From Oscillospiraceae bacterium (GTDB lineage Bacteria; Bacillota; Clostridia; Oscillospirales; Ruminococcaceae), in NCBI GenBank assembly GCA_017512745.1, contig JAFWEV010000046.1:1-64000 (forward strand): a DNA stretch of 64,000 bases, written 5' to 3'. The notes under the pieces are model-generated. The model was not told where the DNA came from. It saw nothing but the letters and a program-made list of their open reading frames with translations, and did not search any database. The translations under genes and the position numbers were made by a program. The first letter of the stretch is position 1. Every line of letters begins with the position of its first letter. Shown one piece after another: positions 1 to 64,000 of the stretch.

Positions 1-436
1 ATAAGAAGCCTTATTTTGTTGTGACCACAGAAGACATTGCTGATGGGGATGTTCTTAGAATAGAGGAGAAACGCTTTCTTAAGTTTCATAAATTCGCAAA
101 ATATCTAAATAATGATCTTTCAGGAGCACAGCTCATAGGATGTGATCTTTCAGATGTTAATCTAGAAGAGGATCTTTCTGGAATTGATTTCAAAGGCGCA
201 TACGTGTTGCGTGACAATATTGATAATTATTCAAATGCGATACCTGTAGATGCAGTTATCAAAAAAGAATATAAGAAGCCATATTTTGTCGTGACTACAG
301 AATACATCGCTGATGGGGATGTTATTAAGGTTGATGAAAGGCGTTTTCTTAAGTTTGAACAATTCGCAAAATATCTTAACAACGATCTTTCTGGGGCACA
401 GCTCATAGGATGTGATCTTTCAAATGTTAATCTCGA
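1..436 (+). repeat. 270-bp in-frame direct repeat
   Basis: The sequence from 1 (ATAAGAAGCC) recurs from 271 with few changes and encodes KKPYFVVTTE followed by IADGDV and NNDLSGAQLIGCDLS. The period is exactly 270 bp, or 90 codons. The second copy diverges after the VNLE codons near 435. The array may extend further left, outside the window. Confidence 0.9.
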
Positions 437-2159
437 ACTGTATTGTTTGGAAAATGCTGTGATTGCTTATAATCCGAATGAAATGATAGAAAGGATACAA
501 TCCACTTCAGAGCGAATTGAAATTCCCGAGTCGACGGAATTAACTATTGCACATGATGACCGATTTTCTGTATCAGATTTTAACTTGTTTTATATTTCAG
601 ATCTGCACCTCGATACAAAAATAAGTATTTGCTGCAGAACAGATGATGAGATAGAAAAGTATCTACGGAAAAAGATCAGACAAATTCAAAAATCAATTAG
701 TCAAGCGGAGGATTCCAGGTACAGATCACTACTTATAGTACTTGGGGATATCTCATGTGATTTTGAACTGAATAAGCTTTTTTTGCAAAAACTGCGTCAT
801 ACATGTGGGAATCTGCTACTAATTCTTGGGAATCATGATTTATGGTGGGATGATTATCGAAAACAGATTAATCGGTATGAGGAATTTTGCTCAGAAGAAG
901 GAATTGTGTTTTTGCAGAATTCATTATGTGTTTTCAAATCTGGACTCTTTGATAATCTATACGGTACCACCTACAATGCTAATTTCATAGAAGATGCACC
1001 AGCCGAAGAACTTAAAAACATAATTCAAAACAGTAGGTTAATAATCTTTGGAGGAGTTGGGTTTGCCGGTTTAAATAATAGATTTAATGCTTCGGAGGGG
1101 AATATATATAGGGGAGCCATATCCAGAAAAGAAGAAATAAAGGAATCAAAATACTTTGAACAATTGTATGCTAAGATTGATGAGGCATTAGGCGACAAAG
1201 AAATCATTATTGCTACGCATAATCCTATGCATGACTGGAGCAACAAACAACGCAATCCAAACTGGATATATTTAAACGGTCATACTCATCATAATAATTA
1301 TGTTGATAATGATGTTGCTCACGTATTTGCAGATAATCAAATAGGATATGAAGATAAAAGATTCATATTAAAGAGCGTTCCAATAAGTGGACAGTATGAT
1401 ACTTTTGAAAATTACGATGATGGAATCTATGAGATAACAAAGAGACAATATAATGAGTTCAATAAAGGAAAACGTATTCGTGGGCACATGGATTTTGCTG
1501 ACACAGTGATAATGATAAAAAAGAACGATTATTATCTATTTATGTGTAAAAATAAGAGTAGTTTTTCGATTCTTAATGGAGGTAGAAGAACGAAATGTTC
1601 TCATGATCCAGAATATTGTTATGATCATCTAGAAGAACTAGTCAACATAGTCGAGAGACCGCTCAAAGATTATTTGGAGTATCAATCGGAGATTAGTAAT
1701 CAAGTTAGAAGCTTTGGTGGAAGTGGTTCAATACATGGCTGTATCGTTGATATTGACTACTTTACACATATATTTGTAAATCCGCTCGATAGGAGTTTAC
1801 ACCCATATTACGCTGAAGACATTTATCATAAAATTGTTTACCCCAATGTGGCTGGAATGCTACAAAACCATTGCCCATCGCTATATCCTAAATATGAGAA
1901 GAAGTATTTAAAAGGGTCGGGGCAGGACCAAGAAAAGAGTATGAGCACACTATCAAATCAAGGTTTGGTCAATTTAGATACATCCATTTACGATGCATCT
2001 CGGTTCTTCAGTGCAGCTCAATATCTGTCGAAGTCAAAAGTTTTACGGTTCTGGTTAGACGAAAATGCAATATCTTTTACCTATTTACTGATGGACTCAA
2101 AACAGTCTCTACCTGAAACAATAAGTGATGATTTTGCAGATGTGGTAGATAAAAACTAA
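3..2159 (+). CDS. Pentapeptide-like repeat / calcineurin-like metallophosphoesterase protein, 5' partial
   Basis: The reading frame is already open at the left edge (KKPYFVV precedes the GTG at 21), so the true start lies outside the window. The N-terminus carries pentapeptide-like stretches (DLSGAQL, DLSDVNL) in a 90-residue unit present at least twice. The catalytic part has the calcineurin-like metal-binding blocks in order: SDLHLD, LGDIS, LGNHD, ATHNP and NGHTHH, so it is probably an active phosphoesterase; its substrate cannot be read. A C-terminal region of about 200 residues, including GGSGSIHGCIVDID, resembles an uncharacterised domain of gut bacteria (from memory). No signal peptide is visible in the part present. 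The gene is clearly more AT-rich than the downstream chromosome, which suggests horizontal origin. A rho-independent terminator follows the stop. Confidence 0.8.
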   Translation, partial: KKPYFVVTTEDIADGDVLRIEEKRFLKFHKFAKYLNNDLSGAQLIGCDLSDVNLEEDLSGIDFKGAYVLRDNIDNYSNAIPVDAVIKKEYKKPYFVVTTEYIADGDVIKVDERRFLKFEQFAKYLNNDLSGAQLIGCDLSNVNLELYCLENAVIAYNPNEMIERIQSTSERIEIPESTELTIAHDDRFSVSDFNLFYISDLHLDTKISICCRTDDEIEKYLRKKIRQIQKSISQAEDSRYRSLLIVLGDISCDFELNKLFLQKLRHTCGNLLLILGNHDLWWDDYRKQINRYEEFCSEEGIVFLQNSLCVFKSGLFDNLYGTTYNANFIEDAPAEELKNIIQNSRLIIFGGVGFAGLNNRFNASEGNIYRGAISRKEEIKESKYFEQLYAKIDEALGDKEIIIATHNPMHDWSNKQRNPNWIYLNGHTHHNNYVDNDVAHVFADNQIGYEDKRFILKSVPISGQYDTFENYDDGIYEITKRQYNEFNKGKRIRGHMDFADTVIMIKKNDYYLFMCKNKSSFSILNGGRRTKCSHDPEYCYDHLEELVNIVERPLKDYLEYQSEISNQVRSFGGSGSIHGCIVDIDYFTHIFVNPLDRSLHPYYAEDIYHKIVYPNVAGMLQNHCPSLYPKYEKKYLKGSGQDQEKSMSTLSNQGLVNLDTSIYDASRFFSAAQYLSKSKVLRFWLDENAISFTYLLMDSKQSLPETISDDFADVVDKN

Positions 2160-2170
2160 GGATATATTTT

Positions 2171-2197
2171 AAAAGAGCTCTTTGAGAGCTCTTTTTT
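2171..2197 (+). terminator. Rho-independent terminator
   Basis: A perfect 10-bp stem (AAAAGAGCTC at 2171-2180 with its complement at 2186-2195) and a 5-base loop run into a T tract. It ends transcription of the metallophosphoesterase gene and lies just outside the likely left end of the mobile element. Confidence 0.85.
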
Positions 2198-2587
2198 CGC
2201 TTTTTTCAATGAAAAGCGTGTATTCTTATGTCTAATTAACCAAAAACGAAATTATTCAAAAAAAATTTACAATTGAAACACTAACATTTGGCCTGTTTCT
2301 GTCCTTAAGGGTAGAGGGGTCTTTTTTCTTTCCTCATTCTTTGAAAACTGAACAGAAATGAATCAGGACTCCAATCTTGAATATGTCTCTGCATCTCAAT
2401 ACTTAGCCGGATGGCGGAGTGGTGAGATTCCTGTGAAACGGATCAACTGTCTGGAGCCTGATTACTTCCCCTGTACGGGGCAATGAGGAAAAACCACCCG
2501 AAAAGAGATATATGGATCGAAAAGAAGACCTCTCTAACACTAATAAATCAGATATTTAAAGACGATTATCTAACAAGGAGGAAGTGA
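2198..2587 (+). promoter_or_regulatory. Leader region of the mobile element, probably structured
   Basis: No gene is visible in this stretch. Between 2419 and 2497 an interrupted long-range stem can be drawn: GTGGT 2419-2423 with ACCAC 2493-2497, and TTCCT 2428-2432 with AGGAA 2486-2490, enclosing a small CCCC/GGGG hairpin near 2468-2480. A strong ribosome-binding site (AAGGAGGA, 2575-2582) follows. This suggests a folded mRNA leader for the RepA-like gene. I recognise no known riboswitch class. The left junction of the element probably lies in the AT-rich part, 2198-2350. Confidence 0.35.
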
Positions 2588-3583
2588 TTGAACAATATGG
2601 AACCAACCGACAAAAAGGAACAACTGCTGCTGAGTTTTGATGATATCAATGCCGAAGAGATCCATTGGCTTTGGTACCCGTATATCCCTCTCGGTAAAGT
2701 GACCATTTTGCAGGGCGATCCGGGATGCGGGAAGACAATGGTCGCCCTTGATTTGGCAGCAAGACTCTCTTCCGGAACACCGCTGCCATTTACGAGTGAG
2801 CCGTTAGAACCGTTGAATGTGATTTATCAGACTGCAGAAGACGGTCTGGGAGACACGATCAAACCGCGTCTGGAGACAGCTGGAGCAGATTGCTCGAAAA
2901 TTATGCTGATCAATGACAATATTGCTCCGGTTACATTTTCGGATGAAAGGCTGGAGAAAGCTGTGAAGGAATCCAATGCCAAGTTTATGATACTGGATCC
3001 CCTGTCAGCCTTTATCGGCAATGACGTGAATCTGAATCATGCGATCGACGTGAGGAAAGCATTCCGGCCTCTGTATGAGATGGCGGACAGGACAAAATGT
3101 GCAGTACTGATCATTTCACATACGAACAAAATGCGTGGCATATCTTCGCTCCATCGAACAAACGGATCCATCGATGTTGCTGCCGCAGTGAGGTCTATCC
3201 TTGCAGTCGGAAAGAGACGAGATGAAAAGACAGAACGCATCCTGGTCCAGGTGAAAAACAACCTGGCTCAGATAGGTCCGTCTTTGATCTATGAGTTAAC
3301 CGATCACATAGATTGGACCGAACAGTCCAATATCAGTGCAGATGACCTGTTTGCGGAGTTTGTCCAGCCGACAGGAAGAAGAACAAAGAAAGATATAGCC
3401 AAGGAGGAACTGATAGAACTGCTGATGGAGAAGGATCAACCGCAGAGATACATAAAGGCTCATTTTGACAAAATGGGGATCGGATTCCGGACAGTACAGG
3501 AGGCTCAGAATGAGCTTGGCATCAAAACATATCGGCAGCACAATCAGAGCTTCTGGTCATTTCCTCCAACTACGCAACAATGA
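2588..3583 (+). CDS. RepA-like AAA/RecA-fold ATPase
   Basis: This 331-residue protein has a Walker A motif GDPGCGKT (residues 43-50), a Walker B-like strand FMILDP and a following IISHTNKM segment, as in the RepA/DnaB/RadA-like ATPases of small plasmids and integrative elements. The C-terminal part (about 265-331) is basic and looks helix-turn-helix-like, so DNA binding is plausible. The likely role is replication or processing of the excised element; this is inferred from the family. The TTG at 2588 was chosen because AAGGAGGA lies 5 bases upstream; ATG 2597 is possible but poorly spaced. The gene is followed by a 400-bp structured gap and then the relaxase. Confidence 0.8.
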   Translation: MNNMEPTDKKEQLLLSFDDINAEEIHWLWYPYIPLGKVTILQGDPGCGKTMVALDLAARLSSGTPLPFTSEPLEPLNVIYQTAEDGLGDTIKPRLETAGADCSKIMLINDNIAPVTFSDERLEKAVKESNAKFMILDPLSAFIGNDVNLNHAIDVRKAFRPLYEMADRTKCAVLIISHTNKMRGISSLHRTNGSIDVAAAVRSILAVGKRRDEKTERILVQVKNNLAQIGPSLIYELTDHIDWTEQSNISADDLFAEFVQPTGRRTKKDIAKEELIELLMEKDQPQRYIKAHFDKMGIGFRTVQEAQNELGIKTYRQHNQSFWSFPPTTQQ

Positions 3584-3662
3584 AATGTTTATCAGAGAAC
3601 TGCGCAGTTATACGCAGTGACTACATAACATTTCCGATGCACTTTGCAATGTTGCGTAGTTG
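3567..3662. repeat. Perfect 13-bp inverted repeat flanking a 70-bp loop
   Basis: CAACTACGCAACA (3567-3579, at the end of the ATPase gene) is exactly complementary to TGTTGCGTAGTTG (3650-3662). Smaller inverted pairs lie inside, such as ACTGCG/CGCAGT and GAAATGTT/AACATTTC. With no T tract after the right arm it is not a simple terminator. A replication- or transfer-related site is an inference. Confidence 0.7.
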
Positions 3663-3683
3663 TTGTCGGCCGGGAAAAGGGAG

Positions 3684-3876
3684 TCCAGAGGGAACGTCTG
3701 GCCCACAGCCTTGGCACAAGGTGTAGTGGGTTATACAATTTCCACCCTTTAAGAGAAACAGATGGTTTCTCTTCATCACAGACAATTGTGGAACGAGTCA
3801 AGGAAACGAGTGACACAACAGTCTGTGATCGGAGGGCAGGCATCAGAGCGGAATGAGCGATTGTGACTGCCCTCCG
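3684..3876 (+). other. Cluster of hairpins upstream of relaxase: candidate oriT or structured RNA
   Basis: Five stems follow each other almost without gap. They are CCAGA/TCTGG (near 3684-3700), CCCAC..CCTT/AAGG..GTGGG (3702-3730), AAGAGAAAC with its complement (3751-3759/3765-3773), ATCACAGAC with its complement (3775-3783/3821-3829, enclosing TTGTG/CACAA and GTCA/TGAC), and CGGAGGGCAG with its complement (3830-3839/3867-3876). No convincing gene occupies 3584-3983. In mobilizable elements the origin of transfer normally lies next to the relaxase gene and contains inverted repeats, so oriT is the leading explanation. Confidence 0.5.
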
Positions 3877-3983
3877 AAAAAAGAGGTGTGAAATTGTATT
3901 CGGAAAATCGGCGGGACAAAAAATGCGCAGAGACACATTGCATTTCTACCTCTTCTATCAACAGGTTATGAAAGGAGACAATT

Positions 3984-4960
3984 ATGGCGAACTACGCGAT
4001 CATGAGAATAGAGAAAAGGAAACTTGGCGCAGTTGGAAGGATATGCAGACACAATGAGCGACTAAAGAAAGAATACAAAAGCAATCCAGATATTGATCTG
4101 GAGAGAACAAGAGAAAACTATCACATCATAGGCCCATGTACAAACTACAGAAAGGAAGTCCTTCAGAAGATAGAAGAAGCAGGAGCTAGGATGAGAAAGG
4201 ACAGCGTGGTACTGCAGGATTGTTTTATAGGGGCCACACCAGAGTGGATTCACGGGAAGCTGCCTGAGAAGCAGAGAGAATATTTTGAATATGCTGTGAG
4301 ATTCTTTGAAGATACATTCGGAAGAAAGAATATCATCTCTGCAGTAGTGCATATGGATGAGGCGACACCGCACATGCATTTAAGCTTTGTCCCTCTGACA
4401 AAAGACGGAAGGCTCTCATCCAAGGAACTTATAGGAGGACCAAAGGGGCTGAGCCAGCTGCAGGAAGCATTCTATGTCCATATGAGCAAGCGATATCCGG
4501 ATCTTTCCAGGGGAATTTCTGCAAGAGTGACACAGAGGCAGCATATTCCGGTCTATATGTACAAGAATGCAGATATGCTCTATGCCCACTATCAGGAACT
4601 CAAAGAGGCAGTATCGGAGATCAACTCCCTTTCTTTGATGAATAATAGGATAGAAGCTATTGATCTCCTGCAGAAATATGCCCCGGAACTGGCTAAGCTG
4701 AAAGAACAGAGCAATGTAATAAGCGATAAGATCGAATATCTTGAGCGCAGCATTTGGAATGAGCGCAATGGGGTCGGCAATTATGGGGAAGATAAGAAGG
4801 AAAAGAAGAAGATAATCAGAGAAAAGAACCGTGAACTGTATGAATTGAATGAAAAGCAGAAAAAGCTGGAGAAACTGATCTCAGCGATCCCATATGAGCT
4901 GTTTGAACATATCAGACAAAAAGAACTCATAGCGAGGAGAATCGGCGGGTGGGAAAGATA

Positions 4961-4961
<1 letters not shown>
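3984..4961 (+). CDS. MobV-family relaxase (Mob/Pre, TnpZ-like)
   Basis: This protein of 325 residues nicks oriT and pilots single-stranded DNA during mobilization (family knowledge). It begins with MANYAIMRIEKRK, typical of Mob/Pre proteins. It has the metal-binding motif HMDEATPHMH, with His123, His130 and His132. The C-terminal third (about 200-315) is charged, helical and probably coiled coil. The ATG has the upstream site AAAGGAG. Its TAA overlaps the ATG of the next gene by one base, so the two are translationally coupled. The length is shorter than the 400-500 residues common in plasmid Mob proteins but within the range of element-borne relaxases. Confidence 0.9.
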
Positions 4962-6923
<1,962 letters not shown>

Positions 6924-6944
6924 ACACACCAATAGATTTTTCAA

Positions 6945-6982
6945 TAAAAAAGGAAGAAGAGTATCACGAGTACTCTTCTTCC
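6945..6982 (-). terminator. Terminator of the tRNA-fMet transcript
   Basis: A perfect 12-bp stem (6952-6963 with 6971-6982) and a 7-base loop are followed on the minus strand by a run of Ts (the As at 6945-6951). It lies about 60 bases beyond the tRNA 3' end and has a T tract only in that direction. Confidence 0.85.
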
Positions 6983-7043
6983 GGTTGAAAGATTAGAAAC
7001 TATCCGTTTTTTTGAACTATCAAGTCCTTTATCTTTCTCATTA

Positions 7044-7119
<76 letters not shown>

Positions 7120-7150
7120 ATATATAAACCGTTTCATTCGGTGTTCTAGT

Positions 7151-7179
7151 ATTATATAATTGTTTTGTGGCTGTGTCAA
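7151..7179 (-). promoter_or_regulatory. Consensus sigma-70 promoter of tRNA-fMet
   Basis: On the minus strand TTGACA (7179-7174) and TATAAT (7156-7151) are separated by exactly 17 bases. This is a perfect match to the housekeeping consensus, about 30 bases upstream of the mature tRNA 5' end, as expected for a strongly expressed stable RNA. Confidence 0.93.
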
Positions 7180-7252
7180 CTCTCCGCGAACATCAGTGAG
7201 ATTATATGACATAGATCACAGATTTTTCTGATAAAAAGGCAGAGATCAAATT

Positions 7253-8500
7253 ATGGGCATTGCTCCTAATCTGGTAAGAGAGAAGTTCCTCAAAGAATAC
7301 GAGGAATGGTGCAAAACGGACAAGGAACCGGCGCTGTCTTCAAAGGATATGCGGTATTTCCTCGACTGTAATGAGAAGCGTCTCAAGGAAAAAGGGATCC
7401 GTGTGACGGAAGAGTATGCAGTCGTTGAAGAGGACATAACGGGAGATCTCGACAGATCTCACGGCGATTATGTCGCTACGGTCAGTTACAGGGAATGCAG
7501 ACATAACACAGAGTATTTCAGAGGGGACAAATCGATCAAGAAAATATCCCAGCCTGAGACAGTCTATGTCAATGTGCTGGACAAATTCGGATATGAGGAC
7601 TTTGAGTGCACGTGCCCCAACTGCGGTCACAAGACAATGGCGAGCGAATTGTCGGGAGGATGCCCGTACTGCGGAACGATGTTCGAGATAGCGCAGACAT
7701 ATCCATGTGTCCAGTCGATATACTCCGTTCAGGGAATAATGGACAGGGTAGAATTCCCCAGAAAAATAAAGAAGAGAACCATTACATTCGGAATTATCTG
7801 CGGGATAATACTGTTCCTGCTCACGTTCTTCACATCTGCAAGCGAGTATGTGATATGGTTCAGGATCCTGTACTCATTGTTTTTGGGCGGTTTTTGCGGA
7901 GCAGTGTTTGCCTTTATTTTCTACATGGCTACCAGTTATGTGCTATTGGTAAAGGCGCTGAGACTGGCGGGAAAATCCCTGAAACTTCTCGGCGGCATAA
8001 ACACCAGAAAGAAGCTCCTGAAAGCAATGGAGCAGGTGGATCCGGGGTTCTCCTTCGAACTGTTCGAGGGAAAGATTCTCGGAAAGCTCAGAGCCATTGC
8101 TTTCTCTGAAAAGAGGGATGATCTTTCGATCTATTCAGGAGATGAAGATCTCTCCTATCTTGATGACATTATAAAGATGAGCTACAGGGGAGCGATCCAG
8201 CTGAAGAGGTTCAGGAATGAAGGCGGTTACTCAAAGATAAAACTGAGAGCATTCATGACGGACACCTATGCTAGGGGTGACAAGGGTGACAAGATAAAAC
8301 TGAAGGATGAAACCTTCGAGGTGGAGTGCGAGAGGAAGAGCGAAGGCATTTTCGATCTCGGGTTTACCGTGCATGCGGTAAAGTGCAGATCGTGTCAGGG
8401 CAGTTTTGACGCGATGCACAGAAAAGCCTGTCCTTACTGCGGAAAAGAATACGACCTTGCGGAAGATGACTGGGTAATATCGTCCATTGTTAGGGTATGA
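7253..8500 (+). CDS. Membrane protein with two zinc ribbons, function unknown
   Basis: A protein of 415 residues. A cytoplasmic N-terminal region contains a four-Cys ribbon, CPNCGHK plus CPYCGTM (near 120-145). Two membrane segments follow at about 177-200 and 205-235. A soluble domain comes next, and the protein ends with a second ribbon, CRSCQG plus CPYCGKE. The layout of paired ribbons around two transmembrane helices suggests a metal-stabilised membrane-associated adaptor; a Tim44-like central domain is possible but not demonstrable here. ATG 7253 has only a weak ribosome-binding site. The gene stands alone between the tRNA promoter region and the next small gene. Confidence 0.75.
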   Translation: MGIAPNLVREKFLKEYEEWCKTDKEPALSSKDMRYFLDCNEKRLKEKGIRVTEEYAVVEEDITGDLDRSHGDYVATVSYRECRHNTEYFRGDKSIKKISQPETVYVNVLDKFGYEDFECTCPNCGHKTMASELSGGCPYCGTMFEIAQTYPCVQSIYSVQGIMDRVEFPRKIKKRTITFGIICGIILFLLTFFTSASEYVIWFRILYSLFLGGFCGAVFAFIFYMATSYVLLVKALRLAGKSLKLLGGINTRKKLLKAMEQVDPGFSFELFEGKILGKLRAIAFSEKRDDLSIYSGDEDLSYLDDIIKMSYRGAIQLKRFRNEGGYSKIKLRAFMTDTYARGDKGDKIKLKDETFEVECERKSEGIFDLGFTVHAVKCRSCQGSFDAMHRKACPYCGKEYDLAEDDWVISSIVRV

Positions 8501-8521
8501 CCGTTAACAATCCCCTAACAA

Positions 8522-8565
8522 TTGTCAAATAATATATGTATTGTTATACATGAAAATAGTATAAT
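8522..8565 (+). promoter_or_regulatory. Candidate promoter for the 8598 gene
   Basis: TTGTCA (8522-8527) and TATACA (8545-8550) are 17 bases apart; a perfect TATAAT also lies at 8560-8565 but without a well-spaced -35. Just upstream, ATTGTTAGGG (8486-8495) pairs with its complement (8513-8522) across the stop codon of the preceding gene. That stem lacks a T tract and may or may not terminate. Confidence 0.4.
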
Positions 8566-8597
8566 TAATTCATCTATGATGAAGGAGAACATAAAAA

Positions 8598-9062
8598 ATG
8601 GCAGATATAGAGAACAAGATCAAAGAAGTAGCCGGCCAGGCTCAGGACGTTGCAAAGGACGCAGTCTCTGACGTCAAAGCAGAGGCACAGCAGTTCAAGG
8701 CAGACGCAAAGGGCTATGCACAGAGCGCATTTGAAGATGTTAAGAGTGAAGGCAAGGAAGTCGTTGAAGAACTCAAGGCAGCAGTTAAAGGCCAGACACT
8801 CGATTCCGCTTCAACTGTCGGCGGAGCAGGGTACAGAGCGGCAGAGGAGAAGCCCAACGGAATAACGATCGCTTCCGTAGTTATCGGAGCTCTGTCCATC
8901 CTCTTCCCGGTATTCTGGGGACTCGGCGGAGTTCTCGGCGGAGCGATTGCAGCCGTCCTCGGCGCAAAAGCACGCAAGGAGAATCAGACAAAGCTTGCAA
9001 CCATCGGACTTATCCTCGGTGCTGTTGGCTTTGTGTTCGGAGTGATCAGATTCATCTTCTGA
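8598..9062 (+). CDS. Small membrane protein with amphipathic N-terminus and DUF4190-like C-terminus
   Basis: A 154-residue protein. Residues 1-65 are an Ala/Lys/Glu-rich, heptad-like amphipathic helix (AEAQQFKADAKG, EEVVEELKAA style), similar to LEA or apolipoprotein-like segments. The second half has two hydrophobic helices (about 88-115 and 130-154) separated by a short basic loop, AKARKENQTK, in the manner of DUF4190 proteins. It is probably anchored in the membrane with the helix lying on it; the function is unknown. AAGGAG sits 10 bases before the ATG. The gene is monocistronic, bounded by a promoter candidate and a strong terminator. Confidence 0.75.
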   Translation: MADIENKIKEVAGQAQDVAKDAVSDVKAEAQQFKADAKGYAQSAFEDVKSEGKEVVEELKAAVKGQTLDSASTVGGAGYRAAEEKPNGITIASVVIGALSILFPVFWGLGGVLGGAIAAVLGAKARKENQTKLATIGLILGAVGFVFGVIRFIF

Positions 9063-9085
9063 TAACAGATCAAAAGTAATAACTG

Positions 9086-9119
9086 CAGCCGGAGTTTTAT
9101 CTCCGGCTGTTTGCTTTTT
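9086..9119 (+). terminator. Rho-independent terminator
   Basis: The stem CAGCCGGAG (9086-9094) with its complement (9101-9109) and a 6-base loop is followed by TTTGCTTTTT. It lies just after the small membrane protein gene. Confidence 0.9.
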
Positions 9120-9126
9120 AGCATGC

Positions 9127-9152
9127 AAAACGACCGCAGTCTCTGCGGTCGT
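9127..9152 (-). terminator. Terminator for the xylanase gene
   Basis: The stem ACGACCGCAG (9130-9139) with its complement (9143-9152) has a 3-base loop. Reading leftwards only four Ts follow (9130-9127). It sits 12 bases after the xylanase stop. Confidence 0.65.
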
Positions 9153-9164
9153 ATTAAGAGCGGG

Positions 9165-9923
9165 TTATTGATAGGGGTTACCATCCCACCGAAGATCATT
9201 CATGTAGATTTTGGCGTAGCCGCTGCTCTCGATCCCTTCCACTCCGAATGAGATCTCATGAATTCTTCCGAGTTTTAGACCCAGCGATTCCCATAAAGTG
9301 AAATGATCGGAAATACACACGGTTCCTTCGCACGACGGTTCAGTCCGTATGCTCCAGTACTGAACAAATGTTCTGGTACCTATGATAGACGGCTGATTCT
9401 CTCTGACTGTTGAATACACTTCATACTCGACGTTCTGGACCGTATATGTTCCGAGGTAAGTCCTCCCTTCGACCGTAACATGTTTATCATCGGGACGGGC
9501 ATCTCCCCAGTTCTCAACTATATAGAATTCGACCAAAGGTTCTTTCATCCAGCCGTACACGCCCAGGAATGAGTCGCCGTCCGGATGATATTCGGCACCA
9601 TATTGCAGATCGATTTTCCCAAAGGACGACACGGGTCTCGGATCATAAAACGAATGACCTGTTCTGAAGACAACATTATGTGTGTCATGCCATTCGCTTT
9701 CATATGTTCCGTTACGACCGATTGTCATCTTGGTGTCGCCGTAGTCTTTCCAGAGCCCATAGTCATAATCATCCCAATTTCCGAATTCAGTTTCCGTGAC
9801 GACTTTAGTTTCCTGGTTGATTCCGCCGGATACGCTGCCGTAAAAGATTTCGGATGTTACGGAGACACATACAATCAGAAGTATAGTTAATACAATACAG
9901 AAAAACAGCTTAGTATATTTCAT
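9165..9923 (-). CDS. GH11-family endo-1,4-beta-xylanase, exported
   Basis: A 252-residue protein with a hydrophobic N-terminal signal or anchor (residues 5-22, no clear lipobox) followed by one GH11 domain. Both GH11 signatures are readable: EPLVEFYIVENW with the nucleophile Glu132, and FGVEGIESSGYA with the acid/base Glu229. YGW, VQYWSIR and a carboxyl-rich cleft fit the family. It should cleave xylan backbones outside the cell. It is a minimal enzyme without carbohydrate-binding or dockerin module. No sugar transporter or other polysaccharide enzyme is adjacent, and the upstream ribosome-binding site is weak. The ATG was taken from the start of the signal sequence. Confidence 0.85.
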   Translation of the reverse strand: MKYTKLFFCIVLTILLIVCVSVTSEIFYGSVSGGINQETKVVTETEFGNWDDYDYGLWKDYGDTKMTIGRNGTYESEWHDTHNVVFRTGHSFYDPRPVSSFGKIDLQYGAEYHPDGDSFLGVYGWMKEPLVEFYIVENWGDARPDDKHVTVEGRTYLGTYTVQNVEYEVYSTVRENQPSIIGTRTFVQYWSIRTEPSCEGTVCISDHFTLWESLGLKLGRIHEISFGVEGIESSGYAKIYMNDLRWDGNPYQ

Positions 9924-10036
9924 TTTTCACTATCAGTATCTATAAGAGAATAAATGGACTGCAGGTATAACTCTAATTATACATGGTATATAAAATGGGC
10001 TGTCATGTCCAATACGGAATAAACAATATATTATCC

Positions 10037-10065
10037 AAAAAAAGACTGCCGGTGATCGGCAGTCT
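10037..10065 (-). terminator. Terminator of the pgk-tpiA-deoD operon
   Basis: On the minus strand AGACTGCCG pairs with CGGCAGTCT (10065-10057 and 10051-10043) over a 5-base loop and is followed by seven Ts. It lies 19 bases after the deoD stop. Confidence 0.9.
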
Positions 10066-10083
10066 TATATAGTTATTACCTTA

Positions 10084-10806
10084 TCAGAACAGTTCGGGAG
10101 CTATGAGAGTTTCAAGCGAGAGCTCGATCATATCGTTGAGATTTTTCTCCTTCTCTTCCTGGGAGAGCTTTCTCTTGTTTTCACCGAGAAGAGAACTTCC
10201 GATGGTCATCATCGTGAGAGCTTTCGCCCTGTATCTGCCTGCCACCGTGTAGAGACCCGCAGCCTCCATCTCGCTGGCGATAACCCCGTACTCAAGCCAT
10301 TTTCTCGCATAGTCGGGTTTGTTGTCGATATACATCATATCGTTGCACATCGTGTTCCCGACATGGACGTTGAGCCCCATATCTTTTGCGATCTTATGGG
10401 CGGTACAGAGCAGACCGAAGTCTGCAAGCAGTGCGAGATGACCGGGCAGGATATGATCATTAATAGCGGAATTGGTGGAACAGCCCTGGGAGAGGACAAT
10501 GTCGCCGATCTCAAATGAGGGATCGAATGCTCCGGCAGTGCCTGTTCTCACGAGTTTGGTTACTCCGTAATCGCGGATCAGTTCCGTGGCGTAAATGAGC
10601 ATAGCAGGGATACCCATGCCTGTCGCCATTACGGATACCTTTTCGCCCTTATAGTAACCCGTGTACCCGAGTATACCGCGGACTTCATTTACGAGTTGTG
10701 CGTCGTCGAGATATGTCTCTGCGATGTATTTTGCTCTCAGTGGATCGCCCGGAAGGACGATCTTGTCTGCAAATGCGCCTTCCGGTGCACCAATATGCAT
10801 ACTCAT
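10084..10806 (-). CDS. deoD: Purine-nucleoside phosphorylase, DeoD type
   Basis: This 240-residue protein is the usual length for hexameric DeoD enzymes, which split purine (deoxy)nucleosides with phosphate into base and sugar 1-phosphate. It starts MSMHIGAPEGAFADKIVLPG, and later has GTAGAFDP and the SEMEAAGLY segment that binds the nucleoside. AAGGAG is 8 bases before the chosen ATG (10806). It is the last gene of a minus-strand operon, 36 bases after tpiA. Placing nucleoside salvage with lower glycolysis is unusual, although the released sugar phosphate can feed into glycolysis. Confidence 0.93.
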   Translation of the reverse strand: MSMHIGAPEGAFADKIVLPGDPLRAKYIAETYLDDAQLVNEVRGILGYTGYYKGEKVSVMATGMGIPAMLIYATELIRDYGVTKLVRTGTAGAFDPSFEIGDIVLSQGCSTNSAINDHILPGHLALLADFGLLCTAHKIAKDMGLNVHVGNTMCNDMMYIDNKPDYARKWLEYGVIASEMEAAGLYTVAGRYRAKALTMMTIGSSLLGENKRKLSQEEKEKNLNDMIELSLETLIAPELF

Positions 10807-10842
10807 GATACTTTCTCCTTCTTTAAGATTTCAGATTGGTGA

Positions 10843-11640
10843 TCAGCCTTCAGATGCTGCCTTTACGATGACTGAGAAGTCGGGAGCCTTAAGAGATGCG
10901 CCGCCGATGAGTCCGCCGTCGATATCCTTCTGGGCGAGAAGCTCTGCGCAGTTGCCTGCGTTCATGGATCCGCCGTACTGGATCGTTGTGCCCTCGGCTA
11001 CTTCCTCACCGTAGAGCTTGCAGATGACTGAACGGATGTATGCGCATACTTCCTCAGCCTGTTCGGCTGTCGCTGTCTTGCCTGTTCCGATAGCCCAGAT
11101 CGGCTCGTAGGCGATGATGACGCTCTTCATATCCTCTGCGGAGAATCCAACGAGATCGCATTTTACCTGCTGGCCGATGCGCTCTTCCGTGATTCCGAGC
11201 TCACGCTCTTCAAGGCTCTCACCTACGCAGATGATGACTTTCATTCCAGCATCGATGACTGCGCGTGCGCGGAGGTTGACAGTCTCGTCTGTCTCGCCGA
11301 AGTACTGTCTTCTCTCGGAGTGTCCGATGATGACATATTTGACGCCGGCTTCCTTGAGCATGGAAGCGGAGATCTCGCCGGTATAGGCACCGGATGCCTT
11401 GAAGTGGCAGTTCTCTGCGCCGACGCAGATATTTGTGCCCTCTGTGCACTCGACTGCTACTGCGATGTCTGTGAAGGGAACGCATGTTACCACATCACAT
11501 TTTGCATCTGCTACGAGCGGAATGAGGTCAGCGAGAAGAACTTTTGCCTCGGAGGCGGTCTTGTTCATTTTCCAGTTTCCTGCGATAACTGCAGCGCGTT
11601 TGGATTCATCCTTAGTTTTAACTCCTAGTTCAATATTCAA
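10843..11640 (-). CDS. tpiA: Triosephosphate isomerase
   Basis: The enzyme interconverts dihydroxyacetone phosphate and glyceraldehyde 3-phosphate. The landmarks are IAGNWKMNKT (substrate Lys), IIGHSERR (catalytic His), AYEPIWAIGTGKTAT (catalytic Glu) and the phosphate loop GGSMNAGN. The 265 residues include an N-terminal extension of about 15 over the common MR-P-IIAGNWKMN start. The only canonical start upstream is TTG at 11640, which has no ribosome-binding site. An ATG near 11600 is out of frame. The real start is therefore uncertain, although the core is intact. It is the middle gene of the pgk-tpiA-deoD operon. Confidence 0.93.
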   Translation of the reverse strand: MNIELGVKTKDESKRAAVIAGNWKMNKTASEAKVLLADLIPLVADAKCDVVTCVPFTDIAVAVECTEGTNICVGAENCHFKASGAYTGEISASMLKEAGVKYVIIGHSERRQYFGETDETVNLRARAVIDAGMKVIICVGESLEERELGITEERIGQQVKCDLVGFSAEDMKSVIIAYEPIWAIGTGKTATAEQAEEVCAYIRSVICKLYGEEVAEGTTIQYGGSMNAGNCAELLAQKDIDGGLIGGASLKAPDFSVIVKAASEG

Positions 11641-11655
11641 AAAATTTTAAGTATA

Positions 11656-11681
11656 GGGGCTTCTCCAGAAGGAGAAGCCCC
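11656..11681 (-). other. Intercistronic hairpin between pgk and tpiA
   Basis: A perfect 11-bp GC-rich stem (GGGGCTTCTCC, 11656-11666, with 11671-11681) has a 4-base loop. On the transcribed minus strand the nearest T run begins about 8 bases later, so it is a weak terminator at best. It may lower tpiA/deoD expression relative to pgk or stabilise the upstream mRNA. Confidence 0.6.
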
Positions 11682-11697
11682 GGTTTTTAAGGATCAA

Positions 11698-12909
11698 TTA
11701 TTTATCTGTCATTGCGACGATTCCCGGGAGATCCTTGCCTTCGAGGAATTCGAGTGAAGCACCGCCGCCTGTGCTGATGTGGGACATCTTGTCTGCATAT
11801 CCGAGCTTCTTTACAGCTGCTGCGGAGTCGCCGCCGCCGATGACTGTGATAGCTTCCTGATTTTCAGACATTGCCTTTGCGATGGAATCTGTGCCCTTTG
11901 CGAAGAGAGGATTCTCTGCAACGCCCATGGGTCCGTTCCAGACTACTGTCTTTGCGGATGCGATCTCTTTTGCGAAGAGTTCCTGAGTTGCGGGTCCGAT
12001 ATCAAGGCTCATCATGTCAGCCGGGATAGCTTCGGAAGCAACTACCGAGCAGTCAACAGGGGCATCGATCGGATCGGGGAAGGACTTTGCGATGACGCAG
12101 TCTACAGGGAGAAGGAGCTTTACGCCGTTCTTCTCTGCGCGTTCCATCATATCCTTGCAGTAGTCGATCTTCTCGTTGTCAACGAGAGATGTTCCGATCT
12201 CAAGACCCTTTGCCTTAAGGAATGTGTAGGACATTCCGCCGCCGATGATGATCGTGTCAGCCTTTGTGAGGAGGTTCTCGATAACTGCGAGCTTGTCAGC
12301 AACCTTTGCACCGCCGAGGATGGTCACGAACGGGCGGACCGGATCTTCAACCGCATCGCTGAGGAACTTGACTTCCTTGGCCATGAGGTAGCCGTTTGCG
12401 GAAGCGTCAACATAGGAAGCAACACCTACTGTTGAGCAGTGTGCGCGGTGCGCGGAACCGAAAGCATCGTTTACAAAGAGGTCGGCAATGGAACCGAGGT
12501 CCTTGGAGAACTCTTCGCCGTTCTTTGTCTCTTCGGGACGGAAGCGGGTGTTCTGAAGAAGAACAACATCGCCGTCCTTCATCTCTGCAACGGCTTTTCT
12601 TGCATTGTCACCTACGACTGTGTCGTCATCAGCAAAAACTACATCCTTGCCGAGAACTTCTGCGAGACGTACCGCTACCGGTGCAAGTGAGAATTTGGCA
12701 TCGACAGCCTTCGGCTTTCCGAGGTGTGAGCAGAGGATGACCTTTGCGCCTTTGTCGATGAGATACTGGATCGTCGGAAGAGCTGCTGTGATACGTGTAT
12801 CGTCTGTGATGACGCCCTCTTTAAGGGGTACGTTGAAATCGCAGCGGACAAGGACTCTCTTGCCTGCGACATCCAGATCTTCAACTGTCATTTTGTTGAA
12901 TTTCTTCAT
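11698..12909 (-). CDS. pgk: Phosphoglycerate kinase
   Basis: A full-length, 403-residue cytoplasmic glycolytic kinase transferring phosphate from 1,3-bisphosphoglycerate to ADP. N-terminal [11 protein letters not shown] and [11 protein letters not shown] are the substrate-binding blocks; C-terminal [11 protein letters not shown] and [13 protein letters not shown] are the nucleotide-side motifs. The ATG is preceded by AGGAGAC at good spacing. It is the first gene of the minus-strand operon. The codons are biased toward AAG and ATC as expected of a highly expressed gene. No gapdh or phosphoglycerate mutase gene is adjacent. Confidence 0.96.
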
Positions 12910-12996
12910 GTTTATCTGTCTCCTATACTGGATTAATTATGTATTAACACACACCCATAATTATATTATGTAATCAAGGGGCATTCAAGATTTCAG

Positions 12997-14853
12997 TCAA
13001 TATGTATAGGCATCCGCGGCAAGCTTTTTTCCGGAGGATATATCGAACAGAAGGTCATAGTATTCTTCGGTTTCCGAAGTATAATCGGCAAGATCTCCTA
13101 TCCCGCCCGAGGTCAGCAGAACATGGTTTCCGAAGACACCGGTAACATCTCCGTTGAACGCTCCATCCAGCATCCAGTCATAATAGGCGGGTCTGGAGAC
13201 GTTATATGCTCTCAGAGTATGGGCGAGAAGCTGATTCATGGGAATGAGCCCGAATGTGCCGGTTATATCGGAATGATTGGACCAGACAAGATACGGTGTG
13301 CTGTGAGTTCTGAGATATCCGTCGACGCCGTCTGAAAACTCAGAGTATAACCCGGTATTGAAGGTTGTCTGGTGATCCCCGTAAAAAACGAGAATAACGT
13401 CCCGGTCGACATTGCTGAAATAATCACAGGCCTCTCCGATCGCGTCGTCAGTCAGTTTTGTGAGAGTCGCAAAGCCCTCAAGGTCTGAAACGGCGGCGGG
13501 ATCAAGTCCGGGATCGACCGTGTGTACGATATTGTAACCCTGAGACTCAAGATAGTCGGATGCCTGTTCAAACGGCAGATGGTTCTGCATGGTTACGAGG
13601 TTGATAAAGACCGGCGATTCATCCGCGGCAGCCATCTGCTCATATCTCAGCTCTACTTCCTTTATGCTTCCGAGATCGCTTACGAAGTCGCGCGCTGTCG
13701 TGGTGTTCTCCGGATCGAAATCCTCTATGAATTCGGAAGAGTCGAACCCTAGATAACTGTACGCGTTGATCCTGTTGAAGAGGGCGCTTGTGAAAGAATG
13801 AATGGCCAGAGAGCGGTAACCCCTGTCGGAAAGGTAATTGACGATGCCGGGGAACCCGGGATAACAGATATCGTTATAGGCCATTGAATTGATATATGCA
13901 TTGTCTGTAGCCAGACATGTCAGGACTTCGAATTCGGCGTTGGAAGTTCCACCGCCGTAGAGCGGCGTGAGTATTCTTCCGGAAAACCCTTCTTTTGCCG
14001 CCGCGGTGTAATTTGCGTTTATGTCAATATCGAATTCATAGCCGAGATCGGTTACGTCGTAGTAGCTCTCCAGCAGCACAACAATAATATCGGGTGTTCC
14101 GGTACCGCTCATCCCTGCTGAAACAGCTGAAATCTCCTCTGTGATCTCTTCCATTCTGTCAGCGGAGTATCCGTCGGGAGTCGGAGGATCTATCAGCTGT
14201 TCATTCATCAGCGACAGAAAAGCGGAATAAAAAGTCTTCTGGTAATAGAGATCGGAATTGGTGCGCGGTTCATCAAATCCGAAGAGAGATCTCCCCGCAG
14301 ATGAAATAAAGAATGCAGCAAAGATAACAGGTATGAGCAATGCTGAGATACCTGAGAAGACCCATCTGAGAGGCCTTTTTTCGGTATGGAATCTGAGCAG
14401 TGAGACACACAGTACAAGCGCCGCAAAGACGACTGCCGCAAGGATCATGCGCTTTGTCGGATAGGCAGTCGTGAGTCCGACTGCGGTGACGCCAGCCTTT
14501 ATGTTTTTAAGATCCTGAGGCATCACGGGTACGTTCCACCAGAGGGTCTTATAGTAATTCGAATACGATGCGATCAGCGAAGTAACAGCAACGACGGCAC
14601 AGCTTATCCAGACGCGTTCGGTCAGAAACATAACGAGTATCATCAGTATACTGATGAGGATCCAGGACGGCAGAAAAGGCTTTGTTCTGGTAATGACATA
14701 CTCCGCGAGCCATGAAACCGGAGAACGCGGATGCATGATCTCCATCAGTATGAATGCGGCATAAGGAAATAAAAAGCAGGTAAACAGCGAAGCTGCGTTG
14801 AGCAGTTTCCCGTTCCTGCCTCTATCCGAAAAAAAGGTTCGTATTCTATCCAT
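12997..14853 (-). CDS. LtaS-like sulfatase-fold membrane phosphotransferase
   Basis: The 618-residue protein has about five N-terminal membrane helices (20-215) and an extracellular sulfatase-fold domain (about 250-600). Family landmarks include VVLLESYYD (metal-binding Glu), YGGGTSNAEFE (the Thr expected to carry the glycerol-phosphate intermediate) and FYGDHQ (metal-binding Asp/His). Relatives polymerise glycerol phosphate into lipoteichoic acid or add phospho-groups to surface glycans; which of these applies cannot be told. It may act with the TagD and LicD enzymes encoded further right. The gene is single, divergent from the amidohydrolase gene, and has a weak ribosome-binding site. Confidence 0.85.
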   Translation of the reverse strand: MDRIRTFFSDRGRNGKLLNAASLFTCFLFPYAAFILMEIMHPRSPVSWLAEYVITRTKPFLPSWILISILMILVMFLTERVWISCAVVAVTSLIASYSNYYKTLWWNVPVMPQDLKNIKAGVTAVGLTTAYPTKRMILAAVVFAALVLCVSLLRFHTEKRPLRWVFSGISALLIPVIFAAFFISSAGRSLFGFDEPRTNSDLYYQKTFYSAFLSLMNEQLIDPPTPDGYSADRMEEITEEISAVSAGMSGTGTPDIIVVLLESYYDVTDLGYEFDIDINANYTAAAKEGFSGRILTPLYGGGTSNAEFEVLTCLATDNAYINSMAYNDICYPGFPGIVNYLSDRGYRSLAIHSFTSALFNRINAYSYLGFDSSEFIEDFDPENTTTARDFVSDLGSIKEVELRYEQMAAADESPVFINLVTMQNHLPFEQASDYLESQGYNIVHTVDPGLDPAAVSDLEGFATLTKLTDDAIGEACDYFSNVDRDVILVFYGDHQTTFNTGLYSEFSDGVDGYLRTHSTPYLVWSNHSDITGTFGLIPMNQLLAHTLRAYNVSRPAYYDWMLDGAFNGDVTGVFGNHVLLTSGGIGDLADYTSETEEYYDLLFDISSGKKLAADAYTY

Positions 14854-14955
14854 ATCGTGGCCTGTTCACGAGTGAAGAATTGATTGAATGAAAAATAAGA
14901 GAATGATATGCTATTACACATAATTATATATAAATCGTCCGGATGGGGAAATAGT

Positions 14956-16401
14956 ATGGATGAACTGAAAGAAAAGGCACTTGCGGCAATAGATGAAAAG
15001 AAAGATCTTTTTCTTGATCTCAGCGATTACATCTGGGATAATCCCGAACTCGCATACCTCGAATTCAAGTCTGCGGCCGCACAGATAGAACTGTTGAGAA
15101 AACTCGGGTTCGAAGTTACAGAAGAACTGGCCGGGATAAAGACCGCATTCAAGGGGCAGTACGGCCACGGTCATCCGGTAGTCGGAATTCTCGGAGAGTT
15201 CGATGCGCTCTCCAATCTGAGTCAGGAAGCCGGTATAGCGGAACCTAAGCCGGTAGTGAACGGCGGAAACGGTCACGGATGCGGACACAACATTTTCGGA
15301 GCATCCTCAATAGCCGGAGCATATACCGCAATGCAGTATCTCAAGGAGACCGGCAAAGAGGGAACGATCATTTACTACGGATGTCCCGCAGAGGAAGGCG
15401 GATCCGGCAAAGCTTTCATGGCGAGAGACGGGGTATTTGACGAACTCGACTGCGCGATAGCATGGCATCCCGGCAATGCGAATTCGGTCATGAATGTCTC
15501 CACACTTGCAAATGAGCAGATAAGATACAAATTCACAGGGAAGGCCTCCCATGCCGCAGCTTCTCCACATCTCGGGAGGAGCGCTCTTGATGCTGTCGAG
15601 CTCATGAATGTCGGAGTCCAGTTCTTAAGGGAACATGTCATTCCCGAAGCGAGGATCCACTACGCGATAACGAATACCGGCGGGATGTCCCCGAATGTCG
15701 TTCAACCGTATGCCGAAGTCCTGTATCTTGTAAGGGCTCCTAAGAATCCCGAGTGCGATGAGATACGCCAGCGTGTCGATGATATAGCGAGAGGGGCGGC
15801 TCTTATGACAGGGACGAAACTGGAGATACAGTTTGTAAAGGCCTGCTCCAATGTTGTTCCGAACAACGTCATTGCACAGGAGATATACAAGAGCATGAAC
15901 GATGTTCCGATCCCGGAATTCTCAGACGAGGACTATGAGTACGCCAGAGCCATTGAAGCGACCATAGAGACCAAAGGCAGTATGTATTCTGCGCTGGCAA
16001 GAGCGCTTAAGGGAGAAGCGAAGGAGCAGTTCCTCAAAATGCTGGAATCTCCTCTGTATGACAAAGTCATGCCGTTTGTACCGTTTGACAGAGTGGTTCC
16101 TGCATCATCCGATGTCGGTGATGTGAGCTGGGTAGTCCCGACCGCGCAGTTCAACGCATGCACGATGTCTGCGCATACCGCAAATCATTCATGGCAGCAG
16201 ACGGCACAGGGCAAAAGCGATATAGCCCATAAAGGCCTGATCTATGCCGGAAAAGTGCTCGGCGAGACTGCAATGAGACTATTCGATGAACCGGAGACAG
16301 TCGAAGCTGCAAAACAGGAGCTGCTTGAGAGACTCGGCGGAAACAAGTATGTTTCCCCCATTCCGCAGGATGTAAAACCGGCTCCGCTGGTAAGCGAATA
16401 A
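14956..16401 (+). CDS. M20 family amidohydrolase, AbgB-like
   Basis: The start chosen is ATG 14956, giving 481 residues, the same length as E. coli AbgB; an upstream ATG (14908) would add a non-conserved extension. The M20 metal-site motifs are present: GHGCGHNIFGASS, the catalytic PAEEGGSGK, and AWHPGN. AbgB is the subunit of p-aminobenzoyl-glutamate hydrolase; the wider family cleaves N-acyl amino acids. No AbgA partner is adjacent. It is followed after 36 bases by an AlaA-like transaminase, so the pair may form an amino-acid salvage operon. Confidence 0.85.
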   Translation: MDELKEKALAAIDEKKDLFLDLSDYIWDNPELAYLEFKSAAAQIELLRKLGFEVTEELAGIKTAFKGQYGHGHPVVGILGEFDALSNLSQEAGIAEPKPVVNGGNGHGCGHNIFGASSIAGAYTAMQYLKETGKEGTIIYYGCPAEEGGSGKAFMARDGVFDELDCAIAWHPGNANSVMNVSTLANEQIRYKFTGKASHAAASPHLGRSALDAVELMNVGVQFLREHVIPEARIHYAITNTGGMSPNVVQPYAEVLYLVRAPKNPECDEIRQRVDDIARGAALMTGTKLEIQFVKACSNVVPNNVIAQEIYKSMNDVPIPEFSDEDYEYARAIEATIETKGSMYSALARALKGEAKEQFLKMLESPLYDKVMPFVPFDRVVPASSDVGDVSWVVPTAQFNACTMSAHTANHSWQQTAQGKSDIAHKGLIYAGKVLGETAMRLFDEPETVEAAKQELLERLGGNKYVSPIPQDVKPAPLVSE

Positions 16402-16437
16402 TATATAGTTAGTAATATTTATACAGGATTATACAAT

Positions 16438-17652
16438 ATGAGAGACATTTATAAATCTTCAAAACTGAATAATGTTGCATATGACGTAAGGGGTCCTGTG
16501 CTCGACAGAGCGTCAGAGATGGAGCAGCAGGGCATCGAGATCCTGAAACTCAACATAGGAAATCCCGGCAAATTCGGATTCCATGTTCCGCAGGATCTGC
16601 TTGACCAGATGTCAAAAGATCTTTCGAGAGCGGATGCATATTCCGATTCGAAGGGTATCTTTCCCGCCAGAGAGGCTATAGCAAAATACTGTCTCAAGAA
16701 GAATATCCTGGGAGTGACCCCGGCAGATGTCTACACGGGCAACGGAGTCAGCGAACTTATCAATATGGCAATGCAGGGACTTCTTGACAACGGTGATGAG
16801 ATCCTTCTTCCTTCGCCCGATTATCCTTTGTGGACCGCGTGCTCTACACTTGCGGGCGGACACCCGGTGTATTACATATGCGATGAGTCAAACGGATGGC
16901 TTCCCGATCTCGATGATATCGAATCGAAGATCACAGAGAAAACCAAGGCCATTGTCGTGATCAATCCGAACAATCCGACAGGTGCTCTTTATCCAAGGGA
17001 TCTGCTTGAGGGAATAGTTGAGATAGCGAGAAGACACGAGCTCGTTATATTTGCCGATGAGATCTACGACAGGCTCGTAATGGACGGACTTGAGCACACT
17101 TCGATCGCATCGCTTGCCCCGGATCTGTTCTGCGTTACGCTGAACGGACTCTCCAAGTCGCATAAAGCTGCAGGGTTCAGGGTAGGCTGGATAGCTATCT
17201 CCGGCAACAAGAAAGCAGCGAGGAGTTATATAGAGGGGCTCAACATGCTCTCTTCCATGAGACTCTGCTCAAACGTTCCGGCACAGTACATCATCAAGTC
17301 TGCACTTGAGGATGAAGGCCCGGATCCGGATACCGTTCCCGGCGGAAGATATTACGTGCAGAGACAGACTATAATGGACTGTATCGCTGACATTCCGGGA
17401 CTTACCTGCGTGAGACCTCAGGCGGCGTTCTACTGTTTCCCGAAACTCGATGTCCGCAAGTTCAATATCCGTGATGATGAGCGCTTTGCATTTGACCTGC
17501 TTGAGAAGAAGCATGTTCTTATAGTTCACGGAAGGGGATTCCACTGGGCTGATCCCGACCATTTCAGGATAGTGTATCTGCCGAACGAGGAAACGCTTAA
17601 GAGAGCAATGAAAGAAGTCAAGGATTTCCTTGATGATTATTGGCAGAGCTGA
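16438..17652 (+). CDS. alaA: Alanine/glutamate-pyruvate aminotransferase, AlaA-like
   Basis: A 404-residue fold-type I PLP enzyme that closely follows the E. coli AlaA pattern: SSKLNNVAYDVRGPVLD at the start, then LKLNIGNPGKFGF, YTGNGVSELI, APDYPLW-like SPDYPLWTA, INPNNPTGA and the PLP-lysine block NGLSKSHKAAGFR. The length matches AlaA (405). It should interconvert pyruvate and alanine using glutamate. It lies downstream of the AbgB-like gene in the same orientation and is closed by a strong terminator. The ribosome-binding site is weak (TACAGGATTATACA). Confidence 0.88.
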   Translation: MRDIYKSSKLNNVAYDVRGPVLDRASEMEQQGIEILKLNIGNPGKFGFHVPQDLLDQMSKDLSRADAYSDSKGIFPAREAIAKYCLKKNILGVTPADVYTGNGVSELINMAMQGLLDNGDEILLPSPDYPLWTACSTLAGGHPVYYICDESNGWLPDLDDIESKITEKTKAIVVINPNNPTGALYPRDLLEGIVEIARRHELVIFADEIYDRLVMDGLEHTSIASLAPDLFCVTLNGLSKSHKAAGFRVGWIAISGNKKAARSYIEGLNMLSSMRLCSNVPAQYIIKSALEDEGPDPDTVPGGRYYVQRQTIMDCIADIPGLTCVRPQAAFYCFPKLDVRKFNIRDDERFAFDLLEKKHVLIVHGRGFHWADPDHFRIVYLPNEETLKRAMKEVKDFLDDYWQS

Positions 17653-17698
17653 GATACTAAGACAACACAAAACCAAGAATAAACGACAGGAAGAGATG

Positions 17699-17740
17699 AG
17701 CGGTCTGAGGTTCCAATGAAGGACAGCAGACCGCTTTTTT
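17699..17740 (+). terminator. Rho-independent terminator
   Basis: GCGGTCTG (17700-17707) pairs with CAGACCGC (17727-17734) over a 19-base loop and is followed by six Ts. It closes the amidohydrolase-transaminase pair. Confidence 0.85.
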
Positions 17741-17923
17741 CACAATATGTAGCAAGACAAGATACCGAATCGTATTTTTTGAGGAATAATAAGATAAAGG
17801 CAGATCATTGATATAGTTGATATATATTATTTATGGGCAATGATATTTATCTAATACCGGAAACCAGATATAATATGTCCTACTAGATACCATAATATTA
17901 TTATATGTGCTATAGAAATTTGA

Positions 17924-19510
17924 ATGATGAAAGTTATAGAAAAAAACCGGAGAGTGATTTGGATAACTATTCTGACAGTGCTGCTGTTCCTTGCAGCAAG
18001 TTGTTCCTGTTCATACCTTTATAATCTTTATATCAGCGAATTTGAGCCTGTGAATGTCGAGATAGAACAAAAAGGAAAGATAGTCACTTTATCTGCGGCT
18101 CCTTTCTATAGGATCTACTATACAACCGACGGAAGTATTCCAACCCAACAATCAAAGAGATATATACTGCCGTTCAGCATCAAGAAGATCAATGTTTTGT
18201 GTCAGCATAGTGATGAGATATCCATAGGCAATTTTCAGATATACGATGCCGATGTCCCGGCTGCAAATGTAGTAAGGGCTATAGCAGTCGCTCCAGACGG
18301 GACTCAGGGAGAAGTCGTAACGACGACTTGCTTTGAACGGACGGAAGATATTGCGGTAGTCAGTATCATTGTCGATTATTCCGATCTGCTCGATTATGAC
18401 ACAGGGATATTGGTCAAGGGGCGGATATATGATGAATGGATAGGATCCGGTGATTCATCGGAAATAATTGAGAATGGGGAATTCTGGTCTTACGAAGGCA
18501 ATTACACACAGAAAGGACGTACCTGGGAAAGACAGGCGCTTATAGAGATCTATGACAACGGGGATAAGATACAGATCCCGGCCGGAATCAGGGTCCATGG
18601 CGGAATGTCCAGAATGTTTTCTCAAAGAGGGTTCAATATCTATTTCAGAGAAGACTATGGAGCAAAATATCTTGATGCAGATATATTTGGCAACGGGATA
18701 ACGAGATTTAAGTCCCTGACTCTGCGCAACGGAGGAAATGCCGCAGATACGGTAAAATATAAAGACTCATGGATACAACGCAGACTTGAAGGAATGGACT
18801 TTGCGGTTCTTTCGAGCAGACCCGCTCTGGTGTATATAAACGGAGAATACTGGGGTATTTATATCCTTCAGGAAAAGTACAGCGAATCATATATTAAAGA
18901 GCACTTCGGAGCGGAAAACATTGTAATGATCAAAGAGAATGAGCTCGAGGAAGGAGACAGTATTGCTCTGTATGAGGAATTTCTCGGCTTCAGGTCAAAG
19001 GATCTGAATGATCCGGATATCTGGAACAGTTTCAAAGAAACTGTGGATATCCGGTCAATGGCTGATTACTTTGCGTCTCAGATTTATATCGGTAATTATG
19101 ATTTGCATGTTGATAAGAATATAGTTATGTGGAGAACTGTTGAAGAATCGGAAGGGTACAATGACGGAAAGTGGAGATTTATGATCTTTGATACGGAATA
19201 TAGTTCTTCTCTATATAACAGATATACGACTTCTGCAGAATTCGACCATTTCGAAAGAATAGAGAGCGAGTTTCCGATCTTTGCGAAGGCCATGGAGGTT
19301 GAGGAATTTCGGAACTTGTTTGACGAAAGCATGCGTGAGGTGAGATCCAGGTTTGCCCCCGATGAAGTTGAAGGGAGCCTTAATGAAACAGCGTCCGAAT
19401 GGGAGAAATACTTAAGCGAAAACTGCGCCAAGTTCGGAGGCGATTCCGATATATCGCAGATCGAGCCTGTTATAGAGTATTTCAGAGACAGATATTCAGC
19501 TGCGGGATAA
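17924..19510 (+). CDS. Exported CotH-family kinase-like protein
   Basis: A 528-residue protein. An N-terminal hydrophobic segment (about 11-30) exports or anchors it. A chitobiase-C-like beta domain follows, with YRIYYTTDGSIPT near 65-80. The CotH domain then runs from about 200 to 480, with RGFNIYFREDYG, LTLRNGG, VYINGEYWGIYILQEKY, GNYDLHVDKNIVMW and WRFMIFDTEYS; the last two resemble the nucleotide/metal-binding Asn/Asp of CotH kinases. B. subtilis CotH phosphorylates serine-rich coat proteins; here the enzyme faces outside, just before a giant secreted protein with a Ser/Asp-rich linker. A substrate link is inference. ATG 17924 or 17927; the ribosome-binding site is poor. TATAAT at 17869-17874 may be its -10 box. 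Confidence 0.8.
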   Translation: MMKVIEKNRRVIWITILTVLLFLAASCSCSYLYNLYISEFEPVNVEIEQKGKIVTLSAAPFYRIYYTTDGSIPTQQSKRYILPFSIKKINVLCQHSDEISIGNFQIYDADVPAANVVRAIAVAPDGTQGEVVTTTCFERTEDIAVVSIIVDYSDLLDYDTGILVKGRIYDEWIGSGDSSEIIENGEFWSYEGNYTQKGRTWERQALIEIYDNGDKIQIPAGIRVHGGMSRMFSQRGFNIYFREDYGAKYLDADIFGNGITRFKSLTLRNGGNAADTVKYKDSWIQRRLEGMDFAVLSSRPALVYINGEYWGIYILQEKYSESYIKEHFGAENIVMIKENELEEGDSIALYEEFLGFRSKDLNDPDIWNSFKETVDIRSMADYFASQIYIGNYDLHVDKNIVMWRTVEESEGYNDGKWRFMIFDTEYSSSLYNRYTTSAEFDHFERIESEFPIFAKAMEVEEFRNLFDESMREVRSRFAPDEVEGSLNETASEWEKYLSENCAKFGGDSDISQIEPVIEYFRDRYSAAG

Positions 19511-19866
19511 TTGTATATATTTACAAACAGGGTGGCATTATACGCGGCGTAATTGACATTAATTAATATTACGAAATAGATAATAGACTATTATTTGCTA
19601 TTGATGTAAACATGAAACAAATGACAAATAAACAGTACGAAACAGTAACCGTAGCGGCTATTGTTTATGGTTTTGTTTACGAAAAAACCATTAGAATAGA
19701 AAAAAAGCACAAAAATATGTGCATTTTAAATAACTAAATATCATTTTTTAACCGATTTGCTATTGAATGTTGGTTCGCGTTAATATAATATTAAGGGGCA
19801 TATATATATAACTCTGTCATTGACACAATATTAATAATATGATTGCCAATAAATACGAGGATAATT
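19511..19866 (+). promoter_or_regulatory. AT-rich intergenic region with terminator-like hairpin and promoter candidates
   Basis: No gene is visible. GCACA (19707-19711) with TGTGC (19718-19722), flanked by A and T runs, is a possible terminator working in both directions. Promoter candidates for the giant gene are TATAAT at 19784-19789 with TTGAAT at 19763-19768 (15-base spacer), and TTGACA at 19553-19558 with TAGATA at 19577-19582 (18-base spacer). A further TTGACA at 19820-19825 has no good -10. None is decisive. Confidence 0.4.
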
Positions 19867-22800
19867 ATGAAAAAGAACAGATCAGCTGAAGCAAACAGGC
19901 TTAGTTGCAAAAATAAATTATTAAGGCAAGGACTCTGTGCGATTCTTGCCGTAATTTTACTGTTGGAGCCTATGTCGCTTATGACCTTTGCAGAGGACGG
20001 TACGGGTGATATATCTGACAATTCGGAATACCAATCATCGGTCGAGTTGATTGCCGATGATAATGAAGTTGTCGAAAGTCAGTTCGGTGAAGGCTCTTCT
20101 CAGGTTGAGGAAGCAGTTTCTGTTGACACTGATGTCCCCGCAGACGGGTCTGAAGACAGATCCGCCAGCGATTCCGGTAGGGGAGAATCAGCTGACGATA
20201 CGACGTCATCTCCGGTGGATGACAGTCGTGCGGCAGATGAGTCTGCGGATTTGACATCGGGTGATAAAGCAACAGATGAGTCCGCAGCTTCGACATCCGG
20301 TGATCATGTGGCAGATGAGACTACAGATTCTGGAAATGATAATGTATCTGATGTCGCAGATGAATCAACGGAACAGGGCTCAACTGAACCGGAAGAACAG
20401 ACGGACCAGGACGATCAGGACATACCTTCAACAGGTTTGATTGCCGCTGAAGATATTTGGGCTAAGGAGTTTGATGACGCCGGTGCCGCAAAGTTGACTG
20501 ATGTCGGAAAAACAGGAAAAGAATCCGGATTCGGTATCAATATTTATTATTTATTCGAAGAGAACAGTCACCTGATATATAAGCGCGATGATTTCGGAGT
20601 TAAGTATCAGATGGAGTTCCAGAGCGATAAAGATCTTGATGCAGAAGCAGTCGAGATCAGAATTCCTGCGGGATTTATCACATACGGAGAAAATGACGAT
20701 ACAGTCCCGGTGTATCCGTCCGCTGTAGGTGTCCCGGAAGCCGTGCTTGATGAGGACGGCAATTGGGTATATACCGAAACTGAAGATTCAGATTTCAATT
20801 ACTATTTTGATAATGATACAGGCGAGCTGGTGTTCATCAATTACGCTCCTATCAAGGGCGAGTCGGTCAATGCCGTTCAGGTCGTTTACAGTAATATTTT
20901 GATCGCTGAGGTCACTCCCGATATGGAGTGGTCTGTTGTTCCGGCTGCAAAAATAACGACAGACGGTACGGAAATTGAACTGCCGGCTGATGATGTCGAG
21001 CCGATCGCGGGCAAAGCCGAATTTGTTTTTGTGGACGACAGCGAGGTTCCGGCTGACGATTCAGATCCGGAGAAAGAGGCAGAGAACAAGGACACAGAGG
21101 AAGAAGCTGACGATATGCCCATGCTCAGATCCGTAAATGAGCTGAAGGCATTACCCGCAGCCAATGTGGGAGCAGTCTATGTATATGACGGATTGATGCG
21201 CGCTGCCTCCGATAGAGCCTGGAGTTATGATGTGTATTATGTGAATCAGAACGATCCGCACCACATTTATAAATATGATGACTTTAACCTCAAGTATCAG
21301 ATGGAGTTCAAGAACAGCGTTGATCTTGAACAGTTCGCGGTGCAGATAAGAATCCCGAGAAGCCTGATCGCATACGGGCACGGAGACGAAGTGCGAGACA
21401 CTGTAGCTCCGACTGCAGGAATGGACATTGCGGTTCCTGCCGGCACATATAATAAGACCACCGGTGAGTATACATATACTTCCGCACGCCGCTCATCATT
21501 CAATTACTATTATGATGAGGAGACCGATGAACTTGTCTTCTTCAACTACAGAGCGATACCTTCAGGATCTACCGATGCGTGGCAGGTTCTGTTCAAGACG
21601 TTCGATACGATGAAGATCGAAGACGGATTCCATAACGATGTTACGCCCGATGTCAAAGTCACCGTGAACGGAGAAGAGCAGACATTGGCGGATGATGAAG
21701 TCCCCCACCTTGAGCTTGACGTGGATACGCGTATCCAGATTAACTATGTTGTCAAAGAAACCGGCACTTTGACTGGTAAGAGCTACGGACCCGGTCTTTA
21801 CACGCCCAATCAGGTGAGCGCTTTTGTACCGGATCTTTCATCCGTCACTATTCCCGGAAGCACGGAAAAACTGGTGGACCATTTTTCTGATTATGTTTAT
21901 GCTTTATGGAAAGTCAGAATAAACGGTTATGCGAATCAGCCATATTCCGTCGATATGCTTGATTTTTCATCCAAGGACAATCAGGGTGTGCGATTTGGCT
22001 TTATTGTAGGTGTATCAGATTCGGATATTGACGCTACCAAAGGACTTCATGAACAAACCCAGGCTGATTCATTTGTTGTCGATGATTACTCAGAGACCAG
22101 AACGCTTAATAAAGAATTCTATGTGGTATATGCATATCCCCGCAATGAAGTGGTAGTCAATCAGACAGTATTGGATAACTTCATCCTGGTCACAATGAAC
22201 CCGTTTGACGGGAAAGACGACCCCCAGACGCGTCCTGCCGACGCACATTGGACATATGTCGATTACGAATGGCACTACGGCAGGGATATTATCGGAATAG
22301 ATAAGGGCGTTTATCAAACAAAGGATTCATCAGTCGTAGTAAAAAGAACAGACATGTCGGCATGGACTACCGCCCGCAGATTTACAGACGCGGCTGTAGA
22401 CATGCGGACCGGTTCATTTACAACTACCGGTATATGCAGAAGTTTCTCCCTGACACATGAGATCGACAATTCAAACGGAAGAATAGGGGAATATATTCCC
22501 GGCAGATATGTAAATGTCAGGACGGTCGATGATGTTGTCTATGCATATCCGCAAGACGGCGCCGATATCGGCAGCAAATACATATTGACCAAAGATGATT
22601 ATTATTTCTCGGACATTACCGTCAGAACCAGAGACAGCGCCTGGGATGTCTGGGAAGATCAATCTTCAAATTCTCTTGTTCCTGTCGCCAGCACTACAGA
22701 CGTTGACGGATGGACACTGGACAGGGGAATGGCTGTTTATGCAATGTTTGCCAAAGATGCGGACGGCAACCCAACAACAGAGGATGTATGGGAACCGGTC

Positions 22801-25800
22801 GGATATGTTGAATGGAGTCCTTCGGGAGTGCTCACATATAAATTCACAGATGCTCAGGTGGCCAGAGAGCCCTGGAGGATCGGAATAGAGCACAACACCG
22901 TAGATTATGTTACCTACAGCGATATAGACTGTGACGTAGTGATCAAGGCCAACGCACCGACATTTGAGCGGTTTGCAGATGCCGATCACATCACCCTCGA
23001 GAATCTCTCCGGTATTACCGGCGATTGGTACTGGTATGATTCAAAAATCGGAGATTTCCATACAAATGTCGATGTCGGAGACAATTATAAGGAAGAAGGG
23101 TTATTGGAGCTGACACAGAATCTGTATGGTTACATTCTGATGCGTGACAACGGTTTTGTGGAGCTGAACCCCATACTGAAGGACGCATCTGCCGAGAAGA
23201 AGGCGACAGCAAGGAATAATCAGGGTGCAGGCAGAGTAGAATTGACATACTCGATGTCCGCAGAAGAAGGATATTGGGTATATGATCTGGATGTGCTGGA
23301 TCTTCTTGAGAATTCGGATTTGCAGTCTCCTGACAGAAAAGAAGTCGTATTCTACGATCTTCTTCCTGCCGGGGTACAGTTTGATCCTTCCGTGCCCATA
23401 AGGGCTTCCAGAAAGACCGAAGATTATTCCGGTTCGAGTTCCAATCAGATCAAAGTGACTTTTGATCCCGCGACAGACATTATTGAAGACTACAACGGTA
23501 CAGGAAGAACCAGACTGGCATTCCATATCAGCTATACCGGACGCGACTCCACTTCGGTAAGGAATTCGTCAACATCCGGATATAAATGGCTGACAGGTTA
23601 TAATCTGTCCTTCGGAGCATATCTCTTATATGAGGATCTTATGCTCGCGCAGGAACAGCAGAACATAGTCGCCTACATGCCCGCAAATAACGATCAGCGC
23701 CCGATACTCGGAACCGATGAGCAGGTATCCCTTGATAACGGTGAAGTCCACTCAGGCGACGGATTCAGCGATTACTATGAGGATCTTGCCGGAAACGGAG
23801 ACATAAACCAGGACGGCCTGTACGACACCAGGAATGTCCTTTATGCTCAGTCGAGCAAACTTGAAGATATTGCCATTGCGTCACCGGCCGGCATTCAGAA
23901 ATATGTCAGAGCAAACAGCGATCCGTTTGGTGAGTACAGAAAATCCACACTTGTATTCCCGGGCGAGGAATACGAGTATAAGATCATTGTTTCCAACGCA
24001 TCCTCCAGCAAGATGCACAATGTTGTTATTTTCGATAAACTGGAGAACGCGATAGTTGACAGACAGGCTGAAGAGTCGGAAAGATTTGAGGATAAAGACT
24101 GGAAAGGAACGTTCAACGGAGTTGTTTTGAGCGATCTTATTGCCAGAGGCGCCAATCCGGTTGTCTACTACAACGCTGACAGAGACGCGACTGTTCCTGC
24201 GCACAATTCCCAGATTGATCCCAGTGAGATCCTCACTTCTGAAAACGGATGGATAAAGGCGAGCGAATGGAGCGGGACATTAGCGGATGTCAAGGCGATC
24301 GCTATTGACTGCAGAGTAAATGATTTTACAATGGAGCAGCAGGATGACATCTCCGTCAGGATAAAGATGATCGCTCCGGAAACATATGACGAAACTGCGG
24401 TCTGGGCGTACAACAATCCCGGATTCTACTCCGAGATGGTTGACACCAATACAAAGGGAACTCTCTGGGGCAGTTCCGTTAAAGTCAAAATGGTTCAGGC
24501 TGATTCGCTTGAACTGATGAAAACACTGTCTGATAATACTCCTGCCGCCGCCAAGGGCGAAGAGTTCAAATTCTTCCTTGAGTGGGACGACGGGGAAACT
24601 ACAACCGCATACAGCTATAAGGAATACAAACTGTATGAGAAAGATTCCAACGGCGAATGGAAAATAGTCAGCGGAATGCATGCCACCGACAAGGACGGTG
24701 CATTATATCTGACTGCAAGTCAGAAAGCGGTATTTGAGAAAACTGAAGCAGCGCACATTGTGGTCACAGAGGAAGAATCCCTGAGATTTACGCCTGATGA
24801 AGATTCTCTTGAAGGTACGATTGAAAACGGTATAAGAACAGTTGATGTTCTTAATGAATATCATCCGATCCTTTACTTTACAAAGCATGTAGCCGGGTAC
24901 TCATCGCCGGACGTAGAGGCTATCAATCTGCAGAGTTTCAAGATGAAGCTTGTGGATAATAACGGTACGCCTGTTGCCAATACACAGATATATGTGGTCA
25001 GACGTGCGGACCTCGGCGGCGGAGAGCCCATAGTCATTGACGCCAGCCATAAGTTATACGGCGAGATCGCCAAGGGGACACCAACATATGCCAGAACGCT
25101 CACGACCGATGCTGAGGGCGTATTTGAGATCTATCCGGAAGAGACTGTTGCAATCCCGCTTGATACAGCAGGTGTTACATACAGGGTCACAGAATTAGAA
25201 GAGTGTTATGCTGAAGACACCGAGTGGATCTGCGATGCGCCAAGTGTCGAGACAACGCTTGCCGATACCGGATCCCTTCTTCAGATAACGAACAAATACA
25301 GATGGAAGAACCTCATGATCACCAAAACGGTACAGAATGCAGGTTCACGGGATCTCAGCGATGTAGAGTTCACATTTAAAGTATATGAGGCAGATCCTTC
25401 CGATGCTAATGCGAAGGGTACATTATTAACGGACTTCGTATGGCAGGTTATTGATAACCGCAATTCTGCGTTCGACGAGAGCGGATGGAGGCAGCCTAAT
25501 GAAGATGGTTCCATCACTGCAGCATGCGCGGGAAAGGTAGTTGTTGTACGTAAATTTAAGGCCGGCACGAAGCTGGTGGTTGAAGAGATTCTTGATGGCG
25601 AGGTCGCAGAGTATTTTGCGATAGTCGAAGGTCAGGACTCTGTTCTGATACCCAAATTCGCCTCAGCCGGATATGCCGACATCGTTAATGAATTTCTTTT
25701 GAGAGACTTGCGGGTCGGAAAGTTCGTTATTACCGATGGGCAGTCAAATACCTACGGTCCGCGCTTTACATTTACTCTTGAGACTTGTCCTGCCGATGCT

Positions 25801-28800
25801 GACGACAGTCAGTTCTTACCGGCTGCGGGAGTTGGATTTACGGTTTACGGGAAGGACGAGAACGGCAATGATGTCCCCGTTTTTGAGGGTGTGACTGATG
25901 ATGACGGCTCATTTATCCTCGGCCATAACATGTACGCGCTGTTCAAGGATCTGGGAACGGAAGGGCTGAAATACAGAGTAAGGGAAACCATTGACGAGGA
26001 ATTCCCCCCGGTAGTTCCGCTTGCAGATCCCGACAACGAGGGATATACCGAATACTTATCCGGCACCCTTTCAGCCAATAATTCAGTAGAATTTATAAAC
26101 GGTGACGATTCAGTATTTGTCTTCAGGAAGAACTGGATCGGCCAGGATGAGATTTCGCAGCAGTTTATCGATGCGAATAGCAGTAATCTTAGCTGTGGGA
26201 TAAGGCTTGATTTCCACGGTGTTCCTGTCAGTGTAGTATCAGCTCAGGGTACCAATCTTTACTATCCGTCATCTCCGTATTCATATTATGACTTCACAGT
26301 TTATGAAGAAAATGCGTATGTGATATTCAAAGTGGATGATTCTGAAAACTCAGGTTATTACGATATCCCTTCGATCGATTACACGCTGGAGGAGACCAGC
26401 TATCCGTATATGTTCCAATATAGTTACAGTGGCTATTACCCGAAATCAGTGGATGCACCGTACACGTATTATAACGGACACCTGCTTATGCTCAACGGAA
26501 TGAACCATGTATCTGTTGAGGGCACAGTCGGTGAAAGACGTGAGATCATTCTTGAAAACCATCTGGAAGAAGTATCTTCCTATCTTCAGAAGAGGGTCAC
26601 CGGAAAGAGCGTTCCCGCAGGATCAAAGCTGGTATGGAGAATAGAGCAGTATAACGGAAACACCTGGGAACCGGCGTCCGGAATAGAATACAGCCTTGTA
26701 TCTAATTCGTATGCCGTATACCAGTATGAAGGTTCTCAGTATTATGACCAGCACTCTACGGACCGGGCGGGAGAACCTGTCCATCGGATGATGGGAGTTA
26801 CCGGTGAAGATGGCTTGATCAGTATCGTTAACGATGCTGAGTTCTGGCCCAGTTCTGTAACCAAAGTTACCGACCCGTTCAATTACGGAACAGATCAAAA
26901 ATATGTCGTCTGGACCGGAGCCTACTTCTATGTGTTCTTTGGTCAGAAAGTGAGTGCCGGGCCGATTGCGGATCCCAATGTGGGGGATCTTAGGGCGGTC
27001 GAGGTTGAGTCCCTGTCAGACAAAGAATGGGGAACAAGAACCGCATACATCACTTCAGGAATAGATCAGGGACTGCCTATGTCCTGGGCTTCCAGCTCAT
27101 TTGCCGGTTCAAATTCCGTAAAAGGATTTGTTAACAGCACTAACTATTCGAAACTGAAGGTATCCAAGGTCGTAGACGTACCGACTTCTCAGGTATTCAA
27201 TTTCAGACTGCAGAAGTATACGGATCCTGTCAGCGGCAGTGCTCTTGTAAACGGTGAGAATATTTCCTACAAGGTATATGATTCTGAAACCGATGAAGAG
27301 ATCTCGGAAGGCGTTACAGGTACTGACGGCGGATTTACGCTCCAGGGAGGACAGTATGCTGTCTTTGATGTGGCTCCAGGCTCAACGTGGAAAGTTACCG
27401 AATTGGATCCGCTCCCGTATTATCTGGAAAAGATAGAAGTCGGCGGTGTGGAGATACCAAACGGTGGAAATTCGGCGGATGCCGGTCAGCTGATCGATAG
27501 TGATCTCAATATGATCAGAAGGGATTTCTTCAATGGTATGGGTGAGCTGATGAGCCTGGTCGGAGCGACCCAATATTATCCGGGTTATCTGTACAGTTAT
27601 CCGCAATATCCTTCAAACAGAATCAGAAATATCTATTTCGGCAAGACATCTGACTATCCAAGTGTCGTAAGCGATACGTATGTGACTATGGACGCTTCGT
27701 ATCAGGGAAATATCAGGGGATATGCTGTGCCGAACAGTGACAATTCCGAACTGTACGATGTTTACATTCTGTCAGATGATGTCATGTTCACCAATTATGA
27801 CTGCAGTTATATGTTCGGAAGTCTGTATGGCCTTGAGGGCGTGTATTTCTCAAATGTCGACACGAGCCTTACAAAGAGGATGAACGGCATGTTCAGCTGG
27901 TGCCCGTACTTAACGACGATCAGCGGAATGTCATCCTGGGATACATCAAGTGTCACCGATATGAGCTATATGTTCCAGAACCAGAATTACAGTAATCTGA
28001 GACAGATCGATCTGGCTAACTGGGACGTATCAAATGTTAAGAACATGACCGGAATGTTTGCCGGCAACTACAACCTTGAGCAGATTGACGTCTCCGGATG
28101 GAAAACTGCAAATGTTGAGAGCATGGCCGAGATGTTCCAAAACTGTTATCGTCTGACTTCTCTCGATGTTTCGGGATGGAATACAGGCAAAGTTAAAGAT
28201 ATGAGGCAGATGTTCGCCGGATGCAGTAGCCTCCAGACGCTTGATGTCTCCGGATTTAATACAGCCAATGTTGAGAATATGAACGGCATGTTCAGCAGCT
28301 GCAGCAACCTCACCAGTCTGAACGTTTCGGGCTTCAATACTTCGAATGTCAAAGATATGGGACATATGTTCAGCGGATGCAATAGTCTTGCGACGTTGAA
28401 TGTCTCGGGATTCAAAACATCTAATGTAACCAATATGCACGGCATGTTCAACTGGTGTAACTCGTTGACCTCACTGAATCTCTCCGGCTGGAATACAGCC
28501 AGTGTTCAGGACATGGGTTCTATGTTCAGCGGGTGCTCCTCATTGACCACACTGAATCTCTCCGGCTGGACTACAACCAGTGTTCAGAACATGAACAATA
28601 TGTTCTATCAATGCTCATCGCTGACCTCGCTGAATCTCTCCGGCTGGAATACATCCAGCGTAACAGATATGGGCTATATGTTCAGCGGATGTTCCGAGTT
28701 GACTACACTGAATCTCTCCGGCTGGAGTACGGGAAATGTAACCAATATGCAGTCTATGTTCAGTGGTTGTACCAAGCTCCAGAATCCCGATATAGCCGGA

Positions 28801-29277
28801 TGGGATACATCAAAAGTAGGAAATATGTCATATATGTTCAACAACTGTGACGGTCTGACGACCTTGGATCTCTCATCCTGGAATACCGGTAATGTTACAA
28901 ACATGGCTCAGATGTTCTATGACTGTGACAATCTGACGACTGTTGATCTCTCATCCTGGACTATGAGAAGAATCCGAGATATGTCCAGCATGTTCAGAAG
29001 TTGCGATAAACTGACAACAATTGATCTAACTAATTGTAATCTTGCGAATTCAAACATTAATAATTCTGGAATCAGTTCTATGTTCAGGGAATGTCCGCAG
29101 CTGACGACCATATATTGTAACTATGACTGGACCCCCAAATTTTCCGGTACAAACAGTTGGAACAGTTCGAGTTATGTTTTCTACGGGGACAGAATGCTGA
29201 CGAACTTCGCCGGTAATCAAGTTGTTGATTACAGCCATTGTCATACCGGAACAGGCGGATACTTCACCGAGAAATGA
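19867..29277 (+). CDS. Giant secreted CnaB/DUF285 repeat surface protein (3136 residues)
   Basis: The start is ATG 19867 behind ACGAGGATA; an in-frame TTG at 19843 is unlikely. Residues 1-44 are a signal peptide (cleavage after TFA). A Ser/Asp/Glu-rich linker follows (about 45-190). Two related adhesin-like modules come next, with YKRDDFGVKYQMEF and YKYDDFNLKYQMEF cores, then a long beta-rich stretch with isopeptide-type domains, then at least six CnaB/FctA-like repeats (starting LELMKTL, LMITKTV, LRVGKFV, SYLQKRV and LKVSKVV among others). Finally 17 DUF285 repeats (MFxxC..L..L..SGWxTS) run almost to the C-terminus. The end, HTGTGGYFTEK, has no LPXTG-like signal, no membrane helix and no other known anchor. 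It is probably an adhesin held by the downstream partner. Confidence 0.88.
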   Translation: MKKNRSAEANRLSCKNKLLRQGLCAILAVILLLEPMSLMTFAEDGTGDISDNSEYQSSVELIADDNEVVESQFGEGSSQVEEAVSVDTDVPADGSEDRSASDSGRGESADDTTSSPVDDSRAADESADLTSGDKATDESAASTSGDHVADETTDSGNDNVSDVADESTEQGSTEPEEQTDQDDQDIPSTGLIAAEDIWAKEFDDAGAAKLTDVGKTGKESGFGINIYYLFEENSHLIYKRDDFGVKYQMEFQSDKDLDAEAVEIRIPAGFITYGENDDTVPVYPSAVGVPEAVLDEDGNWVYTETEDSDFNYYFDNDTGELVFINYAPIKGESVNAVQVVYSNILIAEVTPDMEWSVVPAAKITTDGTEIELPADDVEPIAGKAEFVFVDDSEVPADDSDPEKEAENKDTEEEADDMPMLRSVNELKALPAANVGAVYVYDGLMRAASDRAWSYDVYYVNQNDPHHIYKYDDFNLKYQMEFKNSVDLEQFAVQIRIPRSLIAYGHGDEVRDTVAPTAGMDIAVPAGTYNKTTGEYTYTSARRSSFNYYYDEETDELVFFNYRAIPSGSTDAWQVLFKTFDTMKIEDGFHNDVTPDVKVTVNGEEQTLADDEVPHLELDVDTRIQINYVVKETGTLTGKSYGPGLYTPNQVSAFVPDLSSVTIPGSTEKLVDHFSDYVYALWKVRINGYANQPYSVDMLDFSSKDNQGVRFGFIVGVSDSDIDATKGLHEQTQADSFVVDDYSETRTLNKEFYVVYAYPRNEVVVNQTVLDNFILVTMNPFDGKDDPQTRPADAHWTYVDYEWHYGRDIIGIDKGVYQTKDSSVVVKRTDMSAWTTARRFTDAAVDMRTGSFTTTGICRSFSLTHEIDNSNGRIGEYIPGRYVNVRTVDDVVYAYPQDGADIGSKYILTKDDYYFSDITVRTRDSAWDVWEDQSSNSLVPVASTTDVDGWTLDRGMAVYAMFAKDADGNPTTEDVWEPVGYVEWSPSGVLTYKFTDAQVAREPWRIGIEHNTVDYVTYSDIDCDVVIKANAPTFERFADADHITLENLSGITGDWYWYDSKIGDFHTNVDVGDNYKEEGLLELTQNLYGYILMRDNGFVELNPILKDASAEKKATARNNQGAGRVELTYSMSAEEGYWVYDLDVLDLLENSDLQSPDRKEVVFYDLLPAGVQFDPSVPIRASRKTEDYSGSSSNQIKVTFDPATDIIEDYNGTGRTRLAFHISYTGRDSTSVRNSSTSGYKWLTGYNLSFGAYLLYEDLMLAQEQQNIVAYMPANNDQRPILGTDEQVSLDNGEVHSGDGFSDYYEDLAGNGDINQDGLYDTRNVLYAQSSKLEDIAIASPAGIQKYVRANSDPFGEYRKSTLVFPGEEYEYKIIVSNASSSKMHNVVIFDKLENAIVDRQAEESERFEDKDWKGTFNGVVLSDLIARGANPVVYYNADRDATVPAHNSQIDPSEILTSENGWIKASEWSGTLADVKAIAIDCRVNDFTMEQQDDISVRIKMIAPETYDETAVWAYNNPGFYSEMVDTNTKGTLWGSSVKVKMVQADSLELMKTLSDNTPAAAKGEEFKFFLEWDDGETTTAYSYKEYKLYEKDSNGEWKIVSGMHATDKDGALYLTASQKAVFEKTEAAHIVVTEEESLRFTPDEDSLEGTIENGIRTVDVLNEYHPILYFTKHVAGYSSPDVEAINLQSFKMKLVDNNGTPVANTQIYVVRRADLGGGEPIVIDASHKLYGEIAKGTPTYARTLTTDAEGVFEIYPEETVAIPLDTAGVTYRVTELEECYAEDTEWICDAPSVETTLADTGSLLQITNKYRWKNLMITKTVQNAGSRDLSDVEFTFKVYEADPSDANAKGTLLTDFVWQVIDNRNSAFDESGWRQPNEDGSITAACAGKVVVVRKFKAGTKLVVEEILDGEVAEYFAIVEGQDSVLIPKFASAGYADIVNEFLLRDLRVGKFVITDGQSNTYGPRFTFTLETCPADADDSQFLPAAGVGFTVYGKDENGNDVPVFEGVTDDDGSFILGHNMYALFKDLGTEGLKYRVRETIDEEFPPVVPLADPDNEGYTEYLSGTLSANNSVEFINGDDSVFVFRKNWIGQDEISQQFIDANSSNLSCGIRLDFHGVPVSVVSAQGTNLYYPSSPYSYYDFTVYEENAYVIFKVDDSENSGYYDIPSIDYTLEETSYPYMFQYSYSGYYPKSVDAPYTYYNGHLLMLNGMNHVSVEGTVGERREIILENHLEEVSSYLQKRVTGKSVPAGSKLVWRIEQYNGNTWEPASGIEYSLVSNSYAVYQYEGSQYYDQHSTDRAGEPVHRMMGVTGEDGLISIVNDAEFWPSSVTKVTDPFNYGTDQKYVVWTGAYFYVFFGQKVSAGPIADPNVGDLRAVEVESLSDKEWGTRTAYITSGIDQGLPMSWASSSFAGSNSVKGFVNSTNYSKLKVSKVVDVPTSQVFNFRLQKYTDPVSGSALVNGENISYKVYDSETDEEISEGVTGTDGGFTLQGGQYAVFDVAPGSTWKVTELDPLPYYLEKIEVGGVEIPNGGNSADAGQLIDSDLNMIRRDFFNGMGELMSLVGATQYYPGYLYSYPQYPSNRIRNIYFGKTSDYPSVVSDTYVTMDASYQGNIRGYAVPNSDNSELYDVYILSDDVMFTNYDCSYMFGSLYGLEGVYFSNVDTSLTKRMNGMFSWCPYLTTISGMSSWDTSSVTDMSYMFQNQNYSNLRQIDLANWDVSNVKNMTGMFAGNYNLEQIDVSGWKTANVESMAEMFQNCYRLTSLDVSGWNTGKVKDMRQMFAGCSSLQTLDVSGFNTANVENMNGMFSSCSNLTSLNVSGFNTSNVKDMGHMFSGCNSLATLNVSGFKTSNVTNMHGMFNWCNSLTSLNLSGWNTASVQDMGSMFSGCSSLTTLNLSGWTTTSVQNMNNMFYQCSSLTSLNLSGWNTSSVTDMGYMFSGCSELTTLNLSGWSTGNVTNMQSMFSGCTKLQNPDIAGWDTSKVGNMSYMFNNCDGLTTLDLSSWNTGNVTNMAQMFYDCDNLTTVDLSSWTMRRIRDMSSMFRSCDKLTTIDLTNCNLANSNINNSGISSMFRECPQLTTIYCNYDWTPKFSGTNSWNSSSYVFYGDRMLTNFAGNQVVDYSHCHTGTGGYFTEK
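27811..29110 (+). repeat. DUF285 tandem repeats, 78-bp period
   Basis: Seventeen units beginning MF can be counted; in the centre the period is exactly 78 bp or 26 codons (for example ATG 28288 and 28366). Units between about 28480 and 28760 share an almost identical core, CTGAATCTCTCCGGCTGG, suggesting recent duplication. The array is coding, within the giant protein. Confidence 0.9.
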
Positions 29278-29291
29278 GGTGATATGAGACT

Positions 29292-31394
29292 ATGAGAAAC
29301 AACAAAACAAAAAGAATAGTTCTTATTGTTGCTGCAGCAATTCTCATTCCTTTGGCAATCGCTGTCGGTGCAAATGAGATCTACGGTATTCTCAGCGGAT
29401 CTTCGTTCTCGTCATTTATAACTTTCTTCAACGCCAAAGCTCAGGAAACAGCTCTGTATGTACAGAAGGAAGTTGTAAACACCAACGATGATTACCCGGC
29501 GCCGACGGACGACGAGTTTGAGTTTGTTCTCAAGCTCAACGGTTCGGTTGCAAGAGATACCGAGTACACGCTGTATGACAGCGAAGGGCGGAAGATATTT
29601 AACTATCCTGACGGCGAAACTACCGTAGAGGTCAGCGGCAAGATGGAGAATGCCAGGCTTACCGACAGATACGGAAGATTTACGCTGAAAGCAGGTCAAA
29701 CCGCAAAATTCGCGGGATTGTCTTCCGGGGATACATATGAAGTGACTGAGAGCAGCAAGCCTCCGTATGTACAGATCCAGCCCGCTGAGGGGACATCCGC
29801 AACAGGAACGCTGACAGCCGAAGGTCTCAAGGAAACTATCACAAACCTTTATCCTGATGTGGGCCCCGGCAAACTTCAGGTAAGGAAGACTATATCGTAT
29901 CCGGATAATTATGAGCTGCCGGAAACTCCTGATTTCACATTTGTGATCAAGATCCAGGACGAGCCGTACTCATCCGAATTTACGATCAAAGATGCTGATA
30001 CAAACCAGACTATCGGAACAGCGCAGTCCGATGTAAACGGCCAGTTCACTCTGAAGGGTGAAACTTATGCGGAATTCACCAATGTCCCGGTAGACGTTGA
30101 TTACAGCGTCAGCGAGATAATAAATGATGAGCTCGTGGAAGCGGGATGGAGACTGGTCGGAGACGATCAGCAGGAAGGCGCAACTTCCCAGGCCGGCAAT
30201 ACGGTCAACTTTACAAATGTTCTGGCATCGTTTGCCGTGAACAAGACAATGTTTGGCGGAGCGACCACAGACGACACGTTCGAATTTAAAGTACTGGACG
30301 GCAGGGGCAACGGATTCGGCAGCAGCATTGCATATTATCTCTATGACGGCAATAAGCAGCTTGTGACAGAAGAGCTCCAGCACACCGGAACTGACGGTTC
30401 GTTTGTCCTGAAAGCAGATCAGACGGCTATCTTTATCGGACTCCCCGAGGGAACGGAATACGGTGTCAGAGAAACCAGTTCAGGGCTGTACATACAGCTT
30501 GTTCCTGAATCAGCTGAAGGATATACCGGGAAAACAGTAACGGATTCTGTAGAAGTGATCCCGTTTGTCAACGGAGAAAATCCGCCGATACATCCTTACC
30601 AGCTTATGGTCAAGAAAGTCATCAATGATTATTCTGAGGACGCTTCAGCCCCGAAAGATGCAGAGTTTACTTTCAGGATCAGCAGCATCGACGGAGAAGG
30701 AAATGCTCAGCCTTTGAACGGGGCTGCATATGATATAGTTAACGGTGATGGTATAAGCACCTTCGTAACTGATGAAAACGGTGTATTCACCATCAAGGCC
30801 TGGGATACAGCCAGATTCCTCAGACTGAGGAAAAATACGACATATCTGGTCGAGGAACTTCAGGATCAGATGCCTGAAGGATTCCGGGTCGGAGGAGAAT
30901 CATCGAAACAGGGATTACTTGAAGAAGATCCCATTGAGTTCGTCTTTGAGAACAACTTCACAGAGGCTCCCAATCAGTATCTTTCTATAAGAAAGGTCAA
31001 TAATGAAGGAAAAGATGTTCCCGATGCAGTTCTCCAGGTCTACAAGCTGGTGAACGAAGAAGAAGTAGTTGTCCATAACTGGACATCGAAAACATCTGCT
31101 GAAGAATTCCGGATCGATCCGGGAACATACTACATCAGAGAGGTCGAACCTCCTGAAGGGTATTTACTGCTCGAAAAAGAGATAGAAGTAGTTGTTCCCG
31201 AACCGGATGAGAATGACCCCGAGACACTGCTTATCGAAATTGAAGTCAAGAACGTCAGAGAGTGGGAACTTGAGGGCACCGGCGGATCAGGAACAAAATG
31301 GTTCTATATAGCGGGAGCTGCAATAGTGCTTATCGGAGCTGCAGGCCTGATATATGGAAAAAAACGTAATCTAAAAACAGATAACAACGAATAA
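29292..31394 (+). CDS. Pilin-like protein of five CnaB-type domains with variant sorting signal
   Basis: A 700-residue secreted protein. It has an N-terminal signal/anchor (8-30), then five CnaB/SpaA-like domains starting near LYVQKEV, LQVRKTI, FAVNKTM, LMVKKVI and LSIRKVN. The last contains the E-box-like TYYIREVEPPEGY. The C-terminus reads LEGTGG, a 5-residue spacer, one membrane helix and GKKR, which has the layout of a sortase signal with Pro replaced by Glu. It starts 15 bases after the giant gene behind GAGGTGAT, so the two are co-translated and probably form one surface complex. The class C sortase at 49.7 kb is the only sortase in view. Confidence 0.87.
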   Translation: MRNNKTKRIVLIVAAAILIPLAIAVGANEIYGILSGSSFSSFITFFNAKAQETALYVQKEVVNTNDDYPAPTDDEFEFVLKLNGSVARDTEYTLYDSEGRKIFNYPDGETTVEVSGKMENARLTDRYGRFTLKAGQTAKFAGLSSGDTYEVTESSKPPYVQIQPAEGTSATGTLTAEGLKETITNLYPDVGPGKLQVRKTISYPDNYELPETPDFTFVIKIQDEPYSSEFTIKDADTNQTIGTAQSDVNGQFTLKGETYAEFTNVPVDVDYSVSEIINDELVEAGWRLVGDDQQEGATSQAGNTVNFTNVLASFAVNKTMFGGATTDDTFEFKVLDGRGNGFGSSIAYYLYDGNKQLVTEELQHTGTDGSFVLKADQTAIFIGLPEGTEYGVRETSSGLYIQLVPESAEGYTGKTVTDSVEVIPFVNGENPPIHPYQLMVKKVINDYSEDASAPKDAEFTFRISSIDGEGNAQPLNGAAYDIVNGDGISTFVTDENGVFTIKAWDTARFLRLRKNTTYLVEELQDQMPEGFRVGGESSKQGLLEEDPIEFVFENNFTEAPNQYLSIRKVNNEGKDVPDAVLQVYKLVNEEEVVVHNWTSKTSAEEFRIDPGTYYIREVEPPEGYLLLEKEIEVVVPEPDENDPETLLIEIEVKNVREWELEGTGGSGTKWFYIAGAAIVLIGAAGLIYGKKRNLKTDNNE

Positions 31395-31404
31395 TCAGAA
31401 AGAT

Positions 31405-31443
31405 AGATAGCGAATATTACCAATATTTCGCTATCTGTTTTTC
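31405..31443 (+). terminator. Rho-independent terminator
   Basis: AGATAGCGAATATT (31405-31418) pairs with AATATT-T-CGCTATCT (31422-31436, one bulged T) over a 3-base loop and is followed by GTTTTT. It separates the surface-protein locus from the polymer operon. Confidence 0.85.
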
Positions 31444-31563
31444 AATAGAAGAACGATCGAGAAAGAGAGCCGTTAAAAAATACTGGATCTAAGCAGAAAA
31501 ATAAAAGAGGCAACCAGAGAAGATTATATTTATTGGAGCTTCATCATCAGTGTATATCTGCTG

Positions 31564-32802
31564 ATGTTTGAGGAACCGGTTACAAGAGCAGGGATCAATT
31601 GGCTGACTATATACAGAAACTTTATTCCTATTGCGGGAATACTGTTATTTATTGATGCATTTTTTAGAAACAGGAAACAGTTTGTTTCACAGCTCCTGTC
31701 TCCGTATTTCATTCTCGGCGCCGTATTTGCTGTTTCCGGAATTATCGGATGGATCGCGAACCGTTATCAGTCCTTTATCGTTACGGCGGAGACCATGTAT
31801 GAACATCTGAGATTCTGGATATGTCTTTACCTGTTTCTGTATGTCGCAGAAATCGTGGATATAGAGAAGATCGCAAAAAAACTGTTTATTCACATATCGA
31901 TCCTTTCAGTGGTCGTCATAATCGTATCGGCTGCCGACTTCTTCTTTAAGATCTGGCCGCGGCAGATGTACAGATACGGAACAAGCAGTCTTCAGATATT
32001 CTACGGTCACCCGTCCAATCTGGGTGCTCACGCGGTGTTTCTGGTAGGGATGCTGCTGATTCTGACACCGTATGTGATGAAAAATACGGATAAGAGAAGA
32101 GCGATAATGCTGTTTTCCGGTGCAGAAACGACCCTGCTTCTGGCAGTCGTTTTTCTGACTCTGAGGGTACGGCTTTTCGGATTCCTGGCGGGGTTTGTCA
32201 TCCTTTTTGCATACATAATTATCTTAAGGAAAAAAGTGACGTTTCCGGTCGTCCTTGCATCTGCGGCGGGAGTGCTTGCGGTAGGATATAAAAGACTTTA
32301 CGGGTTTTATTTTTCCGGTGTAGCCTATCAGATGGCGCGCGGACAATTTGCCGTAAACAGTCTGGATATAGCCAGAATCAATTTCCCGTTCGGGAGCGGT
32401 TTCGGAACATTCGGATCACGAATGGCGCAGCTTTACTACTCACCGTTGTATTACAAGTATAATATGATGACGACTTTAGGGCTTTCTCCGAATCTGCCCG
32501 CATATGCGTGTGACACTTTCTACCCCGTTATCCTGGCGGAGAGCGGATGGCTGGGTTTTATCGGATATTACGGTATTGTCGCTTTGTTGTGTATAAGGAT
32601 ACTGTGGCTTCATTTGAAAGCATCAGATCATCCCGAGACACGATTTGCCGTGTTAACTGCATTGCTGATGATGATGTTCGAACTGCTTGAGGGATTTGCG
32701 ACATTGTCATTCAGCGAGACTTATTCTGTGCTCATCACCATTCCTCTGGCGTTTGCTGTCGTGATCTTAAAGCAGCACCAGCGCACAGATTCACAGACCT
32801 GA
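31564..32802 (+). CDS. Polytopic Wzy/O-antigen-ligase-like membrane protein
   Basis: A 412-residue protein with about ten hydrophobic helices and a larger loop near 250-310 containing FPFGSGFGTFGS, the pattern of Wzy polymerase/WaaL ligase-like proteins that join lipid-linked glycans outside the membrane. ATG 31564 lacks a ribosome-binding site. The frame stays open back to 31477 and encodes a plausible extra N-terminal helix (EDYIYWSFIISVYLL), but without an ATG, GTG or TTG, so the real start may be a rare codon near 31480-31483. It is the first gene of the polymer operon; the next gene starts 13 bases after its stop. Confidence 0.75.
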   Translation: MFEEPVTRAGINWLTIYRNFIPIAGILLFIDAFFRNRKQFVSQLLSPYFILGAVFAVSGIIGWIANRYQSFIVTAETMYEHLRFWICLYLFLYVAEIVDIEKIAKKLFIHISILSVVVIIVSAADFFFKIWPRQMYRYGTSSLQIFYGHPSNLGAHAVFLVGMLLILTPYVMKNTDKRRAIMLFSGAETTLLLAVVFLTLRVRLFGFLAGFVILFAYIIILRKKVTFPVVLASAAGVLAVGYKRLYGFYFSGVAYQMARGQFAVNSLDIARINFPFGSGFGTFGSRMAQLYYSPLYYKYNMMTTLGLSPNLPAYACDTFYPVILAESGWLGFIGYYGIVALLCIRILWLHLKASDHPETRFAVLTALLMMMFELLEGFATLSFSETYSVLITIPLAFAVVILKQHQRTDSQT

Positions 32803-32815
32803 AGAGGAGCCAAAA

Positions 32816-33883
32816 ATGCTGGATTACTCTCAAACTTTAATAAAGGACGGATTGCTGCAGGATGAAGAATCGCGGTTCTGGTTCAATATGCGCATGCGTA
32901 TACTGATCGAGACTGGCAGCGATTTCTGGTCCGAATATATAATGCAGGCCGGAGCACGGTATAAGTGCTATGAAATAGATTCTCTCATGAAGAAGGGCGG
33001 TTATGACGGTATCATCATATACGGGGCCGGGAGATACGGAGAGATCAATTACAATACGCTGAAGCAGAGCGGCATCATCCCGGTGGCTTTCTGCGACAGA
33101 GACGAACAGCTTCGCGGGAAGACTAAATTTGACATTCCCATTATCGGCATTGAAGATCTGATAAAGGTGGCAGACAAATACTTAACCGTTATCTCTCTCA
33201 AATCTCCGAGAATATGCAAAGAGATAGAGCAGGATCTCCTCAAGAGGGGGATACCTGAAGAGAACTTACTGATACCCGAAGCAAGTCTGCTGATAGGCAA
33301 CAAACCCGGACAGTATTTCGATGTCTTCAATGATAATCATATCGATGCCTTTGCGGATCTCGGAATGTATACGGGGGACACGCTGGACAGTCTGATAAAG
33401 CGAACGAACAATTCTTTTGACCGTTATTACGGTATTGAGGGAATAAAGCAATTCTATGAAAAAGCCAGGGCAAGATTTCCGGATGACGAAAGGCTTGAGT
33501 TCTTCAATTATGCCGTTTCGGACAGGAACGGAACCGAAGAAATGACGATGAACAGCTTCGGCTCATTCATAAGCGGTGAGATGGAGAACTATGGGAACGG
33601 GGAAAAGGAAACAGTGCCCTGTATTACACTGGACGAACTGCTCGGAGACAGGCGGTTGTCATTCATCAAGATGGATATCGAGGGAAGCGAGTACAAGGCC
33701 ATTCTCGGTGCTGAGAAGATCATAAGAGAACAGAAGCCGAAGCTTGCCATATCTCTTTATCATAAGCCTCAGGATATAGTGACCATACTGCCGCTCATAC
33801 ACGATATGGTCCCGGAATACAGATTCTGGCTCAGACACTATTCGACGGTGTGGATGGAGACGGTGCTCTACGCAAGCGTATGA
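32816..33883 (+). CDS. FkbM-family methyltransferase with N-terminal Rossmann-like module
   Basis: A 355-residue cytoplasmic protein in two parts. Residues 60-155 form a nucleotide-binding-like module (IIIYGAGRYGE, then IIGIEDLIKVADKYLTVIS). Residues 180-350 are an FkbM methyltransferase (ADLGMYTGDTLDSL as SAM-binding start, VPCITLDELL and FIKMDIEGSE are family hallmarks). FkbM enzymes O-methylate sugars. AGAGGAGCC precedes the ATG. The Rossmann-like module recurs in four other proteins of the operon. Confidence 0.85.
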   Translation: MLDYSQTLIKDGLLQDEESRFWFNMRMRILIETGSDFWSEYIMQAGARYKCYEIDSLMKKGGYDGIIIYGAGRYGEINYNTLKQSGIIPVAFCDRDEQLRGKTKFDIPIIGIEDLIKVADKYLTVISLKSPRICKEIEQDLLKRGIPEENLLIPEASLLIGNKPGQYFDVFNDNHIDAFADLGMYTGDTLDSLIKRTNNSFDRYYGIEGIKQFYEKARARFPDDERLEFFNYAVSDRNGTEEMTMNSFGSFISGEMENYGNGEKETVPCITLDELLGDRRLSFIKMDIEGSEYKAILGAEKIIREQKPKLAISLYHKPQDIVTILPLIHDMVPEYRFWLRHYSTVWMETVLYASV

Positions 33884-33925
33884 CGGGCAGATCTCAGAAC
33901 AAATTTTCGCAGACAGGAAACAGAC

Positions 33926-35308
33926 ATGATAAAAACATCCGTTATTATTCCGGTATACAACACAAAAGAATATCTTGAGGAGTGCATCGAAAGCGTACTG
34001 GCTCAGACGCAGAAAGAAACAGAGATAATCATAATCGATGACGGATCTTGTGACGGAAGCCTTGAGATAATAGATGATTACGTCCGTAAATATCCGTTCA
34101 TCTGCAAGCTGCAACAGAATCATCTGTTCCAGGGAACTGCACGCAACAGAGGACTCGAGATAGCTAAAGGCGAGTACGTGTATTTTATGGACTCGGACGA
34201 TGCTATAACACCCAACTTGTTCAGACGATGCTATGACTTGTGTGAATCGGAAGGTCTGGATTATGTGACATTTGATGCTCACGGATTCCGATATGACGAG
34301 AGCGACACTGAACTGGTCATCCCCGACGATATATTTGACAGGACTGTTCTCGGAATAGAGGACAGAATTTATACCGGTTCCGAGTTTTGGACTGATTTCT
34401 ACAACAAACACGGTATTCTGTACCTATGCTGGCTGCACTATATAAAAAGAGAGTATCTTCTGAAAAACGATCTGTTCTTTGAAGAGCGCACATATTTTGA
34501 GGACAACGACTGGATCCTCAGACTGTACATGAATGCCGGAAGGATAAGATATATTCCCGAAGAACTCCATCTTCACAGGTGGAGGAGAAACTCAAATATG
34601 CTCGGAGGATTTACTTTAGACCTGCTGAGAGGCTGCTTCAGGATGCACGATGTCCTGCTCCGTCTTTACAGGGAAAGCAATGACGAGCAAAAGAGGATAA
34701 TGATATCCGACGTACTGAGGCTCAACATCTGCCGTTTTGACAGACTGAGAGAAGTCGATCCTGAGCTGGGATACAGAGAAGAGATCGAGAGGTTCTGCTC
34801 TCATCTCAATGAACTCATGACAGACGGGCAGGCGGATAACAGTACTTACTATGTCTCGTTCGCCGCTTTTGAGCGCATCCTGCACGGTACTGAAGACTGG
34901 GACCGAGATGAGGTCCTTGAAGCCATAGCAGAGACTGCAAAAACATCATTCAGGAATAGGCACGAATTTCTTATGCAGGACAGGCGCGTCGGCATCTACG
35001 GTACGGGCAGAGTCAGCGCGGCAATGATAAGGCTGATACAAAGATATGTGCCTGACGAAACCGCGGAATTGTTTTTCATACATTCCACTGAACCCACAGG
35101 ATCGGAATTCATGGGATACAAGGTGTGGAATATCGCGGATATTGCGGAAGCGGATCCAGACCTAATCATCATCGGAAGCATCTATTACAGAGATTCCATC
35201 TTAAAACAGCTTGAACGGTATATGCCTGAAGGATCAAAAACAGTGATCGCGGATATACCCAGAGAGATAAAGTTCCTTCAGGACAATTACGAAGACTTCA
35301 AAAGGTAA
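33926..35308 (+). CDS. Family 2 glycosyltransferase with C-terminal Rossmann-like module
   Basis: A 460-residue protein. The GT2 (GT-A) domain starts VIIPVYNTKEYLEEC, with IIIIDDGSCDGS and the metal-binding MDSDDA; WRRNSNM lies near the end of the catalytic part. Residues about 350-455 are a separate module (VGIYGTGRVSAAMI, then LIIIGSIYYRDSIL) of the type found in the neighbouring methyltransferase. It should transfer a sugar from a nucleotide donor during assembly of the surface polymer; donor and acceptor are unknown. The ribosome-binding site is AGGAAAC. Confidence 0.88.
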   Translation: MIKTSVIIPVYNTKEYLEECIESVLAQTQKETEIIIIDDGSCDGSLEIIDDYVRKYPFICKLQQNHLFQGTARNRGLEIAKGEYVYFMDSDDAITPNLFRRCYDLCESEGLDYVTFDAHGFRYDESDTELVIPDDIFDRTVLGIEDRIYTGSEFWTDFYNKHGILYLCWLHYIKREYLLKNDLFFEERTYFEDNDWILRLYMNAGRIRYIPEELHLHRWRRNSNMLGGFTLDLLRGCFRMHDVLLRLYRESNDEQKRIMISDVLRLNICRFDRLREVDPELGYREEIERFCSHLNELMTDGQADNSTYYVSFAAFERILHGTEDWDRDEVLEAIAETAKTSFRNRHEFLMQDRRVGIYGTGRVSAAMIRLIQRYVPDETAELFFIHSTEPTGSEFMGYKVWNIADIAEADPDLIIIGSIYYRDSILKQLERYMPEGSKTVIADIPREIKFLQDNYEDFKR

Positions 35309-35319
35309 AAAGGTATAGC

Positions 35320-36453
35320 ATGCGGATCGCGATCCTCGGACATAAGCAGATAGGAGTTCGCAGCGGAGGAATAGAGAAGACCGTTTATGAGATCGCTCTC
35401 AGGCTGACTGAGAGAGGACATGACATAACGGTGTTTGACAGATGGCCTCTGTTTGTTCCTGCTACCCGGAATACCGAAGACCGGCTCGAAAAGATCCGCA
35501 TACGCAGGATCCCGACTCTCCGCGGAAAAGCGGAAGTCCCGCTGTATTCTCTTTTGGCATCCGTCGCTGCGGGTGTCGGGAAATATGATGTCGTCATCTT
35601 CAACGCCTCGGGTCCTTCGCTGATGATACCCGTAACGAGAGTGTTCGGGAAGAAAACGATCTCCTTTATACACGGGCTGGACAGCAAAAGCGTTAAATGG
35701 GGAAGATTCGCATCGCAGTATCTGAGAATGGGAGAAAAGACTGCGGCAAGATATGCCGACAGGGTCCTTGTACTTTCGGAACATATCCGCGCTCATTTTA
35801 TTTCCGAATACGGGATCGAACCGGAATTGGTTTTCAACGGGATCGATATGCCGGAAAGTGTTTCGGCGGAATATGAATCGGCAGTTCTCTCCAGATACAG
35901 TCTTAAGAAGGACGGATATTTTCTCTGGACGGGAAGAATATCCAGAGAAAAAGGAATACAATATTTACTAAAGGCATTTACAAAATGCAAAACGGATAAA
36001 ATGCTTGTGATTGCGGGATCTGGCGGAACCGGGCGGACAGTATATGAAAAGCAGGTGGCGGAAGAGAGTTCCGGGGACAAAAGAGTCCTGTTAACGGGAC
36101 TGATAGATCCGGAAGATCTCACTGTTCTGTACCGAAACTGTTTTGCGTTCGTGTTTCCCAGTGAGAGCGAAGGAATGCCGCATTCGCTCCTTGAGGCGTT
36201 GTCGTGCGGAGCACAGTGCGCAGCCAGCGATATTCCGGAAAACCGCGCGCTTGCGGGGGAACACGGTCTTTATTTCAGATCGACAGATGTTGAAGATATC
36301 CAGAACTGCCTCAACGAGTTGCTGGCAGATCCCGACTCGCGTTATCAGAGAACAGCTGATGAGGCGAAGGAAATAACCGGGAGATACGAATGGGAGAAAG
36401 CAGCGGACCTTATTGAAGAGATCTGCCTTGATATTATCGGAAAAGCGGAATGA
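35320..36453 (+). CDS. Family 4 glycosyltransferase
   Basis: A 377-residue GT-B enzyme. The N-terminal acceptor half begins MRIAILGHKQIGVRSGGIEK. The C-terminal donor half has GRISREKGIQYLLKA and the family E-x7-E block PSESEGMPHSLLEALSCG. It adds a sugar to the growing lipid-linked polymer, retaining configuration (family knowledge). It starts 11 bases after the previous stop. Only four bases separate its stop from the ATG of the next gene, so it is co-translated with the ABC exporter permease. Confidence 0.9.
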   Translation: MRIAILGHKQIGVRSGGIEKTVYEIALRLTERGHDITVFDRWPLFVPATRNTEDRLEKIRIRRIPTLRGKAEVPLYSLLASVAAGVGKYDVVIFNASGPSLMIPVTRVFGKKTISFIHGLDSKSVKWGRFASQYLRMGEKTAARYADRVLVLSEHIRAHFISEYGIEPELVFNGIDMPESVSAEYESAVLSRYSLKKDGYFLWTGRISREKGIQYLLKAFTKCKTDKMLVIAGSGGTGRTVYEKQVAEESSGDKRVLLTGLIDPEDLTVLYRNCFAFVFPSESEGMPHSLLEALSCGAQCAASDIPENRALAGEHGLYFRSTDVEDIQNCLNELLADPDSRYQRTADEAKEITGRYEWEKAADLIEEICLDIIGKAE

Positions 36454-36457
36454 GGAA

Positions 36458-37240
36458 ATGAAGAAGTTTGCCGGTGATATAAAAGAATATTGGTATTTCT
36501 GCAGATTCATGGCGAAGACAGGCTTAAAGGCTGAAGTCGCAAACTCATATCTCAACTGGATATGGTGGGTGCTTGAGCCTTTGGCAAGTATGGCTGTTTA
36601 TTATCTGATATTTGTTAATGTCCTGGGCAGAGATCAGCCCTATTATCTGGTGTTTATATATACCGGTTCCGTGATATGGAGCTTTTTTGAGAGATGTATG
36701 CTTTATGACGTTCAGGCCGTAAGGCTCAACCGCGATATAGTGACCAGAGCATACCTGCCGAAACCTATGCTTGTCATCTCGAATATGATCTTCAATGATC
36801 TCAAAATGCTTATCTCCGCGGCGATCCTTCTTCTGATATTTGTTCTCAGCGCAGTTCCGGTAACGCTGTGCATGCTGTATGTCATACCGTTGATTGTGCT
36901 TCTTCAGCTGTTCGTACTCGGCGCGGGGCTTCTCCTCATGCATTTCGGAGTATTCATTGACGATCTCAGACATGCGCTCGGGATTTTCCTGAGGATCGCT
37001 TTTTATGTGACCGGTATTTTTTATGACCTAACCAAAGTCCTCGGAGAGACGTGGGGACGGATCCTTATTGCCGTCAATCCGATGGCTTTCATCATAAGCT
37101 CGGTCAGAGACGCGCTGATATACGGGAAAGCCCCTTCGTTTATCCTCCTTGCGGTATGGACCGCGATATCCGTGATCCTGTGCATCATAGGGATAAGACT
37201 CTCCTACAGGTATGAGAATACCTATGCCAAGATAATCTGA
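36458..37240 (+). CDS. ABC-2 type polysaccharide/teichoic acid exporter permease (TagG/Wzm-like)
   Basis: This protein is 260 residues from ATG 36458; an ATG at 36413 is in frame but inside the previous gene. About six membrane helices follow an N-terminal interface helix (YWYFCRFMAKTGLKAEV), and WWVLEPLASM is typical of this permease class. It forms the channel for flipping an undecaprenyl-linked polymer, together with the ATPase encoded 14 bases downstream. Confidence 0.9.
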   Translation: MKKFAGDIKEYWYFCRFMAKTGLKAEVANSYLNWIWWVLEPLASMAVYYLIFVNVLGRDQPYYLVFIYTGSVIWSFFERCMLYDVQAVRLNRDIVTRAYLPKPMLVISNMIFNDLKMLISAAILLLIFVLSAVPVTLCMLYVIPLIVLLQLFVLGAGLLLMHFGVFIDDLRHALGIFLRIAFYVTGIFYDLTKVLGETWGRILIAVNPMAFIISSVRDALIYGKAPSFILLAVWTAISVILCIIGIRLSYRYENTYAKII

Positions 37241-37253
37241 GGGAGGTGATCGG

Positions 37254-39341
37254 ATGAGCAACAGTGTTATTGAAATAAAGGATCTTTCGATCAACTACCG
37301 CAATCTCCAGCATTTTTCCATACAGACTATCATCGGCAACCGCGATCTCGGCGGAAGAGAAACCATACACGCGGTCAGAGGAGTGGATCTATCTGTTGAC
37401 CGCGGTGAGATCGTCGGTATAGTAGGACCGAACGGAGCCGGAAAATCCACCCTGCTCAAGGCGATCGCAGGGATATTCCAGCCGGATTCCGGAAGTATAG
37501 ATACAAAAGGCAACAGGGTTTCCCTCATGTCTCTCGGCGTCGGGTTCAAGTGGGACCTGAGTGGCAGAGACAATATAATGATCGCAGGGCTGCTCCTTCG
37601 TTATCCGGCACAGTATATAAAGGAGAAAACGGCGGACATCATAGAATTTTCCGAACTGGGAGAGGCGATCGACAGACCGGTCAGAACATATTCCGACGGC
37701 ATGTATGCAAAGCTGTGTTTTGCCATTACGGCAGTCCTCGAGACGGACATCATGCTGATAGACGAGCTCCTGAGCGTCGGTGACGAAAAGTTTCAGAAAA
37801 AGAGCTATGACAGGATCGCTTCGCTTGTACAGAAGGAGAACATGACCGGGATCATAGTTTCACATGATCTCGAACTGATCCGCAGGATGTGCACCAGAGC
37901 GGTCTGGATGAATAACGGAAGATTTGAGGCTGACGGGACTCCTGCGGAAGTAACCGAGATGTATGCGCGTAGGAGCGCGATCGAACTGTTCGGACGACCG
38001 AAATTATACGATACAGAACCTGCTGCCGGGGGGACCGTCCTCTTCAGAGGAATAGATGTGGACGAGAACAGCGGGATGCTTATGAATGCCGAAGACCGGC
38101 CGGGGATCAGCCGTCTTTCCATCGGGACCAACTGGGAACCTTTCGGGATAAAGAGAGGGTCTGAGATAACTCTTCTGCGGGATAATGTCCTGTTCAGGGT
38201 ATTTGCCTACAGAGACAGCATCCCGAAAGAGTACATTTACACTTCTACAAGGCCGGTGGACGGAAACAATACCCTGTATGACAGAGAACTGTCAACGCTC
38301 AGATGGACCGCAGGCAGCTGCACCTGGGATAAGGACGACTGTCTTGTGAGATTTGTCCTCAGAACTGCAGACGGAACCGAATTTGAGAAGAGAACAGTCC
38401 TTGAGGATCTTATAAAAGTTGAGGATAACGGTACAGCGGGACCGGAACCATCCGCGAAGACCTGGGAAGAAAGTCTGGCTGCCGCAGAGAAGAGTCTTAA
38501 GCCTGGGGACGTGCCGGTCATTGTGATAGCCGATACCCATGTGGGCAGCGGCGGAAAATGGAAGAAGACGGCAGAGATGCTGTCGGACATTTCATCGAAG
38601 ATGGCCCCATACGCGCTTATTCACCTGGGAGACGTAACGGACGGAAACTATCCGCTGCCGGTATACGTAAACAAACTTAAAACCATACGCAGCGATCTGG
38701 AAAAATGCGGAACGAGGCTTATGGTATGCGCAGGCAACCATGATCTGGATCTTCCGTATGCAGGCGAGCACAGGGAAGAATTCACGAAGGCTTTCAGCAG
38801 TTTCTGTGGCCGCACGGAACACTCGGACTGCCTTGATATCGAAAGCTGCAGAACAAGGCTGATAACACTTGATTCATATGATCCGGATAACAGCGTTCCG
38901 TACGGCTATGACAATGACCAGATCGAAAAGCTGGCGCAGCTGATCAGAACAGCGCCGGATGATACCAGGATCATAATATTCACTCACATATCCCCCGAAG
39001 GCGATGCTACGGCGTGGGGAGAAGAAATCAGAAACAACGATGCGTTGAGGGAACTTGCCGCAAGGGAGATAAGATCGGGAAGAAAGATCTGCATTGTTCA
39101 CGGTCACGACCATACGGATACCGTCAAAACCGTAAACGGGATACCCGTGGTCGGTATAGGCTGTTCTTCAATGGAGGATCACAAGGGAACGAGACCGCTG
39201 ACGGACGGAAGATTCAGAAGGATCCCGGGAACCGCATCGGAGGAGCTTGCTGACATTCTGGTCCTCAGAAATGATTCAGACGTTTTGAGATTCATGCGGA
39301 TCGGAGCCGGAGAGAACAGAGATGTTGACATTGACGGATGA
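37254..39341 (+). CDS. TagH/Wzt-like ABC ATPase fused to a C-terminal metallophosphoesterase
   Basis: A 695-residue protein behind a strong GGGAGGTGAT site. Residues 1-245 are a polysaccharide-exporter ATPase: Walker A GPNGAGKST (58-66), signature-like YSDGMYAKL, Walker B IMLIDELLSVGDE and the H-loop VSHD. Residues about 255-415 are a beta-rich region of unknown fold. Residues about 420-660 are a calcineurin-like phosphoesterase with every metal-ligand block: ADTH (Asp427, His429), GD (Asp460), GNHD (Asn495, His496), FTH and GHDH (618-620). Ordinary TagH has an SH3-like tail and Wzt a carbohydrate-binding tail, so this fusion is unusual. It may hydrolyse a phosphoester near the export site; the substrate is unknown. 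Confidence 0.9.
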   Translation: MSNSVIEIKDLSINYRNLQHFSIQTIIGNRDLGGRETIHAVRGVDLSVDRGEIVGIVGPNGAGKSTLLKAIAGIFQPDSGSIDTKGNRVSLMSLGVGFKWDLSGRDNIMIAGLLLRYPAQYIKEKTADIIEFSELGEAIDRPVRTYSDGMYAKLCFAITAVLETDIMLIDELLSVGDEKFQKKSYDRIASLVQKENMTGIIVSHDLELIRRMCTRAVWMNNGRFEADGTPAEVTEMYARRSAIELFGRPKLYDTEPAAGGTVLFRGIDVDENSGMLMNAEDRPGISRLSIGTNWEPFGIKRGSEITLLRDNVLFRVFAYRDSIPKEYIYTSTRPVDGNNTLYDRELSTLRWTAGSCTWDKDDCLVRFVLRTADGTEFEKRTVLEDLIKVEDNGTAGPEPSAKTWEESLAAAEKSLKPGDVPVIVIADTHVGSGGKWKKTAEMLSDISSKMAPYALIHLGDVTDGNYPLPVYVNKLKTIRSDLEKCGTRLMVCAGNHDLDLPYAGEHREEFTKAFSSFCGRTEHSDCLDIESCRTRLITLDSYDPDNSVPYGYDNDQIEKLAQLIRTAPDDTRIIIFTHISPEGDATAWGEEIRNNDALRELAAREIRSGRKICIVHGHDHTDTVKTVNGIPVVGIGCSSMEDHKGTRPLTDGRFRRIPGTASEELADILVLRNDSDVLRFMRIGAGENRDVDIDG

Positions 39342-40170
39342 AGAACTGAGGAAGGTGCAGCTGACCGAACTCGAACTTCTGATCGCAGTCGACCGGATCT
39401 GCAAAAAGCACGGCATAAAGTACTGCATCATCGCAGGAACTCTTCTGGGTGCTGTCAGACACGGAGGATTCATTCCCTGGGACGATGATGCGGATATTGC
39501 AATGCTTCGTGAGGAATACGTAAAATTCCGGGATGTGTGCGCTTCGGAGGAGAGAGATTCGCTCTACTACTTTCAGGATGAGGCAGTTACTCCGGGGTAC
39601 AGGTGGGGATACGGGAAATTCAGAAGAAAAGACACCGTATTCAGAAGGGAACACCAGGAGCATATGCCGTACGAACAGGGGATATCCATAGATATTTTCC
39701 CGATGGACGGCATCCCGGATTCCATGCTGGGAAGAACGGTGACAGACATAAACTGTTTCTTTCTGAGGAAGTTGCTGTGGAGCGAGGCGGGACGCATAGC
39801 GGAAAAGTCCGCTGTCAAAAGGGTTTTCTACACTCTGGTGTCAAAGATACCCGAAGAGAACGTCAAAAATGCATACCGCAGACTGGTGAGGAGATCCGAA
39901 GCGCTCGGGAGCAGTAGATATGTCAGGATACTGATGTTCCCGACCGGAATGAAAGAGAGAGGATATCTCCGCAGATGGTATTCGGATACAGCGCCTGTCG
40001 AGTTTGAAGGCTATGTGTTCGAAGGGATCAGAGACAGTCATGAATACCTCTCGGAGAAGTTCGGCAACTACATGGAATATCCGCCTGTGAGCGAGAGAAT
40101 TAAGAAACAGCATCCTGTCACGGCGCTGAAATTCGCCGGGGAAGAGATAAGAGAAGAGAAACGGATTTGA
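39322..40170 (+). CDS. LicD-family phosphotransferase
   Basis: A 282-residue LicD domain protein. The nucleotidyltransferase-like core reads GTLLGAVRHGGFIPWDDDAD, followed by ISIDIFPMDGIPD. LicD enzymes move phosphocholine or related phospho-alcohols from a CDP carrier to surface glycans. The ATG at 39322 overlaps the end of the ABC fusion gene by 20 bases behind CCGGAGAG. Its own stop overlaps the TTG of the next gene. Confidence 0.9.
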   Translation: MLTLTDEELRKVQLTELELLIAVDRICKKHGIKYCIIAGTLLGAVRHGGFIPWDDDADIAMLREEYVKFRDVCASEERDSLYYFQDEAVTPGYRWGYGKFRRKDTVFRREHQEHMPYEQGISIDIFPMDGIPDSMLGRTVTDINCFFLRKLLWSEAGRIAEKSAVKRVFYTLVSKIPEENVKNAYRRLVRRSEALGSSRYVRILMFPTGMKERGYLRRWYSDTAPVEFEGYVFEGIRDSHEYLSEKFGNYMEYPPVSERIKKQHPVTALKFAGEEIREEKRI

Positions 40171-42680
40171 GATACAGGGTACCGACAACAGAAGAATTCT
40201 GGGAACTGCTGAAGAGCGGGAAGATGATCCTCTTCGGTACGGGTCATACTGCGGAAGTCGTGTGCAGAGCTTTGGGAGAGGATGTCCGATATCTCAGATG
40301 CTGCATGGTCAGCGGCCATATCAGCGATACTTCATTCTTTGAAAAGCCGGTCATCGGTCTTGACGATGCTGACCCTGAATCGCTGTCCGATTCGGTAATT
40401 GCGGTGACGGGGCATGAATCCATAAGAGACGGGATAATCGACGCGGTGAGATCGAGAACAGACGCGGATATTCTGTGGCTCTATCCTGTGATCCACGAAC
40501 TTGCTTTCGGAGAAACGGTTTTCGCGGAAGCAATGATCCCGGTAAAAGAGATCGTTCTTTCCCAGAAGAGGGACGAGCGGTGGCTTGAACTGAGATATGC
40601 GGCCGTCAAAGCGGCAGCAGAAGGTCGGGAATCGGATCTCTACCTCAGGGGGATGATGCTCTTTTCCGCTAAAGGGACAGCGAAATCGCGAGCCGCAAGA
40701 GTTCCACTGCTTCTGGATTCGATGAAGAGGAACGGATTTCTCAGAGAGTATCCGATCCTGATCGATGAGGACATGAGGCTTATAGACGGACTTCACAGAC
40801 TATCCTGCGCGGTGTTGCTGGGAATAAGAGAAGTGCCGGCCAGAATAGTAAAAAGCAGCGGCATATACGAAACGATAATAAGAGATAACGTGAGAGCGAC
40901 CGAAAGCGAGCTCACAGCGCACGGGATAACTTCTGAGGAACTGCAGCACCTTAATGATCTGCGCGATGAAATGGAGAGTAAGGTCATTGAGGGGGGACCG
41001 TCAGTCAGTGTTATCGTGCCGGCATTCAATGTTGGCGGATTTATCGACCGCTGTTTCGATTCTCTTATGACGCAGACATTCAGCGATTTTGAAGTCATAC
41101 TCATCAATGACGGATCCACTGACGATACACCGGAAAGATGTCGTGATATCTCCTCGCGTTATCCAAATGTGAGATATATCTCGAGAGAAAACAGAGGGGT
41201 CTCGGCTTCGAGAAACGAGGGCGTAGCCAAAGCCTCAGGTATGTACTGCGCGTTCGTCGACCCGGATGACTGGCTCGAGCCCGGTTACCTGGGAGAACTC
41301 TACGCGGCGGCAACGAGAAACGGAGCGGATTTTGCGGAATGCGACCTGTTCAGGGACAACCTCAGAACAGGCGGATCGGCAGTCAGAACGACTTACGGGA
41401 AAATGGGTGTGGCATATACCCTGGAAGAACACATGAAGTATGCGGCGACTGCTCCGTACAAATCAATGTTCAGGAGAGATCTCTGGACGAAAAACGGAAT
41501 AAGTATGCCGGACTGCGCATTCGAATCTCCCGCGGTGTATTCACTGGAGCTCGCACTTGCCAATAAGACAGTCAATGTAAGAAAGCCGCTGTATCACTAT
41601 GTGACAGGCAGAGAGGGCTCTCTAATTGAAACAGGTTACGCAAAAAAGGACGGAAGCGCCAACAATACTCTCGGAACAGAGGCGATGGAGTATCTCGTTT
41701 CCGAATTCAGACGCACCGGGGCATATTCCCGCTTTGCCGATGCGCTCGAGGGGATAGTCAATTACAGGCTCAGCGATATTCTTGCGACGCAGTTTCACAG
41801 GAAATCCACGGACGATTACAGGGAAACGGCAGAAAACCTCAGAAAGTGTTCGGGAAAGCTGTTTCCCGAAGCGTTTAACCCTGTATATATAAACTGGGGC
41901 GGATACGATCTCAACAGGATGCTTGTATATACGGATACACTGCACGATCCGTACTGCCGATTCAATTTTATGAGCATGGCTTCCCTGCTTCCGGGAGGAG
42001 ATCGTCAGCCCGAGGTTAGGCACAGGAACAATTACCGGAGAATGATGCTCGAAAGAGAACAGGGAAGAGATCTTTTCAGGATCCTGAGGGAGAAAAGGCC
42101 CGAATATCTGTTTTTCGATCTGATCGAAGAGAGATCCGATCTTGTGTTCCTCGGCGGGAGATACATCACTTTCAATGAAACCGCAGATAAAGCCGAGATA
42201 AGCATTGACGGCGAGACTGTAAATTTCAGAGATTATCTGTTGTCTCAGGTAAAGTCGGGAAATGCCGAACTTATCAGGAGATGGAGCAGCAAGTGCAGGG
42301 AGATCTGGGAAGAGGGATTCAGGCTGTTTGCGGAGACTGCAGCCGATACAGTGCCCGGAATAAAGATCGTGGCAGTAGAAAACTATCTGTCGGAAAAATA
42401 CGGGGATCTGGATTCGACTGAACAGTTCCCCGGTATAGGCAGAATAAGGGAGATAAACAGCGTATTGAAGGGCTACTACGAATATGCCAGAGAACACTGC
42501 CCCGGGATCATTTTTGTGAGGGCCGCGGAACTTGGCCCGTATATGACTGACATAAACTATGAGCACGGATGCATACCGTCGCATCTCAATGATATCGTCG
42601 ATCGACGGATAGGCGCTGAACTGCGCAGGGTGATCGATGATCAGCGCAAAGGAGGGAAGACCGGTGAGAGACAACGCTGA
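40167..42680 (+). CDS. Multidomain glycosyltransferase: Rossmann-like, ParB-like, GT2 and DUF6270-like
   Basis: An 837-residue protein. In order it contains a Rossmann-like module (MILFGTGHTAEVV, about 18-110); a ParB/sulfiredoxin-like segment (PILIDEDMRLIDGLHRLSCA, about 190-230); a GT2 glycosyltransferase (VSVIVPAFNVGGFIDRC, VDPDDW, about 275-530); and a C-terminal region (about 625-830, starting EYLFFDLIEERSDLV) that resembles DUF6270 proteins (from memory). The TTG start at 40167 overlaps the previous TGA and has GAGAAGAGAA upstream. It probably adds and modifies a polymer residue; the ParB-like piece within a glycosyltransferase is odd. Confidence 0.8.
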   Translation: MRYRVPTTEEFWELLKSGKMILFGTGHTAEVVCRALGEDVRYLRCCMVSGHISDTSFFEKPVIGLDDADPESLSDSVIAVTGHESIRDGIIDAVRSRTDADILWLYPVIHELAFGETVFAEAMIPVKEIVLSQKRDERWLELRYAAVKAAAEGRESDLYLRGMMLFSAKGTAKSRAARVPLLLDSMKRNGFLREYPILIDEDMRLIDGLHRLSCAVLLGIREVPARIVKSSGIYETIIRDNVRATESELTAHGITSEELQHLNDLRDEMESKVIEGGPSVSVIVPAFNVGGFIDRCFDSLMTQTFSDFEVILINDGSTDDTPERCRDISSRYPNVRYISRENRGVSASRNEGVAKASGMYCAFVDPDDWLEPGYLGELYAAATRNGADFAECDLFRDNLRTGGSAVRTTYGKMGVAYTLEEHMKYAATAPYKSMFRRDLWTKNGISMPDCAFESPAVYSLELALANKTVNVRKPLYHYVTGREGSLIETGYAKKDGSANNTLGTEAMEYLVSEFRRTGAYSRFADALEGIVNYRLSDILATQFHRKSTDDYRETAENLRKCSGKLFPEAFNPVYINWGGYDLNRMLVYTDTLHDPYCRFNFMSMASLLPGGDRQPEVRHRNNYRRMMLEREQGRDLFRILREKRPEYLFFDLIEERSDLVFLGGRYITFNETADKAEISIDGETVNFRDYLLSQVKSGNAELIRRWSSKCREIWEEGFRLFAETAADTVPGIKIVAVENYLSEKYGDLDSTEQFPGIGRIREINSVLKGYYEYAREHCPGIIFVRAAELGPYMTDINYEHGCIPSHLNDIVDRRIGAELRRVIDDQRKGGKTGERQR

Positions 42681-43920
42681 GAATATTGCCGTTTCAGTGG
42701 TGATCCCGGTATACGGGGTGGAGAAGTATCTTCCCGCATGCCTTGATTCGGTTCTCTCTCAGACTCTTTCTGAGATAGAGATCATATGTATAGATGACCA
42801 TTCACCCGACAGATGCCCCGAGATACTCGATGAATACGCGGAGACGGATAAAAGGATCACGGTGATCCACGAGCCCGAGAACCGCCAGCAGGGATACTGC
42901 AGGAACAGGGGTATTGATGCGGCAAAGGGCAAGTACATATACCTGCTCGATTCGGATGACATGATCACCCCATCGGCAATGGAGGAACTGTACAGATTTG
43001 CGGAAGAGAAAGAACTTGACGGAGTTTTCTTCGATTCGCAGGTCATATTCGACAGCCCCGAACTCGCAAAAAAGAACGCCTCTTATCCCGCAAAGCGCAA
43101 AGGCAATTATCCAGATAATCCGGTAACCGGACTCGAACTGTTTGAGTCGTTTATAGAACAGGGAGAGTGGACGTGCTATATCCAGCGCCAGTTCTGGAAC
43201 AGGGATTTTCTCAACAGAGAAGCTGTCCGTTTCCCCGAAGGAGTGGAGCATGAAGACGAGGTTTTCTCCTTCGAAGCCATTCTCGCTGCGAAAAAGACGA
43301 TGTGCATATCGAAAGAGTATTTCATCAGGCGATACAGGGAAGACTCCGTTATGACTAAACCTCCTGCGCCGCGCAACTTTTACGGTTATTTTATGGACTA
43401 TTTCTATATGATAGAGACCGTCAGGAAGAGGGACATCCGCAGTGAAGCCGCCGAATCCAACATAGGCAGGCTGTACGAGAAACTTGTACGGCTCTACGCG
43501 CTTTTCAGAGACAGGGAAGACCTGGCGTCCTGGTTCAGGACGGAGCAAAGCAGAGATCTGTTTGCCTTCTTTGAATACTCCCAGCGGGGAAATGCCTATT
43601 ACCGTTCCTTTGCCTCTCATGTGCTTTCGGCAGTCCCGAAAGAGAGAGGGATCTATATCTACGGAGCCGGCATAATTGCCCGGAATCTCTGGCACGGACT
43701 GACACAGGCGGGGCGGATCGTTAAGGGATTCATCGTGACCGAGAGAAAGAACAATCCCCCGGCACTTTTCGGCGTGCCTGTATGTACCGTCAGTGAGATG
43801 AAGAAAGATGCTCTTAAGAACGGCGATATCGCGGTCATAGCCGTGAGCCGCGGATATGCGGATGAAATAGAAAAAGAACTCGATAAAAGAGAGATCGAAC
43901 ACATATACTACTCAGAATAG
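42664..43920 (+). CDS. Family 2 glycosyltransferase with C-terminal Rossmann-like module
   Basis: GTG 42664 is taken as start because AAAGGAGG lies 8 bases upstream; that gives 418 residues and a 17-base overlap with the previous gene. An ATG at 42637 has no such site. The GT2 domain shows VSVVIPVYGVEKYLPAC, CIDDHSPDR and LDSDDM (metal binding). Residues about 320-415 are the recurring module (GIYIYGAGIIARNLWHGL, then IAVIAVSRGY). Its role is sugar transfer in polymer assembly; donor unknown. Confidence 0.88.
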   Translation: MRDNAENIAVSVVIPVYGVEKYLPACLDSVLSQTLSEIEIICIDDHSPDRCPEILDEYAETDKRITVIHEPENRQQGYCRNRGIDAAKGKYIYLLDSDDMITPSAMEELYRFAEEKELDGVFFDSQVIFDSPELAKKNASYPAKRKGNYPDNPVTGLELFESFIEQGEWTCYIQRQFWNRDFLNREAVRFPEGVEHEDEVFSFEAILAAKKTMCISKEYFIRRYREDSVMTKPPAPRNFYGYFMDYFYMIETVRKRDIRSEAAESNIGRLYEKLVRLYALFRDREDLASWFRTEQSRDLFAFFEYSQRGNAYYRSFASHVLSAVPKERGIYIYGAGIIARNLWHGLTQAGRIVKGFIVTERKNNPPALFGVPVCTVSEMKKDALKNGDIAVIAVSRGYADEIEKELDKREIEHIYYSE

Positions 43921-43934
43921 CGAATCAGAGACCG

Positions 43935-46436
43935 ATGGCCGAAACAGATTACAGAATCGAACATTTCGATGACAGCTTCCGCCGCTTTAAGGGCAGGAGC
44001 ATGTATATCTATGGTCTCGGTGAGAATGCGAGACGTCTCATAGAGCGGTTCGACGCTGATTACGGTTTCAGGGATGTCGTGATCGCTGACGGATCTTCTC
44101 ATCCGGACGAGTTCTGTTCAAAGACAGTCATCACCGTATCTGAGTTCCTGGGGCGGGAAGATGCGGATATCCTGATCATCGCCGCTCAGATGTATTCCGC
44201 GGAGGAGATATATCTGAAGATAGAGGAAGACTGCTTCGGGAGAGGAATACTTCTGCTCGATATGTACGGAACCGATCTTCTGGCTCAGCATAAGGATCTG
44301 CAGTCCCAGAGGTTTATCGGCCTTTTCGAGTGGCTGGAGCTCGCAAAGGATCACGATATCATCAGCTTCCAGATAGCGTATCCGTTTATCATAGCCGACA
44401 TTTTTTCACCGGGTGAGATCCATGTTGCGGCTCTGTACAGAGAACTTACAAGGATTCTGAGAGAGTCGGGGAAAGAACTTATATGGCTGACGGACTCCGA
44501 CATTCCGGCGGAAAAGGCAGAAAAGATCCTCGTCTCTGACGGGGTCGAACATGATATCGCGGAGTTCAGAGAGCACAACATAGAAAATACTCACAGCCAG
44601 CACTTTTTCAGGGATCTCCGGGAGAGGTTTCCGGGGAAGAGGATACTTCACACGGGACCTATCCTTCTCAATGACGGACTTATTCCGAGGATATGCGGAA
44701 TAGATTCAAGACTCACAGTGCCCTACAGCAGGGAGACGCTTCTTGATTACAGCTGCGGATACAGGAACGCTTCAGACGGACAGGGACTCGCAAAGGACGA
44801 ATATCTGAGAGCAATAGATGCCTGCGATATGCTGACGGTTGATCTGTTTGACACACTTGTTATGCGAGCGTTGCCTGATCCGTCAGACATAGTAAAACTG
44901 GCACTGGACCGGAGCATTCGGAACGGAGTAATCGATGCGGATGCGGCGCATAGGTATTACACAGCCAGAATAAAGGCTGAACATATCTGCGGAAAAGCTT
45001 CCGAGATGACGGACTATATAACCGGAAACACCGGGCTGGATAAGTCATCGGTCAAAGAACTGCTGAGAGAAGAACTTGAGACTGAAAAGAGATGTCTTGA
45101 GCTAAGAAGACCGGTGATGGAGCTTGTCGAATACGCAAGATCCCGGGGCAAGAAGACAGCGGTGGTATCGGATATGTATCTCGATACCGCTTCAATAGAG
45201 GAGATCCTTGAGTCCTGCGGATGTACAGGGCTTGACGGTGTTTTCGTGTCTTCTGATGTCGGTGCCGATAAGGAAGGCGGACTTCTCGATATATCCGCCA
45301 TGAAGATGGGAATTGCTCCCGTGAGGGTCCTGCATCTGGGAGATTCGATGGAAAGAGATATCTTGCCCGCCAGAAGAAGCGGCATGAACAGCCTGCCGAT
45401 ACCCTCAATATATGACATGGTCGACAAAGACCTTAAAGAGCGTTTTCCGCCGGATCCCGGTACTGACTCCGTAGGGCACATCTTAAGAGCTGCAATCTTC
45501 GGAACATGGTGCATGGCGAAATACGCGGATCCTTTTGCAGCCGGTCAGGACGGTGATCCCGCAATATACGGCCGGGATGCGCTTGCTCCTCTTCTTACGG
45601 GATGGGTACTGTGGATCGCGGAAATGCTGACCGGATCCGACATGGATAAAGCGCTGTTCGTGTCAAGAGACGGGTATATAGTGAAGCAGTTGTACGATCT
45701 GCTGGCAGAAACGGTCTCTCTTCCGGATTCCGTATACTTCTACACATCAAGGCGTGCTGCCTTCATGGCGTGTCAGGATAGGGACGGAGTATCCGGATAT
45801 GCCGGGATGTTCAGGGACAGGCTTACCGAAACGGAGATCCGGGAACGGATATGCGGACTTGCCGTGGGGGAAGATCCCGGAACGGCTGCGAAAAGATACA
45901 GGGAGAACAATATACGGTATTTCCGGAATGCCGGTATAGAAGCGGGCAGCAGATGCGCTTTGATAGATTTTGTCGCAGCGGGAACATGTCAGAGACTGTT
46001 GGAGGAATATGCCGATTTCCGTATGACAGGTCTGTACTGCGGGAGAAACAATGTCCCGGGAACGGACCGCTGTGAGATCATCCCATTTGTGAACGGAGAG
46101 ACCCTGGCGGAGAGAGATTTCCTGAGCAGGTATATAGAAGCGGAGAGATATCTCAGTTCTCCCGAACCGTCCCTCCGGAGTTTTTCGGATGACGGCGGAC
46201 CTGTCTTTGAGGATGAGAACAGATCCCGCGAAGAGATCGATGAGATGGATAAGGTACACGGAGAGATAATGAAATTCTTCATGCGGTTCCTGAAAACCAT
46301 GGGGGACGGAATAGGAGATATTTCAGAATGCGGAACAGTTTCGGCGGACATGGTATGCACCTTGTATATGATGTCTGTGGGGAGCAGCAAGACCAAAAAC
46401 CGGTATGACGACTGGAGCGGACTAGAGATAAGATGA
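43935..46436 (+). CDS. HAD-family protein with N-terminal Rossmann-like module, surface-polymer locus type
   Basis: An 833-residue protein. Residues 15-115 hold the shared module (MYIYGLGENARRLIERF, then ILIIAAQMYSAEEI). The centre and C-terminus belong to the large HAD-like proteins found in capsule loci: VDLFDTLVMRALPD (nucleophile Asp), VVSDMYLD and LGDSMERDILPARRSG. A later block, ALFVSRDGYIVKQL and IDFVAAGTCQRLL, is typical of the same proteins. It probably acts as a phosphatase or phosphotransferase on a polymer precursor; the substrate is unknown. The ribosome-binding site is weak. The stop overlaps the next ATG (ATGA). Confidence 0.82.
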   Translation: MAETDYRIEHFDDSFRRFKGRSMYIYGLGENARRLIERFDADYGFRDVVIADGSSHPDEFCSKTVITVSEFLGREDADILIIAAQMYSAEEIYLKIEEDCFGRGILLLDMYGTDLLAQHKDLQSQRFIGLFEWLELAKDHDIISFQIAYPFIIADIFSPGEIHVAALYRELTRILRESGKELIWLTDSDIPAEKAEKILVSDGVEHDIAEFREHNIENTHSQHFFRDLRERFPGKRILHTGPILLNDGLIPRICGIDSRLTVPYSRETLLDYSCGYRNASDGQGLAKDEYLRAIDACDMLTVDLFDTLVMRALPDPSDIVKLALDRSIRNGVIDADAAHRYYTARIKAEHICGKASEMTDYITGNTGLDKSSVKELLREELETEKRCLELRRPVMELVEYARSRGKKTAVVSDMYLDTASIEEILESCGCTGLDGVFVSSDVGADKEGGLLDISAMKMGIAPVRVLHLGDSMERDILPARRSGMNSLPIPSIYDMVDKDLKERFPPDPGTDSVGHILRAAIFGTWCMAKYADPFAAGQDGDPAIYGRDALAPLLTGWVLWIAEMLTGSDMDKALFVSRDGYIVKQLYDLLAETVSLPDSVYFYTSRRAAFMACQDRDGVSGYAGMFRDRLTETEIRERICGLAVGEDPGTAAKRYRENNIRYFRNAGIEAGSRCALIDFVAAGTCQRLLEEYADFRMTGLYCGRNNVPGTDRCEIIPFVNGETLAERDFLSRYIEAERYLSSPEPSLRSFSDDGGPVFEDENRSREEIDEMDKVHGEIMKFFMRFLKTMGDGIGDISECGTVSADMVCTLYMMSVGSSKTKNRYDDWSGLEIR

Positions 46437-48358
46437 CGACGGCAGAAGCCAACAGAAAATGCGCAGGATATATCCGCAACGGCAAAGAGAGATATGACAG
46501 TGAGATCAGAAATGTGACCGACTGGGACATATTCGAAAATCTCTCTTCTCTTCGCCATGCCGCTCTTTACTGGTACGATTTCCCCGAAAACGCAAGAGTC
46601 CTGGAGTTGGGCTGCGGAAGCGGAGCACTGACTGGTCTCCTGTGTGACAGAGCAGAAGAAGTATACGCGCTCGATTCCGATCCGGTCGCATGCGATAACG
46701 TTCGAAATCGCTTCTCGGGGAGAAGCAATCTCACGGTCGTTAACGGAAATGTGGACGGTTTCGATCCGCCATACCGCTTTGACCTCATAGTTGCGGTTGA
46801 TTTCGCGGAACTGTATAAGGGAGATATCCGAGCTGCACTTGAGAAGGTATGCGGCATGCTTGCCGATGAAGGCAGGCTGCTGCTGGGAATAAGGAACAGG
46901 AACGGCATAAAGTACATGTGCGGCGAAGAAGACAGATATGTCGATGCGCGCGGGAATGTACGGAACGGGATATCCCTGTATACGGAAGTCGAGATGAGGA
47001 ACATTCTGGAAGCCTGCGGATTCAGCTATTTTATGAGCAGATATCCTCTGCCCGATCTCGGATTTACGCAGATGATCGTAAGCGATGATTGGATGCCGGA
47101 GAACAGTATCCGCGACAGAATAATCACATATGACCCCTATGGATACGGCTGTTCAAAATATGCTAAAAAGGAATTTGAAGAGTACGACGTTCTTATCGAA
47201 GGTCGTCAGTTGGCAGCAAGAGCAAACTGCATATTTATCGAGTGTATGAAGCGTGAGCCGGAATGCCCGGCTCCGCGTGTCACCGGGGCGGTCCTTTCAT
47301 CCGACAGGGAGAGGGATCATTCATTCATGACGGTATTCCGTTCCGATGGCTCAGTCACTAAGAGCGCTCTTTATGAGGAGAGTCTAGGAACACTGAAGCA
47401 GCTTTTCCTAAATATGGAAGAACTGTACGCAAGAGGACTCAGGATAATTCCCCAGAGATTTGAAGACGAACAGATAAATATGCCTCTTGTCAATGAGAGA
47501 CCTCTGATGGAAGTAATCCGTGATGCCCTGTCTTCGGGCGCAGACGCGGTAACGGATATTTTTGACCTGATCAGGAGGGACATACTGCGCTCCTCCGACT
47601 GCATAGGACAGAGCGCGGACGGCGACCCGCTGCTGAAAAAGGGATTCATCGACCTTATTCCCTACAACGCATTTTATGACGGGCAGAAGATCGTCTGGTA
47701 CGATCAGGAATTCACCGTGGATAACTGTCCGCTGAGTTACATAATGTTCAGGGCGATAACATATACCTGGCTGCATATTCCGGAAGCGGAGGCTGTCATG
47801 CAGAAAAATGACATGATGGAGAGATACCATGCTCTCGGGCATATGGAAGAATATGTTGCGAGAGAGAATGCTTTCACGGGCTCCAACCGAAACAGAGAGC
47901 TGTTCAGTCAGGTCTACACATGGGCATGGGGAAACCTGCCTTACAGAAAAGGACTTGTGATAGGGACATTCGATCTTCTCCATTACGGTCACGAGAATCT
48001 GTTCAGAAGAGCAAAGGAAAGATGCGGGTTCCTGAGGGTCGGAGTTATGCCGGACAGGCTTGTAAAACTGTACAAGGGTGTGACTCCCGCCGAAGACGAG
48101 AATATACGTCTTGAAAAAGTCAGAAGGAATAAATATGTCGATGAGGCTTTCCTGATAGAAGGAGATTACGTCTCCAAAATAGCGGAATGGTACAGGACTC
48201 CGTATGACTGTTTCTTCTCGGGAGATGACTATAAGGATAACGAGTACTGGAAAACGGAAGCGGATGAGCTCAATAAGCTTGGAGCAGGGATAGAATTCTT
48301 CCCATACACCGATTCCGTGAGTTCCACCATGCTGAGAGAGGAGCTGGCCGCCAAATGA
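46433..48358 (+). CDS. Fusion of SAM methyltransferase, central domain and TagD-like cytidylyltransferase
   Basis: A 641-residue protein. Residues 40-170 are a class I methyltransferase (VLELGCGSGALTGLL, YALDSD). Residues about 270-490 form a region of uncertain fold containing GFIDLIPYNAFY and WYDQEFTV, reminiscent of the catalytic loop of kinase-like phosphotransferases. Residues about 505-641 are a complete cytidylyltransferase with GTFDLLHYGHENL (HxGH) and SSTMLREEL. The C-terminal domain should make a CDP-activated alcohol such as CDP-glycerol, possibly for the LicD or polymerising enzymes. Its gene overlaps both neighbours in ATGA fashion. Confidence 0.85.
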   Translation: MTTAEANRKCAGYIRNGKERYDSEIRNVTDWDIFENLSSLRHAALYWYDFPENARVLELGCGSGALTGLLCDRAEEVYALDSDPVACDNVRNRFSGRSNLTVVNGNVDGFDPPYRFDLIVAVDFAELYKGDIRAALEKVCGMLADEGRLLLGIRNRNGIKYMCGEEDRYVDARGNVRNGISLYTEVEMRNILEACGFSYFMSRYPLPDLGFTQMIVSDDWMPENSIRDRIITYDPYGYGCSKYAKKEFEEYDVLIEGRQLAARANCIFIECMKREPECPAPRVTGAVLSSDRERDHSFMTVFRSDGSVTKSALYEESLGTLKQLFLNMEELYARGLRIIPQRFEDEQINMPLVNERPLMEVIRDALSSGADAVTDIFDLIRRDILRSSDCIGQSADGDPLLKKGFIDLIPYNAFYDGQKIVWYDQEFTVDNCPLSYIMFRAITYTWLHIPEAEAVMQKNDMMERYHALGHMEEYVARENAFTGSNRNRELFSQVYTWAWGNLPYRKGLVIGTFDLLHYGHENLFRRAKERCGFLRVGVMPDRLVKLYKGVTPAEDENIRLEKVRRNKYVDEAFLIEGDYVSKIAEWYRTPYDCFFSGDDYKDNEYWKTEADELNKLGAGIEFFPYTDSVSSTMLREELAAK

Positions 48359-49719
48359 GTGTATCAGTGAAAAACGAGCTGCTGGCAAAGCTTCATGATA
48401 TCGGCGGAGTCAGACTGGAGATACTGTGTTCGAGAGCCGTAAGAGCAAGACGGATGGGGCTTGTCCCGGAAGACGATCTGAGGACGGTATGCTGCAGGAT
48501 ACTGTATCTCGGAGCTCCGAATGAGGAACCAGGAGCACTTCATCCCGAGAATGACGGGTATGCGTATGCGAGCATCTACTCCCCTTTTTCAGGGGAACCG
48601 GATCCTCTGATTGCATACGGATTGTACAGGGACAGAGACCGGAATCTCTGGACCGAATACTACAGCAGCGTATATCTGAAATATCCGGGGCTCCACGCCA
48701 AGGGGATAGAGCTCAGGATGTATGTTCCGGATATTCTTGCAGAGAAGAGTCCCACACTGGAGATAAAATGTCTCGGATGCACAATATTCAGTACTGTGCT
48801 TGCGGAGTCCGGAGAACAGAGGATAGTTCTAGATATACACGACTGCGGAGAGGGGATCGCGGCATATATGGCCGAGGTCCGAAGGCAGCAGGCGGTCATG
48901 GTAGGTGAGTTCATGAGAGTCTGCCGGGATCTCGGAGTCAGGGCATATCTCATCTGCGGCGGACTGATAGGCGAAATGAGAGACGGGGATCTTCTCCCGT
49001 GGGATGATGATCTGGACTTTGCAATGACAAGGGCAGATTACGAGATCCTGAACTCAAGGGCGGATGACATCTGGCCCAAGGGCTCGCCGTTCGAGTGGAT
49101 AACAAAAGACAAATACGAAGATGACGTGTTTGTGGACTTTATGACGAGATTCGTATATATGGGCGAAACGTCCGGCGGGAACAGTTTTGAGAAACTGGGG
49201 GACAGAGGCAGACAGGATCTGCGCGGACATCAGGTCATCGACATATACATTCTGGACGATGCATTCAGTTCGCACTTCAGACAGAAAATAAGGACGACGA
49301 GGATAAAACTGCTGTATCTGCTTTGTTCCGCGCACAGGGGAGATGTGTTGGATCTCGGTAAATACTCCTACTACGGAGGAATCAAAAAACTGCTGATCAA
49401 GGCAGCGATGTGGGTCGGAAGAAGAATTGACCTCAAAGACCTTCTTAAGAGATATGACAGACTGACCCAAACGCGCAAAGGCGGGTCGGAAGAAGTCTTC
49501 CAGTCGAACGGATACTATCTCTGCATTCCGATGCTGTTCAGAAAAGAGTGGTTCGGAGAAGGTGTGGAAAGGGAAACGGAAGTGGGGAAAATACTTCTTC
49601 CGGCAGATCCAGACAGTTTTCTCAGGAGAATGTACGGAGATTATCTCAAATATCCCGCAACATGGGACCGTACGCCGTCTCATTTAAAGAAAGAAGAGAT
49701 GACAGACAGCAATGACTGA
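48355..49719 (+). CDS. LicD-family phosphotransferase with N-terminal extension
   Basis: A 454-residue protein. About 170 N-terminal residues, beta-rich and of unknown function, precede a LicD domain whose core reads ICGGLIGEMRDGDLLPWDDD (about 200-220) and continues LDFAM and VIDIYILDDAF. The GGLIGEMRDGD variant differs from the GTLLGAVRHGG of the first LicD in this operon, suggesting a different acceptor or donor. The ATG overlaps the TGA of the fusion gene, and the 3' end overlaps the sortase gene by 8 bases. Confidence 0.85.
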   Translation: MSVSVKNELLAKLHDIGGVRLEILCSRAVRARRMGLVPEDDLRTVCCRILYLGAPNEEPGALHPENDGYAYASIYSPFSGEPDPLIAYGLYRDRDRNLWTEYYSSVYLKYPGLHAKGIELRMYVPDILAEKSPTLEIKCLGCTIFSTVLAESGEQRIVLDIHDCGEGIAAYMAEVRRQQAVMVGEFMRVCRDLGVRAYLICGGLIGEMRDGDLLPWDDDLDFAMTRADYEILNSRADDIWPKGSPFEWITKDKYEDDVFVDFMTRFVYMGETSGGNSFEKLGDRGRQDLRGHQVIDIYILDDAFSSHFRQKIRTTRIKLLYLLCSAHRGDVLDLGKYSYYGGIKKLLIKAAMWVGRRIDLKDLLKRYDRLTQTRKGGSEEVFQSNGYYLCIPMLFRKEWFGEGVERETEVGKILLPADPDSFLRRMYGDYLKYPATWDRTPSHLKKEEMTDSND

Positions 49720-50590
49720 ATCAGGACAGAAAAAAGAGAATAACAGGAGTATTGCGAAGCGGCGCATCATCGGAGCGGTTGCCATCCTTCTGGTCGCTCT
49801 GGGGATAGTTATCATGCTGCTGCCGACGCTGTCAGAATTCTTCATAAACGCGAGCCACAGTAAAGATATAAGCAGGTATTCCGAAAATGTCGGAGCGATA
49901 GAAGACTCGGAATATGAGAAGATCATAGAGGACGCAAGGGCATACAACCGAGAACTGTTCTCAAGAGGCATCATCAGGGAAATGTCAGATGATGACATGA
50001 CAGAATACATGAGCAGACTCAATATGCTCTCAGGCGGGATGATGGGATATATAGAGATCGGAAAGATCGGGGTGAGACTGCCCATATATCACGATGCGGA
50101 CGCGGAGATCCTGCAGAAAAATATAGGACACGTTGAGGGCACCAGCCTGCCGGTGGGGATGACCCCCGAAGATATAGCCGAGGGATACGGATCGCACTCA
50201 ATGCTTTCAGGACACAGAGGACTCCCCAGCGCCAGACTGTTCACCGACCTCGACAAGCTGGAAATAGGCGATTCGTTTACTTTGACGATAGGAACGGAAG
50301 TCCTTGTGTACAGGATAGATGATATACAGACCGTTCTGCCCGAAGAAGTAAGCTCGTTGATCCAGATCAAGGAGGGAGAAGACAGATGCACGCTCATGAC
50401 ATGTACGCCTTACGGGATCAACACACACCGTCTGCTTGTCAGCGGTGTCAGAAACTGGGAAAACGGCAACGCTGAAGAGACTGGAATACCCGGCGGAATA
50501 TACTGGTATTATTTCATCGCTCCGGTTGTTACGGTTATACTTACGCTGTGGCTGATATTATTGAAAAGAAAAAGGTCTGATAACCGATAA
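49712..50590 (+). CDS. Class C (pilin-type) sortase
   Basis: A 292-residue protein with an N-terminal membrane helix (about 18-45) and a second helix at the C-terminus followed by KRKR, the two-helix topology of class C sortases. The catalytic blocks are all present: MLSGHRG (His), TLMTCTPYGINTHR (Cys with class C-type TP) and LLVSGVRNW (Arg). It would polymerise pilin-like substrates. Candidate clients in the window are the LEGTG protein (29.3 kb) and the VRTGD protein (53.0 kb). It overlaps the LicD gene, so it is transcribed with the polymer operon rather than with the fibre operon that follows. Confidence 0.92.
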   Translation: MTESGQKKENNRSIAKRRIIGAVAILLVALGIVIMLLPTLSEFFINASHSKDISRYSENVGAIEDSEYEKIIEDARAYNRELFSRGIIREMSDDDMTEYMSRLNMLSGGMMGYIEIGKIGVRLPIYHDADAEILQKNIGHVEGTSLPVGMTPEDIAEGYGSHSMLSGHRGLPSARLFTDLDKLEIGDSFTLTIGTEVLVYRIDDIQTVLPEEVSSLIQIKEGEDRCTLMTCTPYGINTHRLLVSGVRNWENGNAEETGIPGGIYWYYFIAPVVTVILTLWLILLKRKRSDNR

Positions 50591-50637
50591 ACAGGCAAAA
50601 ATTGCGTGATATAGCAGGAGTTTTATATTAAGCTAAT

Positions 50638-50683
50638 TTGACAAAAATCACATAGTGATTTATACATTATTTTTGTGTATAAT
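50638..50683 (+). promoter_or_regulatory. Promoter with palindromic operator in front of the fibre operon
   Basis: TTGACA (50638-50643) and TATACA (50661-50666) are 17 bases apart; a TATAAT lies further down at 50678-50683. The spacer contains a perfect inverted repeat, AAATCAC-ATA-GTGATTT (50645-50661), exactly where a repressor would block RNA polymerase. The first gene of the operon starts at 50729 behind AAGGAGGG. Confidence 0.75.
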
Positions 50684-50728
50684 TAAATGAATCATATATA
50701 TTGTAAATTACAAAAAAGGAGGGGGCAT

Positions 50729-51691
50729 ATGAAGAAACGCATAGTTGCGATAATGCTGATTATGCTGCTTGCTGTATGTATTTACGCTCAGGCAGTCGAG
50801 ACACCCCTGTTGACTATAAAACTCACGGTTCCTGAAGATACGAAAACCGAGCTCAATTCCATAGGTATGGAGATGAGCGTATATAAGGTCGCAGATATCG
50901 TTGACGGGGAACTGGAGTTTACAGAGAGTTTTTCAGGGATGAAATCCGGAACCGACACCGAGGGCGAAGTATTTGCAGAAGAAGCACTGGGCATTATTCT
51001 GGAGGCGGAAAATCTGCCGGAACACGAGGTCATAGCAGGACCTGATTATTCGCTCGGAAACTTTGAGACGAAGGCCGTATATCTGCTTGTTGCCGGTGAC
51101 GGCGGCGAACTCTTGACGGAGGAGATCGACGGAAAAACGGCGACAGTGATCGACGCCCCTCTGGACATATACAGATTCTCTCCGATTCTGCTTATAGCAA
51201 ATGATGAGACAGAGGTCGATATCGAACTCAAGTATGAGGTAGAGGACAAACTCGGAGATCTCATCATAAACAAGTATTTGACTGATTACCTCGAAGGTCA
51301 GACTGTACTGTTTACGTTTTCGGTCGAATGGGGCGGAAAGGTCCAGAAGGTTGAGGGCATCACGTTCTCTGCAGCCGGATCGGACACCATCCGTATATCG
51401 GGTATTCCGCTCGGCGAAACAGTGAAGGTCACGGAAATATATGATGGAGCGGATTATGAGCGTCTTTCGGAGAAAACAGTGGAAACGGTTATCCTGCCGC
51501 CGGAACTGACGGAAAATGATGAAACCGGGACTTCCGATGTGCCTGAGACTCAGGATACTCCTGCAGCAGATGAAGTGCCGACCGCAGAAGTTGAATTTTT
51601 TAACGGACGTACCCCAGACGCTTCCAACGGTTCCGGGATCATAAACAGATTCACTTATATCGACGGCGAATGGGTTTGGAATCAGGGATAA
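50729..51691 (+). CDS. Secreted fibre/pilin-like protein without wall anchor
   Basis: ATG 50729 is preferred because AAGGAGGG lies just upstream; an ATG at 50687 has no site. The product has 320 residues with a signal peptide (about 1-25, cleavage near VETP). The N-terminal half (LTIKLTVPED, GMEMSVYKVADIVDG) resembles the start of SpaA/FctA-type pilins. A CnaB-like domain follows (LIINKYLTDYLEG, about 185-270), then an acidic Thr/Pro linker. The C-terminus (TYIDGEWVWNQG) has neither sorting motif nor membrane helix. It is the first gene of the operon with CalY/TasA-like proteins and is probably a secreted fibre component. Confidence 0.75.
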   Translation: MKKRIVAIMLIMLLAVCIYAQAVETPLLTIKLTVPEDTKTELNSIGMEMSVYKVADIVDGELEFTESFSGMKSGTDTEGEVFAEEALGIILEAENLPEHEVIAGPDYSLGNFETKAVYLLVAGDGGELLTEEIDGKTATVIDAPLDIYRFSPILLIANDETEVDIELKYEVEDKLGDLIINKYLTDYLEGQTVLFTFSVEWGGKVQKVEGITFSAAGSDTIRISGIPLGETVKVTEIYDGADYERLSEKTVETVILPPELTENDETGTSDVPETQDTPAADEVPTAEVEFFNGRTPDASNGSGIINRFTYIDGEWVWNQG

Positions 51692-51709
51692 AAAGGTAGG
51701 AACGGATAT

Positions 51710-52231
51710 ATGAAAACAGATAATAAACGATTACTGATAATGATCATATCCTTCGCGCTGATCGCTGCCCTTGCTGTCGGAACAAGCATTGCATATTTCA
51801 CCACATACACGGCAGCTAAAGGAAGCCAGACGATCCACCTGGGCTATGCGACGCGGATCTCGGAAGAATATGATGATTTTGCAAAGTCCCTGACGATACA
51901 TAACGATGAGAAATCCGGTCAGTATGTATATGTTAGAGCAAAAGCGTTCTCGGATTCCTCCGTTGAGATCTCATATTCCGATTATGACGGGAAATGGAAT
52001 CCCGGCGAAGATGATTTCTATTACTTTGCCGATCCTGTAGCCCCGGGCGGGGACACCTCCGTACTTAAGGTCATCATGGTATCAGTACCGGAGGATCCCG
52101 AAGAGGGCGACACATTCAATGTAGTGGTTATATATGAGTCCACCGCGGCAAAGTACCGCGAGGACGGGACACCATATGCCGACTGGAATGAAGTTCTCGA
52201 TATAACTGAGGAGGAAATTGTACATGAATAA
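51710..52231 (+). CDS. CalY/TasA-like (camelysin family) secreted protein
   Basis: A 173-residue protein. The N-terminus has the SipW-type signal seen in TasA and camelysins: a hydrophobic stretch ending AVGTSIAYFTTY, followed by the mature beta-sandwich (GQYVYVRAKAF, WNPGEDDFYYFADPVAPGG). In Bacillus such proteins form amyloid-like fibres after cleavage by the special signal peptidase SipW. It starts 18 bases after the previous stop and overlaps the next gene by 8 bases. Confidence 0.78.
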   Translation: MKTDNKRLLIMIISFALIAALAVGTSIAYFTTYTAAKGSQTIHLGYATRISEEYDDFAKSLTIHNDEKSGQYVYVRAKAFSDSSVEISYSDYDGKWNPGEDDFYYFADPVAPGGDTSVLKVIMVSVPEDPEEGDTFNVVVIYESTAAKYREDGTPYADWNEVLDITEEEIVHE

Positions 52232-52988
52232 AACGAAGTCTTTCCTCAGATCTCCGGTGTTTACGACGGTACTGTTCGTCATCGCGGCGGCATTGTTCCT
52301 GGCCGGAGGCATAGGAGGCACTCTTGCTGCTCTGACATATTCCGATACATATGTATCGAGAGTCGAGATGAAGCGCATAGGAGTGAGTCTGATTGAGAAC
52401 GAAGAGGTGATCTCTTCCAGAGACTACAGCGCAGCAGGCGACGGAACATGGGTGACCACAGGAGGTACTCTTCTCTCCGGCATGCTCGCCGACGACGAGA
52501 TGCTGGAACTGGGCGTCAAGTATCCCGAAGCGCTCGCAGTCAGGAACAGCGGCAATATCGACGAGTATGTCAGGATCAAGATCTACAGATACTGGGTCGA
52601 CGGCAAAGGAAATAAACTGACCGGGAGACCTACCGATCCGATCGAGCTGAATATCATTACCGGAGACAACTGGATCATTGATGATGATTCTTCCACTTCC
52701 GAGAGAACCGTTCTCTACTATAAAAAGGCGTTGGCTCCCGGAGAAGATACGGACGTTCTTTCCGATACGCTCAAGATCGACGATATAATCGCAACGAAAG
52801 TCACGGAAACCGTCACAAGGGACGGAGAATATATAACCAGAACCAGAATATATGACTATGACGGTATAAGCTTTGTGATAGAAGCGGAAGCGGATGCCGT
52901 GCAGACTCACAGTGCGGAGGACGCGATCCTCAGCGCATGGGGCTGCAAAGTCACCATCGAAGACGGCGTTCTTTCGCTTGCCGGTTGA
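52224..52988 (+). CDS. Second CalY/TasA-like secreted protein
   Basis: ATG 52224 (254 residues) is chosen because GAGGAGG lies 9 bases upstream; a TTG at 52218 is too close to it. A membrane/signal segment ends GGIGGTLAALTYSDTYVSRVE, the pattern of SipW-dependent precursors, and the mature part (LAVRNSGNIDEYVRIKIYRYW, KALAPGEDTDV) is the TasA-like beta domain. It is longer than the preceding paralogue because of an extra C-terminal region. The two may co-assemble as major and minor fibre subunits; this is inference. Confidence 0.75.
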   Translation: MNKTKSFLRSPVFTTVLFVIAAALFLAGGIGGTLAALTYSDTYVSRVEMKRIGVSLIENEEVISSRDYSAAGDGTWVTTGGTLLSGMLADDEMLELGVKYPEALAVRNSGNIDEYVRIKIYRYWVDGKGNKLTGRPTDPIELNIITGDNWIIDDDSSTSERTVLYYKKALAPGEDTDVLSDTLKIDDIIATKVTETVTRDGEYITRTRIYDYDGISFVIEAEADAVQTHSAEDAILSAWGCKVTIEDGVLSLAG

Positions 52989-53004
52989 TCGGAGGTAGAT
53001 AAAG

Positions 53005-53736
53005 TTGAAAAAAGCACTGATATCTATTATTTCCATAGCGCTTATCATCACTGCGGTCGCGGCTCCGGTTTTCGGAGATGACCTCAGCGGCGGAGACTGG
53101 AAAGTGACCTGTACTTCGGAAAACAAACTCGTTTCCGACTTCGGTGACGGTGATATCACCGAGACGATCTCAGGGATGGAACCCGGAGATTCCGCGACTT
53201 TCCAGGTATCGATAAGCAGCGAGAGCAGCGAAAAGACAGACTGGTATATGGAAAACTCGATCCTCTACTCACTGGAGGACCGCAGCAGCAACAAGGCCAC
53301 ATCCGGAGGCGGATACACATACAGCCTTATCTATTACGACAAAGACGGCAGCGAGAATATCCTTTTCTCAAGCGACAATGTCGGCGGCGAGGGAAAATCT
53401 CCCGCCGGAGTAGGACTTCACCAGGCAACTGATGCTCTGGATGACTATTTCTGGCTCGGCGAATATTCCAACGGCGATTCGGGAAAAGTTGTTCTGAAGG
53501 TATCTCTGGACGGCGAAACGCAGGGCAACGATTACCAGACGACCCTTGCTGATCTGGCACTTAATTTTGCGGTTGAGATAAAGACGGCATCGCCGACCAC
53601 GACATACAGAATAGTCAGAACGGGAGACGAGACCAACCTTACTCCGTACTATGTCGCGATGACCGGTTCCGGACTGGTCCTGATGGTAATAGCCGTACTG
53701 CTGAGATCAAAGAGAAGAGCGGAGGAGAGATATTGA
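53005..53736 (+). CDS. Secreted fibre-operon protein with VRTGD sorting signal
   Basis: A 243-residue protein from TTG 53005, with GGAGGT 8 bases upstream. Signal peptide: about 1-24 (cleavage after FG). The mature domain is beta-rich and begins with GDWKVTCTSENKLVSDF. The C-terminus reads VRTGDETNLTPYY, one membrane helix and RSKRRAEERY: a complete sortase-signal layout in which VRTGD replaces LPxTG. It is the clearest wall-anchored candidate in the operon and a likely client of the class C sortase. Confidence 0.78.
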   Translation: MKKALISIISIALIITAVAAPVFGDDLSGGDWKVTCTSENKLVSDFGDGDITETISGMEPGDSATFQVSISSESSEKTDWYMENSILYSLEDRSSNKATSGGGYTYSLIYYDKDGSENILFSSDNVGGEGKSPAGVGLHQATDALDDYFWLGEYSNGDSGKVVLKVSLDGETQGNDYQTTLADLALNFAVEIKTASPTTTYRIVRTGDETNLTPYYVAMTGSGLVLMVIAVLLRSKRRAEERY

Positions 53737-54659
53737 TGAAAAAGTATTTGGGTATCCTTCTTTCAGTCATTCTTCTCTGCACCTGCCTTTTCCCTTCCGT
53801 TGCGGCAGATGATTACAAGTATACGGTACGGTTCTATGCCGGCGCCCAGGGAGAATTCTCCGGGGGCGAAACAGTCATCGAATTCACTGACCTGAGCTAC
53901 GGTGACAGGGTTACTTTCGATCCCGATGCGGTCACGGTGGCTGACAACAGCAAGTACTATGTCAAAGGCATCAGAGAGAGCGGCAAAGACAATAACACTG
54001 TAGGTCTCACTTCCTTTGAAGTTACAAAGGATGCCGACTATGTGGTCGCATACGGTATATTGGGAGATGTTACGAAGTACACCGTTAAATTTGTTGATGT
54101 CGATGGAAAGGAACTTGCCGATCCCGTTGAGTACTACGGTAACGTGGGAGACAAGCCTGTTGTAGCATATCTGTACATAGAAGGCTACATACCTGATTAT
54201 TACAACCTCACAAAGACATTGAGTGAGGATGACTCCGAAAACGTATTCACATTCACTTATCTGGCGAATGAGGCTGCAGCAGCCGGAACCGGGGAGGAGA
54301 TCGTGATAATCGAACAGGGCGGCGGAGCAGGCGCTGCCGGAGGAGCACAGGGCGGTATCCGTGTAGAGCCGGGCAATAACCAGGGCAATCAGGGCAACCA
54401 GGGTAATCAGGGTAACCAGGGCGGTCAGGATAACAACCAGACGCAGGACATCGGAAACCTCGATGTTCCTACTGCGAACCCGGGCAACAATTCCTCCACG
54501 CCGGAGATATCCAAGCCCGATGAACCGTCAGGACCCAATACTCCCGGAGGAACAAACAAGTCCAACAGAGGCTTCCTGATAGCCGGACTGTCGATGCTGG
54601 GCATAGCGATGCTCGGATTCCTGGCATTCCTGTTCTTCAGGAAGAAAAAAGAAGATTGA
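53736..54659 (+). CDS. MucBP-domain surface protein with GNQ linker and C-terminal membrane helix
   Basis: A 307-residue protein from ATG 53736; GGAGGA lies 9 bases upstream and the ATG overlaps the previous TGA. Signal peptide about 1-25; an N-terminal beta domain of about 80 residues; a MucBP-like domain (YTVKFVDVDGKELADP to TFTYL); a Gly/Asn/Gln/Pro-rich linker; then a membrane helix (FLIAGLSMLGIAMLGFLAFL) and FRKKKED. No LPxTG-like motif precedes the helix, so it is probably a membrane-held base or stalk. MucBP domains bind mucin in some lactic bacteria; binding here is untested. Confidence 0.78.
   Translation: MKKYLGILLSVILLCTCLFPSVAADDYKYTVRFYAGAQGEFSGGETVIEFTDLSYGDRVTFDPDAVTVADNSKYYVKGIRESGKDNNTVGLTSFEVTKDADYVVAYGILGDVTKYTVKFVDVDGKELADPVEYYGNVGDKPVVAYLYIEGYIPDYYNLTKTLSEDDSENVFTFTYLANEAAAAGTGEEIVIIEQGGGAGAAGGAQGGIRVEPGNNQGNQGNQGNQGNQGGQDNNQTQDIGNLDVPTANPGNNSSTPEISKPDEPSGPNTPGGTNKSNRGFLIAGLSMLGIAMLGFLAFLFFRKKKED
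54372..54428 (+). repeat. Short tandem repeats coding Gly-Asn-Gln
   Basis: Copies of a 9-bp unit (GGCAATCAG and variants) encode consecutive GNQ triplets in the linker of the MucBP protein. Such arrays change copy number easily by slippage. Confidence 0.85.
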
Positions 54660-55198
54660 AAATAACAGACAGCAAAACAGAAGCAGGCTATCCGCTCGGA
54701 AGCATTATGACGGTATTGGGGATATGCCTGCTTTGCTTCGCTTTGATCACGGTCTCGCTGTTTTTTGTCCCCGGACTGTTCGGATATGAGGTATCATCCG
54801 TTTCGGATGATACGCTGGAAAGTCCGACGCGAAGCGCGGTCATTACAAGTTATTCGGATCCTTCATCCGTTGTGAAGGACGAAGAGATAATCTTTCGCAC
54901 GGGAAGCGGATGTTCACGCGGAGCAGTCCTCGGGACCAACCCGAGAGACAGGATAATTACAGTTACTGATGATGCCGGCGATACGGAAACGGCCGTTCCC
55001 TACGGAAGATATGTGGGGGATATAAAGGTCACGGTTCCGTATGCCGGAAATCTGTTTGAATTCTATACTCAGCCCCTTGGCATGATCAATGCAGTCTGCT
55101 TTATCCTGAGCGGAATATTGCTGATCCGTATAGGCAAACTTCTGAAAACGAAGCCCAACAGAGCAAAAGCCAAACAGCGCACGGATTCAATGGAATAA
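54656..55198 (+). CDS. SipW-like signal peptidase homologue, probably catalytically dead
   Basis: A 180-residue protein from TTG 54656, overlapping the previous TGA. The topology is that of SipW/ER-type signal peptidases: a first helix ending FFVPGLFGY, an outer domain, then VGDIKVTVPYAGNLFEFYTQPLG and a second helix, matching the family's conserved C-terminal region (from memory). Where SGSMEP with the catalytic Ser is expected, the sequence reads SDDTLESP, and the whole protein contains no histidine, so the Ser/His mechanism is absent. It probably acts as a non-enzymatic partner for the CalY/TasA-like proteins; the active SipW must be elsewhere. The alternative is an unrelated two-helix protein. 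Confidence 0.55.
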   Translation: MKITDSKTEAGYPLGSIMTVLGICLLCFALITVSLFFVPGLFGYEVSSVSDDTLESPTRSAVITSYSDPSSVVKDEEIIFRTGSGCSRGAVLGTNPRDRIITVTDDAGDTETAVPYGRYVGDIKVTVPYAGNLFEFYTQPLGMINAVCFILSGILLIRIGKLLKTKPNRAKAKQRTDSME

Positions 55199-55245
55199 GC
55201 TGTGCTGTGATCACAGAATAACAACAAGAGAGAAGATACTGACAG

Positions 55246-56211
55246 ATGGTACGATCCGACAGGCAAAAAACAATACTCGTTACCGGAGCGGCTGGTTTCA
55301 TAGGCAGCAACCTCTGCGCTGCTCTTCTTGAAGCAGGCAACAGAGTTATCGGAGTCGATAATCTGTATTCCGGGATGAGAGAAAATGTAGCGGCATTCGA
55401 ATGCTATGCTGATTTCAGGTTTATTGAACAGGACGTATGTGAGTTCTTCGAACCCGGAGAGCCTGTTGACGAGATATACCATCTTGCATGTCCTGCGAGC
55501 CCATCATACTATCAGCAGGATCCGATATATACCGCGAGGACATGTTTTATAGGATCTCTTAATATGCTGGAACTGGCAAAAGCAAATAATGCCAGGATTC
55601 TGTTGACCAGCACAAGTGAGGTGTACGGAGATCCTCTGGAACACCCGCAGAAAGAGACATATTGGGGCAACGTAAACCCGGATGGCATCAGATCGTGTTA
55701 CGATGAGGGAAAACGAATTTCCGAAACGCTTTTCTTTGATCATGCCAGACAGAACGGAACCGATATACGGGTAGTCAGGATCTTCAACACGTACGGTCCG
55801 AAGATGAAGGAAGATGACGGCAGAGTAATATCCAACCTCGTCCTTCAGGCATTGAAAGAAGAACCGATGACGATCAATGGCGACGGGTCTCAGACAAGAA
55901 GCTTCTGCTATGTGGACGATACGGTCAGAGGACTTATGGCCATGATGGCAAACGATTCCTTCATTGGACCTGTAAATATAGGTAATCCGGAAGAAGTGAC
56001 CGTGATCCAGTTTGCCGATACAATAAAAAAACTGACCGGATCGGGATCAGAGAAGGTGTTCGGGGAAATACCCGAAGACGACCCAGTAAGGCGGAGACCG
56101 GACATATCCGTTGCATTTGAAAAGCTCGGCTGGAAGCCTGCTATAAATCTTGAAGAGGGGCTTTGCAAAACCATCGCATATTTCTCGGAAAGAATTGAAA
56201 AGAGCAAATAA
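55246..56211 (+). CDS. UDP-glucuronate decarboxylase-like (UDP-xylose synthase) SDR
   Basis: A 321-residue extended short-chain dehydrogenase. It shows TGAAGFIGSN (NAD binding), STSEVYGDPLEHPQ, the catalytic CYDEGKRISE (YxxxK), IFNTYGPKM and NGDGSQTRSFCYVDD. WGNVNPDGIRSCYDEGKR is characteristic of UXS enzymes, which make UDP-xylose from UDP-glucuronate; related epimerases are possible. It is likely to supply a sugar donor for the surface polymer. It follows the fibre operon by 47 bases and ends at a hairpin. Confidence 0.82.
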   Translation: MVRSDRQKTILVTGAAGFIGSNLCAALLEAGNRVIGVDNLYSGMRENVAAFECYADFRFIEQDVCEFFEPGEPVDEIYHLACPASPSYYQQDPIYTARTCFIGSLNMLELAKANNARILLTSTSEVYGDPLEHPQKETYWGNVNPDGIRSCYDEGKRISETLFFDHARQNGTDIRVVRIFNTYGPKMKEDDGRVISNLVLQALKEEPMTINGDGSQTRSFCYVDDTVRGLMAMMANDSFIGPVNIGNPEEVTVIQFADTIKKLTGSGSEKVFGEIPEDDPVRRRPDISVAFEKLGWKPAINLEEGLCKTIAYFSERIEKSK

Positions 56212-56230
56212 AATCAAAAGTAGTAATGAA

Positions 56231-56254
56231 GAGGTCTGTGCTGCCACAGACCTC
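56231..56254 (+). terminator. Terminator-like hairpin
   Basis: A perfect 10-bp stem (GAGGTCTGTG, 56231-56240, with 56245-56254) and a 4-base loop follow the decarboxylase gene. Only a weak T-rich tract (ATTGTATATATT) comes after it. Confidence 0.65.
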
Positions 56255-56264
56255 ATTGTATATA

Positions 56265-56347
56265 TTGGGATGAGTCGGATAAACTCGATGTATAATTGAG
56301 ATAAAGATATAGAAGAGTATTGTAAGGGAACAATGGAAAAACGATGA
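56265..56347 (+). promoter_or_regulatory. Candidate promoter and four-codon leader ORF before tagD
   Basis: TATAAT lies at 56291-56296; the best -35 (TTGGGA, 56265-56270) is 20 bases away, so the assignment is weak. The ribosome-binding site AAGGGA (56324-56329) is closest to an ATG at 56333 that encodes only M-E-K-R before TGA (56345-56347). That TGA overlaps the tagD ATG at 56344 (ATGA), which would couple tagD translation to the mini-ORF. Confidence 0.4.
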
Positions 56348-56742
56348 AAACGGTGATTACATACGGTACATTTGACCTTTTGCACTACGGTCACGTTCTG
56401 CTTCTGAAAAGAGCAAGAGCTTTGGGCGACAGACTGATAGTAGGTCTCTCTACAGATGAATTCAATGAAAAAGAAAAAGGGAAACACACATATATTCCAT
56501 ATGAACAGCGAAAAGAGCTCCTTTGCGAGTTAAAAAGCGTGGATCTTGTCATCCCAGAAACGACGTGGGAACAGAAAGCCGAAGATATTGTGAAGTATAA
56601 TGCGGATATATTTGTGATGGGTGATGACTGGAAGGGTAAATTTGATTTCCTTTCGGAGCTCGGTGTCGAGGTCGTATACCTTCCCAGGACTCCGGAGATC
56701 AGCTCCAGCACAATAAAGGCCGGAATGGGAGACCATAATTAG
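56344..56742 (+). CDS. tagD: Glycerol-3-phosphate cytidylyltransferase
   Basis: At 132 residues it has the usual TagD length. It shows YGTFDLLHYGH (His14 and His17 of the HxGH nucleotide motif), GDDWKGKFDFL and the C-terminal EISSSTIK (ISTTxI-type). It makes CDP-glycerol from CTP and glycerol 3-phosphate, the donor for glycerol-phosphate wall polymers. A second cytidylyltransferase domain is fused to a methyltransferase at 46.4-48.4 kb. The roughly 250 bases after this gene hold no feature I can support. Confidence 0.92.
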   Translation: MKTVITYGTFDLLHYGHVLLLKRARALGDRLIVGLSTDEFNEKEKGKHTYIPYEQRKELLCELKSVDLVIPETTWEQKAEDIVKYNADIFVMGDDWKGKFDFLSELGVEVVYLPRTPEISSSTIKAGMGDHN

Positions 56743-56994
56743 ACAAAGCCGTTTCATAGCGGTTTCCGCAGACGTTGAAACTGTTACGGATGCAAACAGG
56801 AAGATATATCAGTAATTAATAAGATCCGGAACCGGCATTCTGAAGATGCCCGACCGGATTCATTTTGTGTGTTGAAAAACGGAATAGATATATCAGTTTT
56901 TGCAAAGTGAAGATATACTATTTATCAGAACCGGAAACACAGACCGTCTGGTCATCCGGCTGTGAGAAACAGAGAAACAAAACTGGAGTTCATT

Positions 56995-58047
56995 ATGCAA
57001 GTAACGATCCTTATTTTATCCGGAATAGTACTTTTTGCAGTCAGCATTCTGGCGTTCATAATCCTGTTCACAAAGCAGCAGAAAGTTATCGTACCGGCTA
57101 TAGGCATAATACTCGGCATAGCTGCTATAGCAGGGGCGTGGGTCCTCGGAAGCAGAGGTATGCAGATCGCACCGTTTACGCCAAGTAAGAAGCCTGCGGC
57201 GGGAGACATCCCCACATACACTGTCGGAGAAACATGGACCGTTGAAGGCCAGTGGATGCTCACGATCGTGGATATCAAGGAAACTGAGTACCGGAGCGAA
57301 TTTGAGGACTGGGATCCGGACATAGTATACGAAGTGGACTATCAGTATACGAATCTCGGATATGAGCGCGACAATTCAAACGGCATCTATTTCTACCTCG
57401 ACTATTCCGGAACAGATGCTAAAGGCATGGAAACAAAGTATTATTCGGGGAATACCGCATATTTCCCGAAAACCACACCTGTCGGAGCTACCTGCTATGC
57501 CCAGAACTTTATTGCCGTATCAGAGCGCGGACCGGTGACTTTCGATGTGCTGGAATACGGTTCGGACGGGACCGCCTACAGAGCGAGATTTATCGCAGAT
57601 CCCGATTCCCCGAGATCTGAGGTCGACATCCCCAAAATAGAGATCAATGACGAGCCGCTCAAAGTCGGAGAGACCTGGACTGTCGACGGGCAGTGGAATC
57701 TCACCATCAATGCGGTCACCGAAACGACTGAAAGAAACAATTACAGCGAGCTTAACCCCGAGAAGGTATATATAATCGATTACACATACGAGAACATAGG
57801 GTATAAGGACAATTACGGGCTGTATCTGTATCTCGACGGATGCATTGTGGATTCCACGGGGCTGATGGGATACTCGTATCCCGTAGGAGTCGACAGCTAT
57901 CCCGCTACACTGCAGCCGGGAGAAGTATGCCACGCACAGACTGCAGTCGGACTGGATCATGCGGGAAATTTCAGAATATATATGAATGAGTATGATGATT
58001 CCAATGACGGAACGCAAAAGCAGGTCTTTTTGATAGAGACGGAATGA
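56995..58047 (+). CDS. Membrane protein with two tandem extracellular beta domains (DUF4352-like)
   Basis: ATG 56995 (350 residues) has CTGGAG upstream; a GTG at 56962 is less likely. Two hydrophobic helices (about 3-24 and 30-50) are followed by two homologous domains of about 130 residues, opening with YTVGETWTVEGQWMLTI and LKVGETWTVDGQWNLTI. Each contains IVYEVDYQYTNLGY- or VYIIDYTYENIGY-like strands and ends with a Pro-Gly-Glu-x-Cys-x-Ala-Gln segment. The fold resembles DUF4352/telokin-like immunoprotective domains; the function is unknown. It is followed after 25 bases by an oxidoreductase gene, with no obvious functional link. Confidence 0.72.
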   Translation: MQVTILILSGIVLFAVSILAFIILFTKQQKVIVPAIGIILGIAAIAGAWVLGSRGMQIAPFTPSKKPAAGDIPTYTVGETWTVEGQWMLTIVDIKETEYRSEFEDWDPDIVYEVDYQYTNLGYERDNSNGIYFYLDYSGTDAKGMETKYYSGNTAYFPKTTPVGATCYAQNFIAVSERGPVTFDVLEYGSDGTAYRARFIADPDSPRSEVDIPKIEINDEPLKVGETWTVDGQWNLTINAVTETTERNNYSELNPEKVYIIDYTYENIGYKDNYGLYLYLDGCIVDSTGLMGYSYPVGVDSYPATLQPGEVCHAQTAVGLDHAGNFRIYMNEYDDSNDGTQKQVFLIETE

Positions 58048-58072
58048 CAGTGAATATCCGGAGAAAAGAATT

Positions 58073-59044
58073 ATGAGCGGATTCAGAGTAGGGATCGTAG
58101 GGTCCGGGAACATAGCCGGCAGATTTATTAAGGAAGTTCCCTTTGCAAAGGAAGAGATAACGGTCACTTACATATATAATCCGAGGATCTCGAGCGCCGA
58201 GAGGTTCTGCAGAGAACACGGCATCGGGACCCCTTCGGATGACATCGGCGCAATGCTGGATAACGCAGATATAGTGTATATCGCGTCCCCGCACGAAACG
58301 CACTACGGGTACGCGAAAAAAGCGCTTCTGGCGGGCAGAAACGTCCTGTGTGAGAAACCGATGACCTTCAGGAAGGAAGAGGCGGAAGAATTGTTTTTGA
58401 TCGCAAAGGAAAGAGATCTTGTTCTCATGGAAGCGATCAAAACATCCTATTGCCCAGGTTTCCTCAGACTGTGCGAACTTGCAGCCAGCGGTGTCGTTGG
58501 AGAGATAATAGATGTCGATTCGAGTTTTGTGAGAGGTGCTCCTGAAACCAGCAAAATATGGAAGGATACGGAAAACGGCGGTTCGTTCCCCGAACTATCA
58601 TCGTACACACTTCTTCCCATAGTGAGGTTCCTCGGTACAGACGGACTCAAGTATCGTTTTGAAAGCCTTTTTACAGATAACGGAATAGATCTGTACACAA
58701 AGGCTTACTTCTCGAACGGAAAAGCCCTCGGCCTCTCAAAGACAGGCCTCGGAGGTGAGGCGGAGGGAACGCTCATCCTCACCGGCACGAAGGGATATAT
58801 AAAGGTCAGCCCTCCGTGGTGGCATACGGAAACGATCGAGGTATACGTTGCGGGAGAAGGCACTCAGAAATACTATGTCCCATATCCGGGCGACGGTCTC
58901 AGAACAGAAATAGATGAAATGACTGCAAGGATCAGTGACAAAGATCACAGACTCATCGGTATTACAGAAAATGAATCATGTACACTGGCAGAGATAATAG
59001 AAAAATTCTTTGCATTCAGAAAATGTCGGACAGCGGAAGGCTGA
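58073..59044 (+). CDS. Gfo/Idh/MocA-family oxidoreductase
   Basis: A 323-residue NAD(P)-dependent oxidoreductase. The N-terminal Rossmann fold begins VGIVGSGNIAGRFIKE; CEKPMTF is the EKP motif with the catalytic Lys. The C-terminal alpha/beta domain binds the sugar or cyclitol substrate. The family oxidises or reduces sugars and sugar derivatives; the specific substrate cannot be inferred. GGAG lies 9 bases before the ATG. A strong terminator follows. Confidence 0.87.
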   Translation: MSGFRVGIVGSGNIAGRFIKEVPFAKEEITVTYIYNPRISSAERFCREHGIGTPSDDIGAMLDNADIVYIASPHETHYGYAKKALLAGRNVLCEKPMTFRKEEAEELFLIAKERDLVLMEAIKTSYCPGFLRLCELAASGVVGEIIDVDSSFVRGAPETSKIWKDTENGGSFPELSSYTLLPIVRFLGTDGLKYRFESLFTDNGIDLYTKAYFSNGKALGLSKTGLGGEAEGTLILTGTKGYIKVSPPWWHTETIEVYVAGEGTQKYYVPYPGDGLRTEIDEMTARISDKDHRLIGITENESCTLAEIIEKFFAFRKCRTAEG

Positions 59045-59078
59045 TCTGCGGCCGGCAATAAGGACCATCAGACGGTCA

Positions 59079-59111
59079 ACTCTCCGAACAGATGTTTCGG
59101 GGAGTTTTTTT
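59079..59111 (+). terminator. Rho-independent terminator
   Basis: ACTCTCCGAA (59079-59088) pairs with TTCGGGGAGT (59096-59105, one G-T pair) and runs into seven Ts. Confidence 0.9.
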
Positions 59112-59249
59112 CCTAAAATACGGAATCGGATATGCAAAGAATAACCTGGCGATTCCAAAATACAGTTACGATCGGGAGCTGCCGAGTTACAAAAAACAAT
59201 GGCGATTTTGGTAAAAAGTTAGAATTTGGATACCCTGTCTTAAGGTTCA

Positions 59250-59296
59250 TTGACCACTATTTTAGGGTGGGGTATATTGGTATTACATGTTAACAT
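59250..59296 (+). promoter_or_regulatory. Promoter and candidate operator of the SIS-YjbQ operon
   Basis: TTGACC (59250-59255) and TATATT (59273-59278) are exactly 17 bases apart. A perfect 10-bp palindrome, ATGTTAACAT (59287-59296), begins 8 bases after the -10 box, over or just past the expected start of transcription, and may bind a regulator. The leader to the first gene is about 85 bases. The rest of 59112-59369 shows no known riboswitch motif, including no thiamine (THI-box) core. Confidence 0.75.
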
Positions 59297-59369
59297 TACT
59301 GCATTATGGCCTTGTGCCGGAAGCGGTTTTTCAAGATACATGTCAGAAATCTTTTAGGAGGATTCAGAA

Positions 59370-60566
59370 GTGGATAAAAACAAATTCACAAGTCCGATCC
59401 GCGAAGAAGTCCTGAGTCTTTTTGAACAGGTCGATGTCACAACGGAGCGCTGTTTTGACAGCGAGAAACTCAAAAATCTCATGTCCATAGCAGAGATCTT
59501 TGACGTCCGCAAGATCATCGTCACTGGTGCGGGAGATTCATGGGTGGCAGGCGGAGCAATGCTACCGGTCATGGAAAAGTACTGCGACGCAATGAGCGTC
59601 CAGGTATACAATCCGATCCAGTTCTCACGCTTTGTTACAAAGGGAGATATAGGTATCGGAGAGCCGAACAGCCCCCTCATCATCGGGATCAGCGTAGGCG
59701 GCGGCACGGCGAGAGTCGCGGAAGTTCTTGAGAAGGCTAACGCGCTCGGAGCATGTTCGATGCTTATCACCAACAATCCCGAATCAAGATGCGCAAAGAT
59801 CGCAAAGAAGGTATTTGACGTAGAGACGCCGGCATTCCCATATGACAAGATGCCGCATCCGAACATCAGATCATACTTTGCATCCCTTACGGCGCTTGCA
59901 GCGGTCTCCTGCAGATTCGGTCATGTCAGAGGACTCCTCCCTCCGACAGCCAAAGAAGAATTCAAGAAGGCTATCAAGGACTATGTAGAGTCCTGGAAGC
60001 CCGTATTCGACGACATCGACGAGCAGATGTTCGATCTCGCAAAGACATGGTGCAGATTCGAGAAATTCGACTTCCTCGGCGTAGAGACACAGCTTTACTC
60101 AACGATCTTCGGACTCGAGAAGTTCTATGAGAGCTGCGGAACGCTCTGCAACTATGACGATCCGGAAGACTGGTGCCATATCGACTATCTGTGCAAGGAT
60201 CCTGAGACTATCGGAACAATATTCCATATCGACAAGGATTCCCCGTCTCTTTCAAGAACGATCGAGACGATCAATTCCGCAGTACATATCGGTCGCCCGA
60301 CTCTCGTGGTCACAAACTCCGATGCGGAGTTCCCGGAAGGAGCGGTAGTATGCCGCATCCCGAAGGCACCGGAGGGTTACGAGTGGGTAACACCTATGAT
60401 GGAATACATCCCGGATGCGCTTCTGGCGGGTTACTGCGCCACACTCGGCGGAAGAAAGAATTTCGTCCAGTACGATCCGATGACGAAGGAATTCGACATG
60501 GAGAGCCTGCACTCCCGGAAGGGTGCCATGACGATCGGTACTTCAGAAGTGCAGATCCATGTTTAA
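59370..60566 (+). CDS. SIS-domain sugar-phosphate enzyme, paralogue 1
   Basis: A 398-residue protein starting at GTG 59370, with AGGAGG 8 bases upstream. The sugar-phosphate site shows VTGAGDSW and GISVGGGTARVAEVL. Glu254 (KFYE) and His270 (PEDWCH) are 16 residues apart, the same spacing as the catalytic Glu/His of GlmS isomerase and of FraB-type deglycases (from memory), so catalysis on a phosphosugar is likely. There is no glutaminase or CBS domain. It is the first gene of a six-gene cluster; the next starts 18 bases later. Codon choice is biased (AAG, ATC, CTC) like the glycolytic genes, suggesting high expression. Confidence 0.85.
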   Translation: MDKNKFTSPIREEVLSLFEQVDVTTERCFDSEKLKNLMSIAEIFDVRKIIVTGAGDSWVAGGAMLPVMEKYCDAMSVQVYNPIQFSRFVTKGDIGIGEPNSPLIIGISVGGGTARVAEVLEKANALGACSMLITNNPESRCAKIAKKVFDVETPAFPYDKMPHPNIRSYFASLTALAAVSCRFGHVRGLLPPTAKEEFKKAIKDYVESWKPVFDDIDEQMFDLAKTWCRFEKFDFLGVETQLYSTIFGLEKFYESCGTLCNYDDPEDWCHIDYLCKDPETIGTIFHIDKDSPSLSRTIETINSAVHIGRPTLVVTNSDAEFPEGAVVCRIPKAPEGYEWVTPMMEYIPDALLAGYCATLGGRKNFVQYDPMTKEFDMESLHSRKGAMTIGTSEVQIHV

Positions 60567-60584
60567 GCCGGAAGGAGCAGCACA

Positions 60585-60989
60585 ATGTTATATACAAGAG
60601 AAATAGAGACAGAGCTCAACGGAGTGCCGTCCATCACGGCGGAAGTCAATGAGATAGTCAAGGAAAGCGGAGTCAAAGAAGGACTCTGCATAGTCACTGT
60701 TCCGGAGGGCACATGCGGACTCTGCATCACATCATTCTGGGACAAGCGCGGACTCTATGATCTCCTCGATGAGATCGGCCGCAATATCCCGAACAGAGTA
60801 AGCTACAAGAACCAGGAATCACCGCATGATGCATCGGGAAGAGTAAAGTCCGCGATGATGGGAACATCCAAAGCGCTCATCATCCACGAGGGCAAACTCA
60901 TCCTTGGTTCAAGCCAGGGACTGGTATTTATGGAATTCGACGGGCCGCGCAAGCGCACGTTCCAGGTCGAGATCGTTGAGAAGGCATAA
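60585..60989 (+). CDS. YjbQ/UPF0047-family protein, paralogue 1 (divergent active site)
   Basis: A 134-residue protein. The family fold is clear from LCIVTVPEGTCGLCIT, GKLILGSSQG and MEFDGPRKR. Canonical members have three conserved His; here their positions read Glu41 (VPEGT), Asn76 (YKNQE) and Arg86 (GRVKSA), so it is unlikely to be active alone. E. coli YjbQ can substitute for thiamine-phosphate synthase, but the family's true reaction is unsettled. AAGGAG lies 8 bases before the ATG. It lies between a SIS gene and a second YjbQ gene. Confidence 0.85.
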   Translation: MLYTREIETELNGVPSITAEVNEIVKESGVKEGLCIVTVPEGTCGLCITSFWDKRGLYDLLDEIGRNIPNRVSYKNQESPHDASGRVKSAMMGTSKALIIHEGKLILGSSQGLVFMEFDGPRKRTFQVEIVEKA

Positions 60990-61001
60990 GGAGGCAGAGA
61001 G

Positions 61002-61403
61002 ATGTATCTTGCAAAAAGATCTGTAAATACAGTTTATATGGGCATGCATGACATCACTGCCGACGTCAGGGAAGAACTCGCGAAGAGCGGGGTGAAGAAC
61101 GGAATACTTCATGTTTCCATGCTTCACTCAACGGCAGGACTCGTAGTATGCGCAAAGGACGAAGCGAGCCGCAGGGACGTTATGGCGGCTATCGAGCGCA
61201 TGGTCCCGACAAGAGTGGATTTCAAACACCGTGAGACTGCATCCGATGCAGGAGGTCACGTCAAGACGGCGCTGACCAACTCACAGATATCCTTTATAGT
61301 CGAAGACGGAAAACTCGCGATCGGCGACGGTCAGGCTATTGTCTTCGCAGAATACGACGGCCCGCGTCCGCGCGCATTCTATGTCAGCGTCATCGAGGGC
61401 TAA
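61002..61403 (+). CDS. YjbQ/UPF0047-family protein, paralogue 2 (canonical histidines)
   Basis: A 133-residue protein starting 12 bases after paralogue 1 behind AAGGAGG. It retains His42 (MLHSTAGL), His76 (FKHRE) and His86 (GGHVKTA), plus the GKLAIGDGQ and FAEYDGPRPR blocks, so it is the likely catalytic member of the three. Its function in this pathway is unknown. Confidence 0.87.
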   Translation: MYLAKRSVNTVYMGMHDITADVREELAKSGVKNGILHVSMLHSTAGLVVCAKDEASRRDVMAAIERMVPTRVDFKHRETASDAGGHVKTALTNSQISFIVEDGKLAIGDGQAIVFAEYDGPRPRAFYVSVIEG

Positions 61404-61421
61404 AGAGAAAGGACAGAAACT

Positions 61422-62588
61422 ATGGATAAAGAAGCCAGATTACATTCTCTGAAACGCCAGTGTTTCAGTATCCCGGACCTCTGCGAGACCCAGATAGCAG
61501 GTGTAAAGAAGGGACTTGAGAACACGATCCCGAAGGATGTTCTCAAGAATATCCGCCGCGTCATCATCACAGGATGCGGAGACTCCTATCTTGCAGGCAT
61601 AATCGCGGTTCCGGCTTTCAAGCACTATGTCAGCGCGTTCGGAAATCACTTCTCCTGCGAGCGCTGCATAGATGTAGCAAGAAATTATCCCTTTGATCCG
61701 AAATATGCGGCAGCAACACTTGTTGTTGCGGTCAGCGCATCGGGCGGACCGAAGAGAGTCACGGAAGCTCTGAAGCGCGCAAACGCAAAGGGATGCCACA
61801 CTCTCGTAGTCACAAACAGACCCGAGTCTCTTGCGGCCCAGGAGGCCAAATACAACATCATAGTGGGAACTCCCGCAACGGATTTCTCCACTCCGGGACT
61901 CAGAAACTACTACGCTTCCCTCATGGGACTCTTTGCGCTCGCGGCATATATGGGCGAGGCAAAGGGACTCTCTCCCGAAGGTTCCGTCGATAAGCTGTTC
62001 GATGCCATAAGAGAGTTCACAAAGGCATACGAAGAGAAGTTTGACTATATGGACAAGATCGCTCTCGATGTCGCCACCAAGTGGAAGGATCTCGACAAGT
62101 TCGAGAGTATCGGCGACGACGTCAACTGGGCAACGGCATACTTTATCGGAGCAAAATTCGTGGAGTGCGCAGGTCTCATGTGCCCGACGATGGACTCCGA
62201 GGACTGGTGCCATGTCAACTACTTCGCGCATGATTCTAGATATATCGGAACGATAGTCGTAGCCGAGAAGGATGCTCCGGACAGATCCAGAGTCTGTGAG
62301 ACGGTCCATCAGGCGAGAAACGTCGCGCGTCCGACATTCGTTACGGCAGACTGCCCGATCGAAGAGTTCGGGATCACCGATGAGGGCGTGGATTACTGCG
62401 AAGTACCGAAAGCACCCGAAGGATTCGCATTCCTTTCCCCAATGCTCAATTACATCCCCGGTTCACTCGTAGCAGACTACATTGCGGACTTCTGCGATGA
62501 GGTTTACTTCAGAAAACCGGATGCGCCGCAGAACAACACACCGATCGGAACGACGATCAGCACAAGCAATATCGAGGTGGTAGACTGA
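61422..62588 (+). CDS. SIS-domain sugar-phosphate enzyme, paralogue 2
   Basis: A 388-residue paralogue of the first SIS protein in the operon. It shows ITGCGDSYLAGI, VSASGGPKRVTEAL, and the same Glu/His pair: Glu248 (KFVE) and His264 (SEDWCH), 16 apart. Shared segments (EDWCH, VPKAPEGF-like ending, TIGTS-like tail) show the two arose by duplication. SIS enzymes are dimers, so a heterodimer is possible. AAAGGA precedes the ATG. The TGA overlaps the ATG of the third YjbQ gene, giving translational coupling. Confidence 0.86.
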   Translation: MDKEARLHSLKRQCFSIPDLCETQIAGVKKGLENTIPKDVLKNIRRVIITGCGDSYLAGIIAVPAFKHYVSAFGNHFSCERCIDVARNYPFDPKYAAATLVVAVSASGGPKRVTEALKRANAKGCHTLVVTNRPESLAAQEAKYNIIVGTPATDFSTPGLRNYYASLMGLFALAAYMGEAKGLSPEGSVDKLFDAIREFTKAYEEKFDYMDKIALDVATKWKDLDKFESIGDDVNWATAYFIGAKFVECAGLMCPTMDSEDWCHVNYFAHDSRYIGTIVVAEKDAPDRSRVCETVHQARNVARPTFVTADCPIEEFGITDEGVDYCEVPKAPEGFAFLSPMLNYIPGSLVADYIADFCDEVYFRKPDAPQNNTPIGTTISTSNIEVVD

Positions 62589-62983
62589 TGATCACTAAGA
62601 AGATATCAACAGGAAAAGCCGGACTGTTCGGCATCACCGACGAGGTTAAAGAGGCAGTAAAGGCCAGCGGCATAAAGGAAGGACTCTGCGTAGTCTATGT
62701 TCCCGCTGAGGACTGCGGACTGATGGTCACATCTCTTTCTGATGAGAAGATCCATGAGGACATCTTTGACGATTATGAGCGCATTTTCCCCGCACACAAC
62801 AAACAGTTCTTCAAGGGAGACCTCGATGAGGGATCCGCGCACGCGAAGAGCGCGGTCACGGGTGTATCTGTAGACGTGGCGATCCATGACGGAGAGGCTG
62901 TTTTCGGGGAAGGTCAGGGGCTGTTCCTTGCGGACTTTGACGGACTCAAAGCGGAACGCGAATATTTCGTGAAGTGCATCTGA
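62588..62983 (+). CDS. YjbQ/UPF0047-family protein, paralogue 3 (partly divergent active site)
   Basis: A 131-residue protein, start overlapping the preceding stop (TGATG) with GAGGTGG upstream. The family blocks are LCVVYVPAEDCGLMVT, EAVFGEGQG and LADFDGL. Of the three conserved His only His85 (SAHAKSA) remains; the first reads Ala40 and the second lies in FFKGD. It could share a mixed active site with the canonical paralogue. Confidence 0.84.
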   Translation: MITKKISTGKAGLFGITDEVKEAVKASGIKEGLCVVYVPAEDCGLMVTSLSDEKIHEDIFDDYERIFPAHNKQFFKGDLDEGSAHAKSAVTGVSVDVAIHDGEAVFGEGQGLFLADFDGLKAEREYFVKCI

Positions 62984-63003
62984 CCGGTCGTACGGTAAAA
63001 ACC

Positions 63004-63029
63004 GAGGACCGGCGATAAAGCCGGTCCTC
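63004..63029 (+). terminator. Intercistronic hairpin (weak terminator or processing site)
   Basis: A perfect 10-bp stem, GAGGACCGGC (63004-63013) with 63020-63029, has a 6-base loop and is followed by TTGATTT. With such a broken T tract it probably reduces rather than stops transcription into the kinase-like gene. Confidence 0.6.
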
Positions 63030-63051
63030 TTGATTTAAAAGGAAAAAACAT

Positions 63052-64000
63052 ATGGGTTATGAATATTTGGCATGCGGAAACGTCATGCTCGATTCCGTGA
63101 GATTCCCCGGTGAGACTACAAGGTCTCAGGAGAATATAGGCGGACCGTCTACTTTTGCCTATTCCGGTATAAAACTCTATACGGATAAGGTCATGCAGGC
63201 GAGTCATGTCGGCGAGGACTACCACACTCTCTTTGATCCGTGGATGGAGAAGAACGGTGTGGAGGGAAAGGGGTTCGACGTCAAGTGCGACCACTGTAAC
63301 CACTCCTGGCTCCTATTCAAGGATGACGGAACATATGAGAGAGATCCCGAGCAGGTCTACTTCAGAGATGACTGGATGCAGGATTTCGGATATATGAAGA
63401 TAAGCCCTGAGGAGATAGGATACTGGACGAGCCGCGAGCCCATAAAGGGCATATATCTTGCCCAGAATGTCGATTACACTTTCTGGAACAAGCTTCATGA
63501 GATCCAGAAGAGAGACGGATTCAAAATGATGTGGGAGATGGAGTCTCCGAGTTCATATTTCAAGTTCATGGACGCGGTGATGAACGCCACAAAGACGGCG
63601 AGTCTGTTCTCCATCAATATTCAAGAAGCGCAGACGCTTTTCAACGTACAGACTGATGAAGATGTCATTGCGGCTCTTCAGAAGATGCCGTTTGAGTATA
63701 CTCTCTTCAGAGTCGGCGAGAGAGGTGCATACAGCGTAACTCCGACAGAGTGCTATTATCTGCCCCCTGCACCTGGACCGGTAGTGGATCCGACAGGTTG
63801 CGGAAACACATCCACAGGTTCCGCACTGTACGCATGGTGCGAAGGACATGACGCCCTTATGACAGGCATCATGGCAAATGTCGGATCTTCCATGAATATC
63901 CGCCAGTACGGGATAATCCCGGATTTCAAGGAGGTAAGAGACGAGGCGTTTGAACTCGCCAAACAGCTTTACAGTGAGTACAGCGTAAAATACGGAATAA
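63052..64000 (+). CDS. PfkB-family carbohydrate kinase-like protein, 3' partial
   Basis: At least 316 residues, still open at the right edge. Ribokinase-fold landmarks are IGGPSTFAYSGIKL (the substrate-side Gly pair) and VVDPTGCGNTSTGS, which aligns with the DTxGAGD anion-hole motif of PfkB kinases. The catalytic Asp of GAGD is replaced by Asn252; the fungal MAK32-like branch has a similar GGGN (from memory). A Cys pair (KCDHCNH) near 82-87 may bind metal. It starts 69 bases after the last YjbQ gene, behind AAAGGA. In Amadori-product pathways a PfkB kinase and a SIS deglycase act in sequence, which suggests but does not prove a similar pairing. Confidence 0.82.
   Translation, partial: MGYEYLACGNVMLDSVRFPGETTRSQENIGGPSTFAYSGIKLYTDKVMQASHVGEDYHTLFDPWMEKNGVEGKGFDVKCDHCNHSWLLFKDDGTYERDPEQVYFRDDWMQDFGYMKISPEEIGYWTSREPIKGIYLAQNVDYTFWNKLHEIQKRDGFKMMWEMESPSSYFKFMDAVMNATKTASLFSINIQEAQTLFNVQTDEDVIAALQKMPFEYTLFRVGERGAYSVTPTECYYLPPAPGPVVDPTGCGNTSTGSALYAWCEGHDALMTGIMANVGSSMNIRQYGIIPDFKEVRDEAFELAKQLYSEYSVKYGI

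Follow-up and report, generated by a model that had tools for sequence, protein, structure and literature searches.

A conserved pairing of SIS and YjbQ genes that accompanies genes for nucleoside and ribose-compound degradation

YjbQ (UPF0047) proteins constitute a widespread orphan family of bacteria and archaea, for which, to our knowledge, only a weak side activity has been reported. The solved members (1xbf, 1vmh, 2p6c and 1vmj) are structural-genomics proteins without an assigned physiological role, and in NCBIfam the family goes under the name 'secondary thiamine-phosphate synthase'. Nucleoside salvage operons combine a PnrA/BMP importer, IunH, PNP and ribokinase; we know of none described with a SIS or YjbQ gene, and there was none in the literature searched. 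The deglycase operons of FraB and FrlB contain a SIS gene and a PfkB-fold gene, and lack YjbQ. According to PMC9609667, both of these deglycases are homodimers.

In the window, a 64,000-nucleotide stretch of an Oscillospiraceae genome, two SIS genes are interleaved with three YjbQ genes and followed by a PfkB-fold gene. Searches of the literature on YjbQ/UPF0047 and on SIS with nucleosidases returned, by title and abstract, no such SIS–YjbQ system, in agreement with the preliminary description, which knew of no system of this composition. The features of the locus are as follows.

59078–59106, + strand: terminator-like hairpin found by a scan at the end of the upstream Gfo/Idh/MocA gene (11 pairs, then a T run)
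59250–59278, + strand: promoter-like TTGACC-17-TATATT, a 10/12 match and the top of the region, with a match count about equal to the shuffled mean
59370–60566, + strand: SIS1, 398 aa, similar to the GlmS isomerase domain; K251, E254 and H270 kept
60585–60989, + strand: YjbQ1, 134 aa; core histidines replaced by E43, N78 and R87 (numbering of the canonical copy on C1)
61002–61403, + strand: YjbQ2, 133 aa; intact core of H43, H78, H87, K89, E118, D120 and R123
61422–62588, + strand: SIS2, 388 aa, in a clade separate from SIS1; Glu/His pair kept
62588–62983, + strand: YjbQ3, 131 aa, degenerate (A43, F78, K123), with a start codon that overlaps the stop of SIS2 (TGATG)
63004–63029, + strand: terminator-like hairpin between YjbQ3 and PfkB (10 pairs, 8 of them G–C)
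63052–64000, + strand: PfkB-fold protein, 317 aa, with a DPTGCGN motif; its stop lies beyond the window at C104:64005

The six genes had been proposed to form one highly expressed operon, and they do lie on one strand in the order SIS-YjbQ-YjbQ-SIS-YjbQ-PfkB with tight spacing, the gaps being 18, 12, 18 and −1 b in the five-gene part from SIS1 to YjbQ3 and 68 b ahead of PfkB. However, a single operon is firm for the first five genes only, because the terminator-like hairpin separates YjbQ3 from PfkB. Shine-Dalgarno-like stretches precede most of the module starts, and the proposed strong promoter corresponds to the promoter-like site listed above. The proposed codon bias is borne out, the Nc of all six genes being below the window median of 50.2 (SIS1, 41.4; YjbQ1, 37.5; YjbQ2, 48.8; SIS2, 41.2; YjbQ3, 36.5; PfkB, 45.7). 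Among window ORFs of at least 150 aa, a stronger codon bias than that of the two SIS genes is confined to PGK and TPI (identified by eye).

SIS2 is a member of PF01380 (E 8e-10), while SIS1 falls marginally below the Pfam SIS cut-off (24.9 vs 25 bits). The AlphaFold2 model of SIS1 (pLDDT 95.5) has two SIS folds in one chain and matches the GlmS isomerase domain with a Z of 39.5, with 346 residues aligned at 2.6 Å over SIS1 residues 4–392 at an identity of 16–19%. Specifically, SIS1 residues K251, E254 and H270 align with GlmS K485, E488 and H504, verifying the proposed Glu/His pair at spacing 16; the trio is present in SIS2 too, and is kept in 146–147 of 152 aligned SIS sequences. Although SIS1 shares the full double-SIS fold and the Lys/Glu/His trio with GlmS, the SIS proteins of the module lack the glutaminase domain of GlmS, come as two non-identical chains, and are paired with YjbQ. 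In SYSY modules (S, SIS; Y, YjbQ), the first and second SIS proteins form separate clades with support of 99 and 100, and the two SIS positions of SYYSY modules likewise separate with support of 98 and 100. Furthermore, two SIS pairs of the family (L016 and L113) show complementary loss of Glu and His, a residue pattern pointing to heterodimers. Since neither pair has YjbQ, they argue for a SIS heterodimer only.

YjbQ1, YjbQ2 and YjbQ3 all belong to PF01894 (E 6e-27, 4e-29 and 1e-23; 84–102 bits vs a cut-off of 27). The model of YjbQ2 (pLDDT 92.3) matches the YjbQ fold of 1xbf (TM 0.92) and 1vph (TM 0.95), and YjbQ2 shares the core residues of the solved family members. The operon differs in having several unequal YjbQ copies alongside SIS. 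A fold search with YjbQ2 outside the YjbQ family gave weak matches, with a TM of 0.4 or less, and no hint of mechanism. The His/Lys/Glu/Asp/Arg core is complete in YjbQ2, while residues of it are lost in YjbQ1 and YjbQ3, and this pattern recurs: every one of the 35 multi-YjbQ modules retains a complete core in one YjbQ or more, and 25 contain a degenerate copy. In their NEN-D and WQ stretches, the SIS-linked YjbQs are as a group distinct from the canonical copy. Tandem YjbQ fusions, equivalent to YjbQ1 plus YjbQ2 of the SYYSY form, are present in 13 genomes; a SIS–YjbQ gene fusion was sought among the loci, and none was found. The tandem fusions, the separate SIS1 and SIS2 clades, and the complementary active-site loss support the multi-subunit assembly put forward in the preliminary description.

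To assess the pairing, loci were collected by SIS alone, using the SIS subfamily of the window, which yielded 124 SIS genes in 76 loci. A YjbQ gene lies no more than 100 b downstream of 87 of these SIS genes (53 loci; median gap, 11 b), and 97 of the 99 YjbQ ORFs in the loci have a SIS gene within 1 kb. The module takes the forms SIS-YjbQ, SYSY and SYYSY, the last being the type of the window, and its hosts belong to Clostridia, Erysipelotrichia, Bacilli and Spirochaetes. The arrangement is above chance, because it recurs elsewhere in its own genome and in many other species. The adjacency holds in close and distant relatives alike, so that the refuting condition set in the preliminary description, a lack of such conservation, did not apply, and YjbQ does look like the integral partner it had been proposed to be. 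The SIS family itself is rare, since a class-wide survey of 291 genomes (E ≤ 1e-60) recovered it in its own genome only. Among 41 related genomes it occurs in several copies in two, the window host (G000) and G017. These two have 11 and 6 YjbQ copies (0–2 in the other relatives) and 17 and 14 copies of the PfkB subfamily (0–1 in the others). YjbQ is dispensable in some branches, since 13 modules are SIS pairs without an adjacent YjbQ, and two genomes with HAD-SIS fusions lack YjbQ genome-wide. The idea of HAD as a YjbQ substitute is weakened by L074, in which HAD is a separate gene beside SIS-YjbQ.

The genes around the modules are largely riboside genes, encoding a PnrA-type importer, nucleoside hydrolase, ADP-ribosylglycohydrolase or nucleoside phosphorylase, so that accessory genes of the nucleoside salvage operons adjoin the SIS-YjbQ module. 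At least one of IunH, BMP, ARH, PNP-UP, NDT and PRAI is present in 36 of the 53 YjbQ loci; the other 17 have no riboside gene within the flanking DNA examined. The SIS–YjbQ pairing is thus a conserved, undescribed unit that accompanies genes for the degradation of nucleosides and ribose compounds. IunH copies number 32 in the window host and 21 in G017, compared with 0–3 in the other 39 of the 41 relatives, and IunH is present in 30 of the 34 genomes with the window SIS family.

The PfkB-fold protein is a member of PF00294 (E 5e-14; 52.8 bits vs a cut-off of 25.8). Its motif reads DPTGCGN where D-T-x-G-A-G-D is expected, placing Asn at the position of the catalytic Asp. The same Asn is found in 75 of 78 copies of the subfamily (63/63 close and 12/15 further members), while distant PfkBs of the same loci have Asp in 12 of 12. 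Because Asn replaces the catalytic Asp, the subfamily may not be a kinase, and PfkB was dropped as the default sugar kinase of the route. No PfkB was seen in 13 of the 53 YjbQ loci. An Asn-bearing subfamily with 14–17 copies in each of two genomes raises a second question.

From the gene content, conservation, folds, residue patterns, neighbourhood, and co-expansion, we infer, with about an even chance of being right, a hetero-oligomeric sugar-phosphate isomerase or deglycase that has YjbQ as an integral partner and functions in riboside breakdown. The window locus would be one of the copies of a catabolic module, patchy in its distribution, that is built around the two-gene SIS-YjbQ unit, and duplication of the unit could have produced the hetero-oligomeric SYSY and SYYSY versions. 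The two SIS chains would most likely form a GlmS-isomerase-like heterodimer whose sites each combine the Glu of one chain with the His of its partner, and the substrate, a phosphorylated sugar or sugar-amine, would react by an enediol mechanism. The YjbQ chains may be part of the SIS enzyme, or may act on its substrate or product. The most economical guess is that the one catalytic YjbQ per module performs ring opening, anomer exchange, or C–N bond hydrolysis; the degenerate chains would be structural. The PfkB-fold protein, without the catalytic Asp, is probably a partner re-purposed for substrate binding or another task, and the phosphate could come from another kinase or from the imported compound. 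The input would most likely be the pentose moiety of N-ribosides (nucleosides and related compounds) that the cell imports; nucleoside hydrolases, ADP-ribosylglycohydrolases, nucleoside phosphorylases or deoxyribosyltransferases would free this moiety or make it ready.

More tentatively, SIS-YjbQ may be a new two-component enzyme that later came to have four to five unequal subunits and was joined by a PfkB-fold ex-kinase, with YjbQ catalytic in an undescribed route of riboside breakdown in hosts that live largely on nucleosides and have 20–50 nucleoside hydrolases. If true, this would be the first physiological role for YjbQ. The role is directly testable, because YjbQ has a conserved GlmS-like isomerase partner and a setting of nucleoside catabolism in cultured species.

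A simpler pentose route, in which a kinase supplies pentose 5-phosphate, the SIS pair acts as the isomerase for it, and YjbQ assists in the manner of RbsD, as a mutarotase-like protein, seems unlikely to us. Nucleoside hydrolases do release ribose, aldose-ketose phosphate isomerases are known among SIS proteins, and in L057 a DeoC-family aldolase gene precedes PfkB-SIS-YjbQ. An RpiA match is absent from the window genome; however, RpiB is present there and in G017, as in nearly all relatives, so that a pentose-phosphate isomerase is not missing, ruling out its lack as the reason for SIS. The module PfkB lacks the catalytic Asp, and so many different modules per genome are left unexplained.

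Less likely again is an Amadori route, with PfkB phosphorylating a ketosamine, the SIS pair deglycating as FrlB and FraB do, and YjbQ hydrolysing or equilibrating the glycosylamine. The module shares its SIS and PfkB content and its Glu/His pair with the FraB/FrlB operons, FrlB and FraB are among the SIS1 fold matches (Z 29 and 26), and a gene like PRAI, an Amadori-type isomerase, is present in seven loci. Yet the fold is much nearer to GlmS and to SIS proteins of the 3g68 type (Z 39), and the NCBIfam FrlB model NF008481 gives SIS2 an E of 0.086 at 12 of 430 bits, with SIS1 not listed. Where an intact PfkB active site would be expected of a kinase partner, the window protein has DPTGCGN, some loci show no PfkB, and the module is surrounded by genes for nucleosidases and for importers of the nucleoside type. 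The link to the breakdown of fructoselysine or fructose-asparagine drawn in the preliminary description found no specific support, and deglycase operons of SIS plus kinase offer a weak parallel, because of the riboside neighbourhoods, the closeness of the SIS1 fold to GlmS, and the Asn in PfkB.

We consider it very unlikely that SIS and YjbQ serve separate pathways and are held together by horizontal transfer: the spread is patchy and some SIS pairs lack YjbQ, but the interleaved order is kept across several architectures and phyla, the families expand together genome by genome, and intact YjbQs are accompanied by degenerate ones. Least probable is a role of YjbQ as thiamin phosphate synthase in a cluster for thiamine or another vitamin, as suggested by the NCBIfam name, the side activity (Morett et al. 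2008, as cited in PMC4731195), and ECF-transporter-like genes in one locus (L091), since the SIS-linked YjbQs differ from the canonical copy at NEN-D and WQ, a codon bias approaching that of PGK and TPI is at odds with a vitamin pathway, and no thiamine genes were recognised in the neighbourhoods, leaving the earlier thiamine suggestion without specific support.

The 32 nucleoside hydrolases of the window host and the maximum of 52, in Neobittarella massiliensis, suggest that a life style based on nucleosides has been overlooked among Clostridia. Against the riboside reading, two copies of the module in the window genome (L010 and L011) adjoin genes that resemble glycoside hydrolases (identified by eye) instead of nucleosidase genes.

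The preliminary description placed a SIS-YjbQ-YjbQ-SIS-YjbQ-PfkB gene set at the end of the window, and gene calls and Pfam confirm all six genes as described:

59370-60566, + strand, SIS1
60585-60989, + strand, YjbQ1
61002-61403, + strand, YjbQ2
61422-62588, + strand, SIS2
62588-62983, + strand, YjbQ3
from 63052, + strand, PfkB

The contig (C104 of the draft genome G000; 2.52 Mb, 108 contigs, about 90% complete) extends beyond the window as far as 69,826; this extension contains the end of PfkB and, further downstream and likewise on the + strand, two genes for inosine-uridine nucleoside hydrolase (IunH). In a hairpin scan, the upstream Gfo/Idh/MocA gene ends in a terminator-like hairpin, and a second such hairpin sits between YjbQ3 and PfkB, so PfkB may be transcribed at a lower level or on its own. 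A promoter-like site is located 5′ of SIS1. The codon bias of SIS1, SIS2, YjbQ1 and YjbQ3 is near the bias of the window's PGK and TPI genes, which would fit a main catabolic route, not a vitamin or repair route.

The association of SIS with YjbQ is repeated and conserved, and there is good support for the two acting as one functional unit. In G000 itself, YjbQ matches number 11 and genes of this SIS subfamily about 16, and three further loci interleave the two:

C81, PfkB-SIS-YjbQ-SIS-YjbQ
C61, PfkB-SIS-YjbQ-SIS-YjbQ, the last YjbQ (L011:7550-7897) truncated at its C-terminal end and possibly decaying
C32, SIS-YjbQ-SIS-YjbQ-YjbQ

Searching 84,980 species genomes with only the SIS profile returned 74 loci, and SIS and YjbQ genes were annotated with profiles built in this analysis (76 loci, 124 SIS genes, 99 YjbQ ORFs). 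YjbQ lies at most 100 b downstream of 87 of the 124 SIS genes, with a median gap of 11 b, in 53 of the 76 loci, and 97 of the 99 YjbQ ORFs have a SIS gene within 1 kb. The family is rare (1 of 291 genomes sampled from the class), with loci in Lachnospiraceae, Oscillospiraceae, Erysipelotrichaceae, Paenibacillus, Bacillus and Spirochaetes. In an Enterococcaceae locus (L091:458-5184), SIS and YjbQ are further apart and flank genes that by eye look like an ECF-type transporter; Pfam at a threshold of 0.001 gives no match for the S-component-like gene among them. A radical-SAM-type gene (Pfam) immediately follows YjbQ in Hungatella (L072:8491-9336), and a similar-looking gene follows YjbQ in a Sphaerochaetaceae locus (L085:8547-9317).

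The modules adopt three architectures: a lone SIS-YjbQ pair (SY), in many cases accompanied by a CUT1-type ABC importer and a GntR regulator; SYSY, mostly with PfkB; and SYYSY, the window type. In 13 genomes with SYYSY (14 rows, one locus being represented twice), a single protein of ~270 aa combines YjbQ1 and YjbQ2. In a quickly built SIS tree with SH-aLRT support only, most SY-form SIS proteins fall in one clade (99), the first and second SIS of SYSY in two clades (99 and 100), and those of SYYSY in two others (98 and 100), indicating that each module pairs two long-established, unequal SIS chains rather than recent duplicates.

The YjbQ copies are likewise unequal. An intact core (H43, H87, K89, E/D118, D120 and R123, numbered on a canonical copy on contig C1) is present in 20 of 21 single-YjbQ modules; the contig end cuts through the remaining one, L056. 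All 35 multi-YjbQ modules have an intact-core copy, a number that label shuffling, with kinship among loci left in, gave in 103 of 20,000 trials; 25 of the 35 also carry at least one degenerate copy. In the window the intact copy is YjbQ2, and YjbQ structures, themselves without established function, are the only ones that its model (pLDDT 92) matches.

Lys, Glu and His at the GlmS catalytic positions are kept in 146-147 of 152 SIS sequences. Informative exceptions in the residue alignment are two SIS pairs without YjbQ, L016:6373-8618 (G000 contig C43) and L113:6711-9025 (contig C26 of a relative, G017), where His is replaced by Arg in one chain, with Glu retained, and Glu by Lys in the other, with His retained. 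Each GlmS active site receives its His from the adjacent subunit; these pairs would thus have a complete site only as a heterodimer, evidence that concerns the SIS heterodimer and not YjbQ. A physical SIS-YjbQ hetero-oligomer is supported indirectly.

Along its whole length, the SIS1 model (pLDDT 95.5) is most similar to the isomerase domain of GlmS (Z 39), followed by tagatose-6-phosphate isomerase-type structures (Z 33-36), FrlB (29) and FraB (26). The window proteins are assigned to the SIS (GlmS-isomerase type) and YjbQ families, and the SIS proteins are not assigned as FraB/FrlB deglycases. Judging from fold and residues only, SIS may isomerise or deglycate a phosphorylated sugar by enediol-type chemistry, and YjbQ may catalyse a step linked to it. 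SIS ORFs of ~640 aa occur beside ADP-ribosylglycohydrolase and xylose-isomerase-like genes in Lachnospiraceae (L084, L086-L090); the one tested, from L086, is a HAD (Hydrolase_3)-SIS fusion, and YjbQ is absent genome-wide from both tested genomes with such ORFs.

The setting best supported for the SIS-YjbQ unit is the breakdown of ribosides or nucleosides. Cluster representatives of the neighbouring genes were assigned with Pfam and NCBIfam and the assignments mapped across all loci, and 36 of 53 YjbQ loci contain at least one riboside gene.

Module neighbours among the 53 YjbQ loci
PfkB, 40
IunH, 18
PnrA/BMP-type importer, 14
ADP-ribosylglycohydrolase, 14
Nucleoside phosphorylase, 9
Nucleoside deoxyribosyltransferase, 7
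PRAI-like (Amadori-type) isomerase, 7

A Christensenella locus (L080) reads importer, ADP-ribosylglycohydrolase, PfkB, PNP/UP-type nucleoside phosphorylase, SIS, 5-FTHF-ligase-like, YjbQ, IunH, deoxyribosyltransferase. Two G000 copies adjoin genes that by eye are glycoside-hydrolase-like, so the substrate class may exceed ribosides. Among 41 related genomes, the SIS subfamily occurs in numbers only in G000 and G017, which alone have expanded YjbQ (11 and 6), PfkB (17 and 14) and IunH (32 and 21). IunH is present in 30 of 34 genomes bearing the SIS family, reaching 52 copies in Neobittarella massiliensis (loci L044 and L047) and 32 in Schneewindia gallinarum; most SY-only genomes have 1-7, suggesting that large expansion accompanies the multi-subunit forms, though not all of them.

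The module PfkB is probably not an ordinary kinase. The last Asp of the D-T-x-G-A-G-D motif is the catalytic base in characterised PfkB members, whereas the window protein reads DPTGCGN and is not assigned as an active kinase. In an alignment of 90 PfkB-type proteins from SIS-family loci, Asn occupies this position in 63 of 63 close and 12 of 15 further subfamily members, and Asp is kept in 12 of 12 distant PfkBs; the subfamily is possibly a non-kinase PfkB family. Among solved structures, the protein has only a weak match, to 3kd6 (E 6e-4). Erysipelotrichaceae loci such as L054 additionally encode a normal-motif PfkB, adjacent to PRAI and IunH within the same stretch. Unequal subfamily genes stand in tandem, three to five in a row, at G017:C14:13940-18684, G017:C3:190-5081 and G000:C1:42493-45337, the last followed by three nucleoside hydrolases.
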